Source of the DNA: Desulfobacca acetoxidans DSM 11109 | GTDB lineage: Bacteria > Desulfobacterota > Desulfobaccia > Desulfobaccales > Desulfobaccaceae | DNA: 64,000 bases | Reading direction: 5' to 3' | Assembly (NCBI RefSeq): GCF_000195295.1 | Contig: NC_015388.1 | Location: forward strand, 2,728,001-2,792,000 | Translations under genes and position numbers: made by a program | The notes under the pieces: model-generated | Databases searched by the model: none | Told to the model about the DNA's origin: nothing | Seen by the model: the letters and a program-made list of their open reading frames with translations, nothing else | Shown here: positions 1 through 64,000 of the stretch, in pieces | How positions within the stretch are numbered: position 1 is the stretch's first letter | How the letters are laid out: each line of letters starts with the position of its first letter

Positions 1-115
1 CATGGCGGAGAAGATCAAGTCTGACGTCGCCGCCGCCCGGGAGGCTTTGAGACCGCAGGCTCAATCCTTTGCTCTTGACCTGGCTGCCAAAATACTGGGG
101 AGGGAGATGGCATGA
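1..115 (+). CDS. atpF': ATP synthase b' subunit, C-terminal end (partial)
   Basis: The window opens inside a gene read from position 2 to the TGA at 113-115. The remaining 37 codons (MAEKIKSDVAAAREALRPQ onwards) end in a segment rich in Ala, Arg and Glu with a closing AAKILGREMA. This looks like the end of a b-type peripheral-stalk subunit (b or b') of F1Fo ATP synthase. The ATG of the complete b subunit gene overlaps this stop codon (ATGA), which suggests translational coupling. The b' assignment rests on the short tail and on its position before atpF; the alternative is a second b subunit. Confidence 0.7.
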   Translation, partial: MAEKIKSDVAAAREALRPQAQSFALDLAAKILGREMA

Positions 116-714
116 GGATCAAAAACATCTGCGGGGTCGGGGTTAAGAGCGCTTCTTTGGCCATCGCTGCCGGTTTGGCAATGGCTGGGGCGGCCTGGGC
201 CAGTGAAGCTCACGGACATGGCGGCATAGATGCAGCCAAATTAAACGATCTTCTCTGGAGGACCGTCAATTTTCTCATTTTCGCCGCGATTCTCTTCAAG
301 TTGGCGGCAAAGCCCCTGAAGGAGTTTTTTGCCAACCGCAAGAGAGACATCAGCCAGGAGTTGCAGGATCTTGAAACTCAGAAGATTGCGGTGCAAAAAG
401 CCCTCAAGGAAGCCAAGTCGCAGTTGGCGGCGGTTGCTGCTGAGCGGGAACAGATCATCCAGCAATATCTAGCTGAAGGCGAGGCGGAAAAGGCAAAGAT
501 TATCGAGAAAGCTGAACAGTCGGCGCAGCGCCTGAAAGACATGGCCCTGATGACCATAGAGGCGGAGACCAAGAAAGCCGCGGCCGATCTGAAGCGAGAG
601 ATTGTCGAAACCGCAGTCGCGCTTTCGGAACAGCTTATCAAAGAAAAAATCGTCGCCGAAGACCAACAGCGGTTGGTTGATGACTACTTAATAAAGGTGG
701 TGGAAGCTCATTGA
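112..714 (+). CDS. atpF: ATP synthase subunit b
   Basis: Peripheral-stalk b subunit of F1Fo ATP synthase (200 aa), which ties F1 to the membrane sector. An N-terminal hydrophobic stretch of about residues 15-30 could be a signal peptide or an extra anchor; a second one, around residues 50-63 (TVNFLIFAAILFKLAAKP), is the usual b-subunit transmembrane helix. The rest is a long charged coiled coil full of Lys, Glu and Ala. The start overlaps the b' stop by 4 bases, and the stop overlaps the atpH start, so the genes are tightly coupled. Two hydrophobic segments are typical of the longer b subunits of this lineage. No a or c subunit gene lies in this window. Confidence 0.9.
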   Translation: MRIKNICGVGVKSASLAIAAGLAMAGAAWASEAHGHGGIDAAKLNDLLWRTVNFLIFAAILFKLAAKPLKEFFANRKRDISQELQDLETQKIAVQKALKEAKSQLAAVAAEREQIIQQYLAEGEAEKAKIIEKAEQSAQRLKDMALMTIEAETKKAAADLKREIVETAVALSEQLIKEKIVAEDQQRLVDDYLIKVVEAH

Positions 715-1262
715 TAAACCTGTCGCTTGCACGTCGCTACGCCAAAGCCTTGCTGAGCATCGGCAAGGAGGATGGCCGGTATAAGGAATATGGGGAGGAG
801 CTCAACTCCTTTACCTATCTTCTCGAAAGAGAAGCGGAGCTGAAAAACGCCATCATCAATCCCATCTACCCTCGTGACGATCGCAAAAAAGTTTTGGATA
901 AGATCCTGGAGATGATTCAACTCTCAACCATTGTCACGAACTTCATCAACCTGCTTTTCGATAAACAACGCATCGATGGCGTCTTTCAAATCAATCAAGA
1001 ATATCAACAATTGGTAGATAAGCTGGAGAATATCAGCCGCGCCAGAGTCACTACCGCTGCCCCCCTGGGAGAGGACGTGATCGACCGCATCCGCCAGGCG
1101 CTGGAGAAAATCACCGGCGGCGCTGTAGTTCTAGATGTCACGGATGATTCTCAGATCATCGGTGGCATCATTGCGCAAGTCGGCGATCTGGTGCTTGATG
1201 GCAGCGTGCGGACCCAGCTCCAGAGTTTAAAAGAAACTTTGATAAGAGGTGAGGTTGCTTAA
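711..1262 (+). CDS. atpH: ATP synthase delta subunit
   Basis: F1 delta subunit (183 aa), the cap that joins the alpha3beta3 head to the b stalk. It begins with the family pattern SLARRYAKALLSIGKE, and the C-terminal region includes GGIIAQVGDLVLDGSVRTQLQSL, the usual signature. The start is a TTG at 711 that overlaps the atpF stop (TTGA); the reading frame begins MINLSLARRYAKAL, and no better start exists. It ends directly before the atpA ATG. The rare TTG start in a coupled overlap may help hold delta at one copy per complex; that is inference. Confidence 0.95.
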   Translation: MINLSLARRYAKALLSIGKEDGRYKEYGEELNSFTYLLEREAELKNAIINPIYPRDDRKKVLDKILEMIQLSTIVTNFINLLFDKQRIDGVFQINQEYQQLVDKLENISRARVTTAAPLGEDVIDRIRQALEKITGGAVVLDVTDDSQIIGGIIAQVGDLVLDGSVRTQLQSLKETLIRGEVA

Positions 1263-2783
1263 ATGGAAATCAGAGCAGAAGAAATCAGTCAGATTATTCG
1301 GACCCAGATCAAGGACTATGAGAAAAAGGTCGAGGTGGCTGAGACCGGCACCGTTCTTTCCGTCGGCGACGGTATCGCCCGCGTTTCCGGCGTGGAAAAG
1401 TGTATGGCTATGGAGCTGTTGGAATTCCCCGGCGGCATCTTTGGCATCGCCTTGAACCTGGAAGAAGACAACGTCGGCTGCGCCATCCTGGGTGAAGATA
1501 TTCATATCAAGGAAGGCGACATGGTCAAAAGGACCGGCCGTATCGCTGAGGTGCCCGTCGGCGAGGCCTGTTTGGGTCGGGTACTTGACCCGGTGGGCAA
1601 TCCCATCGACGGCAAAGGCCCCGTGGAGGCCAAGGAATACCGCCGCATCGAACTGAAGGCCCCTGGCGTTATCGAGCGTCAGCCGGTGAATGAACCCATG
1701 TATACCGGTTATAAGGCCATCGATGCCATGACCCCGGTCGGGCGCGGTCAGCGGGAGCTGATCATCGGTGACCGTCAGATCGGCAAGACGGCTTTGTGCG
1801 TTGACGCCATCATCAATCAGAAAGATTCCGGCGTCGTCTGTATCTATGTCGCCATCGGTCAGAAAAAATCCACCGTAGCCCAGGTGGTGGATGCCTTGGA
1901 GCGTAACGATGCTATGAAGCACACCATCGTTATCTCCGCTACCGCCAGTGAACCGGCGCCGTTGCAGTACGTATCTGCCTTTGCCGGCTGCACCATGGGC
2001 GAATATTACCGGGATTCCGGTCGTCACGCCCTGATCATCTACGATGACCTGTCCAAACAGGCTACTGCGTATCGCCAGATCTCCCTGCTGCTCCGCCGTC
2101 CTCCCGGACGTGAAGCCTTCCCCGGCGACATTTTCTATAATCACTCCCGTCTGCTTGAACGGGCCGCCAAACTCAATATAGAGAAAGGCGGGGGGTCTCT
2201 GACGGCTTTGCCCATCATTGAAACCCAACAGGGCGACGTTTCGGCTTATATCCCCACCAACGTTATTTCCATCACCGACGGCCAGGTTTACTTGGAACCG
2301 GCACTCTTCTTTGCTGGCGTGCGCCCTGCCATTAACGTCGGTCTGTCGGTTTCCCGGGTCGGCGGCGCCGCTCAGGTAAAGGCCATGAAGCAGGTTGCCG
2401 GTTCGCTCCGATTGGATCTGGCCCAATACCGTGAATTAGCCGCCTTTGCCCAGTTTGGCTCTGAATTGGACAAAGCTACTCAATCCCAGCTCAACCGGGG
2501 TATCCGCCTGGTGGAAATCCTTAAACAACCCCAGTATGACCCGCTACCGATGGAGAAAGAGATTACTATTCTGTATGCCGGTACCCGGGGGATATTGGAC
2601 GATCTGCCGGTGGAAGTTCTGGGAGCCTTTGAGAAACAGCTCTATGAGTACATCGGCGGCAAGCACCCGGAGATTTTTAATACGCTGAAAGAAGCTAAGG
2701 AAATCAATGCCGACCTGGACAACCAGATGAAAGCCGCCCTGGAGGCTTTTAAGGCCGATTTCAAAGCCAGCCTGGCCGCCTGA
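1263..2783 (+). CDS. atpA: ATP synthase alpha subunit
   Basis: Regulatory, non-catalytic nucleotide-binding subunit of F1 (506 aa, normal length). The N-terminal [21 protein letters not shown] region is followed by the beta-barrel, then the Walker A motif GDRQIGKT at residues 169-176 and the ATP synthase alpha/beta signature near [17 protein letters not shown]. The last third is the helical C-terminal domain. It starts one base after the atpH stop, so it belongs to the same transcript. A long antisense reading frame over this gene is a codon-use shadow. Confidence 0.98.
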
Positions 2784-2824
2784 TGACCGGCGCACACCGG
2801 AAATCAAGGAGGGTAATCTAATCC

Positions 2825-5135
<2,311 letters not shown>

Positions 5136-5158
5136 GCCCTCTGATCTAGGAGGGAATT

Positions 5159-5566
5159 ATGGCAGAAAAAAGCCTGTTATTAGAAGTTGTGACACCGGAC
5201 CGCCAGGTGGTCTCTACCGAGGTCGACATTGTCGTTGCACCCGGAGTAGAAGGCCAGTTCGGCGTCCTGGTGAATCACATCCCCTTCCTCTCGGCACTCG
5301 AGATCGGGGAGATGTACTATCGCAAAGGCGGTCAAGTGGAGTATATCTTCATTGGCGGCGGCTTTGCGGAGGTTACCGGCGCCAAGGTCACTATCCTGGC
5401 GGACTCGGCCGAACGTGGTAAGGAAATCGATATCGAGCGGGCCAAGCGGGCGCGGGAACGGGCCGAGAAGCGCCTGGCCATGGGCCGGACCGCAGAAATC
5501 GACTGGGCCCGGGCTGAAGCCGCCCTACGGCGCTCCATTTCCCGAATGAAGGTCGCCGGCCGGTAA
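5159..5566 (+). CDS. atpC: ATP synthase epsilon subunit
   Basis: Epsilon subunit (135 aa), which couples the rotor to the c ring and can inhibit ATP hydrolysis. The N-terminal beta sandwich ([32 protein letters not shown]) and the [20 protein letters not shown] segment are typical. The C-terminal helical part is intact, with the usual array of Arg and Ala residues. It is the last gene of the operon, preceded by an aggaggg site and followed by a clear terminator. Confidence 0.96.
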
Positions 5567-5590
5567 ACCATCTAAACTTAACCCAACTAT

Positions 5591-5625
5591 CAAAGGCAAG
5601 CCAACAAGGCTTGCCTTTGGTTTTT
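5591..5625 (+). terminator. Rho-independent terminator of the ATP synthase operon
   Basis: A perfect 12-bp stem, CAAAGGCAAGCC paired with GGCTTGCCTTTG across a 5-base AACAA loop (5591-5619), is followed by a G and five Ts. It sits 25 bases after the atpC stop codon. Confidence 0.92.
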
Positions 5626-5654
5626 GGGAGATGAACCAGATACCTATTAACATT

Positions 5655-5686
5655 TTGGGGCGAATACAAGATTCGCCTCTGCAGTA
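5655..5686. repeat. Dispersed palindrome (GGCGAATACAAGATTCGCC family), copy 1
   Basis: The core GGGGCGAATACAAGATTCGC can fold on itself (GCGAAT/ATTCGC). Related copies lie at 9838-9866, 41276-41400 and 48407-48520. This one is upstream of the NRPS gene and the 9838 copy is at its very end, in the same orientation. Confidence 0.75.
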
Positions 5687-5877
5687 TTGGACGGCGAAAA
5701 TGAAATTTGCCAAATCCTGCCAATTATGTATAATTTCCTTCACTGCCTTAAAAAACAAGGCAATCCTGGGAAATAATCCCAAGACCGAGGGAAGCCGGTA
5801 TTCGGCGGAACAGACACGAAAGACGCGATGCCCTTCCCTTGCCGGCCTGGCAGACTATTTTTTAACTCAATTGAAAG

Positions 5878-8800
5878 GTGAAATACTCAGACCAATTAAT
5901 GGATCGGGTAAAAATGATGGTATCCGCAGCTCAGAAACGCCTCTGGTTTTTGCAGCAAATCCAACCTGATAGTTTCGGATACAATATCTCTGGGGCGTTA
6001 AAGTTAACCGGATCGCTTGATATCGGCGTCTTGGAGGAAACCCTTTACCAGATAGTCCGACGCCATAAATTCTTGTCGGCAGAGTTTCCTTTCCGCGACG
6101 GAAATCCAAGCGTGGCCTTTATTCACCCTCCCCATCGAAACCTCGAAATCATTGATCTAGGAGAAATACCCTACCAGTCACGGAAATCTGAGGCTGAGCG
6201 TTTAATGATTGCGGCAGTAAAAGTCCCCTTCAATTTAACCAGCGGCCCTTTACTGCGGATGACCTTATTTCGCCTCAGCAATAGCGAAAGCATTCTCTTT
6301 CTGCTGCTGCACCAGATTATTTGTGACATGTATGCTATTAAAATCCTCTTAAGAGAGGTAATCGAGGTTTATCAGTCCATTTCGTCCGGCGCCTCCCTAC
6401 CATCGCCCCCGGCATCCGATTATGACTCTTATTCTGATAGGTTACCACTTGAAATGGGTCAAAATCGGATCGAGGCTGACCTTTCCTATTGGAAAAATCA
6501 GCTCGGCAATCTTCCGCCGTTGGAGCTTCCCATTGACAGGTCTCGTCCGCCGATTCAGACGTATGGCGGAGCAATTCAATCAGTAGTTCTCCCAGGTACT
6601 TTGGCTAAGACACTGCAAAGCTTGAGTCAACGGGAAGGAGCTGACCTGTCTCTCCTCATCCTGGGAGCGCTGTTCACCCTGCTCTACCGCTATACCCACC
6701 AGCCGGATCTTACTGTGGGATATTCCCTTCCTGGCCGGACTTGGCCGGGATCTGAAAATCGTATCGATTATTTGGAAAACTTCCTGGTACTGCGGACGCA
6801 GGTCTCTGATATGCATTCCTTCCGCCAGCTATTAGAGGAGATTAAAATTAGCTACCGGGAGGCCCTTGCCCACCAGGGGGTTCATTTTGCCGAGATTGTC
6901 CAGGCGTTACAGGTAGAACGCGATTTAAGCCGGACACCCTTTTTCCAGGCGCGGTATAATTATGTTTCTACCCCGACAATCCGGGTGCAGTTGCAGGATC
7001 TGCTTTTTGAGGAAGTACGCTTTGATCCTGGCATAGCGCCGTACGACCTCAGCTTAACGGTTTGGCCGCGGGACGATGGCATCCATTGTTCCTTTCAGTA
7101 CAATACCGATCTCTTTGATGCGCCTACCATATCGCGCCTGACGGGGCATTTCCTGACGTTACTGAATGGCCTAGCGACTCACCCCGAGGAACCTATCTGC
7201 ACCTTGCCGCTCCTGACCGAACCGGAAAGGCATCAGATTCTGGTGGAGTGGAACGCCACTGAAACAGATTATCCGAAAGATCAATGCATTCATCACCTTT
7301 TCGAAAACCTGGCCTTGCAAACCCCTGAGGCGCCGGCCTTAAAGTTCGGCGGGCGTCAGCTTACCTACCAACAACTTGACGCCTCAGCAAACCAGTTGGC
7401 CCATTGCCTCAAAAAACTGGGAATCGGTCCGGAAGTTCCGGTAGGTATCTGTGTGGAGCCCTCGCTGGAGATGATGATTGGAGTGATAGGCATCCTCAAA
7501 GCCGGCGGTTGCTATGTCCCTCTTGATCCGGAATATCCCCGGGAGAGAATCGCTTTTATGCTTGAGGATACTCAGACCCCGGTACTGCTCACCCAACAGA
7601 GCCTTGTGGGGCAAATGCCTAAATTGCCGATTCAAACCATTCTGATGGACAAGGATCGCGGTAGATTTTCATCAGAAAACACCGAGAGGATCGCAAGCGA
7701 AGCCAGGTCGGATCTCCCGGCCTGTATATTTTATACCTCGGGATCGACGGGCCGGCCCAAAGGGGTGCCTGTCCCCCATTATGCCATCAACCGCCTGGTA
7801 CTACATACCAATTATGTCCATTTTCAGCCATCGGACAGGGTTGCCCAAGCATCCAATGTCTCGTTTGATGGCGCCACCTTCGAAATCTGGGGAGCCCTCC
7901 TCAACGGGGGGTGCCTGATTGGAATTCCTAAAGAGATTCTCTTATCCCCAACCGATCTGGCCGATTTTATCCGAAAAGAGAAGATAAATGTCCTGTTTCT
8001 GACGCCAGCCCTGTTTCATCAATGTGCTCGTGAAGTCCCCGATACTTTTCGACCCCTTCGAGACCTGCTCATGGGCGGAGAAATTCTGGAACCGCGTTGG
8101 GTCAGGAAAGTGATGCAGCATGGTCCCCCGGCTCGTCTGCTCAATGCGTATGGTCCGACCGAATGTACCACCTTCGCCACCTGGTATGAAGTATCAGAGA
8201 TTCCAAGGGAAAACGTTCCTATTCCCATCGGCCGGCCCATTGCGAATACGTCGATTTATATTCTGGACCGCAAGCTCCAGCCGGTCCCCATCGGCATCAC
8301 CGGGGAATTGTGCATCGGCGGTGACGGCCTGGCCCTGGGCTATCTGAGAAGGCCCGAGCAAACGGCCGAAAAATTCATTCCCGACCCGTTTCATCCGGAG
8401 AGCAGTTCTCGCCTTTATAAGACCGGAGATCTGGCCCGTTATCTACCGGACGGGAATGTTGAGTTCCTGGGACGCCTAGACCACCAGATCAAGATTCGCG
8501 GCTTTCGCATTGAACCGGGAGAAATTGAAGAGGCCTTACTGAACCATGCCGGGGTTAAAGAGGCCTTGGTTGTAGCCCGGGAAGACGAATCCGGGGATAA
8601 ACGGTTGCTGGCCTATGTTGTGACCTCCCGAGAGGCTTCGGTTACCAGCGAGGTCTTGCGAAACTTTCTCCGGGACCGACTGCCTCCCTATATGATACCG
8701 GCCTTTTTTGTCTTTTTAGATAAATTCCCTTTGAATCCGAATGGAAAGATAGATCGACAGGCTCTGCCTATTCCGAATCTGGCCGATCGCACTGACGCTC

Positions 8801-9867
8801 GGGGCTCTATAGGTCCCCGGGATGCGGTCGAACGACAATTAATCCAGGTCTGGGAAAGGGTTTTGGGTATCCGCCCTATCGGCGTGTTTGATGATTTCTT
8901 TGCTCTCGGGGGACATTCCCTGCTGGGCGCTCGGATATTTATTCAGTTGGAAAAACTATTCGGTAAAAAAGTTCCCTTGTACATGCTTTATCAGCGTTCT
9001 ACGGTAGCTCAACTTGCCGAGGTCTTCCGCAATCCTCAGTTATTCCAGAATATCCCCTGCTCCTTCTTAAAACCCATAAATCCTCACGGCCCCAAACCAC
9101 CTCTTTTCCTGATCGATATGATGAAATCTGCGCCATTTCTAAAGGGTTTTTTGGGAGCTGAGCAACCTTTATACAATCTTGATTCTCCTTTTGAGATCAC
9201 AGACATAGATTTAATCGGAGAGGGGATTTCTGGAGTGGCGGCGCGTTACCTACAGGAAATTCGCCAAGTGCAACCCAAAGGACCGTATTTTTTAGGAGGT
9301 TATTCCGCCGGAGGTTTAGTGGCAATCGAGATTAACCGTCTGCTTATGGAGCAGGGCGACGAGGTAGCTCTCTTATTCCTACTAGACCCTACCCCGCCTA
9401 AAATTTCCCGATTAAAAGCGGCTCAACTCAATTACCGATATATGGTGAGATATTTTTTCCGCCTGCAGCCCAGAGACAGGCTGAAGTATCTTCAAAAGAT
9501 TTTCCTCATCCGAATCAAGAGAGGCATTGCTTTGGCCCTGCGCCGCGCCAATCTTTCTATCCCGCAGGCTCTGATAAAGGACCTGTCCCGTGAAGATGCC
9601 ATGTTTATGGTATGTAAGTATACCCCTCAACCGCTGCGGACCCGTACACTGCTCATTCAGCTCAGCAATCAGTACTCGGAACCGAATTTTAACTGGTCCA
9701 ATATTCTTCAAGGCCCTGCGGAAATTCGAACCTTGAATGTCAATCATGAGGAACTCCCCATCCAACCGTCTGTAGGAATTTGGGGGGGGTATCTCAGAAA
9801 CAACCTGCTGGAGGTGCAGGCCATGATCAGCAGATTGCGGCGAATACAAGATTCGTCTCTACAATAA
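5878..9867 (+). CDS. Single-module non-ribosomal peptide synthetase (C-A-T-TE)
   Basis: A 1329-aa NRPS with one module. Condensation domain: about residues 13-440. Adenylation domain: about 470-960, with YTSGSTGRPKG near 619, the SFDGATFEIW core, AYGPTE, the YKTGD motif and the final NGKIDR lysine. Thiolation domain: FFALGGHSLL with phosphopantetheine serine S1014. Thioesterase: about 1075-1320, GYSAGG with nucleophile S1143. The condensation active-site motif HHxxxDG is degenerate (HQIICDM; the catalytic second His is Gln146), so amide-bond formation by this domain is doubtful. My reading of the adenylation specificity residues, by alignment from memory to GrsA, is D-G-F-F-L-G-A-T-F-K, which resembles codes for branched aliphatic residues; this is tentative. 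The start used is GTG at 5878; ATGs at 5899 and 5914 are alternatives. The last residues (RRIQDSSLQ) are encoded by a dispersed repeat. The phosphopantetheinyl transferase at 10377 would activate it. Confidence 0.9.
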   Translation: MKYSDQLMDRVKMMVSAAQKRLWFLQQIQPDSFGYNISGALKLTGSLDIGVLEETLYQIVRRHKFLSAEFPFRDGNPSVAFIHPPHRNLEIIDLGEIPYQSRKSEAERLMIAAVKVPFNLTSGPLLRMTLFRLSNSESILFLLLHQIICDMYAIKILLREVIEVYQSISSGASLPSPPASDYDSYSDRLPLEMGQNRIEADLSYWKNQLGNLPPLELPIDRSRPPIQTYGGAIQSVVLPGTLAKTLQSLSQREGADLSLLILGALFTLLYRYTHQPDLTVGYSLPGRTWPGSENRIDYLENFLVLRTQVSDMHSFRQLLEEIKISYREALAHQGVHFAEIVQALQVERDLSRTPFFQARYNYVSTPTIRVQLQDLLFEEVRFDPGIAPYDLSLTVWPRDDGIHCSFQYNTDLFDAPTISRLTGHFLTLLNGLATHPEEPICTLPLLTEPERHQILVEWNATETDYPKDQCIHHLFENLALQTPEAPALKFGGRQLTYQQLDASANQLAHCLKKLGIGPEVPVGICVEPSLEMMIGVIGILKAGGCYVPLDPEYPRERIAFMLEDTQTPVLLTQQSLVGQMPKLPIQTILMDKDRGRFSSENTERIASEARSDLPACIFYTSGSTGRPKGVPVPHYAINRLVLHTNYVHFQPSDRVAQASNVSFDGATFEIWGALLNGGCLIGIPKEILLSPTDLADFIRKEKINVLFLTPALFHQCAREVPDTFRPLRDLLMGGEILEPRWVRKVMQHGPPARLLNAYGPTECTTFATWYEVSEIPRENVPIPIGRPIANTSIYILDRKLQPVPIGITGELCIGGDGLALGYLRRPEQTAEKFIPDPFHPESSSRLYKTGDLARYLPDGNVEFLGRLDHQIKIRGFRIEPGEIEEALLNHAGVKEALVVAREDESGDKRLLAYVVTSREASVTSEVLRNFLRDRLPPYMIPAFFVFLDKFPLNPNGKIDRQALPIPNLADRTDARGSIGPRDAVERQLIQVWERVLGIRPIGVFDDFFALGGHSLLGARIFIQLEKLFGKKVPLYMLYQRSTVAQLAEVFRNPQLFQNIPCSFLKPINPHGPKPPLFLIDMMKSAPFLKGFLGAEQPLYNLDSPFEITDIDLIGEGISGVAARYLQEIRQVQPKGPYFLGGYSAGGLVAIEINRLLMEQGDEVALLFLLDPTPPKISRLKAAQLNYRYMVRYFFRLQPRDRLKYLQKIFLIRIKRGIALALRRANLSIPQALIKDLSREDAMFMVCKYTPQPLRTRTLLIQLSNQYSEPNFNWSNILQGPAEIRTLNVNHEELPIQPSVGIWGGYLRNNLLEVQAMISRLRRIQDSSLQ
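9837..9866. repeat. Dispersed palindrome, copy 2, forming the NRPS C-terminus
   Basis: The sequence GCGGCGAATACAAGATTCGT and the following CTCTACAAT match the repeat at 5655. It overlaps the last codons of the NRPS gene and supplies its stop region, so either the repeat was inserted at the gene's end or the gene's end was lost there. Confidence 0.75.
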
Positions 9868-9944
9868 TAATCTACGCTTAATGGGAACCTGGTGAGAATA
9901 AAAATTATTTACCTGCCTTGTGGGTACTTTTGATAGAATGGCAG

Positions 9945-10275
9945 TTATATGAAAACAGGTTAGAGGTAAGGGGTAAGAGGCAAGGACAATCCGCTAAAAA
10001 TCAACTGTTTTTATGCTTCGTTGTGATTTTTAAACATGCCGATTTATATGAAAACAGTGCTCTTAAAGACGGCGGGCGCGGCCCGCCCTATGCGTAGATT
10101 GCCAATAAATCATCGATAATGGGATAGCCGCTTATGTTTAATATGGTCGATGAGAAAAAATTTTATATAAAAACAGTGAGCGGTGAGCAGAAAAAGCATT
10201 CTTGTGAGCAGCTGCCACAGTTCTGTTTTCATGCTTCGTTGTGATCAGCAGAACATGACAATTTGTATGGCAAAT
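9945..10275. repeat. Cluster of AAAACAG-arm palindromic elements
   Basis: The gap between the NRPS and PPTase genes is largely a nest of arms of the kind TATATGAAAACAG and CTGTTTTTATGCTTCGTTGTG enclosing variable cores. The first core (9958-10003) is purine-rich (gaggtaagg repeats), a second contains a REP unit (10067-10090), and a third has GTGAGCGGTGAGCAGAAAAAGC. The same arms occur at 16910-17180 and 42729-42870. No gene is seen here. Confidence 0.7.
10067..10090. repeat. Single REP-like unit
   Basis: ACGGCGGGCGCGGCCCGCCC followed by TAT is the same GC-rich palindrome seen at 26126-26147 and, as a variant, in the array beside the RAYT gene at 33179-33951. Confidence 0.65.
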
Positions 10276-10376
10276 ATCTTCTGCACCGGCAGAGGGTTTC
10301 CATGGCTGGCGGCTGATTTACAGGTCATAAAAATTAACTTGGAGGCATTTTAGGGTCTATCGGTCGATTCAGATCG

Positions 10377-11171
10377 TTGAGCTACATATCGATGACTTTC
10401 TCTCATTTGCAGCCGATCTCAACCTTCGGGAAAGGCAGAGTTTCCGATTCCGAGGTGCACGTCTGGACGGTATCGCTTGGTGACTGGCCGGATTCCGAGA
10501 TATTTTCCTTAAAGGATATCCTGAATACCGAGGAATTATCCAGAGCGGCACATTATCATTTTGAGCCGGACCGCCGACGCTTCATGAAGAGGCGTATTTT
10601 ATTAAAGAAACTCTTGAGTTTTTATCTAAACCTGACGCCTCAACTGATTCGCTTCCGGTATGGGCTTTGCGGGAAACCTTATCTTGGCAACGATGCCGGG
10701 AGCGGATCCTGGCAATTCAGCAGTTCCCATTCCCAGGGAACAGCCGTTTACGCCATCAGCCGCCAGCGAAGCCTGGGCGTCGATCTCGAAATGCTTCACA
10801 CCATCCCTGAGATAGATGCCTTGCTGAACCGCTGGTTTCCTCCTCAAGGAGCCATGTCTCTGCAAAAACTTTCCAACATCCAAAAGCACCTGGCTTTCTA
10901 CCGGATGTGGACCAGGGAGGAAGCATATCTCAAGGCCATCGGGGCGGGTTTAGGCAGCCTGGGATCGAGGCCGGCGTTTCGTTTCAGGCCCTTGGAACCT
11001 GCTCAACCGGAGGTGTCTGGAAAACCATCCCAGTCCGGTAACTGGTCATTGCAGTTTCTCACCCCGGTTCCAGACTCTATCGCCGCGTTAGCGGTCGAGG
11101 GGGGGAACTATCGTCTCCGCTGCTTCCAATGGAAACCTGAGGTTGACATCCCATCTGATTCATCCTGTTGA
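10377..11171 (+). CDS. 4'-phosphopantetheinyl transferase (Sfp type)
   Basis: Transfers phosphopantetheine from coenzyme A to carrier-protein serines; the obvious partner is the NRPS ending at 9867. Sfp-family marks seen: the HYHFEPDRRRFMKRRILLKKLL segment, SSHSQGTAVYAIS (P1-like), the Mg-binding GVDLE at about residues 134-138, and WTREEAYLKAIGAGL (the WxxKEA-like motif with Arg for Lys). Length (264 aa) is normal for the Sfp type. The start is uncertain: TTG at 10377 or, perhaps better, ATG at 10392; neither has a strong ribosome-binding site. The gap to the NRPS is repeat-rich, so they may not share a transcript. Confidence 0.85.
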   Translation: MSYISMTFSHLQPISTFGKGRVSDSEVHVWTVSLGDWPDSEIFSLKDILNTEELSRAAHYHFEPDRRRFMKRRILLKKLLSFYLNLTPQLIRFRYGLCGKPYLGNDAGSGSWQFSSSHSQGTAVYAISRQRSLGVDLEMLHTIPEIDALLNRWFPPQGAMSLQKLSNIQKHLAFYRMWTREEAYLKAIGAGLGSLGSRPAFRFRPLEPAQPEVSGKPSQSGNWSLQFLTPVPDSIAALAVEGGNYRLRCFQWKPEVDIPSDSSC

Positions 11172-11396
11172 TGGTTCAATCCTGATATTATTTTTCTTAA
11201 AAGAAATCAACCTGCTGGTCGATAGGCCGTATTCATGATACTATAGTTTAAAGTTTCCGGTTTCCGCTATTATGCAAAAATTGAGTTCTGCACAGGCTGG
11301 AAGCCGGCGCCGTTGATCAATGATTTTCAGAGCTGGCAGTAATTTTTGCATAATGACAGTTACATTATGGGTATTTCTCCGGCAAAGGACAGGGCA

Positions 11397-12770
11397 ATGC
11401 ATTTTTCGCTGAATGATGTAGCCGCAGTGGTGTTGGCGGCGGGTAAAAGCACCAGGATGAAATCGGAGTTGGCCAAGGTTTTGCACCCCATCATGGGAAA
11501 ACCGATGTTGGCCTATTCCTTAGAGACGCTCAGACAGTTGGGGTTGGGCGGAATCGTTGTAGTGGTCGGACATCAGGCGGAAGCGGTCAAGGCTCGTTTT
11601 TCTAACTATCCGGCTGATTTCGTTATCCAGGAACCGCAACTGGGCACGGGTCATGCGGTTCAGACTGCCATGCCGGCTTTGGATGGCCGCCAGGAGACCA
11701 TTCTGGTGCTGTGCGGCGACGTTCCTCTGATTCAGGCCGATACCCTACGGCAGTTATTCCAGCGCCACCGGGAAAGCGGTGCGGCGGTTACCATCCTAAC
11801 GGTTGACCTGCCCGAACCCGGCGGGTATGGCCGCATAGTCAAAGACGATCAGGGCAGGGTTCTCAAAATTGTCGAAGCTCGCGACGCCAACCCGACAGAA
11901 TTGTCAATTCGAGAAATCAACACCGGCATCTATTGTTTCCAATACCCTTTTCTGGCAGAGGCCCTGGAGGCGTTGCAGCCCAACAATGATCAACATGAAC
12001 TTTATCTTACCGATGTCATCGCCGAGGCAGCGGCCCGAAAATTGCAGATAGTCAGCCTGAAGACCACGGATGTCAGAAGCTTTCAGGGCATCAACACCCG
12101 GGCCGAACTGGCAGAGGTTACCGGTCGGGTACGCAGGCAGATCAACGAACGGCATATGCTGGCTGGCGTCACGCTTATCGACCCGGCGGCCACCTATATT
12201 GAGGCCGATGTGCAGATCGGTCCTGATACTGTTATTTTTCCCAATTGTTACCTCATGGGTCGGAGCACTATCGGTTCTGGCTGTCTGCTGGAACCCAACG
12301 TCAAGATTCAGGACTGCACCGTAGGCAATCGGGTCACGATCAAAATGGGAACGGTAATGGCGGAAAGTCTGATTGCCGATGCCGTGCAGTTAGGTCCGTA
12401 TGCCCATCTGCGACCCGGTTCGGACATCCGAGCCAGAGCCAAGGTAGGCAATTTCGTTGAAGTGAAAAAGTCACTGCTGCATCCGGGGGTGAAAGCCGGC
12501 CATTTAACCTATCTGGGTGATGCTGTCGTGGGCGCCAATGTCAACGTCGGCGCTGGCACGATAACCTGCAATTATGACGGCAAGAAAAAATATCAGACGG
12601 TCATCGGCGGCGGGGCCTTTATCGGCAGCAACACGGCTCTGGTGGCTCCGGTGACTGTCGGCGCCGGGGCCTATGTGGGAGCCGGTTCTACCATCACTGA
12701 GGATGTGCCGCCTGATACACTGGCCATTGCCCGGGGACGGCAGGTAATCAAGGAAATAAAACCAAAATAG
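11397..12770 (+). CDS. glmU: Bifunctional UDP-GlcNAc pyrophosphorylase / GlcN-1-P acetyltransferase
   Basis: Makes UDP-N-acetylglucosamine from glucosamine-1-phosphate for peptidoglycan and LPS. From the chosen ATG the protein is 457 aa, almost the E. coli length, and begins [30 protein letters not shown], with the nucleotidyltransferase signature near residues 10-25. The C-terminal half is a left-handed beta helix of hexapeptide repeats, including [10 protein letters not shown] and [10 protein letters not shown] with acetyltransferase residues. The reading frame opens further upstream (from 11346), but the extra residues do not fit the family. glmS follows after 8 bases, so the two steps are co-transcribed. 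Confidence 0.95.
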
Positions 12771-12778
12771 GAGCATCT

Positions 12779-14608
12779 ATGTGCGGTATTGTGGGATATT
12801 TGGGCGATAAAGAAGCTATGCCGATATTGCTTGACGGTTTGAAGCGTCTGGAATATCGGGGATACGATTCCGCCGGAATGGCGGTGATGGGTGGCCACGG
12901 CCTGGAAATCCGCCGCAGCGTCGGCAAGCTGAAGGAATTGGAATCCCAGTTGGCAAAGGCCCCATTACGCGGCTCCGTTGGCATCGGCCACACCCGCTGG
13001 GCCACGCATGGCCGACCCACGGAAAATAACGCCCACCCCCACCAGGTTGGCCACATCGCAGTGGTCCACAATGGCATCATCGAGAATTATTTAGAATTGA
13101 AAAGAAAGCTCATTGAAGAAGGCCACACTTTCACTTCCGAGACTGATACCGAGATCATCTCCCACCTTATCTATAAATACAGCTCTCGGGGTGCCACCTT
13201 TGGGGAAGCCGTGCGCCTGGCTTTACAACAGGTGCGCGGTTCATATGCTATCGTCGTTATCAATGAGCGAGAACCTCGGACCCTTATCGGCACCCGCAAA
13301 GAAAGTCCGATGATCCTGGGGCTGGGCAACGGCGAAAACTTTCTGGCCTCGGACGTCCCCGCCATCCTCTCCCATACCCGCCGCATGGTCTTTTTAGAAG
13401 ACAACGATATCGTTGTTATGTCCGATGATGGCATACAGATCCAGGATTTGGAGGGTAATGCCATCGACCGCCCGGTTACCAATATTACCTGGAGCCCGGC
13501 CATGGCGGAAAAGGCCGGCTATAAGCACTTCATGCTTAAGGAAATCTTTGAGCAGCCGCGGGCTCTGATCGACACTTTCCGGCATCGGGTCGATCCTCAT
13601 GGGGGCGAAATTATCCTGGAGGAGTTTCACCTGAATCCAGATGAAGTCAAGCGTCTGAAAAAGATCACTATGGTAGCTTGCGGCACTTCGTTTCACGCTG
13701 CCCTGGTGGGAAAATTTATGCTCGAAAGCCTCTGCCGGCTGCCGGTGGAGGTAGACCTGGGATCAGAGTTCCGTTATCGTGACCCCTTTGTAGATTCGCA
13801 AACCCTATTGATCAGTATTTCCCAATCCGGGGAAACCGCAGACACCCTGGCCGGTTTGCGAGAGGCCAAAACCAAAGGAGCGCGTTCCCTGGCCATCTGC
13901 AATGCCGTGGGCTCTTCTATCGCCCGGGAATCCGAGAGTGTCTTTTACACCCACGCCGGGCCGGAAATCGGGGTGGCATCGACCAAGGCCTTTACCACCC
14001 AGTTGGTTTCGCTTTACCTTATTGGGCTGTATCTGGCCAAACAACTCGGATATCGCCAACCGGATCAGATTCAGCAAAATCTACAGGCCTTATTCAAGCT
14101 CCCGACTCTTTTACAGGATGTGTTGGATGAGAACCGCGCGATCAGGGAAATCGGTCAGAAGTATATGAAGGCCAACAACTTCCTCTATCTGGGACGGGGT
14201 ATTCATTATCCCATCGCCTTGGAGGGAGCACTAAAGCTGAAGGAGATTTCCTATATTCACGCCGAGGGCTATCCGGCCGGTGAAATGAAACATGGACCTA
14301 TCGCCCTGATCGATGAACATCTGCCGGTGGTGGTATTGGCCACCCGCAGCCCGGTCTTTGAAAAGATGATGTCGAATATTGAAGAAGTCATCGCCCGCCG
14401 CGGCCGGGTCATTGCCGTCAGCGAGAGCGATAATGATACCGTTCGGGAAAAGGTGGAAACGACCATACCCGTGCCGGAGACGTCTTTAGAGCTATCACCC
14501 ATTCTTCTCGTGCTGCCTCTGCAACTGCTGGCCTACCATATAGCAGACCTCAGAGGCACCGACGTGGATCAGCCCCGGAATCTGGCCAAGAGTGTGACGG
14601 TGGAGTAA
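12779..14608 (+). CDS. glmS: Glutamine-fructose-6-phosphate aminotransferase (isomerizing)
   Basis: Converts fructose-6-phosphate and glutamine to glucosamine-6-phosphate, the first committed step of hexosamine synthesis. It is 609 aa, the family length. The N-terminal nucleophile Cys2 (MCGIVGYLG) heads the glutaminase domain; two SIS sugar-isomerase domains follow ([17 protein letters not shown] and [26 protein letters not shown]), and the C-terminus is the conserved [15 protein letters not shown]. An aggagc site lies just before the ATG. I see no glmS ribozyme upstream; the gene follows glmU closely. Confidence 0.98.
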
Positions 14609-14643
14609 CGACAGGCAAAAAGGGAAAAGGGAACGGTGACAAG

Positions 14644-14670
14644 AGGGGCCGAATAATCGGCCCCTTTTTT
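14644..14670. terminator. Terminator after glmS
   Basis: A 9-bp perfect stem AGGGGCCGA / TCGGCCCCT with loop ATAA is followed by a run of Ts. It ends the glmU-glmS transcript. It also overlaps the stop of the convergent amidohydrolase gene, so it may act in both directions. Confidence 0.9.
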
Positions 14671-15514
14671 AATGCTGGCCGTCTAATAATCTGGCCGCAT
14701 TTTCGCCGGTGATAAGTTTCTGATGTTCGGGGGAGAGACCACCATTCTGCATCTCCTTGAAGTAGCGGGAAGGCGGCAGGAGCGGATAGTCGCTCCCGAA
14801 GAGGATTTTCTCCGGTCCCATGATTTCGACGGCCAGGCGGTAGATTTCCGGCCGATACAGGTATGGAGAAGCCGCGGTATCAAAGTAGACGTTTTTTAAC
14901 GTGTCCGAGACTTCCTTTTTCAACAGGTGGTAGAAAAAGATTCCGCCGCCCCAATGGGCCAAGATCAGTTTCAGGTCCGGAAAGGCCTTGACTAATTTAT
15001 AGAGATCGCCCAACTGCATAGGGCTTTTGCCGGGGTAGGCGTGCCCGACGGGCTCGTTGGTATGAAGCAGGAGCGGAACGCCGTAGCCCTGACAGAGATC
15101 GACAATGGGCGAGAGGGCGGAGAGCATCTCATCTCCCAGCCCCTCCTGATAGAAGGCCAACTCCCCTACCCCCTGTAAACCCAAAGCAAGGCAACGTTCC
15201 ACTTCCCCGGCGGCGCCCGGCTCCAGGGCGTTGACGCAGGCAAAGCCGATCAGGCGCCGGGGATAGCGATGCTGCGCCTCTAAAATGAAGTCGTTATGCC
15301 AACGCATTATTTTCATGGTGCGCCAGGGAAACCCGAAGGTAACTGACTTTTCCACCCCATGGGCATCCATGGCTTGAACCAACTCATCAGCGTTAATCAG
15401 CCTGGCTTTCGGGGATTGGTACAGCCAGCGGAAGGCAGGATCATCCTTTAAAAAATCATCGCGGCGGCTGGCCACCTCCGGCGGAAAGATATGTGTATGC
15501 ACGTCAATCATCAC
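14669..15514 (-). CDS. Amidohydrolase-family protein (TIM-barrel metal hydrolase)
   Basis: A 281-aa protein of the amidohydrolase 2 family. It opens MMIDVHTHIFPPEV with the metal-binding HxH, has LLLHTNEP (about residue 155) and LILAHWGGGIFFYHLL (about 185) with further metal-site histidines, and ends with an SDYPLLPPSRYFKEM segment carrying the catalytic Asp. Members include decarboxylases and lactonases; the substrate cannot be read from sequence. It lies 8 bases after the Smr gene on the same strand, so the two probably share a transcript. Confidence 0.85.
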   Translation of the reverse strand: MMIDVHTHIFPPEVASRRDDFLKDDPAFRWLYQSPKARLINADELVQAMDAHGVEKSVTFGFPWRTMKIMRWHNDFILEAQHRYPRRLIGFACVNALEPGAAGEVERCLALGLQGVGELAFYQEGLGDEMLSALSPIVDLCQGYGVPLLLHTNEPVGHAYPGKSPMQLGDLYKLVKAFPDLKLILAHWGGGIFFYHLLKKEVSDTLKNVYFDTAASPYLYRPEIYRLAVEIMGPEKILFGSDYPLLPPSRYFKEMQNGGLSPEHQKLITGENAARLLDGQH

Positions 15515-15521
15515 TGTCTCA

Positions 15522-15872
15522 CTATTGTTTTAAGATTACCTTTGTTGCTCCCCAGCCGCCGGTCTGGTAGTCGGCATCGGCCAGATGAAGCACGAGCTGA
15601 TGTTTTGCCAGGATACTGCGCACCCTGGCCTTAAGAACCCCCGTCCCTTTGCCGTGAATGATCTTTACTTCCCTAAATCCTTTCCGGACACAAGCCGTTA
15701 GATAATCATCGAGAAGAGGCTCAACCTCTCTGGCTGAAAAGGTATGGAGATCGAGCTCTTCTTCGATGGGTATGACCACGGGTTCCGGAAAGAAATCCTC
15801 ATCATCCCGCAAGCAGACATTTTTCTCGGACTGAACAGATGTTTTTTGGTTCTTGGGCGGTCTTTTTGACAT
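15522..15872 (-). CDS. Smr-domain protein
   Basis: A 116-aa protein that is mostly a single Smr domain: the LDLHTFSAREVEPLLDDYL start, VKIIHGKGTGVLKARVRSIL in the middle, and GGWGATKVIL at the end. The LDxH and HGKGTG motifs are those of the MutS2-type nuclease-associated Smr fold. The first 40 residues are charged and probably disordered. Stand-alone Smr proteins are linked to nucleic-acid cleavage, including ribosome rescue in some bacteria; which role applies here is unknown. Confidence 0.9.
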   Translation of the reverse strand: MSKRPPKNQKTSVQSEKNVCLRDDEDFFPEPVVIPIEEELDLHTFSAREVEPLLDDYLTACVRKGFREVKIIHGKGTGVLKARVRSILAKHQLVLHLADADYQTGGWGATKVILKQ

Positions 15873-15957
15873 ATACTTAAGGCACTTGAAATAAAGTCAT
15901 TTTATCGGTTATAGGAATGTAGAGATCAAAACGTCAAAACTTTCATTGGGGCGCCCT

Positions 15958-16860
15958 ATGTTTCGGTGTATGGTTGTCATTTCCCTAAGTCTGATCACGC
16001 TGGCTCTGGCAGCCCCGGTATTGGCGGCGGGGCCTTTTCCCTATCGCCCGCCTGCCGCCGCAACGGGCATTGATCCTCAGGCCGTCACGGTAGTAGGGGA
16101 ATTCCAGACACACTTTCTCAAACTCCATGAAAATATGTATGAAATTGCTCGGCACTATGACCTGGGCTTTTGGGAGTTAGCCCGTTTCCACCGGCAGCTA
16201 GACCACTTCTATCTTCCCAAAGACCAGGATATGATCATCCCCACTCGTTGGGTACTACCCCCGGCGCCAGCCGGGGAAGGCATAGTAATCAATGTGGCTG
16301 AATTAAGGGACTACCTTTTTTTCCCTAAGACCGGGCAGGTAAGGACCTATCCCATCGGCATCGGGGTCTTCGATTACAAGACCCCCTTCGGGCGTTTTCG
16401 CATCTCGTCGAAAGCTGAAAATCCGGGATGGCGTATCCCTGCCGGTTTGCAGGCTAAATACGGCATGGCCTACATGCCCCCCGGAGAAGAAAACCCGGTG
16501 GGTACCCATTGGTTGGGGCTGACCCACTACGGCATGCACGGCACCCATGCCCCCTTTGGAGTGGGGCGCCTGGTCAGCCACGGCTGCATCCGCCACTATA
16601 ATGAAGATATCAAAGAACTCTTTGAATTGGTCCCGGTAGGGACACCGGTGCTCATCGTTTATGAACCGGTAAAAATCGGTTTTCTACACGGCCGGGTGTT
16701 TGTTGAAGTTCACCAAGACGTCTATCAAAAAATTCCCAACATGCTGAACCACGCCATGAACCTGATCGAATCACGCCAGATCGGCAACCGGATCAATTGG
16801 ACCCGTCTGCTGCAGGCCCTGGAGGAGAAAAACGGCGCCCCGGTGGACATCACCCGCTAG
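15958..16860 (+). CDS. L,D-transpeptidase (YkuD) with N-terminal signal and LysM-like region
   Basis: Exported peptidoglycan cross-linking or anchoring enzyme (300 aa from this ATG; an upstream TTG at 15946 is less likely). Residues 1-24 form a signal peptide ending at AAPVLAAG. A LysM-like segment follows (MYEIARHYDLGFWELARFHRQL), then the YkuD domain with HGTHAPFGVGRLVSHGCIRHYNED; the catalytic cysteine is C210. A close paralogue with the same architecture is at 17817-18857 on the other strand. Substrate and donor specificity are not readable. Confidence 0.92.
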   Translation: MFRCMVVISLSLITLALAAPVLAAGPFPYRPPAAATGIDPQAVTVVGEFQTHFLKLHENMYEIARHYDLGFWELARFHRQLDHFYLPKDQDMIIPTRWVLPPAPAGEGIVINVAELRDYLFFPKTGQVRTYPIGIGVFDYKTPFGRFRISSKAENPGWRIPAGLQAKYGMAYMPPGEENPVGTHWLGLTHYGMHGTHAPFGVGRLVSHGCIRHYNEDIKELFELVPVGTPVLIVYEPVKIGFLHGRVFVEVHQDVYQKIPNMLNHAMNLIESRQIGNRINWTRLLQALEEKNGAPVDITR

Positions 16861-16909
16861 CCGGTTCGGAATCGCCTGCTTTACCGTAACGCCGTTGATA
16901 TTCATATAA

Positions 16910-17180
16910 GTTCACATGTTCTCAAGAACACAACGAAGCATGAAAACAGAGGCGTAGAGGCGTAAAGGCGTAGTGGCGTAGTGGGCATTGCCCACCCTAC
17001 AAATACATTCTGTTTTTATATAAGTTTTCTTGTTCCAAGGAACACAACGAAGCATAAAAACAGAATCGTGGCGGCTGCTCACAATAATGTTTTTGCTGCT
17101 CACGGCTCACGGCTCACGGCTCACGGCTCACTGTTTTTATACAAGTGCTCATGTTCTGCCGAACACAACGAAGCAGAGGT
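16910..17180. repeat. Repeat-rich gap: AAAACAG arms around two tandem-repeat cores
   Basis: No gene is seen between the first YkuD gene and 17261. Three arms (around 16914-16949, 17010-17061 and 17130-17176) carry ATGTTCTCAAGAACACAACG or a close variant, next to AAAACAG or CTGTTTT. The core at 16950-16983 is four imperfect 8-bp units of the type AGGCGTAG; the core at 17099-17131 is four and a half 7-bp units GCTCACG. The arms match those at 9945-10275 and 42729-42870. Confidence 0.8.
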
Positions 17181-17260
17181 GGTTCGCTTTGCTCAGCATG
17201 ACACACAGGTTTCTAGCTTTACCCCCGCCAGCATAACTCCCGTGAGAATGAATGCGGTCA

Positions 17261-17782
17261 TCATCGGTAAAGGAAACTATAGACCTGCTGCAGATTTTTG
17301 AGGTGGTAAATCTGGGCTCTGAGATAGGCTTTATTGGCCAGATTAAACTCGCGCACCGCCTCCTGCTGCAATTTAATCGCCGCCTCTTTTTGTCCTTGGG
17401 CATCGAGGGTTTCGCTCTGCCGCTGCTTCTCCTGGGCTGATTTTTCCATTCTCTCACCCTGGGCAGAGCTGTCTGCCGCCATCTTTTGGTTGATATTATA
17501 CTGCTCATCCTGCTTCAGGGTGAGTTGTCGTTCCTTTAACTGTTCCGGCAGTTCCTTCACTAAGATGCCAAACAAAGAGTTAGCCTCTTTTACCAAAGCC
17601 TTAGCTTCGGCGGTATAGTTCCCGGCCAATTTTTTTTCGGCCTGTTCGACTAATGCCACGGCCTGTTTATAGATCTGGCTATGGTCTTGCGGCGGCTTTT
17701 GCGCCCCGGCAGGTAAAACAGTGAGCAGAAAAAAGATGATACATACCGCGCTCATTCGCCATCCTATCTGGGCTAACTGCAT
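17261..17782 (-). CDS. Exported coiled-coil protein, function unknown
   Basis: A 173-aa protein that I do not recognise. Residues 1-27 form a signal peptide (IIFFLLTVLPAGAQ). The rest is almost all helix, rich in Gln, Lys, Ala and Glu, with repeats of the type AEKKLAGNYTAEAKALVKEA and QEKQRQSETLDAQGQKEAAI, so a periplasmic coiled coil or TPR-like bundle is likely. AAAGGAG lies 8 bases before the ATG. It lies 34 bases downstream of the L,D-transpeptidase gene on the same strand, so it may assist that enzyme; that is inference. Confidence 0.7.
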   Translation of the reverse strand: MQLAQIGWRMSAVCIIFFLLTVLPAGAQKPPQDHSQIYKQAVALVEQAEKKLAGNYTAEAKALVKEANSLFGILVKELPEQLKERQLTLKQDEQYNINQKMAADSSAQGERMEKSAQEKQRQSETLDAQGQKEAAIKLQQEAVREFNLANKAYLRAQIYHLKNLQQVYSFLYR

Positions 17783-17816
17783 AGGTCATCTCCTTTAGAT
17801 TGAATGGGGTCTAGGA

Positions 17817-18857
17817 TCAGGAGCCTGGCTGTCCGACAGCCTTTTTCTTGGGATCAAGCGGAGGATTTGTCCCGCTAGTCGAATCATTGGTTTTCAAAAT
17901 AATTTCGCCGGAATATAACCGCTCGCTGGAAAGATGGTCAGGTACAGCCGGAACAGGGTTCTTGGTGATTTCCTCGGCAATGCCATCCCGGTCTTTAATA
18001 ACCTGATAAACACGACGCCAATCCACCAATGAGTTCACCTGCCTCTCTTTTATGAGGGCTTCTGCCATCGCTAAGGAATCAGGAATCTTTTTATAGACGT
18101 CGCGATGAACCTCGAGGAAAATCCGATTATCCGGGGTTACTGCCAGCTTTACCGGTTTGTAGATAATTTTTACCAGGGTACCGACCTCCACCTGACCGAA
18201 CAGTTCTTCGATCTCGTCCGGCAGCATCCGGATACAGCCATGGGAGGCGTAATAGCCGATGCTCCACGGCCTCGTAGTGGCGTGAATCCCCACTCCCGGG
18301 GCGGAGGTGGCCATCCAGTAGGCCCCCAAAGGGTTTGTGGGCCCTGGAGGCACCCTGGTCAGGACGGTTTTTCCCATTTCCTCCATCTCTTCTTGAATGG
18401 AGGCCGGAACGATCCAGGTAGGGTTTTTCACTTTATTGAGTATGATATACGTTCCTGTAGGAGTCTGCCAATCACTCTTTCCTACAGCCAAAGCATAGCG
18501 GCGCCGAAAAACCTCTTTATCAAAATGGTAGAGCGTCAACTCGGGCAGATTGATCAAGAGGCCATCAGTCAGGTCGTTCGGCAGGATAAAACGATTGTTA
18601 ATTTTGAGGGTAGCCCCGGGTTTGAGCCGATTAGGGTTTTTCAGTCTGTTCTGTTTGGCCAGCACCCGCCAGCGCATAGCCCGCCGTTGAGCGATGGCGG
18701 GTAGTTGGTCTCCTCTTTTGACCAAATACTCCTCTAATCCGCCACCGAGCTGATTATAGCTCTCTGAGCCGGGTAAATCGTCAGCCCAGCCCAGTGAAAC
18801 CCACAGCAGGGAACATGTCAAGAAAATGAGAGTGTTTTTCCACGCCCCAGACTGCAT
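17817..18857 (-). CDS. L,D-transpeptidase (YkuD) with N-terminal LysM-like domain
   Basis: Second exported YkuD enzyme (346 aa). A signal peptide ends near LLWVSLGWA; a LysM-like region follows (EYLVKRGDQLPAIAQRRAMRWRVLAKQN), then the catalytic domain with GIHATTRPWSIGYYASHGCIRMLPDE, catalytic C208. The C-terminal 40 residues are polar and probably disordered. GAGGAGG lies just before the ATG. It shares architecture and even the KIPDSLAMAEALIKERQV-type tail with the protein at 15958, so the two are likely old duplicates. It precedes the coiled-coil gene on the same strand. Confidence 0.92.
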   Translation of the reverse strand: MQSGAWKNTLIFLTCSLLWVSLGWADDLPGSESYNQLGGGLEEYLVKRGDQLPAIAQRRAMRWRVLAKQNRLKNPNRLKPGATLKINNRFILPNDLTDGLLINLPELTLYHFDKEVFRRRYALAVGKSDWQTPTGTYIILNKVKNPTWIVPASIQEEMEEMGKTVLTRVPPGPTNPLGAYWMATSAPGVGIHATTRPWSIGYYASHGCIRMLPDEIEELFGQVEVGTLVKIIYKPVKLAVTPDNRIFLEVHRDVYKKIPDSLAMAEALIKERQVNSLVDWRRVYQVIKDRDGIAEEITKNPVPAVPDHLSSERLYSGEIILKTNDSTSGTNPPLDPKKKAVGQPGS

Positions 18858-19067
18858 TGCTCCTCCTCAGGGTTTTGGATTGCAGACATTTGATTCATCA
18901 CGACCGATTTCCCATTTAAGCGGCTCATTACCTCGATGTTCGGCAGATCTTGTGCGCTATCGAGCAGATCTGCAGCCGGCCCCCGGTTCGATGAGCCCAG
19001 GCTCTCGCTAATCGATGATACCCGGGTGTAACGAACGGTTGTAATTTCCTTTATCCCCCGCCGACTA

Positions 19068-19829
19068 CTAATAATTCACTTCAACATAGTAGGGGAAATG
19101 ATCCGAGGGATACTGCTTGGCTTGATTATACGTGATAATTTCTGCGGCTTTCAAGCGAAAAGGCTCGGTTATCAGAATCCAATCGATCCTGCCGCCAAAG
19201 AATTCGCCGTCAAATTTATGTTGCGTGGAGACCCCTTCTTCGAAATGACCCAAGACCTCCCAACTATCCCGGAACGGGCTGTCCCCTCGGGCTAAAACGC
19301 GGTGCACGGACGATTGCGGATGGTCATTGAAATCTCCCGCCAAAATGGCTGGCTGGTTTAGTTGCAGGAAAAACTCCCGCAGCATAGTCGCCGCTTTCTG
19401 CCGCGCCAAAGCGGAAACGTGATCTAAATGGGTATCGGCAAAACAAAACCACAGATCACGGTCCACTTCTCGAAAGGATCCATAAGTGACCATGCGCGGG
19501 AAGGCGCTCTCCCAACTCTTACTGCGATGCACTTCGGGGGTCTCAGACAGCCAGAATTCATTCCCTGCTCCGGCAACAATGGTCTGGGATCGGAAAAAAA
19601 TCGTTGGATACTGGCAGGTTAGATCAATATTGCGGTGTTTAATGAAAGGTTCATATCCCGTCAGGTTCGCCGCCAGATAGTCCAACTGCGGAATAGTCAC
19701 CTCCTGGGCGGCCAACAGATCAGGCTGATAGGCCCAGATGGTTTCCAGCACCAGCTCTTTCCGAAACTTCCATTGGTTGGGACCATCAAGGGGATTTTGA
19801 AATCGCAGATTAAACGTCATGATGCGCAT
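19068..19829 (-). CDS. Endonuclease/exonuclease/phosphatase-family protein
   Basis: A metal-dependent phosphoesterase of the EEP superfamily (253 aa from MRIMTFNLRF; a GTG three codons earlier is possible). Marks: the N-terminal TFNLRF asparagine, AAQEV with the metal-binding Glu, FADTHLDHVS, ILAGDFNDHP and the final SDHFPYYVEVNY with the catalytic His. There is no signal peptide, so it is probably cytosolic. Substrates in this family range from nucleic acids to phospholipids and cannot be assigned. It is 27 bases downstream of the dGTPase gene on the same strand. Confidence 0.88.
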   Translation of the reverse strand: MRIMTFNLRFQNPLDGPNQWKFRKELVLETIWAYQPDLLAAQEVTIPQLDYLAANLTGYEPFIKHRNIDLTCQYPTIFFRSQTIVAGAGNEFWLSETPEVHRSKSWESAFPRMVTYGSFREVDRDLWFCFADTHLDHVSALARQKAATMLREFFLQLNQPAILAGDFNDHPQSSVHRVLARGDSPFRDSWEVLGHFEEGVSTQHKFDGEFFGGRIDWILITEPFRLKAAEIITYNQAKQYPSDHFPYYVEVNY

Positions 19830-19856
19830 ATCTTTCACCGTTGCCGATCAAAAAGT

Positions 19857-21023
19857 TTATGCAAACGGCACCACAATATTCCGGGGGAAAAAGAGCTCCT
19901 GACTCTGCCGCAAAAAATAGGCGTCCGTCATTGAGGCCAGAAAATCCCGGACCATCTGGGCCGGTTGATGATTATGGAAATACCTATCTTCCATGTTAAG
20001 GAGGAAATCCACCCAGATGGGCGAATCCTGCCGGTTCTGCTTAACATCCTGTAAAAAACGGCAGAAAAGCGCCCCGCAGAGTGATTCAATCTTGGCCGTC
20101 TGGGCTTTGATGCGGGAATCCTGATAGATATAGCGATAATTGAATTCTTTTAAACAACGCAAGGCCTCGCCGACCTCCCGACTGTAACAGACGTAATTCT
20201 TGTTCATACTATTGCTGATGAGATCGGTTACCAGAGTGTAGACGATAGTCCCATTGGTCTGACCCAGGCGATCCTGAACCAGAGAAGGCAGATCCTGGCG
20301 CCGGATGAGTTTGAGGAGGATGGCGTCCTCGAGATCGCGGCCGATATAGCTGATAGTATCGGCCAGGCGGACGACGCAGCCCTCGAGGGTCATGGGCTTC
20401 AGATTCTGCCCGGGGTCGCTCTGTTTCAGTTCAATTTCGCGGGTAAAGTCAGCAAAATTCTTTTCCCGATCCGGAGCCAGGCGCTCCAGGTGCATTTCAC
20501 CGTCGTGACAGAGGATGCCATCTAAAACCTGCAGGCTCAGGTTCAACCCCCGACCTTTTTTTTCAATCTCATCCAGAAAGCGAACACCTTGCACACTATG
20601 CAGAAATGGGCCGATTCCATGCTCCTGGCAGAGCCGCGAGAGTATGGCTTCACCGTCATGGCCAAAAGGAGGATGACCGATGTCATGCCCGAGGGCGATG
20701 GCCTCCAACAGATCCTCATTCAGGCGCAGGTAACGGCCGATAGTACGGGCAATCTTCGAGACCAACTGGACGTGCAGCACCCGGTGGCTGATGTGCTCAT
20801 GATCGATGAGATAGAAAACCTGGGTCTTGTCTATATAGCGCGTATAAGCCCGGGAGTGCAGAATGCGGTCAGTATCGATGGCATAATTCTGACGGTGCCC
20901 GAAATCGATCTTCTCCTCGTATCGGCGCCGGATGGCCTGCCGGCTCCTGGCCGCGTAGGGCGATAACTCCTCATCCTCACGCCGCTCCAACTGGTCACGC
21001 AGGGTTCTCAGATCAGATGCCAT
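19857..21023 (-). CDS. dgt: Deoxyguanosinetriphosphate triphosphohydrolase-like protein
   Basis: An HD-domain dNTPase (388 aa from this ATG) that hydrolyses dNTPs to the nucleoside and triphosphate. HISHRVLHVQLVSKIARTIGR supplies the first metal-binding His, ALGHDIGHPPFGHDGE is the HD motif with the following histidines, and LADTISYIGRDLEDA supplies the last Asp. The reading frame extends to 21101, but GGAG 10 bases before the MASDLRTL start and the family N-terminus favour the shorter form. It may tune dNTP pools or defend against phage; the sequence does not decide. Confidence 0.9.
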   Translation of the reverse strand: MASDLRTLRDQLERREDEELSPYAARSRQAIRRRYEEKIDFGHRQNYAIDTDRILHSRAYTRYIDKTQVFYLIDHEHISHRVLHVQLVSKIARTIGRYLRLNEDLLEAIALGHDIGHPPFGHDGEAILSRLCQEHGIGPFLHSVQGVRFLDEIEKKGRGLNLSLQVLDGILCHDGEMHLERLAPDREKNFADFTREIELKQSDPGQNLKPMTLEGCVVRLADTISYIGRDLEDAILLKLIRRQDLPSLVQDRLGQTNGTIVYTLVTDLISNSMNKNYVCYSREVGEALRCLKEFNYRYIYQDSRIKAQTAKIESLCGALFCRFLQDVKQNRQDSPIWVDFLLNMEDRYFHNHQPAQMVRDFLASMTDAYFLRQSQELFFPRNIVVPFA

Positions 21024-21391
21024 GTAATCCATACTCCATGAGATATGATAGCATGAGACCGGGGAGAAAGGATAACATTTTTGCAGGAGAGTGCGAGACA
21101 TTTTTGCCGGTTTGAGAAAGAAATCATCCCCCCCGCCAACGCCAAAGGCCGAAGACGCGTCGCCCTCACGGCTTTTTGGGGCAACAAAATGGAGAGATAA
21201 ATATTCCGATAGTAGAGCCTGAAGGAGCTATAAAGGTATTTGGCAGTCCTCTCTTGATAAAAAAATGACCGGCAAAAGATTGGCAAGGGTTATAATTACT
21301 TGTCAGAAGGTGCATATCAGGATTTAAGATTCGGTCAGACATATTGACCCGAATAGGATACCACTATGGTTCAGTTGAGTTGGGGTGGCTT
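21024..21391. other. Gap between divergent dgt and methyltransferase genes
   Basis: About 370 bases without a supported gene. The first part is the 5' leader of dgt; the rest is plain sequence that presumably holds two divergent promoters, none clear enough to mark. No repeat family of the window occurs here. Confidence 0.5.
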
Positions 21392-22288
21392 ATGAAAAAA
21401 GGTTCCAGGACCAGCAGATTTGGTACCAATGTTAGAATCAACCATGACTCCTCAGATTATTATGGCTCCCGGATGTATTCGGAATTGCCTCCCCATAATG
21501 GTGAGGATTCTATCTCCGACAATGATTTCCCTGTGCCATATGAGAACCAGATTATTGCACACAGTTCCGAGAATATGGTTGAAATTCCCGACAATTCACT
21601 GCACCTAATGATTACTTCCCCCCCTTATAATGTAACCAAAGAATATGACGAGAATTTATCTCTTGAAGAATACCTCCAATTATTACGAATGGTTTTTTCC
21701 GAAACGTATCGGGTGCTGGTTAATGGGGGCAGGGCTTGTGTCAATATCGCAAATTTAGGACGGCGGCCATATCTTCCTCTATCCGATTTTATCTCTACAA
21801 TGATGATTGACATCGGCTTCCGAATGCGTGGAGAAATTATCTGGAACAAGGGAGCAGGTGCGGGTGTTTCTATGGCCTGGGGCAGTTGGCAATCCGCCTC
21901 AAACCCTGTTTTGCGAGATGTGCATGAATACATCATGGTTTTTTCAAAAGGCGCTTTCATGCGCCAGAAGCCGGAGAACAGAGAAAATACCATCTCCAGA
22001 GAGCAATTTATGGAATGGACAAAATCAGTGTGGACGATGAACCCGGAGTCAGCCAAAAAAGTAGAGCATCCGGCACCGTTCCCGGTAGAATTACCCTATC
22101 GCCTCATTCAACTTTATACTTTCAAAGGGGATGTGATCCTAGACCCTTTTATGGGCAGCGGCACAACGGGCATTGCTGCTCTAAAGGCTGACAGAAAATA
22201 CATCGGATATGAAAACAATCCAAAGTATGTAAAATTGGCTGAAGAGAGGATTGCGCCTTATAAGTTGCAGATGAAGTTGGGTATTTAA
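21392..22288 (+). CDS. Solitary DNA methyltransferase (beta-class N4-cytosine/N6-adenine type)
   Basis: A 298-aa AdoMet-dependent DNA methylase. Motif IV TSPPYN is at residues 75-80 and motif I DPFMGSGTTGIAAL begins at D251; the target-recognition region lies between, the order of the beta class. TSPPY fits N4-cytosine or N6-adenine enzymes. No restriction endonuclease gene lies on either side, so this is probably an orphan methylase with a regulatory or protective role. The chosen ATG follows a weak GGGGTGG-type site; the frame opens upstream at a TTG (21344). Its AT-rich 5' part suggests transfer. Confidence 0.88.
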   Translation: MKKGSRTSRFGTNVRINHDSSDYYGSRMYSELPPHNGEDSISDNDFPVPYENQIIAHSSENMVEIPDNSLHLMITSPPYNVTKEYDENLSLEEYLQLLRMVFSETYRVLVNGGRACVNIANLGRRPYLPLSDFISTMMIDIGFRMRGEIIWNKGAGAGVSMAWGSWQSASNPVLRDVHEYIMVFSKGAFMRQKPENRENTISREQFMEWTKSVWTMNPESAKKVEHPAPFPVELPYRLIQLYTFKGDVILDPFMGSGTTGIAALKADRKYIGYENNPKYVKLAEERIAPYKLQMKLGI

Positions 22289-22555
22289 GACCGCAATCGA
22301 TGTATCAAAGGGCAAATATTCCTTGTTTTCGAACTATCTTACAATCATCCGGATAGAAACGATCTGGCCTAAACTTCTCACTATCATTCCGATAACGAAA
22401 CAAACGCCTCCCGCAAACAAAATTTCTCGGTCGCCGTGACCTGACCCGGTTACCGGGAAAAAATTTCTTGCATCATGATAGAAATCAGCGATAAGGTAAA
22501 GTCATAAAGGCAAAAGTGTGCTGGCGTTCAATCGTCCCCGCGGGAGGAAGACACC

Positions 22556-22837
22556 ATGATTAAAGTCATTATGGAGCGCACCATCAAAGGCAGAAATGTG
22601 AGTGAGATCGTCCGGCTCCTGAGGATGCTCAGGGTTAAGGCGATGCAGCAGCCGGGCTATATCTCCGGTGAGACCCTGCACGCCATCGACGATCCCAACA
22701 GCTACCTGGTAATCAGCACATGGGAAAATCTCAAGGATTGGGAAGCCTGGTTCAACAACCCGGAACGCCAGAAGCTGCAGGCGGAATTGGACAAATATCT
22801 GGAAGTGCCGACAAACATGCGAATCTTCACGTATTGA
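22556..22837 (+). CDS. Antibiotic-biosynthesis-monooxygenase (ABM) domain protein
   Basis: A 93-aa dimeric ferredoxin-like fold protein: MIKVIMERTIKGR, QPGYISGETLHAIDDPNSYLVISTWENLKDWEAWFNNPERQ is the standard ABM core. Such proteins include haem-degrading and quinol-oxidising enzymes as well as many of unknown role; this one lacks features that would decide. A GGAGGAAG site precedes the ATG and a terminator follows, so it is a single-gene transcript. Confidence 0.85.
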   Translation: MIKVIMERTIKGRNVSEIVRLLRMLRVKAMQQPGYISGETLHAIDDPNSYLVISTWENLKDWEAWFNNPERQKLQAELDKYLEVPTNMRIFTY

Positions 22838-22868
22838 GGCTGAAATCAACCGACGCTATTCTTTCGCC

Positions 22869-22894
22869 GGGCGGCCAAAAGCCGCCCTTTTTTT
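22869..22894 (+). terminator. Rho-independent terminator after the ABM gene
   Basis: A perfect 7-bp stem GGGCGGC / GCCGCCC with loop CAAAA is followed by seven Ts, 32 bases after the stop codon. Confidence 0.93.
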
Positions 22895-23116
22895 CCATTA
22901 AGATTGGGATAAATAAATTGATTTCCCACTAAAAATAATATAAACATATAATTTTTAATATTTTTTTACCTTGGAGAGAAGCCCCTTCGGAAAAGAGTCA
23001 CCCTGGATCGGAAAACATTGTAGTTGACTGGCAACCGGGGATCGCAGCAGGAGACATCCGTTTCACCCTGCCCCTTTCACCTCGAAACCCCGAGCCGAAA
23101 ATATTATGGCCAAAAG

Positions 23117-24049
23117 ATGAACATTTCCGGTAGTGAAACCCCGCAGGGCGAAACCGACAGGACCTTGTTGGATTTTTCCCGTCACCTGCGGATAGAGCGG
23201 TCTCTAGCAGCCCACACGGTTCGTAATTACCTCAGTGACATCGGCCAGTTTATGGAATTCTGGAACTACCGCCGGCCGGGGCACTCACTGGGAGAATTGA
23301 CGTATCAGGACCTACGGGCTTTTTTGGCCGAGCGGCATCGGCTGAACTGCAAGACCTCTATAGCCCGCAAACTGGCGGCGTTGCGCACCTTCTGCAAGTT
23401 TCTGACCCGCCAGGGTCTGCTCTCCCACAACATCGCCGCCTTGACCCCCACGCCGAAGTTAGAGGCCCGGTTGCCAAAGTTTCTGACCATCGACGAAGTC
23501 TTTCACCTATTGGAGCAGACCTGGGGGCAGACGGTGTTAGCAGTGCGGGACCGGGCTATCCTGGAGCTCTTTTATTCTGGCGGGCTGCGGGTGGCGGAGC
23601 TGGTAGGTCTGAACCTGGACAACCTTGATCTGCCACAGCATCTGGCCAAAGTACGGGGCAAGGGCGGCAAAGAGAGGTTGGTCATTATCGGCCGCCAGGC
23701 CCTGCAGACCCTGAACTCCTATCTGCTGGTCCGGCGGGAACTCATAACCCCCGATTCTCCGGTCTCCGGGCGGGAGGCGGTCTTTCTTAACTACCGGGGT
23801 GGTCGTTTGACGAGCAGGAGCGTGGCCCGGCTAGTTGAAAAATGGGCGATAAAAGCCGGTTTGGGCCAACCCCTGTCGCCTCACGGTCTGCGGCATACCT
23901 TCGCCACCCACCTGTTGGAGGGCAAGGCCGACCTCAGAGCGGTGCAGGAGCTCCTCGGCCATGCCCAACTTTCCACCACGCAGAAGTATCTGCACGTTAA
24001 TCTGGATTATCTGATGGAGGTGTATGATAAGGCGCACCCGCGGAAGTGA
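23117..24049 (+). CDS. xerC: Tyrosine recombinase XerC
   Basis: Site-specific recombinase (310 aa) that, with XerD, resolves chromosome dimers at dif. The N-terminal SAM-like domain begins LLDFSRHLRIERSLAAHTVRNYLSDI; the catalytic residues R158, H256, R259 and nucleophile Y291 are in place (SPHGLRHTFATHLL, then TTQKYLHV), with the RGKGGKER lysine loop between. The frame opens upstream at 23024, but the ATG at 23117 fits the family. xerC next to hslV and hslU is a familiar arrangement in many bacteria. Confidence 0.93.
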   Translation: MNISGSETPQGETDRTLLDFSRHLRIERSLAAHTVRNYLSDIGQFMEFWNYRRPGHSLGELTYQDLRAFLAERHRLNCKTSIARKLAALRTFCKFLTRQGLLSHNIAALTPTPKLEARLPKFLTIDEVFHLLEQTWGQTVLAVRDRAILELFYSGGLRVAELVGLNLDNLDLPQHLAKVRGKGGKERLVIIGRQALQTLNSYLLVRRELITPDSPVSGREAVFLNYRGGRLTSRSVARLVEKWAIKAGLGQPLSPHGLRHTFATHLLEGKADLRAVQELLGHAQLSTTQKYLHVNLDYLMEVYDKAHPRK

Positions 24050-24082
24050 AGGAGAGGGATTAGGGAAAAGGGAAGAGGGGAA

Positions 24083-24634
24083 ATGAAGATCAAAGACCGA
24101 GAACCGCTCTTTCGGGGAACAACGATTCTGGCAGTACGCCGGGACGGGAAAGTCGCCGTGGCCGGGGATGGCCAGGTGACCTTGAACAACACCGTCATGA
24201 AACATCGGGCCCGGAAGGTTCGCAAGATTTACAACGGCAAGATCATCGTCGGCTTCGCCGGAGCCACCGCCGACGCCTTGAGTCTGTTGGAGCGTTTTGA
24301 ATCCAAGCTCGAGAAGCATCAGGGCAACCTGACCCGGGCCGTCGTGGAGTTGGCCAAGGATTGGCGCACCGATAAAATCCTGCGGCGGCTGGAGGCCCTG
24401 CTCCTGGTAGTGGACCGTGACAACTTTTTCCTGCTCTCCGGTTCCGGCGACGTCATTGAGCCGGATGATGAGGTCATGGCCATCGGCTCCGGCGGCGCCT
24501 ATGCCCAGGCCGCAGCTCAGGCGCTGGTGCAGCACACCACCATGAGCGCCGAGGAGATCTGTCGTGAGGCGATGCAGATTGCCGCAGGATTATGTATTTT
24601 TACCAACAATCAACTCACTCTTGAGGAGCTGTAG
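24083..24634 (+). CDS. hslV: ATP-dependent protease peptidase subunit HslV
   Basis: Proteolytic subunit of the HslVU complex (183 aa), a proteasome-like dodecamer. It opens [33 protein letters not shown]; removal of the short leader exposes the catalytic Thr of TTILAV, and the [22 protein letters not shown] segment is the family signature. The tail ([15 protein letters not shown]) inserts into HslU. It is 33 bases after xerC and 75 before hslU, in one transcript. Confidence 0.97.
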
Positions 24635-24709
24635 CCCGCAGTAGGACCCGAAGACAAAAAAGGCGGACCTCAATCCGCAACCTGCATCCGGGCTCAAAAG
24701 TATAAGAAT

Positions 24710-26097
<1,388 letters not shown>

Positions 26098-26101
<4 letters not shown>

Positions 26102-26147
26102 GGCGTGCCGTGCACGCCAACAAACGGCGGGCGCGGCCCGCCCTATA
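26098..26147. repeat. REP pair overlapping the hslU stop codon
   Basis: TAGGGCGTGCCGTGCACGCC, an AACAAA spacer and CGGCGGGCGCGGCCCGCCCT form two GC-rich palindromes. Read on the minus strand this is the same unit as the copies at 33179-33951 and 34502-34553, next to the RAYT gene. Confidence 0.85.
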
Positions 26148-26161
26148 ATTGGCTGGGAGTG

Positions 26162-27455
<1,294 letters not shown>

Positions 27456-27531
27456 GTCCGGTCCGGAGAGATTGGGTATCAGACCATCTTCTAGAGAAAA
27501 AAACTTGTGCCTCTTTGGAGATCTTGCAGAC

Positions 27532-28770
27532 ATGAAAACTGATATACCTATACCCGATACTCGTAACTCGAAACTCGAAACTCACTCTGCAAGTGCTGCG
27601 TGGATGAACCGGGGCAAACGCACCTTAATGAACACCTATGCGCGCCAGCCCATGGTGCTAATGCGGGGTCAGGGCGTCCGGCTCTGGGACCTGGACGGCA
27701 AGGAATACCTGGATTTTCTGGCCGGAATTGCGGTGTGCAACCTGGGACACGCCCATCCGGCCATAACCGAGGCGGTCTGTCGACAGGTTCAGGACTTGGT
27801 GCATGTATCCAATCTGTATCACACCATCCCTCAGATCAAATTAGCCGAACGGCTGGTGGAGCTGAGTTTTGCCGACCGGGTGTTTTTCTGCAACAGCGGC
27901 GCCGAAGCCAATGAGGGCGCCATTAAGCTCTGCCGGCGTTATAGTTGGCAAAAATTCGGACCTGACCGCTATAAGATCATCTGCGCCGCCAATTCCTTCC
28001 ACGGCCGCACCCTGGCAACATTGTCAGCTACCGGCCAGGAGAAGTTCTGGCAGGGATTTGCGCCGCTCCTGCCCGGTTTTGTCTTCGTTCCTTTTAATGA
28101 CCCGGCTGCCTTAGAGGCGGCCATTGACAACCAGACCTGTGGCGTGCTGTTGGAACCGGTCCAAGGCGAGGGTGGAGTCAAAATACCCACCGCCGATTAT
28201 TTTCCGGAGGTGCGGAACTTATGCGATAAACATAACCTGCTGCTGATATTGGATGAAATTCAGGTCGGCTTAGGTCGAACGGGCAGACTCTTCGCCCATG
28301 AGCACTTCGGCATCACTCCGGACATCATGACCCTGGCCAAGGGTTTGGCCAACGGCCTGCCCATCGGGGCGCTCCTGGTCACGGAGGAGGTGGCAGCGGG
28401 TTTCGTTCCGGGGACGCACGCCAGCACCTTTGGCGGCGGGCCGGTGGTGACCGCCGCGGCCCTGACGGTCTTGGAGATCCTGGCGCAGCCCGATTTCCTG
28501 GCCGAAGTCAAGGCCAAAGGCGAGTATTTCCTGAATGGCCTGCGCCAATTGCAGCCCCGGCATCGTTTCATCCAAGAGGTTCGGGGTTTGGGGCTCATCT
28601 TAGGAATAGAGATCGACGGCGATGGCGTTCCGTTAGTGGACTCCTGCCGGGAGAAAGGCGCCCTGATCAACTGCACCCAAGGGAATGTGCTGCGCTTCCT
28701 GCCGCCGCTTGTCGTCAGCCGGGAGGAGATCGACCGGTTCCTGGCTATTTTGGATGATGTTTTACCGTAG
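27532..28770 (+). CDS. argD: Acetylornithine aminotransferase
   Basis: PLP-dependent enzyme of arginine synthesis (412 aa from this ATG). Core marks: KEYLDFLAGIAVCNLGHAHP, NSGAEANEGAIKLCRRYS, SFHGRTLATLSATGQ, LLILDEIQVGLGRTGRLFAHEH and the PLP lysine in MTLAKGLANGLPIGA. The start is uncertain: ATG 27532 has GGAG 11 bases upstream and keeps the SAAWMNRGKRTLMNTY segment that resembles relatives, but then residues 11-18 are encoded by CTCGAAA heptamers. ATG 27604 would give a 388-aa protein. It follows argB by 76 bases. Confidence 0.93.
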   Translation: MKTDIPIPDTRNSKLETHSASAAWMNRGKRTLMNTYARQPMVLMRGQGVRLWDLDGKEYLDFLAGIAVCNLGHAHPAITEAVCRQVQDLVHVSNLYHTIPQIKLAERLVELSFADRVFFCNSGAEANEGAIKLCRRYSWQKFGPDRYKIICAANSFHGRTLATLSATGQEKFWQGFAPLLPGFVFVPFNDPAALEAAIDNQTCGVLLEPVQGEGGVKIPTADYFPEVRNLCDKHNLLLILDEIQVGLGRTGRLFAHEHFGITPDIMTLAKGLANGLPIGALLVTEEVAAGFVPGTHASTFGGGPVVTAAALTVLEILAQPDFLAEVKAKGEYFLNGLRQLQPRHRFIQEVRGLGLILGIEIDGDGVPLVDSCREKGALINCTQGNVLRFLPPLVVSREEIDRFLAILDDVLP

Positions 28771-28829
28771 CGTTGTTAGCAATGCATGGGGGGCGGGTAA
28801 CCCGACCCCTCCAGAATGCGAATAATACA

Positions 28830-29750
28830 ATGAACCGCGACCTGTTGACTATATTGGATTTAACTGCTGCCGAGATCTACCAACTCCTGGAAAGGGCCGC
28901 GGCGCTGAAGGTCTTGCACCAACAAGACCACGATCCCAAGCCGCTGGCCGGAAAGACCCTGGCCCTGATCTTCGAGAAACCCTCGACACGTACCCGGGTC
29001 TCTTTTGAAGCCGGCATTGCCCACCTGGGCGGCAGCACCATTTATCTAGGCCGCAATGACAGCCAACTCTCCCGCAGTGAACCGATTGCCGATACGGCCC
29101 GGGTCCTGGCCCGCTATGTGGACGGCATCGTCATCCGCACCTTCGGCCATGATATTGTGGAGGACATGGCTCGCTGGGCTGACATCCCCGTCATCAACGG
29201 CCTGACCGACAGTCATCACCCCTGCCAGGTCTTAAGCGACTTGCAGACTATCCAGGAGCGCTTCGGCCGGGTGACGGACTTAAAGGTTGCCTGGATCGGC
29301 GACGGCAACAACATGGCCAACTCCTGGATTACTGCGGCCCTGCGCCTGGATTTCAGCCTGTCTCTGGCCTGCCCGCCGGGCTACGAACCGGACGCCGGAC
29401 TGTTGCAGCAGGCCCGCCAAGAGGGGCGGCCTATTTATCTCCAGGATGATCCTGTCCGGGCCGTACAGGAGGCCCATGTCATCAATACCGACGTCTGGGC
29501 CTCTATGGGACAGGAGGCTGAAGCTAAGGCGAGAAAAAAGGTCTTTGCCCCCTACCAGGTGAACGGCGCTCTCCTGCAGCACGCCCGGCCCGATGCCATC
29601 ATCCTGCACTGCCTGCCGGCCCACCGGGGAGAGGAAATCACCGGCGAGGTCCTGGACGGCCCCCAGTCCGCTGCCTGGGACCAGGCCGAGAACCGGCTGC
29701 ACCTGCAGAAGGCGCTGCTGGAATGGCTGATCGGGTGGGATACGCCTTGA
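28830..29750 (+). CDS. argF: Ornithine carbamoyltransferase
   Basis: Makes citrulline from ornithine and carbamoyl phosphate (306 aa). It carries the carbamoyl-phosphate motif EKPSTRTRVSFE, the HPCQVLSDLQTI motif, WIGDGNNMANSW, the ornithine loop SMGQE and the HCLPAHRGEEITGEVLDGPQS end. The frame opens upstream at 28773, in GC-rich palindromic sequence, but MNRDLLTILDLTAAEI is the natural N-terminus. Its last 65 bases recur, decayed, at 30271-30335 beyond an antitoxin gene. Confidence 0.96.
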   Translation: MNRDLLTILDLTAAEIYQLLERAAALKVLHQQDHDPKPLAGKTLALIFEKPSTRTRVSFEAGIAHLGGSTIYLGRNDSQLSRSEPIADTARVLARYVDGIVIRTFGHDIVEDMARWADIPVINGLTDSHHPCQVLSDLQTIQERFGRVTDLKVAWIGDGNNMANSWITAALRLDFSLSLACPPGYEPDAGLLQQARQEGRPIYLQDDPVRAVQEAHVINTDVWASMGQEAEAKARKKVFAPYQVNGALLQHARPDAIILHCLPAHRGEEITGEVLDGPQSAAWDQAENRLHLQKALLEWLIGWDTP

Positions 29751-29874
29751 TATTGTGGGAGAAATGGGGGGGTGGAGGCGGCTCAGTAAGAGAAAATGGT
29801 AGGCAGTATCCATGATACATTCCTACACAACTGGTTGACAGATTGAATGTCGGAAGAAAATAAGCCGATAAAAT

Positions 29875-29905
29875 CTGGTGGCACAGGCTTGCTAGCCTGT
29901 GCAAA
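29875..29905. repeat. GGTGGCACAGGC hairpin repeat
   Basis: TCTGGTGGCACAGGCTTGCTA then GCCTGTGC forms a hairpin (GCACAGGC / GCCTGTGC). Related copies are at 40374-40434 and 42655-42715. Confidence 0.65.
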
Positions 29906-29950
29906 AATAGTGGTCGTTGCCCATCCCTAATGAGCTTTTGGAGTAATACG

Positions 29951-30232
29951 ATGACCGCACCTGCCCAAATAATGACTGAGGAACCGTCGGTCAGTATGGA
30001 ACTATTAGATAATTTTAAAGAATTTTCCCTTTTACTCGAACGGGCCTTGCTGTCCGGAGAAAGAGTAGTGATCACCCGCCAAGGCAAACCCATGGGGGCC
30101 ATTGTGCCTTGGGAGGATGTGGAGATTTTGCGAGCCTTGGAGGACAGAGTGGATGGAGAGGCGGCGGCAGAAGCCCTGAAGGAACCGGGAGTGCTTTCTC
30201 TGGAAGAGGTTGAACGCGACCTGGGACTATAG
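29951..30232 (+). CDS. Phd/YefM-like antitoxin (orphan)
   Basis: A 93-aa protein whose core (NFKEFSLLLERALLSGERVVITRQGKPMGAIVPWEDVEILRALED) is the Phd/YefM antitoxin fold, which binds DNA and neutralises a RelE or Doc toxin. The C-terminal part (EALKEPGVLSLEEVERDLGL) would be the toxin-binding tail. GGAG lies 7 bases before the ATG. The toxin gene that should follow is only a 13-codon stub (30238-30279), so the antitoxin is an orphan. Confidence 0.75.
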   Translation: MTAPAQIMTEEPSVSMELLDNFKEFSLLLERALLSGERVVITRQGKPMGAIVPWEDVEILRALEDRVDGEAAAEALKEPGVLSLEEVERDLGL

Positions 30233-30237
30233 GTTTC

Positions 30238-30279
30238 GTGGCCTACGACATCACCTTTAAACCGGCGGCGTGGGACTAG
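30238..30279 (+). pseudogene. Stub of a RelE-type toxin gene
   Basis: Six bases after the antitoxin stop, GTG begins an in-frame VAYDITFKPAAWD and then TAG. This resembles the first residues of RelE/ParE-type toxins (start, aromatic, FKPxAxxD). Directly after GCGGCG the sequence changes into a copy of the argF 3' end, so the toxin gene was cut off there. The identification rests on 13 residues plus position behind an antitoxin gene. Confidence 0.5.
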
Positions 30280-30336
30280 GCCAAGAACCGCCTGCATTTC
30301 CAGAAGGCCCGCTGGAGTGGTTAATCGGGTGGGATA
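30271..30336 (+). repeat. Decayed copy of the argF 3' end
   Basis: TGGGACTAGGCCAAGAACCG and the following bases to GGGTGGGATA match argF 29676-29741 with about ten substitutions and one single-base deletion. The argF-encoded DQAENRLHLQKALLEWLIGW becomes D-stop-AKNRLHFQKA and shifts frame, so this copy is not translated as argF. Confidence 0.8.
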
Positions 30337-30387
30337 GTCCGTGATGGTAAATGCCAACTGGCGACAAGAAAGGAAAAGGGGATTGCT

Positions 30388-30591
30388 ATGCCTACCTTGC
30401 ACGAACGATTTATCACCGATGCCAATGGCAATCGGATTGGCGTGGTTTTAGATATTGCCGACCATCAAAGATTATTAGAAGAATTGGAAGAGCTGGAATC
30501 CATTCGTGCTTACGATGCCGCCAAGGCATCCGGGGAGGAGATTATCCCCTTTGAGCAGGCCGTGGCTGAAATTGAACATCAACCGCGATGA
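30388..30591 (+). CDS. Small antitoxin-like protein (orphan)
   Basis: A 67-aa protein (MPTLHERFITDANGNRIGVVLDIADHQRLLEELEELESIRAYDAAKASGEEIIPFEQAVAEIE) of the RelB/Phd-like antitoxin kind often paired with RelE toxins. AAGGGGA precedes the ATG. Its stop overlaps, as ATGA, the start of a 19-codon toxin stub. The partner toxin is truncated, so this is a second orphan antitoxin in the same interval. Confidence 0.7.
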   Translation: MPTLHERFITDANGNRIGVVLDIADHQRLLEELEELESIRAYDAAKASGEEIIPFEQAVAEIEHQPR

Positions 30592-30647
30592 AATACCATA
30601 TTTCCATGGGAAGGCGCGCTCAGAAAGAACTATTCAATTTTCAGTAG
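30588..30647 (+). pseudogene. Stub of a second RelE-type toxin gene
   Basis: The ATG overlaps the antitoxin stop (ATGA) and encodes MKYHISMGRRAQKELFNFQ, then TAG. The pattern MKY-I---RRAQKEL is a common RelE start. After AAAGAACTA the sequence becomes AT-rich and leads straight to the potassium-channel gene, which suggests that insertion of that segment cut the toxin gene. Confidence 0.6.
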
Positions 30648-30656
30648 CATAAATTT

Positions 30657-31481
30657 ATGAATGATGAAAGAAAAAGATTACCAAAAATGAATTTATATAA
30701 TAATGATATTTCTGACCCCAAGGCAAAAGCATTTTTTGAAGAAGCTTTCAAATTATGTAAAAATTCTAAGGAAAGCGATGTAAAAAAATTCATTGAGAAT
30801 AATAGACTTGCATCAAGTCCTGAAGAACATGTCAAGGCTGGCTTCTATTCTCTTGCTGTTGCAAAATTTAATAAAGAAATAGATAAAGAAGAGTCAGGAA
30901 AGTATTTCCATTATGCAGGCCATATATTAAAAATCACAAATTATATTAATCAAGCTGCAAGAGCATACGCTAATGCAGGTTCTGTATTAAAAGATTGTCA
31001 AGATAGCAAAAACATAGAACTTGCCGTAAGATCTTTTGCTCAATCAAAAAATTGTTATTTTGACATCGGAAATTCTGAATTGTCAGAGAAGATGTATATT
31101 GAAGAACAAGAAACTAAAATAAAATTACTTACATCAAAAAAAGTTTCTTGTTTTTCCTTAAAAATATGGAAATTATCAAGCATTTTTGGAACTAGTTTTC
31201 AAAGATGGTATTGTATTGTGTTGCTTTTTATATTGTTATTTTCTTTTCTTTATGAATATCTTTATCGATATAAATATATTATAATCAATGGACAAAGCAA
31301 ATGGCATAACATTATATCACCTGTTTATTTTTCAATTGTGACAATATCCACATTAGGTTATGGTGATATTTTTCCAATAAGATGGGAAGCGCAATTAGTA
31401 ATCATTTTTAATATTTTTATAGGTTATTTATTACTTGGACTTGGAATAGGTATTATAACAAGAAAGATAAAAGGACATTGA
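30657..31481 (+). CDS. Two-TM potassium channel with N-terminal helical-repeat domain
   Basis: A 274-aa membrane protein. Residues 1-165 are soluble and helical, with a TPR- or SNAP-like look ([47 protein letters not shown]). TM1 is about 182-202; the pore helix and selectivity filter are [12 protein letters not shown], with GYGD at 234-237; TM2 is about 246-266 ([21 protein letters not shown]). The filter is that of potassium channels. The gene is far richer in A and T than all neighbours (many AAA, AAT and ATA codons), so it was acquired. No regulatory RCK domain is present; the N-terminal domain may sense something instead. Confidence 0.85.
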
Positions 31482-31498
31482 TTCTGGAGAAGGTCACT

Positions 31499-32701
31499 AT
31501 GAATGAACTAAATAAAATCGTCCTGGCCTACTCCGGCGGCCTCGATACCTCGGTCATCCTCAAGTGGCTCATGGAGACCTACCAATGCCCGGTGGTGGCC
31601 TATGCCGCCGATTTGGGGCAGGGGGATGAGTTGTCCGAGGTGGCGGTGAAGGCCAAGGCCACCGGCGCCGCGGAAGTACATATCCTGGATTTGAAGGAAG
31701 AGTTTGCCCGAGATTTCATCTTTCCCATGTTCCGGGCCAATGCCCTCTATGAAGGAGCCTATCTGCTGGGCACCTCCATCGCCCGGCCCCTCATTGCCAA
31801 GGCCCAGGTGGAGGTGGCCAAAAAGACCGGGGCCGACGCGGTGAGCCATGGGGCCACCGGCAAGGGCAACGACCAGGTGCGTTTTGAACTGACCTACATG
31901 GCCCTGGCCCCGGAGCTGAAGATCATCGCCCCCTGGCGGGAATGGGGTCTGCAGGGCCGGGCCGACTGCGTCGCCTACGCCGAAAAGCACGGCATTCCGG
32001 TGCCGGTGACTCAAGAGAAGCCCTATTCCAGCGACCGCAATTTATTGCACATTAGCTTTGAGGGGGGCATTTTGGAAGACCCCTGGGCCGAACCCCCGGC
32101 GGATATGTTTGTGCTCACCCAATCCCCCCAGGAGGCCCCCAATACCCCCCAGTACCTCGAGATTGACTTTGCGTCCGGGGACCCGGTGGCGGTGGACGAC
32201 AAGAAAATGAGTCCGTTCCAGATCATCGACCACCTGAACAAGGTAGGCGGCGAGCACGGCATCGGCCGGGTGGACCTGGTCGAAAATCGCTATGTGGGCC
32301 TGAAATCCCGCGGCGTCTATGAGACCCCGGGCGGCACGATCCTGCGGGCGGCACACCACGCCGTGGAGTCCCTCACCCTGGACCGGGAGGTCATGCATCT
32401 GCGGGACAGCCTCATCCCCCGCTACGCCGAACTGGTCTATTACGGCTATTGGTTTGCGCCGGAGCGCACCGCCCTCCAAGCCCTCATTGACGAGGCCCAG
32501 AAACCGGTGACGGGCACGGCCCGCTTGCAATTATACAAGGGAAATGTTACCGTAGTGGGCCGCAAGGCTCCGAAGTCACTCTACCGCCCCGATCTCGTGA
32601 CCTTCGAGGCCGGAGGCGACTACCAGCAGGCCGACGCTACCGGCTTCATCCGCCTCAATGCCCTGCGCCTGAAGATCCGGGCCAAGTTGGGAGAGCGTTA
32701 A
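31499..32701 (+). CDS. argG: Argininosuccinate synthase
   Basis: Joins citrulline and aspartate (400 aa). The PP-loop ATP-binding motif AYSGGLDTS is at residues 10-18; other marks are [53 protein letters not shown] and [22 protein letters not shown]. The frame opens upstream (31478), but GGAGAAGG 7 bases before ATG 31499 fixes the start. It resumes normal GC content directly after the AT-rich channel gene, whose stop is 17 bases upstream, so both may now share a transcript. Confidence 0.97.
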
Positions 32702-32736
32702 GGAACGTTGATCATAATCATCAGAAAGATGGATGC

Positions 32737-33168
32737 ATGATTCCTCCCCTGCCGCTCTTTATCGTGGGAGCCGTGTTGTGCGGCCTGAGTATTTTGATGT
32801 TGTGCTGGCATCCGGGGCCCAACGCCTGGATCGGGGTGCGGTTGCCGTGGACCTATGCCGACCGGGAGCTGTGGGATACATCCTGGCGTTTGGGAATCGT
32901 ATTGGTCCTGGGTATGGGGTTGGGGGCATTCATCTCGTGGCAGGTTTTCATCGCGGCCACGGTGGTGTTACTGGGGGTGAGCTTGGGCTGCCCCATGGTG
33001 ATATACTACCGCAAATACGGCACCTTGCGTTTCTGGAAAGACCAGGGCTGGATTGCCTATCATCCGGTGGTGCGCTGTCGGCATTGCGGGCATTACCAGA
33101 AACTGCCCGACGATGCGGCCCTCTCCACGGCTCAATGCGAGGCGTGCGGTCGGCCGTACCGGATTTGA
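32737..33168 (+). CDS. SdpI-like membrane protein with C-terminal zinc ribbon
   Basis: A 143-aa protein. Hydrophobic helices at about 5-25, 52-72 and 72-90 and the segment GPNAWIGVRLPWTYADRELWDTSWRLG match the conserved piece of SdpI/YhfL-type membrane proteins (an immunity family). The C-terminal 30 residues hold a CRHCGHY ... CEACGRPYRI zinc ribbon, not a usual part of that family. It sits between argG and a REP array. Function unknown. Confidence 0.65.
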   Translation: MIPPLPLFIVGAVLCGLSILMLCWHPGPNAWIGVRLPWTYADRELWDTSWRLGIVLVLGMGLGAFISWQVFIAATVVLLGVSLGCPMVIYYRKYGTLRFWKDQGWIAYHPVVRCRHCGHYQKLPDDAALSTAQCEACGRPYRI

Positions 33169-33178
33169 AATGACAGTC

Positions 33179-33951
33179 ATAGGACGGCCCGCGGCCGCCG
33201 AAAAAAAATTGGCGTGCACGGCACGCCCTATGAAAAGCTTCTTACTTACTTGACTACGCCCCGATGCGAGGCGTCCAGTTTGCCGTGCCAGAATCGAAAT
33301 AATAGGTCGGAAAGGGACTATAGGCTCTTTGTCACTTCCAGAATAAAACAAATTACACCATAGGGCGGCCCGCGGCCGCCGCTTAAAAAACGGCGTGCTC
33401 GGCTCGCCCTATGAAAAGCTTCTTACTTACTTGACTACGCCCCGATGCGAGGCGTCCAGTTTGCCGTGCCAGAATCGAAATAATAGGTCGGAAAGGGACT
33501 ATAGGCTCTTTGTCACTTCCAGAATAAAACAAATTACACCATAGGGCGGCCCGCGGCCGCCGCTTAAAAACGGCGTGCTCGGCTCGCCCTATGAAAAGCT
33601 TCTTACTTACTTGACTACGCCCCGATGCGAGGCGTCCAGTTTGCCGTGCCAGAATCGAAATAATAGGTCGGAAAGGGACTATAGGCTCTTTGTCACTTCC
33701 AGAATAAAACAAAATATACCATAGGGCGGCCCGCGGCCGCCGCTTAAAAACGGCGTGCTCGGCTCGCCCTATGAAAAGCTTCTTACCTACTTGACTACGC
33801 CCCGATGCGAGGCGTCCAGTTTGCCGTGCCAGAATCGAAATAATAGGTCGGAAAGGGACTATAGGCTCTTTGTCACTTCCAGAATAAAACAAAATATACC
33901 ATAGGGCGGCCCGCGGCCGCCGCTTAAAAAACGGCGTGCACGGCACGCCCT
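33179..33951. repeat. REP array: five REP pairs in 180-bp tandem units
   Basis: REP pairs start at 33179, 33360, 33541, 33721 and 33901, spaced 181, 181, 180 and 180 bases. Each has a GGGCGGCCCGCGGCCGCC-type palindrome, a short A-rich spacer and a GGCGTGCTCGGCTCGCC or GGCGTGCACGGCACGCC palindrome, then CCTATGAAAAGCTTCTT. The 120-bp spacers between pairs are nearly identical. The first pair is a variant (AGGACGG, eight As, ATTGG) that recurs at 34502 beyond the RAYT gene. 180 is a multiple of 3, so a long minus-strand reading frame of 60-aa repeats arises by chance. Confidence 0.93.
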
Positions 33952-33987
33952 ATGAAAAGCTTCTTATCTAAGAGCACTCATAGCAAA

Positions 33988-34494
33988 ATGCCAAATTATC
34001 GCAGATTCTATTCTGGTACCCTTTGGTTCTTTACAGTTGTTACCTATAAAAGAAGGCCAATTCTCATAACCGATAACACAATTCATCTTCTTAGAATTGC
34101 GATGCACGAATGCCAAAACCAATATCCTTTTTCCATTGAGGCCTTGGTTGTATTGCCCGATCATTTACATTGTATATGGCGATTGGATCATTCGGATACA
34201 AATTATTCTCGCCAATGGAGCATAATCAAACGCCGATTTACTCAGGGTTTCAGAGATGGCAAGAAAAGAAATCCTCCTTTTTGGCAAAGCCGGTTTTGGG
34301 CCCATGTAATTAATGACGAACAGGATTTTGAAAACCATATGAATTATATCCATTATAATCCGGTAAAGCACGGGTATGTTGAAACCCCCCGAGATTGGCA
34401 ATGGACCAGCCTACATCGATTGATAGAGGAAGGATTATACCCACCGAATTGGGGGGAATCAATACATATCCCCGATCATGTCGGCCGTGAATGA
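33988..34494 (+). CDS. REP-associated tyrosine transposase (RAYT, TnpA_REP)
   Basis: A 168-aa Y1/HUH single-strand nuclease: YFSG-type start (MPNYRRFYSGTLWFFTVVTYKRRPIL), HUH motif PDHLHCIW with H59 and H61, and YIHYNPVKHGYV with the likely catalytic Tyr at 120. Such enzymes bind and cut REP hairpins. The reading frame opens at 33952 within the last REP unit; ATG 33988 (MPNYRR) is the family start. REP pairs flank it on both sides, as for known RAYT genes, and the catalytic residues are intact, so it may be active. Confidence 0.92.
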   Translation: MPNYRRFYSGTLWFFTVVTYKRRPILITDNTIHLLRIAMHECQNQYPFSIEALVVLPDHLHCIWRLDHSDTNYSRQWSIIKRRFTQGFRDGKKRNPPFWQSRFWAHVINDEQDFENHMNYIHYNPVKHGYVETPRDWQWTSLHRLIEEGLYPPNWGESIHIPDHVGRE

Positions 34495-34501
34495 TCAAGT
34501 C

Positions 34502-34553
34502 ATAGGACGGCCCGCGGTCGCCGAAAAAAAATTGGCGTGCACGGCACGCCCTA
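34502..34553. repeat. REP pair downstream of the RAYT gene
   Basis: AGGACGGCCCGCGGTCGCCG, eight As and TTGGCGTGCACGGCACGCCC match the first, variant pair of the array (33179-33231) almost base for base, including the preceding GTCAT. The RAYT gene and the array are thus bounded by the same variant. It ends 25 bases before argH. Confidence 0.9.
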
Positions 34554-34577
34554 TAATAAGAGTTTTTACGGAAAACC

Positions 34578-35975
34578 ATGCACAGCAACAACAAAGAAAA
34601 ACCCTGGGGCGGGCGATTCGGCGGTGGCACCGCCAAGCTGGTGGAGGAATTCACCTGTTCCCTGCACTTTGATCGGCGCCTGTATCGCTATGATATCGCC
34701 GGGTCCATGGCCCATGCCCGCATGTTGGCCCGGCAGGGGATTCTGACCGCCGCGGAGGCTGAGGCCATCGTAAACGGGCTCCAGACGGTGCAGGGTGAGA
34801 TCGACGCCGGGACGTTCCTTTTCGACCCTGGCGATGAAGACATCCACATGGCCGTAGAGCGGCGCCTGACGGCGATTATCGGGGAGGCCGGCCGCAAACT
34901 GCATACCGCCCGGAGCCGCAACGATCAGATAGCCTTGGATATCCGGCTGTTTCTACGGGATCAGGTCGGCGTCCTGATAGAGGCCCTGCAGGACCTGCGG
35001 CGGGCCGGGGTGCGGCTGGCCCGGCGTTATTTCAGCGTCATCCTGCCGGGCTATACTCACCTGCAGCGGGCCCAGCCGGTGCTCTTCAGCCACCACCTGT
35101 TGGCCTATGATGAGATGTGGCGGCGTGATCAGGGGCGGCTGCGGGACTGTCTGGTACGGTTCAATGTCTGCCCGCTCGGGGCGGCGGCGCTGGCCGGTTC
35201 CACCTTCCCGATCGACCCGCCCTATACCGCAGAACTGCTGGATTTCCCGGCCATCTTAAACAACAGTCTGGATGCCGTCAGCGACCGGGATTTTATCGTG
35301 GAGTTCGCCGCCGCCGCCAGTCTGATTATGGTGCATCTGAGCCGCCTGGCGGAGGAATTGATCCTGTGGTCCTCGGCGGAATTCGCCTTTATTGAAATTG
35401 CCGATGCCTTCTGCACCGGCTCATCTATCATGCCTCAAAAGAAGAACCCGGATGTGGCGGAGTTGATCCGAGGTAAAAGCGGTCGGGTTATCGGCCATCT
35501 CACCGGCCTCCTGGTAACCTTGAAAGGCCTGCCTCTGGCGTATAACCGGGACCTGCAGGAAGACAAAGAACCACTTTTTGACACCGTGGATACGGTATTG
35601 CCGTGCGTCCGCCTCATGGCCGGGGTGCTTGACAATCTCGCTTTAAAAAAGGAAAAAATCGCCGCCGCCTTGCAGGGGGGATTCCTGACGGCTACTGATA
35701 TGGCGGACTATCTGGTCACCCAGGGCGTGCCGTTCCGCACCGCCCACGCGCAGGTAGGACAGACGGTGCGCTTCGCCGAGACCCAGGGCAAAGAGCTGGC
35801 AGATTTGACTCTGGAGGAAATCAAGCAGTTCGCACCATTGGCAGAAGCCGACCTTTTTGGGTGGCTGCAGATTGAGCAGTCCGTCAACCGGCGGTGCTCC
35901 CCCGGTGGTACTGCCGCCGGGCGGGTGGCGGAGGCCTTGGCCGCGGTGGAGCAGGAATTGGGACTGACTTCCTGA
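34578..35975 (+). CDS. argH: Argininosuccinate lyase
   Basis: Last step of arginine synthesis (465 aa): splits argininosuccinate into arginine and fumarate. MHSNNKEKPWGGRFGGGTAKLVEEF is the family N-terminus; HTARSRNDQIALDIRLFLRD, PGYTHLQRAQPVLFSHHL and the signature GSSIMPQKKNPDVAEL (from residue 281) are intact. No clear ribosome-binding site is visible because a REP pair lies just upstream. Confidence 0.97.
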   Translation: MHSNNKEKPWGGRFGGGTAKLVEEFTCSLHFDRRLYRYDIAGSMAHARMLARQGILTAAEAEAIVNGLQTVQGEIDAGTFLFDPGDEDIHMAVERRLTAIIGEAGRKLHTARSRNDQIALDIRLFLRDQVGVLIEALQDLRRAGVRLARRYFSVILPGYTHLQRAQPVLFSHHLLAYDEMWRRDQGRLRDCLVRFNVCPLGAAALAGSTFPIDPPYTAELLDFPAILNNSLDAVSDRDFIVEFAAAASLIMVHLSRLAEELILWSSAEFAFIEIADAFCTGSSIMPQKKNPDVAELIRGKSGRVIGHLTGLLVTLKGLPLAYNRDLQEDKEPLFDTVDTVLPCVRLMAGVLDNLALKKEKIAAALQGGFLTATDMADYLVTQGVPFRTAHAQVGQTVRFAETQGKELADLTLEEIKQFAPLAEADLFGWLQIEQSVNRRCSPGGTAAGRVAEALAAVEQELGLTS

Positions 35976-36056
35976 AATGGCGTAAGCTAATGTATTTTTA
36001 TGAAATACTGATAATGGCAATACACCCGGAGGGGTTGTGCCATCACATATTATTCT

Positions 36057-37118
36057 ATGAAACTGATTGATCTCTTTTTTCGGATAAGCCTGATTATTTT
36101 TCTCGGGGCCTTAATAGCCTGCGGCTGCGGCAAAAAAATGAATCCCATACCGCCGGATTCCCTGGTTCCCGGAGCGGTGCGCAATTTTACGGTAGTTCAG
36201 GATGGTCAGGGATTAAGCCTGCAATGGCTGTTCCCCAGGGTGAATATCGAAGGCCAGCCGCTCACCGATATCCAAGGTTTTCGGATTCTGCGCAGTCAGG
36301 ACCGCCTGGATTCTACTGCCGCGTGTCCGCCGGAGTTGACCAGGCTGGCGGATATTGATCTGGCCTTTCCCCAGGCAGGGGAGGTTCAGGGAGAGCAGGT
36401 GCGATACCGGGATGAGATGCTGGAACCGGGTTATCGCTATTTTTATCAGATCGTGGGTTACGACCCGAACGGCAAACTTGGCCTGGAATCGCCTACTGTC
36501 TCGCGTGAGTGGGACATCCTTCCCCAAACGCCGGGAGGTTTAAAAGCGCAAGCCGGGGATCGACAGGTGCTGCTCACCTGGACGCCGGTAAACCTTCTGG
36601 CCAACGGCCGTCCTTTATCAGGTCCGGTGAGCTACAACGTCTACCGGCAGGCCCCAGGGGAGAGTTTTGTCGCCGCCAACCCCGAGCCGTTGGGAGAGCC
36701 AAGGTTTCAGGATATTGCAGTTCTTAACGATATCGACTATCGCTACCTGGTGCGGGCAGTGCGCCCTATCCGCTCAGATACCCTGGAAAGCCTCGATTCT
36801 GCCATACAAACGGCTAAACCCGAGGATCTGACTCCCCCGGCGCCGGTGCTCAACCTGGTGGCGGCGCCCACCATGAAGGGCCTGGAGTTGCGCTGGGAGG
36901 CCAGCCCGGAACCCGACCTGGCCGGTTATCGCCTCTACCGCCGCTCCCTGGCGGAACCGCAGTTCCGGCTGCTCAATACGCAGTTGCTCACTAAACCCTA
37001 TTTTATAGACCAACAGACAACTAAAGGTGTAAGCTATTATTACTATGTGATCGCGGTCGATAACTCCCGCCGCGCCAACCCGAGCCAACCCTCTGAGGTG
37101 GTGGAGGCAACGCGCTAG
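36057..37118 (+). CDS. Lipoprotein with fibronectin type III domains
   Basis: A 353-aa exported lipoprotein. The signal peptide ends in the lipobox LIAC, with the lipidated cysteine at 22, followed by GCGKKMNPIPPDSLVPGAV, a stretch similar to the CGxKGPxxxP start of small LptM/YifL-type lipoproteins. Three fibronectin-III-like repeats follow (about 40-150, 155-250 and 255-350; PGGLKAQAGDRQVLLTWTPV, APVLNLVAAPTMKGLELRWEA). A lipoprotein between argH and lysA is a common order in this lineage, which suggests a cell-envelope role. Function is not assigned. Confidence 0.85.
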   Translation: MKLIDLFFRISLIIFLGALIACGCGKKMNPIPPDSLVPGAVRNFTVVQDGQGLSLQWLFPRVNIEGQPLTDIQGFRILRSQDRLDSTAACPPELTRLADIDLAFPQAGEVQGEQVRYRDEMLEPGYRYFYQIVGYDPNGKLGLESPTVSREWDILPQTPGGLKAQAGDRQVLLTWTPVNLLANGRPLSGPVSYNVYRQAPGESFVAANPEPLGEPRFQDIAVLNDIDYRYLVRAVRPIRSDTLESLDSAIQTAKPEDLTPPAPVLNLVAAPTMKGLELRWEASPEPDLAGYRLYRRSLAEPQFRLLNTQLLTKPYFIDQQTTKGVSYYYYVIAVDNSRRANPSQPSEVVEATR

Positions 37119-37344
37119 TTCAGCCAAGTATATCGGTATTAGCAGGTTATATTAGAGACTGTTAAAAACGGTTTTTTTGTAACCTTGAGCAACGTGAATA
37201 ATCTGATGTTTTTAAAAATACGGGATTCATCGCTCGGCTCAGGATGACAATCTCGTACATTTGGGAGTTTCGAAATAGCCTATACTGTGATATCTTCTTT
37301 TCCTTGAAACCGCAAACCGGATACTCCTTTACAGGTCGAGAGCG

Positions 37345-38607
37345 ATGCACCATTTCCATTACTCCAACGGTCAGTTGTATTGTGAAGGCGTGGCCGTCGC
37401 CGCTATCGCCGCTAAGGTGGGCACTCCATTTTATCTGTACAGCCATGCCACGCTGCAACACCATTTCCAGGTCTTTGACCGGGCCTTTGGTGAAACCCCC
37501 CATCTGGTCTGTTTTGCCGTCAAGTCCAACTCCAATCTCGCCATCTTGCGGATTTTCATTAATCAGGGGGGCGGCGTGGATATCGTCTCCGGAGGGGAGC
37601 TCTTCCGGGCCCTCAGGGCCGGGGTGGCTCCAGGCAAGGTGGTGTATTCCGGTGTCGGCAAGCGGCCGGATGAGATCAGGTATGCCCTGGAACAGGGCAT
37701 CCTCATGTTCAACATCGAATCGCCCCAGGAACTGCAGGTCCTCAATCAGGCCGCCGGTCAGATGGGCAGGCGGGCCCGCATTGCCTTAAGGGTCAATCCG
37801 GATGTGGACCCTCAGACCCACCCGTATATCTCCACCGGTCTGAAGCAGAATAAGTTTGGCATCGATATCGATCGGTCGGTGGCAGAATATTTAATCGCCA
37901 AGCAATTACCGCACCTGGAGATCGTAGGGGTGGCCTGTCACATCGGCTCACAGTTGACTCAGCTCTCTCCCTTCATCGAAACCCTGGGTCGTTTGAAGGA
38001 ACTCATCGCTCGACTGCGGCGCGAGGATATCCAGATCCGCTATCTGGATATCGGCGGCGGCCTGGGTATTCAGTATAACGAAGAGACGCCCCCGCATCCG
38101 GTGGAATACGGCCGCAGCATCATTCAGGAATTGCAAGGCCTGGACTGCACCCTGATCCTGGAACCCGGTCGGGTGCTGGTCGGAAACGCCGGTATTCTCG
38201 TCACCAAGGTTTTATTTACCAAACAGACCGAAGCCAAATACTTTATCATCGCGGATGCGGCGATGAACGATCTGGCCCGCCCCAGCCTCTACGGCTCCTA
38301 TCACGGCATACAGCCGGTAGTGGAGAAAGACCGGCGGGAAGTAACCGCCTCATTGGTCGGTCCTATCTGCGAGTCAGGCGACTTTTTGGCCAAAGACCGG
38401 CTGATGCCGGCATTTGATCCGGGCGAGCTGGTGGCGGTGATGAGCGCCGGGGCTTATGGCTTCACCATGAGTTCGAATTACAATTCCCGCCCCCGGGTCC
38501 CGGAAATTTTGGTGCACAAAAATGAGTTTTATGTTATCAGACAACGAGAAACCTACGAAGATCTGATTCGGGGTGAAGAAATACCGATATGTCTAACCGG
38601 CGGTTAA
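37345..38607 (+). CDS. lysA: Diaminopimelate decarboxylase
   Basis: Last step of lysine synthesis: meso-DAP to lysine (420 aa). The alanine-racemase-type PLP barrel has lysine K60 in FAVKSNSNLAIL, HIGSQLTQLSPF, DIGGGLGIQYNEE, EPGRVLVGNAG and the active-site Cys in GPICESGDFLAKDR, and YGFTMSSNYNSRPR at the end. A 226-base gap without genes separates it from the lipoprotein; it contains CGGCTCAGGATGACA, a short phrase also near 17185. dapF follows after 34 bases. Confidence 0.97.
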   Translation: MHHFHYSNGQLYCEGVAVAAIAAKVGTPFYLYSHATLQHHFQVFDRAFGETPHLVCFAVKSNSNLAILRIFINQGGGVDIVSGGELFRALRAGVAPGKVVYSGVGKRPDEIRYALEQGILMFNIESPQELQVLNQAAGQMGRRARIALRVNPDVDPQTHPYISTGLKQNKFGIDIDRSVAEYLIAKQLPHLEIVGVACHIGSQLTQLSPFIETLGRLKELIARLRREDIQIRYLDIGGGLGIQYNEETPPHPVEYGRSIIQELQGLDCTLILEPGRVLVGNAGILVTKVLFTKQTEAKYFIIADAAMNDLARPSLYGSYHGIQPVVEKDRREVTASLVGPICESGDFLAKDRLMPAFDPGELVAVMSAGAYGFTMSSNYNSRPRVPEILVHKNEFYVIRQRETYEDLIRGEEIPICLTGG

Positions 38608-38641
38608 TCTGGGAAGACTCTGTGATGGTTAATATCCTTTT

Positions 38642-39463
38642 ATGAACCGTATTCCCTTCTGGAAAATGCAGGGCAGCGGCAACGATTTTGTTCTCATCGA
38701 CCACCGCCGATCTTTCATCAGCGATGGCGAGCGCGCCGGTTTTGCCCGAAAAGTCTGCGCCCCTAAATTTGGGGTAGGGGCCGATGGGCTGATTTTTCTT
38801 GAGTCGTCGGCAACGGTCGATTTCCGGTGGCGCTTTTTTAACGCCGACGGCTCTGAGGCCGAGATGTGTGGCAACGGTGGCCGCTGCGCCGCCCGCTTCG
38901 CCTATTTGCATGGCATTGCCGGGGAAAAGATGGCATTCGAAACCCTGGCCGGGGTCATCCATGCCGAAGTCCTGGACCGACGGGTGAAACTCGAATTAAG
39001 TCCGCCCCACGGTCTCAGGCTTGGCCTGGAAATTCCGCTGTCGGCCAAGACCTGGACCGGCCATTTCATCAACACCGGTGTCCCCCATGTAGTCCTGCCG
39101 CTTGCCGATCTTGAGGCCGCTCCGGTGACGGAAGTAGGCCGGGCCATACGGTTTCATAGTCTATTCGAACCGGCCGGCACCAACGTCAATTTTATCCGAC
39201 GTTCAGGCTTCCGGGAATTACAGGTGAGAACATATGAACGGGGCGTTGAAGCCGAGACTCTGGCCTGCGGCACCGGCTCCGTGGCCGCGGCCCTGATCGC
39301 CTCCCGCCTGTGGGGTATGGCCTCACCAGTCGTTGTCCACCCTGCCAGCGGTGAAACCTTAAAGATTTATTTTGATGCTGCAGGGGATATTTTTCGGTCA
39401 GTATTTCTGGAAGGCGGCGCTGCGGTAGTCTTCCAGGGTGAATTATGGCGCGATGAATTGTAG
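38642..39463 (+). CDS. dapF: Diaminopimelate epimerase
   Basis: Interconverts LL- and meso-DAP (273 aa). Begins IPFWKMQGSGNDFVLID; the two catalytic cysteines are C76 (EMCGNGGRCAARF) and C209 (LACGTGSVAAAL). Supplies meso-DAP both for LysA and for peptidoglycan. Lies between lysA and dapA in one transcript. Confidence 0.97.
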   Translation: MNRIPFWKMQGSGNDFVLIDHRRSFISDGERAGFARKVCAPKFGVGADGLIFLESSATVDFRWRFFNADGSEAEMCGNGGRCAARFAYLHGIAGEKMAFETLAGVIHAEVLDRRVKLELSPPHGLRLGLEIPLSAKTWTGHFINTGVPHVVLPLADLEAAPVTEVGRAIRFHSLFEPAGTNVNFIRRSGFRELQVRTYERGVEAETLACGTGSVAAALIASRLWGMASPVVVHPASGETLKIYFDAAGDIFRSVFLEGGAAVVFQGELWRDEL

Positions 39464-39478
39464 TAAGGAGGAGAAAGT

Positions 39479-40351
39479 ATGATCCAAGGAGCTATTGTCG
39501 CCATCGTGACGCCGTTTAAGGATGGCCAGTTGGATGAAGAGACCTATCGGGAACTCATTGAGTTCCAGATTGCCGGCGGTACTCATGGCATCGTACCCTG
39601 CGGCACCACCGGGGAATCCGCCACCCTCTCCCACCACGAGCACAAGCGTGTGGTAGAAATCTGTATTGAGCAGGTGAAAAAACGGGTTCCGGTCATCGCC
39701 GGCACCGGTTCCAACAACACCGCCGAAGCGGTGGAGCTTACCAAACACGCCCAGTCAGCGGGAGCAGACGCCGCCCTGATGATTACTCCTTACTACAATA
39801 AACCGACTCAAGAAGGACTGTACCAACACTATAAAGCCATTGCCGAAGCCACGCACATCCCGATCATCGTCTATAACGTGCCGGGACGCACCAGCCTCAA
39901 TCTGCTGCCCGAGACCGTAGCCCGGCTGGCAAAGCTGCCGAACATCATCGGTATTAAAGAGGCTACCGGCGACTTGAATCAGGGTGCCCGGGTAATCAGA
40001 CTCTGCCCGGAAAATTTTATTGTGCTCTCGGGGGACGATTTCACCGCCCTCCCCCTCATGTGCCTCGGCGGCAGGGGCGTCATCTCAGTCATCTCGAATG
40101 TCGTTCCTGACGATATGGCCGGGATGTGCAATGCCTTCCTGTCTGGGAACCTCGGCACGGCCCGGAGCTTGCATTACAAAATGTGGCCTTTGATGGAGGC
40201 TATGTTTTTCGAGACCAACCCCGTACCCGCCAAGACCGCCCTGAAGCTGATGGGCAGGATCAGCGGCGAGGTGAGGCTGCCGCTATGCAATATGTCCCCC
40301 GCCAATGAGGAAAGACTGCGGCAGGTCATGGTAAATTACGGGCTGATCTAA
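39479..40351 (+). CDS. dapA: 4-hydroxy-tetrahydrodipicolinate synthase
   Basis: Condenses pyruvate with aspartate semialdehyde (290 aa). Marks: VAIVTPFKDGQLDEETYRELIEFQI, GTTGESATLSHHEHKRVVEI, YNVPGRTSLNLLPE with the catalytic Tyr, and the Schiff-base lysine K160 in GIKEATGDLNQ. A GGAGGAG site precedes the ATG. First committed step of the DAP branch, 15 bases after dapF. Confidence 0.98.
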   Translation: MIQGAIVAIVTPFKDGQLDEETYRELIEFQIAGGTHGIVPCGTTGESATLSHHEHKRVVEICIEQVKKRVPVIAGTGSNNTAEAVELTKHAQSAGADAALMITPYYNKPTQEGLYQHYKAIAEATHIPIIVYNVPGRTSLNLLPETVARLAKLPNIIGIKEATGDLNQGARVIRLCPENFIVLSGDDFTALPLMCLGGRGVISVISNVVPDDMAGMCNAFLSGNLGTARSLHYKMWPLMEAMFFETNPVPAKTALKLMGRISGEVRLPLCNMSPANEERLRQVMVNYGLI

Positions 40352-40373
40352 TATCATGACAAAATTGATGCCA

Positions 40374-40434
40374 TGACAAAATCTGGTGGCATGACAAAAT
40401 CTGGTGGCACCGGCTTCCAGCCGGTGCGGCGCTT
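40374..40434. repeat. GGTGGCA-type hairpin repeat before dapB
   Basis: CATGACAAAATCTGGTGG occurs twice in tandem and is followed by CACCGGCTTCCAGCCGGTGC, a hairpin. The element is related to the copies at 29875 and 42655. Confidence 0.65.
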
Positions 40435-40445
40435 TAGGTGAAAAC

Positions 40446-41249
40446 ATGATCAAAGCAATTGTTGGGGGAGCCGGCGGTCGCATGGGCGGCCGCATTATCC
40501 ACATGTTGGCCGGGGCTGAGGGCATTGTCCTGGCTGCAGCCTTTGAAAAACCCGGACATCCCGCCGTCGGCCAGACGGTGGGAGAGGCCGTAGGCTTACC
40601 GGACAATAAGCTCAAGATAGCTGGCAGCCTGGCAGAAGTCCTGCCCGAAGGCGAGGTGATCATCGATTTTACCCATCCGGAGGTCTCCCTAAAACACCTC
40701 AGGCAGGCCGCTCCAGCGGGGAAGGCCATGGTCATCGGCACTACCGGCTTCTCTGCCGCCCAACTAGAGGAAATCAGAAATCTGTCAAAAAGCGCCCGGG
40801 TGGTGCTAGCTCCCAATATGAGCGTCGGCGTCAACCTGATGTTCAAGGTGGCGGCGGATATCGCGCAAGTCCTCAGCTCCGGCTATGATGTGGAGATCGT
40901 TGAGGCTCATCATCGTTTGAAAAAAGACGCCCCCAGCGGCACCGCCATGAAGCTGGCCCAGGTCATCGCGGCGGCCTTGGAGCGTGACCTGGATAAAGTC
41001 GGCGTCTATGAACGCAAGGGCATGATCGGCCAGCGGACCGACGCTGAAATCGGCATTCAGACCGTCCGGGCCGGCGATATTGTCGGCGAACACACTGTCA
41101 TCTTCGGCGGTATCGGCGAACGGCTGGAGATCATCCACCGGGCTCACAACCGCGACAACTTCGCCCGCGGTGCGGTCCGGGCGGCCCAATGGATCGTCGG
41201 GCAGCCCTTCGGGTTCTATGATATGCAGGACGTCCTGGGATTGAAATAG
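40446..41249 (+). CDS. dapB: 4-hydroxy-tetrahydrodipicolinate reductase
   Basis: NAD(P)H-dependent reductase (267 aa). MIKAIVGGAGGRMGGRII is the Rossmann start; FTHPEVSLKHLR, PNMSVGVNLMF and EAHHRLKKDAPSGTAMKLA (catalytic His and Lys) are intact. The frame opens upstream at 40404 within a repeat; the ATG at 40446 is the family start. It yields the substrate of DapL, encoded 1.6 kb further on. Confidence 0.97.
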   Translation: MIKAIVGGAGGRMGGRIIHMLAGAEGIVLAAAFEKPGHPAVGQTVGEAVGLPDNKLKIAGSLAEVLPEGEVIIDFTHPEVSLKHLRQAAPAGKAMVIGTTGFSAAQLEEIRNLSKSARVVLAPNMSVGVNLMFKVAADIAQVLSSGYDVEIVEAHHRLKKDAPSGTAMKLAQVIAAALERDLDKVGVYERKGMIGQRTDAEIGIQTVRAGDIVGEHTVIFGGIGERLEIIHRAHNRDNFARGAVRAAQWIVGQPFGFYDMQDVLGLK

Positions 41250-41275
41250 ATGTATGGCAACTTTTTCAGTTGTTT

Positions 41276-41400
41276 CGGGCGAATTCAAGATTCGCCCCTA
41301 GGGGAGGGGCCCGTTTGTGCTGTAATGCTGGATGGGGGGCACTGCCCACCATCCCTTGATCTATTATTCCCTCAGATAACTGAAGTATTGCGATGTATGA
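41276..41400. repeat. 125-bp dispersed repeat, copy A
   Basis: Begins with the GGGCGAATTCAAGATTCGCC palindrome and continues through GGGGGGCACTGCCCACC, TTTGATCTATT-like and CTCAGATAACTGAAG sequence, matching 48407-48520 in the same orientation at roughly 75 per cent by eye. It fills much of the gap between dapB and the FAH-family gene; further down, a ~20-bp unit (CCGACCTTCGATGCAATAAG) is duplicated at about 41424-41459. Confidence 0.75.
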
Positions 41401-41508
41401 CCTGATGCATGGCAACGCCGACCTTCGATGCAATAAGCCGACCTTTAATGCAATAAGCGGTAGCGCCGAACTCCAGGTCGGCCCAGTCTTTACCAGAGAG
41501 AATGATAT

Positions 41509-42267
41509 ATGCGGTTGATCCGCTTTGCTTATCAGGGACGGAGCCACTACGGCGTCTTAGATGACGACGTGGTCTTTCCCCTTACCGGGCCGCCAGTGGG
41601 TGATTTTGCTCTGCTCAAGTACTGTTTTTCTCTCTCTGAGGTGCAGTTGCTGGCGCCGTGCGAACCGAGCAAGATCATTGCCTTGGGACTCAACTACCGG
41701 GATCATGCGGCCGAAATGCGGATGGCACTACCGACCGAGCCGTTGATCTTCCTGAAACCCTCGACTGCGGTCATCGGACCGAGTACCCCGATTGTTTATC
41801 CGCCCCAATCCTGCCGCGTTGATTATGAAGCGGAATTAGGTGTGGTCATCGGTCGCCCTGTCTCAAAGGTAAGCGAAGCCAAGGCCAAAAACTATATCCT
41901 GGGCTACACCTGCGTCAACGACGTCACCGCCCGGGACCTGCAAAAAAAAGACGGCCAGTTTACCCGCTCTAAGAGCTTTGATACCTTTTGTCCCTTGGGA
42001 CCCTGGATCGAAACCGATATCGCTGATCCCGACAACCTGGTGGTGGAGGCCATCCTCAATGGAGAACGTCGCCAGCACAGCACTACCCAAAATCTGGTCT
42101 TCGGGGTCGCCGCCCTGATAAGCTTCATCTCGCATATCATGACGCTCCTGCCGGGAGACGTCATCGCCACCGGCACCCCGTCCGGGGTGGGGCCCATGCA
42201 GCCCGGAGACCATATCGAAATCCGGGTGGAAGGGGTCGGTTCGTTGCATAATCATGTCACACGATGA
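41509..42267 (+). CDS. Fumarylacetoacetate hydrolase-family protein
   Basis: A 252-aa FAH-superfamily enzyme: IIALGLNYRDHAAEMRM, FLKPSTAVIGPSTPIVYPPQS, VDYEAELGVVIGR with metal-binding acidic residues, GYTCVNDVTARDLQKKDGQFTRSKSFDTFCPLGPW, and GDVIATGTPSGVGPMQPGD. Members hydrolyse or decarboxylate acylpyruvate- and oxaloacetate-like acids; the substrate cannot be read. It lies within the lysine cluster, upstream of dapL and ten bases before the zinc-finger gene. Confidence 0.9.
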   Translation: MRLIRFAYQGRSHYGVLDDDVVFPLTGPPVGDFALLKYCFSLSEVQLLAPCEPSKIIALGLNYRDHAAEMRMALPTEPLIFLKPSTAVIGPSTPIVYPPQSCRVDYEAELGVVIGRPVSKVSEAKAKNYILGYTCVNDVTARDLQKKDGQFTRSKSFDTFCPLGPWIETDIADPDNLVVEAILNGERRQHSTTQNLVFGVAALISFISHIMTLLPGDVIATGTPSGVGPMQPGDHIEIRVEGVGSLHNHVTR

Positions 42268-42276
42268 GGTAAGTCT

Positions 42277-42615
42277 ATGAAATGCCCTCTTTGCAATGTG
42301 GAACTTCGCATTACCGAAAGACAAGGGATCGAAATCGATTATTGCCCCCAATGCCGAGGGGTATGGTTGGATCGTGGTGAATTGGATAAGCTCATCGAAC
42401 GTTCCTACAGCACCTCCCCGCCGCCCTCACCAGGATACCAGGAGCCGCGGGGATACCAACATCACCACGGGGAACGCCAACCGCAGTACCAGCAGCACTA
42501 TCAACAACAGCCGCAGTACCAGCAGCAGCAATATCAACAGCCTGATCAGCCCCATGGACATCAAAAAAGCCGCAAAAAACGGGGATTTTTAGAAGACCTG
42601 TTCGATTTTGATTAA
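42277..42615 (+). CDS. zf-TFIIB-domain protein with Gln/Tyr-rich tail
   Basis: A 112-aa protein. Residues 1-42 are a zf-TFIIB-type zinc ribbon (MKCPLCNVELRITERQGIEIDYCPQCRGVWLDRGELDKLIE; Cys 3, 6, 24 and 27). The remaining part is a low-complexity tract of Gln, Tyr, His and Pro (about 50-92: repeated QPQYQQ), then a basic KSRKKRGF and an acidic LEDLFDFD end. Proteins with this ribbon and a disordered tail ending in FDFD are common but uncharacterised. Ten bases after the FAH gene. Confidence 0.88.
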   Translation: MKCPLCNVELRITERQGIEIDYCPQCRGVWLDRGELDKLIERSYSTSPPPSPGYQEPRGYQHHHGERQPQYQQHYQQQPQYQQQQYQQPDQPHGHQKSRKKRGFLEDLFDFD

Positions 42616-42654
42616 TGCGGTCTGGCAACTCGATGCGTGGAGGTATCTTCTCGT

Positions 42655-42715
42655 ATGAAATTTGGTGGTGCAGGCTTTCCAGCCGGCATGCCCATGCACA
42701 GGCCAGGTGGCCTAT
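42655..42715. repeat. GGTGGTGCAGGC hairpin repeat
   Basis: TTGGTGGTGCAGGCTTTCCA and the following GCCGGCATGCCC, then ACAGGCCAGGTGGCCTATGCC, give two short hairpins similar to 29875 and 40374. The stretch precedes the AAAACAG-arm element that leads to dapL. Confidence 0.55.
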
Positions 42716-42728
42716 GCCACCAATCATC

Positions 42729-42870
42729 TATATGAAAACAGTGAGCAGTAGGCGGTGAGCGGTGAGCAGAAAAAGCATTATTGTGAGCAGCTACCACGGT
42801 GCTGTTTTCGTATTTCGTTGTGACCACTAGAACATGACAATTTATATTTTGTTGTGTTCTCGAGAACATG
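42729..42870. repeat. AAAACAG-arm palindromic element upstream of dapL
   Basis: Arms TATATGAAAACAG and CTGTTTTCGTATTTCGTTGTG enclose the core GTGAGCAGTAGGCGGTGAGC and AGAAAAAGCATTATTGTGAGC, almost the same core as at 10180-10230. The outer end carries TGTTCTCGAGAACATGAGG, a perfect palindrome whose last bases lie at the dapL 5' end. Confidence 0.8.
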
Positions 42871-42879
42871 AGGACTTTT

Positions 42880-44046
42880 ATGACCAGGTTTACGCCCGCT
42901 GACCGACTCAAACAATTACCCCCATATCTGTTTAAGGAAATCGACCGCCTAAAGGATGAGGTGAAGGCTCGCGGGGTTGATATTATCGACCTGGGCGTGG
43001 GAGACCCCGATCTCCCGACCCCCCGGTTCATTATCCAACGCCTCCAGGAAGCTGCCCTGGACCCGAGCACCCACCGCTACCCGTCCTACTCAGGCATGAA
43101 CGATTTCCGGGAAGCGGTAGTTCGCTGGTATCAACGTCGCTTTGGTGTGACTCTCGATCCGGAGCGAGAAGTTGTCACCCTCATCGGCTCCAAAGAAGGC
43201 ATTGCCCATCTGCCACTAGCCTTTAACAACCCCGGTGACCTGAATCTGGTCACCAGCCCGGCCTATCCGGTCTATCATATCGGTACCCTGTTCGCCGGGG
43301 CCCATTCCCATTTCCTGCCCCTGCTGCGAGAGAATCATTTCCTCCCGGATCTGAGCCAGGTGTCCGGCGAAGTGGCTCGGCATGCCAAGATGCTCTTTTT
43401 CAACTACCCCAACAACCCTACTGGCGCAGTGGCGGATTTTGGCTTTTTTATCCAGGCGGCGGAATTCTGCCGGGAGCATAACATCATTGCGGTTCACGAC
43501 GCGGCGTATACCGAAATGGCCTATGACGGCTTCAAGCCCCGCAGTTTCCTGGAAGTCCCGGGGGCCAAAGAGGTGGGCATCGAGTTTCATTCCCTGTCGA
43601 AAAGCTACAATATGACCGGCTGGCGGTTGGGCTTCGCCGTCGGACAGGCCGACGTCATCGCCGGGTTGGGAAAGATCAAAAGCAACATTGACTCCGGCGC
43701 CTTCAATGCCATCCAATACGCCGGCATCGCGGCGCTGGATTCGGATCAGTCAAGCATCCGGGAAAACTGCCGCATCCTGCAGGAACGCCGGGATATCCTT
43801 ATCAGTGGCCTGAGAAAATTAGGCTACGCGGCGGTACCCCCCAAGGCCACCTTTTACGTCTGGCTGCCCACGCCCACGGGGTTCACTTCGGCCCAATTCA
43901 CCGGTCTACTCCTGGAGCAGGCAGGCATCGTCACTACTCCCGGCAACGGTTTCGGCGCCCCCGGTGAGGGTTACATCCGCTTGGCCCTGACGGTGGACAA
44001 ATCCCGCCTCGAAGAGGCCCTGGACCGTCTGGCGCGGTTAAGCTAA
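42880..44046 (+). CDS. dapL: LL-diaminopimelate aminotransferase
   Basis: PLP enzyme (388 aa) that turns tetrahydrodipicolinate into LL-DAP in one step, bypassing DapD, DapC and DapE. Begins MTRFTPADRLKQLPPYLFKEIDRLKDEVKARG; IDLGVGDPDLPTP, NYPNNPTGAVADFGFF, AVHDAAYTEMAYDGFKP and the PLP lysine in FHSLSKSYNMTGWRLGFAVG are typical of DapL. An ATG at 42868 is inside the repeat; GAGG 7 bases before 42880 marks the better start. With dapA, dapB, dapF and lysA it completes the pathway from aspartate semialdehyde. Confidence 0.93.
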   Translation: MTRFTPADRLKQLPPYLFKEIDRLKDEVKARGVDIIDLGVGDPDLPTPRFIIQRLQEAALDPSTHRYPSYSGMNDFREAVVRWYQRRFGVTLDPEREVVTLIGSKEGIAHLPLAFNNPGDLNLVTSPAYPVYHIGTLFAGAHSHFLPLLRENHFLPDLSQVSGEVARHAKMLFFNYPNNPTGAVADFGFFIQAAEFCREHNIIAVHDAAYTEMAYDGFKPRSFLEVPGAKEVGIEFHSLSKSYNMTGWRLGFAVGQADVIAGLGKIKSNIDSGAFNAIQYAGIAALDSDQSSIRENCRILQERRDILISGLRKLGYAAVPPKATFYVWLPTPTGFTSAQFTGLLLEQAGIVTTPGNGFGAPGEGYIRLALTVDKSRLEEALDRLARLS

Positions 44047-44061
44047 CATCAAAGGATAACT

Positions 44062-44550
44062 ATGCCCTCTCAACTTGATCAGGCCCGGCTGCTCGTGCCG
44101 GCGGCACAGAAGTTGGCCGCCTCCGCCTACTCCCCTCTTACCCAACAGTATCCCGAACTGGCGGTCATAATACAGGATGCCTCCGATAACCGCTGGGAGT
44201 TCTTTTTTGTCATCGCCAGCATCGGAGTTGCCCTGCTGCTGGCGCCGGTCCAGGTGGAGGCCGAAGTTCAATCCCAAGTCTGCGATGCCGTAGAGGGCGC
44301 CCTGGAGACCTGGCGGCCCCAGGGGTATCTGGCACTCAAAGATTTTTTTGAATTTGTCCGGCGTCATCAGGATGGGAAGGTCGAAATGCCAGCCGCTATC
44401 GGTGCCTGGGTAGTGTTAAATCTGAAACAAGCAAAGCCATCTGAGGAAGAAATCGCACTGGCCTGGCCCCTGGGTTTATTTTTCCTGCATAGTTTTAAGG
44501 ATTGGTGGAACCTAACTTCGGAAACAGATGCCTCCGATGATAACAGTTAG
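44062..44550 (+). CDS. Hypothetical protein
   Basis: A 162-aa acidic protein that I do not recognise. It has one moderately hydrophobic stretch at about 48-62 (WEFFFVIASIGVALLLAP), which is probably a buried strand or helix and not a membrane span, then mixed helix and an acidic tail (SETDASDDNS). It starts 15 bases after dapL with an AAAGGA site, so it is likely in the same transcript, but its role is unknown. Confidence 0.6.
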   Translation: MPSQLDQARLLVPAAQKLAASAYSPLTQQYPELAVIIQDASDNRWEFFFVIASIGVALLLAPVQVEAEVQSQVCDAVEGALETWRPQGYLALKDFFEFVRRHQDGKVEMPAAIGAWVVLNLKQAKPSEEEIALAWPLGLFFLHSFKDWWNLTSETDASDDNS

Positions 44551-44648
44551 AGCTTCTTGCAACACATTTGAATGTTCGGGGCAAGCCTGTCGGCCTACGT
44601 TACTCATTATACGCCTAGCGGATGCCTCGAGGGCGCGGCGAACGAGAG

Positions 44649-45146
44649 ATGTCTGACTCCTGGTCCCTGGCGTATATCGGTTTGGGGGCCAATCTGGGTG
44701 ATCCGGCCGATCAACTGGATGAAGCGCGTCGGCGTCTGGCCCAGATAGACGGGATAGAAATCACCCGAGTCTCCTCTTATTACACTACTCCACCCGTGGG
44801 AGTGTTGGACCAGCCCTGGTTTGTGAATGCCGTCGTTGAAATCCGAACGAGACTGGCGCCGTTGGCACTGCTCGACGTCCTCCAGGAAATCGAAAATGCC
44901 ATGGGCCGGATCCGTAAAGAACGGTGGGGACCGCGCCTTGTTGATCTTGACCTGTTGTTGTATAATACCATGATTATACAGTCCCCGCGGTTGGTGATAC
45001 CACACCCGGAAATGCACCGGCGCGGCTTTGTGCTTCTGCCTCTTGCGGAGATTGCTCCCCAGACCAGGCATCCGGTGTTGCATAAAACCGCCGCAACCCT
45101 TTTGGCCGAATTAGAACCGCAGGCAAAAGTGGCATACAAACTCTGA
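44649..45146 (+). CDS. folK: 2-amino-4-hydroxy-6-hydroxymethyldihydropteridine pyrophosphokinase
   Basis: HPPK of folate synthesis (165 aa). AYIGLGANLGDPADQLDEARRRL, SSYYTTPPVGVLDQPWFVNAVVEIRT, ENAMGRIRKERWGPRLVDLDLLLY (substrate-binding and Mg residues) and IPHPEMHRRGFVLLPLAEIAP are canonical. The reading frame opens further upstream at 44622; the ATG at 44649 fits the family. Followed by a small membrane protein gene after 7 bases. Confidence 0.95.
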   Translation: MSDSWSLAYIGLGANLGDPADQLDEARRRLAQIDGIEITRVSSYYTTPPVGVLDQPWFVNAVVEIRTRLAPLALLDVLQEIENAMGRIRKERWGPRLVDLDLLLYNTMIIQSPRLVIPHPEMHRRGFVLLPLAEIAPQTRHPVLHKTAATLLAELEPQAKVAYKL

Positions 45147-45153
45147 GGCACCC

Positions 45154-45402
45154 TTGATCCGTTTTATTATTCTCATTTTCGCGGGATATCTCGGGTTTAA
45201 ATTAGCCCAAAGGATCGTTGCACATTTTTTCTCCCGCAAAATTCAAGGTTCCCCCCCTCCCCCCGAGGTGGAGAGTGAAGAATTAGTACAGGATCCGGTC
45301 TGCAAAACCTTTATTCCCCGCCGCAACGCCCTGAAAGCTCAGAAGGACGGGGTAGATTACTTTTTCTGTTCCGAAGGCTGCCGGAAGAAGTTTTTGCGGT
45401 AA
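45154..45402 (+). CDS. Small membrane protein with YHS-like domain
   Basis: An 82-aa protein. A TTG start has GAGG 7 bases upstream. Residues 1-18 form a membrane anchor (IRFIILIFAGYLGFKLA); after a proline-rich linker comes DPVCKTFIPRRNALKAQKDGVDYFFCSEGCRKKFL, a YHS-type metal-binding motif (DPVC ... FFCSxxCxxKF). The cysteines may bind copper or another metal. It overlaps no neighbour and lies between folK and the transaldolase gene. Confidence 0.8.
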   Translation: MIRFIILIFAGYLGFKLAQRIVAHFFSRKIQGSPPPPEVESEELVQDPVCKTFIPRRNALKAQKDGVDYFFCSEGCRKKFLR

Positions 45403-45503
45403 TGCCCCAGCCTGGTTGGCTCAGCAGCCATAACTGATGGACCTGGAAACATACACCTAAAAAACTCGCAGGATGAAGAACGCCCGTCACGAAGGAGAAG
45501 CCC

Positions 45504-46163
45504 ATGAAATTTTTCATTGACACTGCGAATCTGGATGAAATCCGGCAAGCCCATGAATTGGGTCTGGTGGATGGCGTCACCACGAATCCATCCCTGTGTT
45601 CCAAAGCCGGTGTCACAGATATCGACGCCTTTCACCTGCAGATCAAAGATATCTGCCAACTGGTCCAGGCGCCGGTGAGCGCCGAGGTGCTCAGCACCGC
45701 CAGCGCTGACATGGTTGCCGAAGCCAAAAAGCTGGCCCGCATCCATGAACACGTAGTGGTCAAAATCCCCATGACGGCCGACGGCCTGAAGGCCACCCGG
45801 GTGCTCTCTCAGGAGGGCGTCAAGGTCAATGTCACCCTCGTTTTTCAGGCCCTCCAGGCCCTTTTGGCCGCCAAGGCCGGGGCCGCCTATGTCAGCCCTT
45901 TTATCGGCCGCCTGGACGATATCAGCCATACCGGCATGAATCTGGTTGAGGAGATCATGACCATCTATAATAATTATGGTTTTGAGACCGAAGTGATCGT
46001 TGCCAGTATCCGCAATCCCCTGCACATCCTGCAGGCTGCCATGGCCGGCGCCGATATTGCCACGATACCTTACAAGGTCATGATGCAGCTCATCCACCAT
46101 CCTCTGACGGATATCGGTCTGGAAAAATTTCTGGACGACTGGAGGCGGGTACAGCAAGCCTGA
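45504..46163 (+). CDS. fsa: Fsa-type transaldolase / fructose-6-phosphate aldolase
   Basis: A 219-aa short transaldolase. [36 protein letters not shown] is the family start; the Schiff-base lysine is K87 in VVVKIPMT, and the [19 protein letters not shown] and [27 protein letters not shown] segments are typical. Members act either as transaldolase in the pentose phosphate pathway or as fructose-6-phosphate aldolase; sequence alone does not decide. AAGGAGAAG lies before the ATG. pgsA starts one base after its stop. Confidence 0.93.
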
Positions 46164-46164
46164 T

Positions 46165-46740
46165 ATGGAAACTCAGCCGGCAATTTTTTGGAACCTGCCC
46201 AACGCCTTGACCGTATTGCGCATCGGCGCTATTCCAGTGCTCATTGCCTTAATGACTGTTCCAGGTCGGTTTGTAAGTTTCATGGCGGCGCTGGTCTTTC
46301 TGGCAGCCGGAATGACCGACCTGCTGGATGGTTTCTTTGCCCGCCGCCACCGGTTGGTCAGCCGCGTCGGCAAGTTTATGGACCCACTGGCCGACAAGCT
46401 TTTGGTCTCCGCCGCCCTGATCATGCTGATTCCTCTGGAACGGATAGAGGCTTGGCTGGTTTTCGTTATTATCGGACGGGAACTAGCAGTCACGGGTCTC
46501 CGAGCCATCGCCGCCTCGGAAGGCATGGTCATGGCTGCCGACCGTTGGGGCAAGCTCAAGACTATCTTCCAGATGGTCGCCCTCTTTGCCCTGATCCTGC
46601 ATTACCCCTATCTATCGATCGACTTCCAGAGGTTGGGAACAGTCCTCATCTGGATAGCCGCCGCCATCACAGTCGCCTCCGGCACCGGCTATTTTCTGAC
46701 CTTCTTTCATCCCGCCCAATCGACAAAATCGATAAAATAA
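46165..46740 (+). CDS. pgsA: CDP-diacylglycerol-glycerol-3-phosphate 3-phosphatidyltransferase
   Basis: Membrane enzyme of phosphatidylglycerol synthesis (191 aa). The CDP-alcohol phosphotransferase motif is complete: D-L-L-DG-F-F-AR ... G-K-F-M-D-P-L-A-D (MTDLLDGFFARRHRLVSRVG then KFMDPLAD). Five or so hydrophobic helices cover most of the chain. Starts one base after fsa, so translationally close. Confidence 0.93.
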   Translation: METQPAIFWNLPNALTVLRIGAIPVLIALMTVPGRFVSFMAALVFLAAGMTDLLDGFFARRHRLVSRVGKFMDPLADKLLVSAALIMLIPLERIEAWLVFVIIGRELAVTGLRAIAASEGMVMAADRWGKLKTIFQMVALFALILHYPYLSIDFQRLGTVLIWIAAAITVASGTGYFLTFFHPAQSTKSIK

Positions 46741-46776
46741 TCATTTTAGGCTTACTGTTTAACTTACTTTTAAAAT

Positions 46777-46944
46777 ACAATCCGCAGAGCGGCGGTCTCT
46801 CTACCGCCAGCGCCTGGCCAGCCCGGGTTCGCCCAGAAGCGGCCGGCTCATGGAAATGTAGTCCGTTATTTCCCCCCTGACCAGCTCCTCGGCCACCACA
46901 CAGGAACAGATGCCGCCCACCAGAATGGGCGGGATTGTGATCTG
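46777..46944 (-). pseudogene. Fragment of an NADH:flavin oxidoreductase (Old Yellow Enzyme family)
   Basis: Minus-strand translation gives IPPILVGGICSCVVAEELVRG then EITDYISMSRPLLGEPGLARRWR, a TAG at 46801-46803, then RDRRSADC. This matches the C-terminal part of OYE-family flavin enzymes (ILVGGIRS, DYISMSRPLI-EP-L--RW, GDR--A-C). The flanks on both sides are unrelated, and no start codon exists; it is a relic of about 55 codons. The rest of the gap 46741-47112 is AT-rich and holds nothing else that I can support. Confidence 0.75.
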
Positions 46945-47112
46945 TTGGTCAGACTTTTTTATTTTATAAAATCAGTGGATATTATAAAAGAACATTAGCT
47001 CAGGGAAAGATTAACTGGAAAGCTCATGCTGAATCAGCAGCCAATCAACATTGCTCAGTATAAATTTTGAGACCTTCATTACCAGGTCTTCTAATATTCA
47101 AGAGAGAACGTC

Positions 47113-48378
47113 ATGACCTTTGATGACCGACTGGAAAAAGTAATGGAACTGGCCAAGGTTCTGCCCCGATATAAACCCGATCTGATGGACCTGGCCGCTA
47201 AAAATCTGAAATTTGCAGTGAGGGATACTGCCTATGAGGTTGGTATTACTGTTGACCGTTTGCAGTTGTTCGAGCATACGGAATTTTTCCTAAGTCAGCG
47301 GCAACCCTTGGGAGGGCCGGGCTCCCGGGTGGCGGTCATGCTTTCCTATAACGGCAGCGCCTGGCTGAACACCGTCATCGCCTCCGTCTATCTGGCGGGC
47401 AATAAAGTCCTGGCCAAGTTCGCCTCTCGGGGCAATGAGCTGATGGGTTTAACCGAAAGCTTTTATCGGCCTCTATTTGGTGACGATATTCAATTTTACC
47501 GGGGGGATGGCCGCAGCTTCATGCATAACGCCATCATTGCCCCGCATATCTCCTGTGTCATTGTCTTCGGATTCGATGCCAACGTACTCCCTTATGAAGC
47601 GGATTTTCGCCGCACCGGTAAGAAATTTGTCTTTGAAGGCCCCGGCGTGGATCCCTTTATTGTCTTTCCGGATGCGGACCTGGAACTAGCCTTGGGTGAT
47701 CTCATGAACGGCAAGTTTTCCTATTCCGGGCAAACGTGTACTGCACCCAAGAGAATCTTTGTCCACCGAGCCATTTATGATGAATTTATCAAGGAACTGG
47801 TCCAGCGAGTGAGGCAACTGAGGGTTGGGGACCCTTACGACCCGGAAACCCAGGTGTCTCCGGTGGGGAGCAATCTGGCAGTAAACCGGATCAAAGCCCA
47901 GCTTCGGGATGCGGTGGCAAAAAAAGCCCGAATTATCCTCGGAGGGGAGATACAAGGAAATCTCGTGTATCCCACGATCATCCGGGATGCCACCGATGAG
48001 ATGGCCGGGATGCAGGAGGAGGTTTTTGGTCCGGTGGTCTTCGCCAGTTGCTTTGATACCTCTGCCGAGGTCATCGCCCGAGCCCGCAATAATCGCTACG
48101 GGTTGCGGGCCGCGGTCTTCGGCGGGCTGGAAGCAAAAGCGGTGGCCAGAACCCTGGTTGGGGAGAAGTATTGCCATCCGGTGCCGGATTTTACCTTTGG
48201 CAGATTCGGTACGGTCGCCCTGAACGCTCCCCGGCTGCAAACTTGGCGGGGATCTCTTGTGACCAAGGCAGTGGGCGGCTATGGCTATTCGGGCTGGATC
48301 TGGGAGACGGTAGATGGCCGGTTTCGCCTGACCCAGGGTCCCAAGCTGCTAAGCATTGAAACCTCGCGGCCTTGCTAA
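47113..48378 (+). CDS. Aldehyde dehydrogenase-superfamily protein, atypical
   Basis: A 421-aa ALDH-like protein, shorter than the usual 450-500 aa. The catalytic Cys is present in NGKFSYSGQTCTAPKRIFVH and a Glu in FVFEGPGVDPFIVF at the general-base position; DATDEMAGMQEEVFGPVVFASCF is also normal. The cofactor loop that in ALDHs reads GSTxxG is here IVFGFDANVLPYEADFRRTG, so NAD(P) binding may be different. It is followed by a repeat and then by a separately promoted regulator. Substrate unknown. Confidence 0.8.
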   Translation: MTFDDRLEKVMELAKVLPRYKPDLMDLAAKNLKFAVRDTAYEVGITVDRLQLFEHTEFFLSQRQPLGGPGSRVAVMLSYNGSAWLNTVIASVYLAGNKVLAKFASRGNELMGLTESFYRPLFGDDIQFYRGDGRSFMHNAIIAPHISCVIVFGFDANVLPYEADFRRTGKKFVFEGPGVDPFIVFPDADLELALGDLMNGKFSYSGQTCTAPKRIFVHRAIYDEFIKELVQRVRQLRVGDPYDPETQVSPVGSNLAVNRIKAQLRDAVAKKARIILGGEIQGNLVYPTIIRDATDEMAGMQEEVFGPVVFASCFDTSAEVIARARNNRYGLRAAVFGGLEAKAVARTLVGEKYCHPVPDFTFGRFGTVALNAPRLQTWRGSLVTKAVGGYGYSGWIWETVDGRFRLTQGPKLLSIETSRPC

Positions 48379-48406
48379 AGAAAATCTTGTAATACTCCAG
48401 TTGGTT

Positions 48407-48520
48407 GGGACGAATACAAGATTTGCCCCTACCGATGGGCCTGCCGCCGTGCTGCAGTGTTGATAGGGTGGACACGACCCACCATTCTTTGATCTATTCT
48501 CTCAGACAGCTGAGCTATTA
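48407..48520. repeat. Dispersed repeat, copy B
   Basis: GGGACGAATACAAGATTTGC, GCTGCAGTGTTGATAGGGTG, CACCATTCTTTGATCTATTC and CTCAGACAGCTGAGC match 41276-41400 in order and orientation with many substitutions. It lies between the ALDH-like gene and the XRE regulator. Confidence 0.75.
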
Positions 48521-48611
48521 AAAGTCTTTTTATCTTACGGATCACTCTACTCACTGAAAGTGCAAAAATATGCGAAAATAGACGGGCTTATCATTTTAAA
48601 ATATATTATAC

Positions 48612-48645
48612 TTGACAAAATGTATTTTATAATTATCATTATAAA
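48612..48645 (+). promoter_or_regulatory. Promoter region with a perfect inverted repeat (operator candidate)
   Basis: TTGACA at 48612-48617 could be a -35 box. Just behind it TTTATAAT-TATC-ATTATAAA (48626-48645) is a perfect 8-bp inverted repeat in the place where the -10 region should lie. It is 18 bases before the start codon of the XRE-cupin regulator, so autoregulation is likely. No clean -10 hexamer at 17 bases is visible. Confidence 0.55.
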
Positions 48646-48663
48646 CAGGGTCCCATAATATTC

Positions 48664-49182
48664 ATGAATAAATTCGATTTCTCAATAATCCGAACTCTTC
48701 GCAAGAAGCGGGGAATAACAGCCGAAGAATTGGCAAGACGGGCGAACCTTACCCGGGCTACCGTCGCCAAGATTGAAGGGGGCGATAGTAACCCGACTAT
48801 TGAGACCATAGAGGCACTGAGCAGTGTTTTCCAGTTGACTTCGAGCGAACTGATCCGGCTGGCAGAGGTAGTGCATTGTGAAATGGCTATTACCAAGACC
48901 TTCGCAGCAGATGGATTTAAAGGTCACCACATCTGGTTTCCCAGCTTCGAAGTCTATTGCATCCGGGCCGATGCCGGTATTCGGAAGGAATCAGACCCCG
49001 AGTTTCACGAAAACACTGCAGAAATCTGTCTGGTGCTTTCAGGAGAGGTCAAAGTGACCGTACGGGGACAATCCCATGTCTTGGGTCCCGGTATGGCCTT
49101 GAGATTCAAGGCCTTATACGAACATCATTTTGATGTATTACAGAAGGCCGAGTTTCTCCTGATTCACCATAACGTTGTCTGA
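48664..49182 (+). CDS. XRE-family regulator with cupin domain
   Basis: A 172-aa transcription factor. Residues 8-62 are a helix-turn-helix (IRTLRKKRGITAEELARRANLTRATVAKIEGGDSNPTIETIEALSSVF); residues 95-170 are a cupin barrel (HENTAEICLVLSGEVKVTVRGQSHVLGPGMALRFKALYEHHFDVLQKAEFLLIHH). Such proteins often control small-molecule or redox genes. The likely targets are itself and the flavodoxin and CGGC genes downstream. The ATG has no clear ribosome-binding site. Confidence 0.92.
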   Translation: MNKFDFSIIRTLRKKRGITAEELARRANLTRATVAKIEGGDSNPTIETIEALSSVFQLTSSELIRLAEVVHCEMAITKTFAADGFKGHHIWFPSFEVYCIRADAGIRKESDPEFHENTAEICLVLSGEVKVTVRGQSHVLGPGMALRFKALYEHHFDVLQKAEFLLIHHNVV

Positions 49183-49206
49183 TCGTTACCATTTTGCAAT
49201 CAAGCC

Positions 49207-49260
49207 AAGACCAAGAAGGTCGCACGCCCTGAAGGGCATGATCGTCATGGTCTTTTTTGT
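49207..49260 (+). terminator. Possible terminator after the XRE regulator
   Basis: AAGACC at 49207 pairs with GGTCTT at 49249, with an inner GCCCTGAAGGGC hairpin, followed by TTTTTT. The structure is branched, so termination is only probable. It lies 25 bases after the stop codon. Confidence 0.4.
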
Positions 49261-49364
49261 TTTGGCACTGGTGCATTCGTCGGGTTCAACACAGAACCGC
49301 AGGGAGCACAGCACCTGGTTAACTGCAAACAGCTAAAGAAATAACAATTCAGGAGGAACGAACA

Positions 49365-49415
49365 ATGAAGCTAGGCGTTTTAACTGACTCGTGGAAATTC
49401 ACGGAGTTAAGTTAA
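49365..49415 (+). CDS. Small ORF with strong ribosome-binding site (16 codons)
   Basis: AGGAGGAACGAACA precedes an ATG that encodes MKLGVLTDSWKFTELS and stops. The ribosome-binding site is among the best in the region, but the peptide is very short. It could be a leader peptide for the flavodoxin gene 29 bases on, or the stub of a larger gene (the MKLGVLTDS start resembles several alpha/beta enzymes). I cannot choose between these. Confidence 0.35.
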   Translation: MKLGVLTDSWKFTELS

Positions 49416-49444
49416 TGGAGAACCCACGCAAAGGAGAACAGGCC

Positions 49445-49999
49445 ATGAAAGTACTCAATCTCTATTTCACCACAACCGGAAATACCACAAAAGTAGCGGA
49501 TCAAATAGCGGCCACGATCGCGGCGGGCGGTCACCAGGTTGACACCATCAGGATTACCGCAAACACATCAGTCGATCTCTTGGAATACGATCTGATTTTC
49601 GTAGGCTCCGGGGTCTATGAATGGCTTCCCGGCAAGCCGTTACGGTCGCTTTTCAGCAGGTTACGCCAGAATTATGTTGCCCGGGGAGAAATCCGACCCG
49701 GGTCGCCGCTGCGGCAGGGCAAGACCGGCGTTGTCTACTGCACCTATGGCGGCGGCCATACCGGTGTTAACGAGGCGATTCCCACGGCGAAATACATGGG
49801 TCAGTTACTGGAACATCTCGGTATACCAGTGATCGCGGAGTGGTATCTGGTGGGGGAATACCATGGGAAGTTGCAGCGGTTTTCCACCACGGGCCGTCTG
49901 GGGGATATCAGCGGTCGTCCTAACAAAGAAGATCTCCGGCAACTGGCCGAGTTGGTGCAAGGAATACTCAAGGCCCAACTTCCTGAGATAAATTCATAA
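49445..49999 (+). CDS. Flavodoxin-family protein
   Basis: A 184-aa FMN protein. MKVLNLYFTTTGNTTKVADQIAATI contains the phosphate-binding TTTGNT loop; LLEYDLIFVGSGVYEWLPGKPLRSLF and GVVYCTYGGGHTGVNEA match the isoalloxazine-binding loops. AAAGGAG lies 9 bases before ATG 49445; the frame opens upstream at 49391. It could provide low-potential electrons. Strand and position place it with the XRE regulator and CGGC genes, convergent to the chelatase cluster. Confidence 0.88.
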   Translation: MKVLNLYFTTTGNTTKVADQIAATIAAGGHQVDTIRITANTSVDLLEYDLIFVGSGVYEWLPGKPLRSLFSRLRQNYVARGEIRPGSPLRQGKTGVVYCTYGGGHTGVNEAIPTAKYMGQLLEHLGIPVIAEWYLVGEYHGKLQRFSTTGRLGDISGRPNKEDLRQLAELVQGILKAQLPEINS

Positions 50000-50126
50000 G
50001 GACCGGCGATTTTTAAGCGGGCAACTGCTGCAATGGCCGGGAAAGGCGCCACCGGCAGGACCATATTGGCCGGACTAGCGATCAGATAACTGATCTCATC
50101 CGGGGAATGCCCGGTCCTGCCGGTAG

Positions 50127-50228
50127 GAGCTGTCTCTATCGGCAATTTATGAAGCTCTGGGCGGCGCCATCGGAGCCACTATCGGACATTACCGAGAGCA
50201 GCTCAGAAAAACAGAAGAGGAGGTATAT
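50127..50228 (+). pseudogene. Coding-like stretch in frame with the CGGC gene
   Basis: After a TAG at 50124 the frame runs open into the CGGC gene and reads ELSLSAIYEALGGAIGATIGHYREQLRKTEEEVY, a helical glycine-rich segment that looks like real protein. No start codon other than CTG is available. It may be the end of a lost gene or an N-terminal part of the CGGC protein made from a rare start. Confidence 0.3.
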
Positions 50229-50660
50229 ATGGCTAGAATCGGTATCATTACGTGTGCTAATGCCACCCAGGATTTGGGCTGTTCTTCAGTAGTCTGTTTG
50301 GCGGACCTGCGCAAGCGAAAAGGTTTTTTTGCCGCCTATCCTGTTGAGGAGCCACTGGAACTAATGGGCATCATGAGTTGTCCCGGTTGTCCGACCCTGG
50401 CAGGCTTCGACAAGTTTCTACAAAGAGTCAGAGGACTCACCGAATTCAGGGTTGGGGCTATACATCTGAGCACCTGCATGAAATATTTGTGTCCTTTTCA
50501 GGAAAAATACCAGACCCTGTTGGCCGACGCCTTTCCGAAAATCTCCATTGTTAAGGGAACACATGCAGAACACCTGGAGCCGGCGAAATTTCGGGAACTG
50601 GTGCAGGGTTTGTTCTCACAGCCCCGCCGCACTATGATCGACCTCATTGTCTCAGGATAG
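50229..50660 (+). CDS. CGGC-domain protein
   Basis: A 143-aa cysteine-rich protein of the CGGC family. Starts MARIGIITCANATQDLGCSSVVCLADL; further cysteines are in MGIMSCPGCPTLAGFD and LSTCMKYLCPF, in a ferredoxin-like alpha/beta fold. It ends in HAEHLEPAKFRELVQGLF. The family is thought to bind a metal or a small molecule, without a settled role. GAGGAGG lies before the ATG. It ends 69 bases before the convergent chelatase gene. Confidence 0.82.
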   Translation: MARIGIITCANATQDLGCSSVVCLADLRKRKGFFAAYPVEEPLELMGIMSCPGCPTLAGFDKFLQRVRGLTEFRVGAIHLSTCMKYLCPFQEKYQTLLADAFPKISIVKGTHAEHLEPAKFRELVQGLFSQPRRTMIDLIVSG

Positions 50661-50733
50661 AAAACGTAAGATCAATGCCCCGCAGGGCTTTGGCGGTCTT
50701 GTACTCCTTCACCAGATTGATGATCTCGATCAG
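50644..50733 (-). pseudogene. Possible stub of an ABC-transporter ATPase gene
   Basis: Read on the minus strand just after the ChlI-like gene, in another frame, LIEIINLVKEYKTAKALRGID then LTFSILRQ and a stop resembles the first 28 residues of an ABC ATPase (IEI-NLVK-Y----AL-GIDL). It overlaps the ChlI-like stop at one end and the CGGC gene at the other. The resemblance is by eye only. Confidence 0.3.
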
Positions 50734-51788
50734 GCGTTGGCCAACCGATGCGCCTGTTTCTGCCGCCGCAGCCGGTCTACCTCAACGACGATATCCTGTA
50801 GCGGCTGGCGGCGGATGCGGTGCGGCAGGGCCAGTTCGGCGGCGGTGTCTATGTCGTCTTTTAGCACTTCGGTTCTGCCGTGAAAAGCGGCCAGGGTTTT
50901 AGCCGCCTTCAGAATGATGATATCGCCGCGATGGCCGTCCACCCCCACATCCAGACAAAAAGAGGCGATCTCATAGAGCAACGCATGATCGATGATGACG
51001 TGCGGATAGAGGTCAATGGCCCTTTCGATCTGTTTCACCAGTTGTCGGGATCCTTCTTCCCACTCTAAACAAAAATCCTCGGGACTTTCATCGAAAGTCA
51101 ATCGCCGCTCCATGATAGCCACCCTAGCGGCGGGATCGTTGATTCCTTCGATATGCACGCACAACCCAAACCGGTCCAGGAGCTGGGGCCGCAGCTCTCC
51201 TTCCTCCGGATTCATGGTTCCCACCAGAGTAAACCTAGCCGGATGGGAAAAACTCACCCCCTCCCGTTCGATGGTGTTGACCCCCATGGCCGCCGAATCC
51301 AGTAAGACATCGACCACATGGTCATCCAACAGGTTCACTTCATCGACGTAGAGGATGCCACGATGGGCGGCAGCCAGGAGTCCGGGTTCCATGCGTTTTT
51401 CCCCCTTCTTCAGGGCGTGCTCCAAATCCATGGTGCCCACCACCCGATCTTCGGTAGCGCCTACCGGCAGCTCTACCACGCGGATACCCCTTTGTACGGT
51501 CTCCATGGGTTCATGATTCATTACTTTGCGGCTGCATTCAATATGAGCGCATTCCCGACACACGGGACGCGCTTCGTCCGGGAAAAGTTGAAAGGGACAA
51601 TCCTTTACCACCTGGATGGCCGGCAGAATTTCTGCCAGGGCCCGAACCGCAGTGGATTTGGCGGTGCCCTTCTCTCCCCGGATCAGGACACCGGATAGAG
51701 TAGGATTGATAATGTTCAGGATCAAAGACAGTTTCATTTTTTCCTGACCTACGATAGCGACAAAGGGAAATACAGGGCTTTTGTTCAT
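50730..51788 (-). CDS. Magnesium/cobalt chelatase ATPase subunit, ChlI/BchI-like
   Basis: A 352-aa AAA+ ATPase. Walker A GEKGTAKST is at residues 38-46, Walker B GILYVDEVNLLDDHVVD at about 147, and TLVGTMNPEEGELRPQLLDRFGL is the family signature with the Arg finger. An insertion near 70-90 carries four cysteines (CPFQ ... CRECAHIEC). It overlaps the upstream VWA gene by four bases. With that protein and the CobN-type subunit it would form the ATP-driven motor of a class I chelatase. Metal not decided by sequence. Confidence 0.9.
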   Translation of the reverse strand: MNKSPVFPFVAIVGQEKMKLSLILNIINPTLSGVLIRGEKGTAKSTAVRALAEILPAIQVVKDCPFQLFPDEARPVCRECAHIECSRKVMNHEPMETVQRGIRVVELPVGATEDRVVGTMDLEHALKKGEKRMEPGLLAAAHRGILYVDEVNLLDDHVVDVLLDSAAMGVNTIEREGVSFSHPARFTLVGTMNPEEGELRPQLLDRFGLCVHIEGINDPAARVAIMERRLTFDESPEDFCLEWEEGSRQLVKQIERAIDLYPHVIIDHALLYEIASFCLDVGVDGHRGDIIILKAAKTLAAFHGRTEVLKDDIDTAAELALPHRIRRQPLQDIVVEVDRLRRQKQAHRLANA

Positions 51789-53821
51789 TCCACCTTTTCC
51801 TTGGCGATATTGACGAGGGTATCGGCTTTAAGATCTTCGATTTTAAAATACTCCGCCTGCATGGCGATGGCCAGTTCCCGGGCCAGGCCAAAACGCACCA
51901 ACCCCTGGCTCTCGGTATCCACCACGATGAAGCGGACCCGCTCATCCAGACCCAGGCGGCTGGCCAGATCAAAGGCTTCCGTCATCGGCTTCTTCTCGCC
52001 GAGGGCCACGTTGGACTTGCCATCGGTGATCATAATAACAATAGGCCGAGCGGTGGGGTCTCTTAGCAGGTAATTACGGATCACCTCATAGGTCTTGGCC
52101 AGACCGGCAGACAGCGGGGTACGACCACCCACGGGCATCTCTTTAAGGAGATGGGCGGCTGTTTCAATAGAAGAAGTAGGCGGCAGATTCAGCACGGCCT
52201 CTTGTTTACGAAAAGAAACCATGGCAATCCGGTCCCGTTTCTGGTAGGCATCCAGCAACAGGGACATGATGGCCCCTTTGGAAGCCGTCATCCGGCCGCG
52301 GGCCCCCATGGACCCGCTGGCATCCACCAGAAAGAGCAGAAAATTGCCGATGCGTTTCTCACGAACCTTATCCCGCAGATCTTCTGATTGTAATACTACG
52401 GCCAGACCATTACCGCCGGTTCTTTGAAGTTGATACGGCGCTGCGGCCCGCAAGGTGGCATCGAGGGCCACGTCGCCGGTTTGGGCCACTGAGGTGCTCT
52501 TCACATAGCGTCCCTGTTTCTGAGAGATCCGGGTCCGGGAACGCCGTCCTGAGCCGCGGCGGAAGATTCGGTCTCTTTGGGAGGCGATCTTCTTGACTTT
52601 AAAGGTTTCCCCGACTTCAAAGATCTGCTCGAGGGCATTTTGCCGGGGGTTTTGTTTCTCGGCTCGGCGATCAGGTTCAGCCTGGTTCTCGGAGCTTTCC
52701 GAGGGAGGCGTCTCCTCCGTCCGGGTGTTGGGCGACGCCTCCTGGGATTCCGGTTTCTCCGGCGACGTAGATTCCTCGGTCTCCGGCGTTTGATCCTGCC
52801 GGTTTTCCGGCGGCTCGGGATGTTCGTGGTCATGCTTCGGCGGCGGCGGTGGTGGGGGGGGAGCCGGCTCGCGTTTGCGATGTGCCAGGGCTAGCCAGGC
52901 AACCTCCCGGATATCATCCACCGTCACCTCATGATGTTTCATAAGAGCAGCCATGGCCCTGGCGGCCTGTTCGATGACCAGATCGGCTCGATGGCCAGCC
53001 ACATGATTCTCGGTGCAAATCTCTCCTATTAGTATCCTCAAGTTATTGGGAAAAATGATATTTTTGAGGAAGTGACGGGCAGCCGCGATCTCCTGAGCAA
53101 TCTGAGCGTTCTCCTTTTGGAAGCGCCGGATAAAAAGGCCGGGATTGATATCATACTCTTCCCGCTGCTGCATCAGCGCCGCCCTTTTGCCGACATCCGG
53201 TTCCGCTGTCACCTCTACGCAGAACCCAAACCGGTCCAGCAGTTGGGGCCGCAGTTCCCCCTCCTCCGGATTCATAGTTCCCACCAGGATAAACCTGGAA
53301 GGATGGGTATAAGAAATGCCTTCCCGTTCCACTACGTTCCGACCGGAGGCCGCAGCATCCAGGATGATGTCGACGATGTGGTCATCCAGAAGGTTAACCT
53401 CATCAACGTATAAAATCCCCCGGTGGGCCTTGGCCAATAGTCCGGGTTGAAAGACCCGGTATCCGGTTTTCACCGCCTGGCTGAAGTCGATGCCGCCGGC
53501 GACCCGGTCCTCAGTGGCGTTGAGGGGCAGGGTAACCACATTGAGACGCCTCGTCCCTCTATGAATCCGCCCTTGCTGTTGCCGACAGTGAGGGCAAAGC
53601 TCCTGGGGTTGGTCCGGGTCGCAGGCATAGGGACACCCTTTGACAATTTCAATTTCCGGCAACAAGGCGGCCAGGGCCCGGACGGCGGTGGATTTGGCGG
53701 TACCCTTTTCTCCCCGGATCAACACCCCGCCGATGGCAGGGTTGACGGCGTTCAAGATCAGGGCCTGTTTGAGTCGATCCTGCCCGATGATAGCAGCAAA
53801 AGGAAAGATATTATCAAACAT
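51785..53821 (-). CDS. AAA-VWA chelatase subunit, ChlI-ChlD fusion type
   Basis: A 678-aa protein with two functional parts. Residues 1-320 are an AAA+ ATPase similar to the neighbouring 352-aa protein, with intact Walker A GEKGTAKST (37-45) and Walker B ILYVDEVNLL. A Pro/Glu-rich linker (about 320-400, including PPPPPPPP) leads to a von Willebrand A domain with the MIDAS motif D500-A-S-G-S504. ChlD proteins usually have a degenerate ATPase half, so this is better called a ChlI-ChlD fusion. It ends with an ATGA overlap onto the ChlI-like gene and starts 8 bases inside the CobN gene's end. Confidence 0.9.
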   Translation of the reverse strand: MFDNIFPFAAIIGQDRLKQALILNAVNPAIGGVLIRGEKGTAKSTAVRALAALLPEIEIVKGCPYACDPDQPQELCPHCRQQQGRIHRGTRRLNVVTLPLNATEDRVAGGIDFSQAVKTGYRVFQPGLLAKAHRGILYVDEVNLLDDHIVDIILDAAASGRNVVEREGISYTHPSRFILVGTMNPEEGELRPQLLDRFGFCVEVTAEPDVGKRAALMQQREEYDINPGLFIRRFQKENAQIAQEIAAARHFLKNIIFPNNLRILIGEICTENHVAGHRADLVIEQAARAMAALMKHHEVTVDDIREVAWLALAHRKREPAPPPPPPPPKHDHEHPEPPENRQDQTPETEESTSPEKPESQEASPNTRTEETPPSESSENQAEPDRRAEKQNPRQNALEQIFEVGETFKVKKIASQRDRIFRRGSGRRSRTRISQKQGRYVKSTSVAQTGDVALDATLRAAAPYQLQRTGGNGLAVVLQSEDLRDKVREKRIGNFLLFLVDASGSMGARGRMTASKGAIMSLLLDAYQKRDRIAMVSFRKQEAVLNLPPTSSIETAAHLLKEMPVGGRTPLSAGLAKTYEVIRNYLLRDPTARPIVIMITDGKSNVALGEKKPMTEAFDLASRLGLDERVRFIVVDTESQGLVRFGLARELAIAMQAEYFKIEDLKADTLVNIAKEKVE

Positions 53822-56800
53822 CGTCGCGGCTAGTTCCCTTTCCCGGTCTCGTGGGGTCTAAGATCGCTTTCAGGTCCGATTTCCATTGGGCCACGTCATC
53901 AACGGTCATCACCTCCACGGCGCCACCCTGAAAATCACCCTGCACGTCCCCCATGGTATCCTCCAGCCGGCCTTCTAGATCCAGATAAGCTTCCTTGAGG
54001 CGCTCCAGCAATTCCGGATCGGCCTTCCAGATGCCGCGGGATTCGGCCTCCAGGAGGCGACGGCCGATCTCTTCCAGGGCCCAAGGGTTAACCTTATCAA
54101 ACCAGTCCCTCATCCCGGCGTCCAGTATAAAAGTCAGGGCGATCTCATCAAAGATCCAATTATCAACCTTGCCAGTGGTGGCGCCGAAGCCATAGACCCG
54201 GCCGATGCGTTTGGACAAGTCCCCGGCCCCTTTGTAGCCGTGGGCCTTCATGCCCTCGATATACTTGGGGTGCAGGAGCTTAGTGCGCACCACCCGGCGC
54301 ATCTCATCAGCGAAGTCGGTGACCGTCACCAAAGCCGGATCGCGGGTATCGCCATAGTAGGTTTTCGGTGTTTTACCGGAGAGTGCCTTGGCCGCAACCG
54401 TCATGCCGCCATAGTTGCCGTAATAACCGCAGCAATCCAGAAAATCGCCCTCGTCCGAAATATGCTTGTTGAAAGTCACCTCAACCCGGCGCAGATTTTC
54501 CATTAACTCGCGGTGCGCCTGGACGCCGTAACTAACATCGGAAGCTCCGCCGCCATAGGCATAGCCATTCCAGAAGAGATAGACATCGGCCAGGTCGCCT
54601 TCAGTCTTCCAGGCCGAGGCATGGACCGCCAGGTTGACGCCGGCCCGATACACCCCAGGCTGGGCACAGAAGATGCGGTAGCTCAGGCGGCGGAACCGGT
54701 CCTTGTCCTCCAGGGAAACCCCCTGTCCAGCCGCCTGCTTGACCAGGTGCCGACGTACAAAATTATGGTCGGGATTCTCATCCCGCAGGGCTACCGCCTG
54801 GATAACCTGGTCCACATATTTGACCGCATCGGGAAAACAGTCTCGGGTGATACCCGAAACCCTGATATTGACGTCGATCCGGGGCCGGCCGAGTTGCTCC
54901 AGTTCCAGCAAGTCAAACCCATCCACCTGGCCGTTGGCCTTCCATTTGGGCCGGGCCCCCAGCAGGTGCAGAATCTGGCCGATCTGTTCGCCGTCCGCCC
55001 GCATGATGTCCGAGGCCAACCAGACCAAGCCCACAGTTTCGGGATAACGTCCTTCTTCTTTCTGATACCGGGTTAGCAGCGCCTCGGCCAGTTTAACTCC
55101 CACCCGGTGGGCCGCCCTGGTAGGTATACGGGTGGGATCGACGTTGTAAAAATTGCGGCCGGTAGGCAGGACATCATACCGCCCCCGGGAGATGTAGCCC
55201 GAGGGACCGGCCGGGACATAGCCGCCATGCATGGCGTTAAGCAGGGCGTCGATCTCTTCGGAGTCCTCGAGGCGCCGATCGATATCAACTACCAAAGCCG
55301 CAAAACGCTCGCAACGTTCCCGCAGCCCCTCGACTGCGGCCAGCCCCGGATGCTCAGCCAAAACCTCCCACAGGTTTTCTCCCCGAACCAATCGGGCGAT
55401 AAGTTCCCGGGCAACCCGGTCCGCTTCATAGAGCAGTTCGCCGTAAATCTTTCCCTGGTGGCTGCGCCCCCCGGTGTTGCTCAGGGCCGCAAAGATATCT
55501 TCCCCCCAGAGATCGAAGACCAGCCGGCGGGTGTTCAGGTCATTGTTGGAATCGAAACGCAGGATGGTATTAATGACCTCGGCGCGAGCATCCCCCTCGG
55601 GCCGATCCCCGAAAACATGCATGCCGACCCTGGTCTGGCTATTGCGCAGGCTGGAGAGCAGTTCGTGGCAACGGGTCACCACTGTTTGAAAATCTGCAGG
55701 TTTTAGGACGTCAATTTCCTGGCGAAAATGATTGCAATCAATAGCCTCGTTGATCAGGTGTTCCAATTGATGGGCCCGGGCTCGATCCTCCTTACCGGTC
55801 CGCTGATATTCCCCCAGAAGTTCCTCGAGTTTCTGAAAGTCGCCGTAAGTATCGGCGGTGCTCATCACCGCCTGCTGGTGATCCACCAAGGTGGCGTAAC
55901 TGCGCCGTTTGGCCACCACGCCTTCGGCGGGATTGTCGGCATTATAGATATAGAGGTGGGGAAGGCGGCCGATGGAGATGTCCGGCCAACAGGCGGCTGA
56001 TAGTCCGGCGCCCTTGCCCGGCAACCACTCCAGATTGCCGTGGGTACCCACATGGATCAGGACATCGGCCCCGAAGATCTGATCCAGATACATGTAGGTG
56101 GCAATATACTGGTGGGGTGGCGGTATGTTGGGGTCGTGCAGGATCTTGCAGACCCGCCCGTCGCAGCGGGAACCGGCACAGCCGCGCTTGGGCTGCATAA
56201 TGACATTGACGTGCCCAAAGTTGAGCCCGGTGATGACCAGTTTGCCATCCCATACCATGCTCGGCGGCACCCCGTTCATCTCGTGTCCCGGCGGTTCGCC
56301 CCAACCGGCAATTATGTCACTCCGGGCCTTTTCCGGCAATCCGGCAAACCACTCCCGATAAGTCTCAGCGTCCAGAAGCGCCAGGTGCCCGCCCTTGCTC
56401 ACAATCTCGTCCACCGTGGTCCAGCGAAATTCGGCGACGGCCTTGCGGGCCAGGATGGTTTGCATCAGTTCCTCACCACTGGCGGGGATGTTCTCCACCT
56501 GATATCCTGCCGCCTGCATCCGCCTCATGAGGCGCACCACGGACTCCCCGGAATCCAAGCCCGCGGCGCCTCCCACCCCGGCCTCTAATCCGGCACACTC
56601 GTTTTTGTGAAAGACAAAAACCACCTTACGTTCCGCCGCTGGCTTGGCGGCCAGTCGTACCCAACGGGCGATGCGGTCGGCGATGTGCGCCGCCCGCTCG
56701 GGAATGACCTCCCGAATTTCATAAACGGTATCGGTACGCGCATCAACCTGTCTAAGACTGGCGGCCAGAATGATCGGTTCGATGCTTCCCTCAAATTCAG

Positions 56801-57740
56801 GCATGGCGATGCCGAAGGTGACCTCGGCGGTGAGCCCCTGGGGATCCTCTTCCCAATCCGCAATGGATTTGCTGTAGGCAATAATCGGTTTGAATACCGG
56901 CACATTCAGATCTTTGAATAAGGCGATTGATTGGGCCGCCACCCCGGTTTCGGCATAATCGTCTTTGGGTGCACGGGCGAGAAAGAAGGCATGCAGATTG
57001 ATCAAGGCATTGACGCCAGCCCGACCGTCCGGATGAAAAAAAAAGCGCCGAGCCACCTCGAGTGGACCCCAGGCCCCTGCTTCCCGGTCCGGATTGCCAT
57101 AGGAAAAAACCGGCAGCACGCTGAGGCCCTGGGCCTCCAAGGCCGTGAGCAGGGCCCTTTCGAGCATCATATTGGTGTTGGTAAAACTGTAGCGGGGGAA
57201 AAACAGCCCCACAGTGAGGGAACTTAGCGCGGGATGGACGGTGCGATAGCTTTCCACTGAATCGTATACCGTTCGGTCCGGAGGGTGCAGGATGCCTTGC
57301 CAAGGCATGGACACCGGATCCTGCACGGGAATCTCCGGGTTGACCTGGTGGGCAAGGTATTTCAGCAGTCGCCGGTAGTTCTCCAGACCGCCTTCAAGCA
57401 GGTAGGCGTAGGCCCGGGCGCACACCGACAGGTTGACAGTGGCGTGGCGCCCCCAGTTGGTCGGGTCATATGAGGTAGTGACAATGCACTTGCCAGGCGG
57501 CAGTTCATGAAGACGAGTGCTGACTTCCTCCCAAAAGCCTTCGACGGTCCAGTGAAAGAACAGGACGTCTGCTTCTGCAGCCTTGGTCCAAAATTGTTCC
57601 AGACAATCAAGGTCGTTATCAATCTCCTTGGCTGCAAACATGCTTAGATTCACTTCGGAGCAGGCCTCGGCGGCCGCCACAAAAGCGGGTACATGAGAGC
57701 TCCACATAATAGACGCAATTTTTACCGGTCGGGCGGCCAT
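53814..57740 (-). CDS. cobN: CobN/ChlH-family chelatase large subunit
   Basis: A 1308-aa catalytic subunit that binds the tetrapyrrole and the metal. The central region has LPPPHQ-type IPPPHQYIATYMYLDQIFGADVLIHVGTHGNLEWLPGK with conserved His and Glu, and the C-terminal third is CobN-like (DTREFGDEMR-type ALVTVTDFADEMRRVVRTKLLHPKYIEGMKAHGYKGA, then FGATTGKVDNWIFDEIA). A cysteine-rich loop, QPKRGCAGSRCDGRVC, precedes the metal region. The reading frame opens at a GTG (57773), but AAGGAGG lies 6 bases before ATG 57740. It could insert cobalt into hydrogenobyrinate-type rings, insert another metal, or run in reverse. The adjacent importer argues for a transport-linked role. Confidence 0.88.
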   Translation of the reverse strand: MAARPVKIASIMWSSHVPAFVAAAEACSEVNLSMFAAKEIDNDLDCLEQFWTKAAEADVLFFHWTVEGFWEEVSTRLHELPPGKCIVTTSYDPTNWGRHATVNLSVCARAYAYLLEGGLENYRRLLKYLAHQVNPEIPVQDPVSMPWQGILHPPDRTVYDSVESYRTVHPALSSLTVGLFFPRYSFTNTNMMLERALLTALEAQGLSVLPVFSYGNPDREAGAWGPLEVARRFFFHPDGRAGVNALINLHAFFLARAPKDDYAETGVAAQSIALFKDLNVPVFKPIIAYSKSIADWEEDPQGLTAEVTFGIAMPEFEGSIEPIILAASLRQVDARTDTVYEIREVIPERAAHIADRIARWVRLAAKPAAERKVVFVFHKNECAGLEAGVGGAAGLDSGESVVRLMRRMQAAGYQVENIPASGEELMQTILARKAVAEFRWTTVDEIVSKGGHLALLDAETYREWFAGLPEKARSDIIAGWGEPPGHEMNGVPPSMVWDGKLVITGLNFGHVNVIMQPKRGCAGSRCDGRVCKILHDPNIPPPHQYIATYMYLDQIFGADVLIHVGTHGNLEWLPGKGAGLSAACWPDISIGRLPHLYIYNADNPAEGVVAKRRSYATLVDHQQAVMSTADTYGDFQKLEELLGEYQRTGKEDRARAHQLEHLINEAIDCNHFRQEIDVLKPADFQTVVTRCHELLSSLRNSQTRVGMHVFGDRPEGDARAEVINTILRFDSNNDLNTRRLVFDLWGEDIFAALSNTGGRSHQGKIYGELLYEADRVARELIARLVRGENLWEVLAEHPGLAAVEGLRERCERFAALVVDIDRRLEDSEEIDALLNAMHGGYVPAGPSGYISRGRYDVLPTGRNFYNVDPTRIPTRAAHRVGVKLAEALLTRYQKEEGRYPETVGLVWLASDIMRADGEQIGQILHLLGARPKWKANGQVDGFDLLELEQLGRPRIDVNIRVSGITRDCFPDAVKYVDQVIQAVALRDENPDHNFVRRHLVKQAAGQGVSLEDKDRFRRLSYRIFCAQPGVYRAGVNLAVHASAWKTEGDLADVYLFWNGYAYGGGASDVSYGVQAHRELMENLRRVEVTFNKHISDEGDFLDCCGYYGNYGGMTVAAKALSGKTPKTYYGDTRDPALVTVTDFADEMRRVVRTKLLHPKYIEGMKAHGYKGAGDLSKRIGRVYGFGATTGKVDNWIFDEIALTFILDAGMRDWFDKVNPWALEEIGRRLLEAESRGIWKADPELLERLKEAYLDLEGRLEDTMGDVQGDFQGGAVEVMTVDDVAQWKSDLKAILDPTRPGKGTSRDDV

Positions 57741-57769
57741 CTGCACCCTCCTTATATCTGTGATGGTAA

Positions 57770-58537
57770 TCACAAGTTCTTCGGATATACCAGGCGCCGA
57801 TCGCCGGCGGTCAGCATTTCCACTTCCAGGTGATAAATTTCGGCCAGGCGTGTTGCGTTGATGACTGATAGGGGCGGTCCCTGGATCACCACGCGACCCT
57901 TGGACAACATTACGACCTGATCGGCGTATAACAGCGCCAGATTTGGATCGTGCAACGTCAACAAGACAGTCAAGCGCTGTTCCTGCGCCAACTCCGAGGT
58001 CAGCCGGAGGATTTGATACTGATTTTTAAAATCCAGATGGTTGGTTGGTTCATCTAAAAGCAGCAGTCGGGGTTCTTGGGCTAAACAACGGCCGATTAAC
58101 ACCAACTGTCGCTCCCCGCCGCTGATCCGGGTATAAGGTTTTCCGGCCAGTGATCTGAGACCGAGCAGGTCAATGATCTTTTCCACGACGTCGTAATCGT
58201 GTACGGTTGGCTGCGACCAGAAGCCAACCCGAGCTATACGCCCCAACAGGATGACCTCACGGACCTGATAGGGAAATATGGGATGATGATCTTGGGGAAC
58301 TATCGCCAGGGTTTGCGCCAGAGAACGGTAGGACATCGAGGCTAGAGGCTGGCCGCATAATCGAATTTTCCCCCGACTGGGATGCAGATGACCGGCCAGA
58401 CAGAGCAACAGGGAGGTCTTGCCGGAACCGTTCGGTCCTAATAAAACCGTTACCTCTCCAGGAGCCGCCCGCAGATTTACCTCTTGCAAAACCTGCTGCT
58501 CGTTGAGCTGCAGAGATACATTGTTCACTTCAATCAT
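57770..58537 (-). CDS. FecE/BtuD-type ABC transporter ATPase
   Basis: A 255-aa ATPase of a metal-chelate importer. Walker A LLGPNGSGKTSLL, Q-loop near IVPQDHHPIFPY, signature ISGGERQLVLIGRCLAQ, Walker B LLLLDEPTNHLD. The start overlaps the permease stop (ATGA); a TTG nine bases further up is less likely. Drives the permease encoded at 58534. Confidence 0.93.
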   Translation of the reverse strand: MIEVNNVSLQLNEQQVLQEVNLRAAPGEVTVLLGPNGSGKTSLLLCLAGHLHPSRGKIRLCGQPLASMSYRSLAQTLAIVPQDHHPIFPYQVREVILLGRIARVGFWSQPTVHDYDVVEKIIDLLGLRSLAGKPYTRISGGERQLVLIGRCLAQEPRLLLLDEPTNHLDFKNQYQILRLTSELAQEQRLTVLLTLHDPNLALLYADQVVMLSKGRVVIQGPPLSVINATRLAEIYHLEVEMLTAGDRRLVYPKNL

Positions 58538-59535
58538 GCCTGCCAAGACCCCTGGCCGCGTTGTTTCAACAGATAGATAAAGAACGGCGCTCCCGCCAAG
58601 GTAGTGATAATGCCTACCGGGATTTCTCCACTAGTGGAGGTGCGGGCCACGGTATCCGAAAGGACCAGAAAACTGGCTCCCAAAGCCATGGACAGCGGCA
58701 CCACCCGACGGTGGTCCGGTCCGACCGACATGCGGACGACGTGCGGGATAATCAATCCCACCCAACCGATGATACCTGAAACCGACACGGCTGCCGCTAC
58801 TGTCAGGGCGGCCGCCAAGAGAAACAACCCGCGTTCGCGATTAACGGCCAAACCCAGGGACTTGGCCTCGGCATCCCCCATTGAGAGGGCGTTGAGACGC
58901 CAGCGCCCGAGCCAGATCAGCAGCGATCCGAGGGCAATAAAGGGCCCGGCCTGGCGCACCGCCAGCCAATCGGCTAATGATAGACTGCCCATCAACCAGA
59001 AAACAATACTGGCCAATTTTTGCGGGTCCACCAAAAATTTGATCATGGAAACCAATGCCGAAAAAAAAGCCGAGACGATAACCCCAGCCAAAATCAGTGA
59101 GAGAATTGGCACCTCGCCCCGAGTTCTAGCCAAGGCAAAGGTCAAGAAGGCAGAAATCAGACTGAAGGTAAAGGCGCCTAATTGAATAGGCAGGGCCGGG
59201 AAAAAAGCTACTGAAACAGCGCATCCAAAGGCCGCGCCGGAAGATATGCCCAGAATAAAGGCATCAACCAGCGGGTTGCGGAAAACCGCCTGCAGGGTGG
59301 CCCCTGAGGTCGAAAGAGCCAGGCCCACCAGCATCGCCAGGACAATACGCGGCAGCCGCACCTGCCAGAGAATGATCGAAACCGTTTCTGTCTGATCGCC
59401 ACCGGACCATAGACCCGCCAGCACCCTCCAGACCTCTAGGGGAGAAATGGGATAAGCCCCGAACTGCAGGGCCAGGAGGGCCGCCGGCGCCGGAGATAAC
59501 AACAGCCCCCAGAGCAGCCAGGAACGACCCCTCAA
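58534..59535 (-). CDS. FecCD-family ABC transporter permease
   Basis: A 333-aa inner-membrane permease with about nine or ten hydrophobic helices. Family marks are LPRIVLAMLVGLALSTSGATLQAVFRNPLVDAFILGISSGAAFG and GIIGWVGLIIPHVVRMSVGPDHRRVVPLS. The start is TTG, overlapping the stop of the binding-protein gene (TTGA). The family imports iron-siderophores, haem, vitamin B12 and similar chelates. Confidence 0.94.
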   Translation of the reverse strand: MRGRSWLLWGLLLSPAPAALLALQFGAYPISPLEVWRVLAGLWSGGDQTETVSIILWQVRLPRIVLAMLVGLALSTSGATLQAVFRNPLVDAFILGISSGAAFGCAVSVAFFPALPIQLGAFTFSLISAFLTFALARTRGEVPILSLILAGVIVSAFFSALVSMIKFLVDPQKLASIVFWLMGSLSLADWLAVRQAGPFIALGSLLIWLGRWRLNALSMGDAEAKSLGLAVNRERGLFLLAAALTVAAAVSVSGIIGWVGLIIPHVVRMSVGPDHRRVVPLSMALGASFLVLSDTVARTSTSGEIPVGIITTLAGAPFFIYLLKQRGQGSWQA

Positions 59536-60518
59536 TTTCCCTCCGGATAAGGGATCCCCAGACAGGCGTTATAATACTGACGTAAGGCAGCCAGCATCTC
59601 TGTCCGGGAAATTTCCTGGGGATAACAACAGTGGGCCATCCACCAAGCCAGGTCCACGATCCTGGGTGACCAGTTGGAGGCGCGGCTGGCTTTAAATACC
59701 CGATTCTGCTTCACGGCCTGGACTGTTTGCCACTTTGGGTCCCGCTTCAAGTCGTCCGGACCATAAATTGCCGACCCCCAGATCAGAATAACTTCAGGAT
59801 TTAATGCGACAATTTCCTCCATGGAAATATCTCGGTTAAAATCATCGATGTGAGCTCCCAGGTTACGTCCCCCCGTAAGATTGATGAGTTCGTGGGTGAC
59901 GCCTTTATTTCCGGTGATAATCGTGGGTTTCCCCCACAACCAGACAACTCGCACCCGCTCTCCCGGAATGTTGGCCACCCGCTGCTGGATTGCCGCCAGA
60001 TTTTGGCGAATTAACCCGGAAACTTCGCCAGCACGAATGTTTTTGCCGAAAATCTGCCCTAATCGCATGAGATCCTGATATAAATCGGCCAAATTCTCCG
60101 GATAGAAGGAAAGTACCGGTATTCCATGGCGCTTGAGGTAATCCAGCACTTCCGGTTTGCGGCTCCAGGTCACCACCAAGTCCGGCCGTAAGGCCAACAT
60201 GACTTCCATATTGATGGCGAAGCCGGTTCCCGGTGACGGTATCTCCCGCAACTGGGGCACCAGGCGCTGCAACAGGTCATTATCATAGGCATAGCTGGAA
60301 ATTCCCACTACCCGATCCCAAGCTCCCAATGGGGCGCTTAACTCATAGCCCTCCAATAAGACAATCCGATGTTTCTCCGGAAGCGGCGCGGCTGCTCCCG
60401 GCTCGACCGCTTGAGCGGAGAGCTTTGGAGCTGCGGTTAGAACCGCCAGACAAACGATGAGAGTCAGGAGCCTGGTCTTTTCCTTTTTAAAGTTCACCCT
60501 ATCGCCCCTAACTCTCAT
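59532..60518 (-). CDS. Periplasmic metal-chelate binding protein (TroA/BtuF fold)
   Basis: A 328-aa exported binding protein. A signal peptide ends near KLSAQA (about residue 36); no lipobox is seen. The remainder has the helical-backbone fold: ISSYAYDNDLLQRLVPQLREIP, NMEVMLALRPDLVVTW, YPENLADLYQDLMRLGQIFGK and ALNPEVILIWGSAIYGPDDLKRDPKWQTVQAVKQNRVF. AGGGTGG precedes the ATG. Ligand unknown. It links the TonB receptor with the permease, all genes overlapping or nearly so. Confidence 0.9.
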   Translation of the reverse strand: MRVRGDRVNFKKEKTRLLTLIVCLAVLTAAPKLSAQAVEPGAAAPLPEKHRIVLLEGYELSAPLGAWDRVVGISSYAYDNDLLQRLVPQLREIPSPGTGFAINMEVMLALRPDLVVTWSRKPEVLDYLKRHGIPVLSFYPENLADLYQDLMRLGQIFGKNIRAGEVSGLIRQNLAAIQQRVANIPGERVRVVWLWGKPTIITGNKGVTHELINLTGGRNLGAHIDDFNRDISMEEIVALNPEVILIWGSAIYGPDDLKRDPKWQTVQAVKQNRVFKASRASNWSPRIVDLAWWMAHCCYPQEISRTEMLAALRQYYNACLGIPYPEGN

Positions 60519-60527
60519 CGTCCACCC

Positions 60528-62852
60528 TTAATAAGTCAGCTTGGCCTGAATCCAGCAAACCCGTCCCGGCGTCAGATAGGAATAAAAATATTCCCGGTCC
60601 AAAATATTATCCACCGAGAAGGATATGGAGGCGTATTTTACCGGTGTAACTGTAATTTTGCCGTCTAGGGTAAAAAACGGGTCATAAGAGCCGTAAACCC
60701 CGTTATAGGTATCGCTATTGTCATCCTTGGTGTACATCTTACTTACATAACGGCCGGTGAGATTGCCGTTGAACATTTTATAATGGGCATTGAAGCCGAA
60801 ATTAAATTGTTGGCGGGGAACATAGGTAAGCTTTTTACCCTCCACAATCGGGTTATAATTCTGTTTTAAGACCCGGGCATCCAACAGGGTCATGTTGCCG
60901 AAAACATCCAACCAGGAAAAGACCTCCTGAGTGGTTTCCACTTCCACACCCAGGATTCGAACCTCGCCGGCGTTTTGATATATTTGGGTTTTCCCGGTGG
61001 GGTCAGTGGGATCATTGACCCGGATAATCATATCATCCACATGATTGTCGAAAAAAGTAGCAGTAAAGACATTGCCTTTGAAGGGTTTGATTGTCGTTCC
61101 CACCTCCCAGGAAAGAGTCGTCTCCGGATCCAGGTTTGGATTGCTTTTATAGGTGTAGGTACCGGATTGCCAGGTGCGATACAGTTCATAGATATTGGGG
61201 GGCCGGAAGGCGGTCCCCACCGAAGTCCGCCAGGACATCCAGTCATAAGGACGGTACAAAAAGGCGATCTTGGGATTGAAGCTAACTCGGCTACGAGTAG
61301 ATAAATTCGTTATGGGCTGGGTGGCGGCCTCTTGATACATGCCGCCGTACGCCTGCCAGAAGTCCAGCCGGGCGCCGATGACAGTGCTGAACTTGGGGTG
61401 CCAGAAAATTTCATCCTGGAGATATGCCCCCAGGATAAGGTCCCGCCCGCCAGCCTGGCTGGTCATATTAAGCTTGGAGTCCGGATCCCGCCAGTTATTT
61501 ATTGTATACACTTTGGTGCAGGCCCAGTCAGATTGGTAAGCTAGACCGCCGGTGAGAGCCTGTTTGCTGCCGATAGCCTGTTCCACCAGGACCTCGGCGC
61601 TCCAGCTTTTACTGGGAGTGGTATTTAAGGTGCCAGCACCGCCTTCATACGTAGACCCCGACGACGGTTGGGTATACCAGTTGTGGGGTTGGTTCAGCAA
61701 CCCGGCTCGAAACTTCAACTGCGTGCTTTCCGTCAGTTTGTGCTCGGTCCGAAGATTGTATATGGCGGTGTGTTCCCTCCCGACGCCGGAATAGGCCAGG
61801 AAAGAGTAAGGTGTGAGGCTGGAAAACCGCTGGTTGGTCGTACCGGCGAGTTGATATGTACCCGTCGTGACCGTTTGACCGGTGGCGACGCTGGTGAGAT
61901 AGGAATTGAACTGGCCATAATCATACTGATTCCAGTTCAATAAGGCACTGAAATCCATTTTATGGCCTGGGAGGATGTCCCAACTCAGCTTGGTGTTAAC
62001 CGAGGAATTATAATAGTGATTATCTCCTTGATCGCCGATGATATTGGTCGGATTTCCGGTAGTGCTACTGGATGGTATCCAACCCACCACCTGATCGGCT
62101 GCGGTTCCCGTGGTGGCGGCTTTATTAACCATACTGGTGGGATAGCCGCTGGTGTCCTGGTAGAGATAACTGGCCTTCAAGCTGATTTTGTCGGCAAAGC
62201 GGTCTCCTATGGAAAAATAGGTACTCCAGGTGTCATAGCGGCCGTAGCTGACATCCGCCAGGGCTTCAAATTTTTGAGGAGTTTTTGTAAGAATATTAAC
62301 GACTCCGCCCATAGCGTTGCCGCCGTACAGCGAGGAAAAAGGTCCTTTGACCACTTCAATCCGTTCAATCTCGTCCACCGGAATGCTGTTCCAGGGCGTT
62401 GTCGTAGAATAGCCGTTGGATGTGGTCTGCCCATCCAATAATATGAGAGTTCTGACCTGATTGGAAGCCGGAAAGCCCCTGAGGTTAACATTGGCATTGC
62501 TGTCGGCCCAGCCTTTGCCTCGACGGTCGAAGGCCCCGGGTACTTGCTGGAGGGCCTTGTCAGCCGTTAAGATATTCTGCCGTTCGATATCCTTATCAGT
62601 CACAATCGTAATGCTGGCCGGGATATCATCCGGATTGCGCGGCGTTTTGGTAGCCGTAATAAAGATCGGTTCCTCAATCTTGGCAGCCGCCGCCGCAGAG
62701 GCTGACTCAGCTTTTTTCTTTTCTTCTTCTGCAGTAACCACTGTCGACTGGTTGACTGCCTCATCACTATCAGCCGCGATCAACGGGACTGCTCTGATAA
62801 TGAATCCCCCCAATAACAAGGCCAAAAAACAGACGTACCGAAGCTTAACCAT
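60528..62852 (-). CDS. TonB-dependent outer-membrane receptor
   Basis: A 774-aa receptor. Signal peptide to about residue 30; an Ala/Glu-rich linker; TonB box region IFITATKTPRNPDDIPASITIVTDKDIE; plug domain with VNLRGFPASNQVRTLILLDGQ and RIEVVKGPFSSLYGGNAMGGVVNILTK; 22-strand barrel ending in VDNILDREYFYSYLTPGRVCWIQAKLTY with a final aromatic residue. AAAGGAG lies 8 bases before ATG 62852; the frame opens at 62888. It is the first gene of the cluster and would bring the substrate across the outer membrane. Confidence 0.94.
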   Translation of the reverse strand: MVKLRYVCFLALLLGGFIIRAVPLIAADSDEAVNQSTVVTAEEEKKKAESASAAAAAKIEEPIFITATKTPRNPDDIPASITIVTDKDIERQNILTADKALQQVPGAFDRRGKGWADSNANVNLRGFPASNQVRTLILLDGQTTSNGYSTTTPWNSIPVDEIERIEVVKGPFSSLYGGNAMGGVVNILTKTPQKFEALADVSYGRYDTWSTYFSIGDRFADKISLKASYLYQDTSGYPTSMVNKAATTGTAADQVVGWIPSSSTTGNPTNIIGDQGDNHYYNSSVNTKLSWDILPGHKMDFSALLNWNQYDYGQFNSYLTSVATGQTVTTGTYQLAGTTNQRFSSLTPYSFLAYSGVGREHTAIYNLRTEHKLTESTQLKFRAGLLNQPHNWYTQPSSGSTYEGGAGTLNTTPSKSWSAEVLVEQAIGSKQALTGGLAYQSDWACTKVYTINNWRDPDSKLNMTSQAGGRDLILGAYLQDEIFWHPKFSTVIGARLDFWQAYGGMYQEAATQPITNLSTRSRVSFNPKIAFLYRPYDWMSWRTSVGTAFRPPNIYELYRTWQSGTYTYKSNPNLDPETTLSWEVGTTIKPFKGNVFTATFFDNHVDDMIIRVNDPTDPTGKTQIYQNAGEVRILGVEVETTQEVFSWLDVFGNMTLLDARVLKQNYNPIVEGKKLTYVPRQQFNFGFNAHYKMFNGNLTGRYVSKMYTKDDNSDTYNGVYGSYDPFFTLDGKITVTPVKYASISFSVDNILDREYFYSYLTPGRVCWIQAKLTY

Positions 62853-62878
62853 CTCCCCAACTCCTTTGTAGTTTGCGC

Positions 62879-62985
62879 TTCGGCCCAATTTTTGATAATA
62901 AAGATACGGGCCGAAACACCTTCATCAGGATCGGTCCGGGCGAGATGGGCATTTCTTGGCCGGAGTGCCATCTCGCCTTTTTTTT
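62879..62985 (+). promoter_or_regulatory. Structured leader of the TonB gene: dyad and antisense-oriented terminator
   Basis: TTCGGCCC (62879-62886) and GGGCCGAA (62908-62915) form a perfect 8-bp dyad across a 21-base AT-rich spacer containing GATAAT. Next, GGCGAGATGG and CCATCTCGCC (62939-62977) form a 10-bp stem followed by eight Ts on the plus strand. This is a rho-independent terminator facing against the TonB gene. It could end a short antisense or divergent RNA. I find no cobalamin-riboswitch consensus. Confidence 0.6.
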
Positions 62986-63418
62986 ACCAATTCGCCCTCA
63001 AACGTAGGATTTACTCGTTAACGGCAGATATTGTATTAACCTTCAGCAGTTCATAGTTACAAGGTTTACTGCATTTTTCCCACTTATGAGTACGAATCGA
63101 TAATAACTCCCCAAATCAACTAAATTAACCCCTCCACCAGCCTTCCACCCAAAAAAAAACGAAGGCGGCGGCGTTGAACCATACCAGACCTTCGTAATCT
63201 GAATTGAAATCTTATAATAATGGCCAAAGGCTAGTGCTTCTTGCTCTAGCAATTAATACTTTATAAAATTAAAAACCGACCCTGTCAATATTTTTCATCA
63301 GCTTTTGCTTATGCAGATTGGATATTCATTGACATCTTCGTGGAGGTGAACCATCGTAGTTCCACCGCCCTGCCTAGGCCGATTATTTCGGATGAGGGAT
63401 ACGGTCCAAAGCGGCCGA
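62986..63418. other. Non-coding gap between the TonB gene and the PAS gene
   Basis: About 430 bases with no gene that I can support. The part near 63130-63200 has AGGCTGGTGG-type purine runs and CGAAGG palindromes on the minus strand; the region 63240-63300 is AT-rich and may hold the promoter of the receptor gene. An open frame at 63298-63612 ends in GGGTTMVHLHEDV, faintly like the end of a histidine kinase. Confidence 0.4.
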
Positions 63419-63790
63419 TTAAGTCGAGGGTGTAGTGATCTCCAACCCCATGACCCAGGCCGACCATCCTGGGATCCGATACGATTTTGGTGGAATCGAC
63501 CAGAGGATGGTTTTTGACTCCCCGGTTTTTGCAGTAATTTCCCCAACCCATTCCACGTGTTTATCGCCTCTAAGCCGCCATTTGGCCAGAAGACCCTGGC
63601 GGAAGGCCGCATCCGGGAAGGCTGTTGCCGAGACCTGTTGCACGTCCTTTTCCTCTCCGTACCTATAACCGGTCACCCTCTCACATTCCCTGTTCCAGGC
63701 GATAATGTTCCCCTGGGCATTCAAAGCGATAACCATGACCGGAAGACGGGCGATGGCGTATCGGATGGCCGATTCATCTGGTCGGGACAT
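63419..63790 (-). CDS. Stand-alone PAS-domain protein
   Basis: A 123-aa protein that is a single PAS domain: ARLPVMVIALNAQGNIIAWNRECERVTGYRYGEE followed by a PAC-like stretch (EWVGEITAKTGESKTILWSIPPK) and a short end. No kinase, cyclase or DNA-binding domain follows. AGGGGG lies 7 bases before ATG 63790; the frame opens earlier. It may be a sensor subunit or a remnant of a larger kinase. Confidence 0.8.
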   Translation of the reverse strand: MSRPDESAIRYAIARLPVMVIALNAQGNIIAWNRECERVTGYRYGEEKDVQQVSATAFPDAAFRQGLLAKWRLRGDKHVEWVGEITAKTGESKTILWSIPPKSYRIPGWSAWVMGLEITTPST

Positions 63791-63839
63791 AAACACCCCC
63801 TTATCTCTGACATTTTTTTCCCTGGCTGGCAATAACCAG

Positions 63840-64000
63840 TCATCCCGGCATATCGCCGGCGGCGTCTTGAAGGAATTGTTGATAATGTTTGATCGCGCAC
63901 GTGGGACAGATCGAGTGGCTGATACCCCTAATCTCAGTATGGTAGCTCAGCAGAAATCTTTCTAGTGACAGCCACTCCCCATTCAACCGGATTCCTTTAC
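63840..64000 (-). CDS. C-terminal end of a signalling protein (partial)
   Basis: The minus strand at the window edge reads KGIRLNGEWLSLERFLLSYH, then TEIRGISHSICPTCAIKHYQ to a TGA at 63840-63842. GxWxxLExFLxxxTExxxSHxICPxCAxKxY is the usual C-terminal tail of PAS-, GAF- or receiver-domain proteins in this group. The rest lies outside. It precedes the PAS gene on the same strand by 50 bases, so the two probably share a transcript. Confidence 0.65.
   Translation of the reverse strand, partial: KGIRLNGEWLSLERFLLSYHTEIRGISHSICPTCAIKHYQQFLQDAAGDMPG

Follow-up and report, generated by a model that had tools for sequence, protein, structure and literature searches.

The GTAG REPs are palindromes that carry a four-letter tag at one end and often lie beside genes for REP-associated tyrosine transposases (RAYTs), according to the accessible part of their description (Di Nocera 2013, PMC3733652), in whose main text ATAG was not found as the start of a word. 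The RAYT of Escherichia coli, TnpAREP (PDB 4er8), is encoded in REPtron Ec between inverted REPs and possesses an HUH motif and a tyrosine (PMC8266576, PMC6006769). Within the available text of PMC6006769, residues Q95, E100, H101 and R104 are discussed in the interaction with the GTAG head and the role of W94 is called unclear; the text available for both papers names the head-contact residues without assigning a residue to a base. The E. coli enzyme is stated to tolerate no change of GTAG, whereas other RAYTs are laxer (PMC8266576, accessible text). In Pseudomonas fluorescens SBW25, the available portion of the study by Bertels and Rainey (2011, PMC3116915) reports a REPIN spacing peak at 184 bp, a largest cluster of four REPINs over 700 bp, and a REPIN cluster adjoining each of three RAYTs.

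The locus of Desulfobacca acetoxidans DSM 11109 described here is related to each of these systems. As in the published part of the SBW25 work that could be compared, near-identical REPINs are repeated together with their flanks, but the head is ATAG, the repeated unit contains a decayed gene end, and the REPIN is undispersed in its own genome. The likeness to E. coli TnpAREP, as far as the available papers describe it, comprises homology over residues 1-158, inverted REPs and an HUH motif with a tyrosine, whereas Ala and Asn replace E100 and R104 here and ATAG takes the place of GTAG as the head; the better-preserved stems pair perfectly around a loop of 3 nt, while the E. coli REPs need a bulge. 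With the GTAG REPs of PMC3733652 the locus shares the palindrome, the tag at one end and the proximity to a RAYT, but not the tag itself, which is ATAG. The tandem array adds one more case to an arrangement already described, since tandem REPIN clusters beside RAYTs have been published for P. fluorescens; the new part is the ATAG head together with the matching RAYT residues. A literature search for RAYTs with ATAG or from Desulfobacca returned nothing relevant among the papers listed, most subscription journals lying outside its reach.

Organisation of the argG-argH locus

The window is a stretch of 64,000 nucleotides (positions 2,728,001 to 2,792,000 of NC_015388.1) from a genome that consists of a single contig of 3,282,536 bases. 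The genes of the locus are all on the plus strand, in the order argG (31478-32701), a small SdpI-like gene (32737-33168; Pfam SdpI 21.7 bits, under the cut-off of 28.2), five REPINs, the RAYT gene (33988-34494, 168 aa), a sixth REPIN and argH (34578-35975). The original prediction of five REP pairs in roughly 180-bp tandem before an intact RAYT gene, with a sixth pair behind it, all inside the arginine cluster, is thus confirmed: the spacing is 180-181 bp, the protein matches the curated model NF047646 at 171.9 bits, and argG lies on one side and argH on the other. At gathering scores, Rfam gave no match in the window. A protein with an ion-channel domain (Pfam Ion_trans_2) is encoded at 30657-31481, immediately 5' of argG.

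Each REPIN unit is made of two inverted REPs, and the heads at the RAYT locus point outward and read ATAG in all six. REPIN 1 (33178-33232, variant A) runs from a CATAG-hairpin through an A-rich linker to a hairpin-CTATG. It is followed by spacer 1 (33233-33358, 126 bp), REPIN 2 (33359-33413, variant B, with a T-T mismatch in the right hairpin), spacer 2 (33414-33539, the same sequence as spacer 1), REPIN 3 (33540-33593, variant B, with a linker one A shorter), spacer 3 (33594-33719), REPIN 4 (33720-33773, exactly REPIN 3) and spacer 4 (33774-33899). REPIN 5 (33900-33954), which abuts the RAYT upstream, has a left half like that of REPINs 2-4 and a right hairpin like that of REPINs 1 and 6. 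REPIN 6 (34501-34555, variant A) comes immediately after the RAYT stop, so that the RAYT gene is bounded by two inverted REPs.

The RAYT block looks like an addition to this site. In three of the seven genomes searched for argH (G003, of the same genus, and G004 and G005, of the same family), argG and argH are direct neighbours with a short gap. The remaining four show no empty site: G001 meets a contig end, G002 has no close argH, and G006 and G016 have other genes upstream. Relatives of the SdpI-like gene are present in 15 of 40 genomes, own included. Located by short motifs, they lie close to argG, to argH or to both at 10 of 12 loci inspected among order members, so that, on gene context, the SdpI-like gene looks old here. 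Elsewhere in the order, RAYTs of this kind occupy different loci, mostly with a single inverted TAG-hairpin per side. At loci from several genera (L048, L049, L050, L053 and L056), one and the same gene seems to precede the RAYT, and by eye we take it to be murG-like; in one case there is a gene behind that we likewise presume to be murC-like.

The RAYT and its head-contact residues

The 171.9 bits against NF047646 compare with a cut-off of 80, and the match to PDB 4er8 has E=4.9e-38. The alignment to 4er8 covers residues 1-158; the C-terminal tail with two further E. coli head contacts lies outside it. The HUH histidines H59 and H61 and a single tyrosine, Y120, are invariant across a 12-row alignment, Y120 being the presumed catalytic tyrosine. 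The open reading frame extends over 33952-34494, and a start at its first ATG (33952) was rejected, as it lies inside REPIN 5 and relatives begin MPxY; the start at 33988, which gives MPNYRR, is preferred for the latter reason. Comparison with the RAYT of G016 gave 47, 32 and 104 differences at codon positions 1, 2 and 3, a constrained coding pattern, although saturation left the NG86 calculation without a dS value. By these signs the gene appears intact, with constrained coding.

Ala105 of this protein (codon 34300-34302) aligns to E100 of E. coli TnpAREP, and Asn109 (codon 34312-34314) to R104, so that neither of the conserved head-contact residues E100 and R104 is present. The pair is a trait of many RAYTs and not a definition, D at position 100 and other letters at 104 being on record or seen here. 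A second RAYT of the genome that scores above the cut-off (1929103) was considered as the cognate enzyme and rejected, because the hairpins on either side of it are, by eye, of GTAG type and unrelated in sequence.

Covariation of the head with the acidic residue

RAYTs were gathered from the class and the phylum to which the window belongs, from 80 named contigs and from extra copies in 50 of those genomes, giving 161 distinct proteins after identical cores were merged; 117 had a callable flanking REP pair and 44 were dropped. Because one of the two peptide patterns that found the 80 named loci spans both key positions (allowing E/A and R/N), some of the sampling is biased with respect to the residues, though it is neutral for the heads; L167 and L183 misfit that pattern and must derive from the other one. 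As extra copies, 30 loci and 53 stretches were taken, the rest, mostly resembling by appearance loci already in the set, being left. TTAG rows of the head calling were treated as miscalls, and the L075 row in one alignment is a second, partial copy at that locus.

All five RAYTs with a non-acidic residue at the E100 position have ATAG at both heads: those of the window, G016, L167 (Methylobacter marinus), L183 (Methylobacter sp.) and L354 (G407). Among the 112 with an acidic residue (Glu/Asp), 110 have GTAG at both heads, one has ATAG at both (L055) and one is mixed, GTAG/ATAG (L350). The contrast of 5/1 against 0/110 gives a Fisher p of 3.7e-8, with the mixed row left out and relatedness ignored. 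Changes of R104 only (to H, K, L, Q, T or W; nine rows with a pair) retain GTAG, so that the acidic position is the better match to the head. When the 176 columns were ranked with no preselection, by residues unseen with GTAG and by mutual information, the E100 column came first and the R104 column second; fourth by mutual information was a column near the N-terminus, with Trp in five of six ATAG rows and 3 of 110 GTAG rows.

Two exceptions count against the recoded pair: L055 (G005) has ATAG heads with Glu/Arg and several extra REPs alongside, and L350 has its mixed heads with Glu/Arg. The head can therefore change without a residue change, and L055 indicates that the head change may come first or that other contacts may compensate. 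A stop codon close to the end of the L167 RAYT and an insertion by the HUH motif in that of L354 suggest that both may be decaying.

A tree was computed from 55 of the 117 rows, namely the six ATAG rows and the 49 nearest GTAG rows, with the two key columns blanked. The window, G016 and G328 form a clade supported at 100/99, and L167, L183, L354 and L275 (G406) a methanotroph clade at 98/98. The G016 RAYT (66% identity) shares the ATAG heads and the non-acidic residue with the window RAYT, as do L167, L183 and L354, whose hairpins, in contrast, belong to another class than those of the window. Glu/Arg and GTAG heads occur in G328 (55% identity) and L275, and the hairpins of each belong to the class found in its clade neighbours, which for G328 means the class of the window and G016. 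The fork that sets the window and G016 apart from G328 is supported at 90/28, and L275, with GTAG, is nested inside the methanotroph clade. The starred branches require the residue label to have changed at least twice, in counts that do not separate gain from loss, and they provide three independent contrasts (two concordant, one in which the head alone changes), a number that does not suffice for a sign test; the direction of change at head and residue is one that we infer.

Copies and growth of the 180-bp array

The REPIN starts of the array (33178, 33359, 33540, 33720 and 33900) are separated by 181, 181, 180 and 180 bp, and the sixth start is at 34501. TRF reports 4.4 copies of 180 bp with 97% matches and a score of 1459, which is far beyond chance. 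Over their 126 bp, spacers 1 and 2 show no difference, spacers 1 and 3 two, spacers 1 and 4 three, and spacers 3 and 4 one; the reading of near-identical units as recent duplication is borne out by these 0-3 differences. It had also been proposed that the outermost pairs are the same variant while the inner ones differ, and indeed REPINs 1 and 6 have two differences in 55 aligned positions and each is 6-10 differences from REPINs 2-5. An open reading frame of 187 aa on the minus strand across the array (33383-33946) was dismissed as a gene, since a repeat of 180 bp corresponds to exactly 60 codons, which accounts for the open frame.

The description of the array as an amplification of REPs holds for the tandem but not for the content of the unit, which includes 126 bp of non-REP DNA with a decayed gene end. 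In spacer 1, positions 33256-33305 are a 74% copy, over 50 bp, of the 3' end of the SdpI-like gene (33127-33176), spanning its last codons and stop, and the decayed copy sits inside each spacer. The local score of spacer against gene end is 48, compared with 33 for the best of 2068 other tiles of the window; none of 2000 dinucleotide shuffles reached 48, the maximum being 37. The differences of the copy fall mostly at codon positions 1 and 2, so that it is not diverging as a gene. As the gene-end copy has diverged and the spacers are near identical, there are two ages of duplication, an older one having preceded the recent one. We propose that the array probably originated in two steps: an old duplication would have copied the 3' end of the upstream gene together with a REPIN, and spacer and REPIN would then have been multiplied recently, when REPIN copies recombined unequally or replication slipped between them.

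REP-bearing tandem units were also sought with TRF at 93 RAYT loci, namely the 80 named ones and 13 from relatives (three duplicates), the REP-bearing status being assigned by script or by eye. Such units were found at L123 (4.0 copies of 50 bp), L140 (3.0 of 73 bp and 2.0 of 82 bp) and L121 (2.9 of 44 bp), where they likewise adjoin the RAYT but are shorter than that of the window and have heads of GTAG type by eye. Further REP-bearing units occur in 2.3 copies at L126 and L174, in 2.0 at L120, L182, L049, L055 and L145, and in 1.9 at L125/L048. Others thus exist, but among the REP-bearing units of the TRF-screened RAYT loci that of the window is both the longest and the one in most copies. 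At L158 (Marichromatium gracile), a 123-bp unit is repeated 7.8 times at 2619-3583, 418 bp upstream of the RAYT; it shows no REP by eye and may be an intragenic repeat.

REP populations in the genome and its relatives

The genome was searched with the pattern ATAGGGCGNNCNNNGNNCGCC at one mismatch or fewer, a pattern that favours ATAG, and 93 sites were found, 12 of them at the RAYT locus (control 0). In a count of the list, 83 heads are ATAG, 10 have another tag letter and none is GTAG; widening the pattern to permit GTAG added no site. The foot of the hairpin, where the GTAG REP family carries GTAG or GTGG, thus has ATAG in all six REPINs of this locus and GTAG at none of the 93 sites in the genome. 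Beyond the array, no full REPIN of the RAYT-locus type was found in the genome, only three partial matches of 26-35 nt. The RAYT-locus REPIN is hence not dispersed in its own genome, which points against the account of a recoded pair.

The genome-wide count that had been suggested gave a population that is largely head-to-head, unlike the pair at the RAYT locus: 24 such pairs lie elsewhere (count of the list), with starts 42-54 bp apart, embedded in a longer conserved element of which 20 copies were aligned to a consensus. The two REP sites previously assigned to the same family, at 26098 and 10067, carry hairpins that are related but belong to other elements, the former (26098-26146) being an outward-facing pair of another hairpin combination and the latter (about 10071-10092) one half of a head-to-head element whose other half is broken. 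The two ATAG hairpins of this dispersed head-to-head element face each other across about 30 bp, within roughly 130-150 bp of conserved sequence that has a TATGAAAACAGTG-like direct repeat at either end. A AACACAACGAAGCATGAAAACAG-like sequence or its complement occurs in other dispersed repeats (window 10176-10268, 16896-17175 and 42755-42847), and such repeats also adjoin the head-to-head REP element at several loci.

Close versions of the RAYT-locus REPIN matched in 18 of 40 genomes, own included, and are dispersed in some of them. The RAYT of G016 is flanked by hairpins that have both stems of the dispersed element of the window genome, which supports the view that this RAYT type has served both kinds of REP. 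G024 and G007 have both ATAG REPINs and GTAG REPs. ATAG REPINs are also present in genomes where no RAYT of the same type was found, another point against the recoded pair. G018 (L079, L095) has 22 near-identical ATAG REPIN matches in a genome that is 94% complete and has no such RAYT at E<=1e-35; these REPINs may be an orphan population, or the RAYT gene may have been missed by the assembly.

Next to the 80 named RAYTs, 78,033 bp contain 107 TAG-hairpin sites, compared with 18 in 209,750 bp of distant sequence, and the pair caller succeeded at 47 of 64 places near RAYTs and at 0 of 64 places two kilobases away. Within the order, 19 of 21 RAYT loci yielded a REP pair; as five cut loci of that run carried contig coordinates and may be off, totals were taken from the set of 161. 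Together with the model match, these pairs uphold the identification of the gene as a RAYT with flanking cognate REPs.

Discussion

We propose that the locus is a REPtron, in which a RAYT, as a domesticated transposase and a Y1 HUH single-strand nuclease, would be encoded between inverted REP hairpins. By analogy with E. coli TnpAREP, the RAYT would most likely bind the REPs as single-stranded hairpins, read the four-letter head at their foot and cleave beside it. Its peculiarity would lie in a tag and a reader that have both been recoded, the head being ATAG instead of GTAG and the RAYT being devoid of the acidic residue and the arginine tied to head contact. We give this general account, a REPtron with a recoded tag-and-reader pair and a two-step array, a probability of about three in four. 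The finer proposal is held with less assurance, although we lean towards it: the residue at the E100 position would read the guanine at position 1, Ala or Thr in that place, with loss of R104, would accompany ATAG, and separate switches would have occurred in the relatives of Desulfobacca and in methanotrophs. Residue 105 of the window RAYT may thus have a base-reading role. The ATAG head with the matching RAYT substitutions is the more unusual feature of the locus and was missing from the original prediction, whose observation is confirmed and whose interpretation is partly supported.

It could be objected that this is an ordinary RAYT with a tandem REPIN cluster, in which ATAG arose by drift, the RAYT being indifferent to the first head base or inactive and its residues coincidental. 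L055, with ATAG and Glu/Arg, fits such a view, as do the small number of independent contrasts and the SELEX of a Marinomonas RAYT, which, in the text available, strongly enriched only the last two head positions, with a CT substrate. We nevertheless regard drift as unlikely. A distribution of five in five against 1 in 112 (plus one mixed), spread over two separate clades, would be difficult to obtain in this way, and the two top columns of 176 are precisely residues named in head contact. The intolerance of the E. coli enzyme to any GTAG change, as given in the accessible text, speaks in the same direction, and the RAYT of the window is intact, with a constrained coding pattern.

The growth of the array may be explained otherwise than by recombination or slippage. 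The RAYT itself could have built it, by the rolling-circle model of Nunvar (2010), which in its accessible description yields amplified modules, or by circle integration. The outermost REPINs, being of the same variant and bracketing both array and RAYT, could be read in this sense, and REP-bearing tandem units adjoin other RAYTs too. We consider this a minority possibility, somewhat less improbable than drift of the head: the unit holds 126 bp of unique DNA, part of which is a gene fragment, and the copies differ stepwise, as repeated unequal exchange would leave them, so that repeated unequal exchange or slippage is favoured. A selected role of the array, as a regulatory leader or insulator for the expression of the RAYT or argH, seems to us distinctly unlikely. 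Its position immediately 5' of the RAYT start, between co-directional genes, would suit that role, and tandem REP units do lie beside some other RAYTs, but most RAYT loci run through TRF have no REP-bearing tandem unit and most relatives in the order have a single REP per side. Short reads are in general hard to assemble across repeats of 180 bp, and the units could accordingly have been created by the assembly. This explanation is very improbable, and the original reading of the units as real stands, because the copies are distinguishable and the single-contig genome of the type strain was published as finished with 454 paired-end and Illumina data (PMC3156406, in its accessible part). Unequal recombination or slippage between REPIN copies therefore remains our preferred route for the recent step.

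The papers cited leave open by what means a RAYT stays with its own REPs and in what way new families of REPs come about. If the recoded pair is real, a switch of this kind would found populations of REPs expected to be out of use for a GTAG-type RAYT. According to its available text, PMC6006769 demands GTAG or GTGG in its prediction of REPs, and surveys with this demand would miss ATAG populations. As a natural change of tag and reader, with unchanged relatives as controls, the system would make the recognition rule testable by short oligonucleotides.
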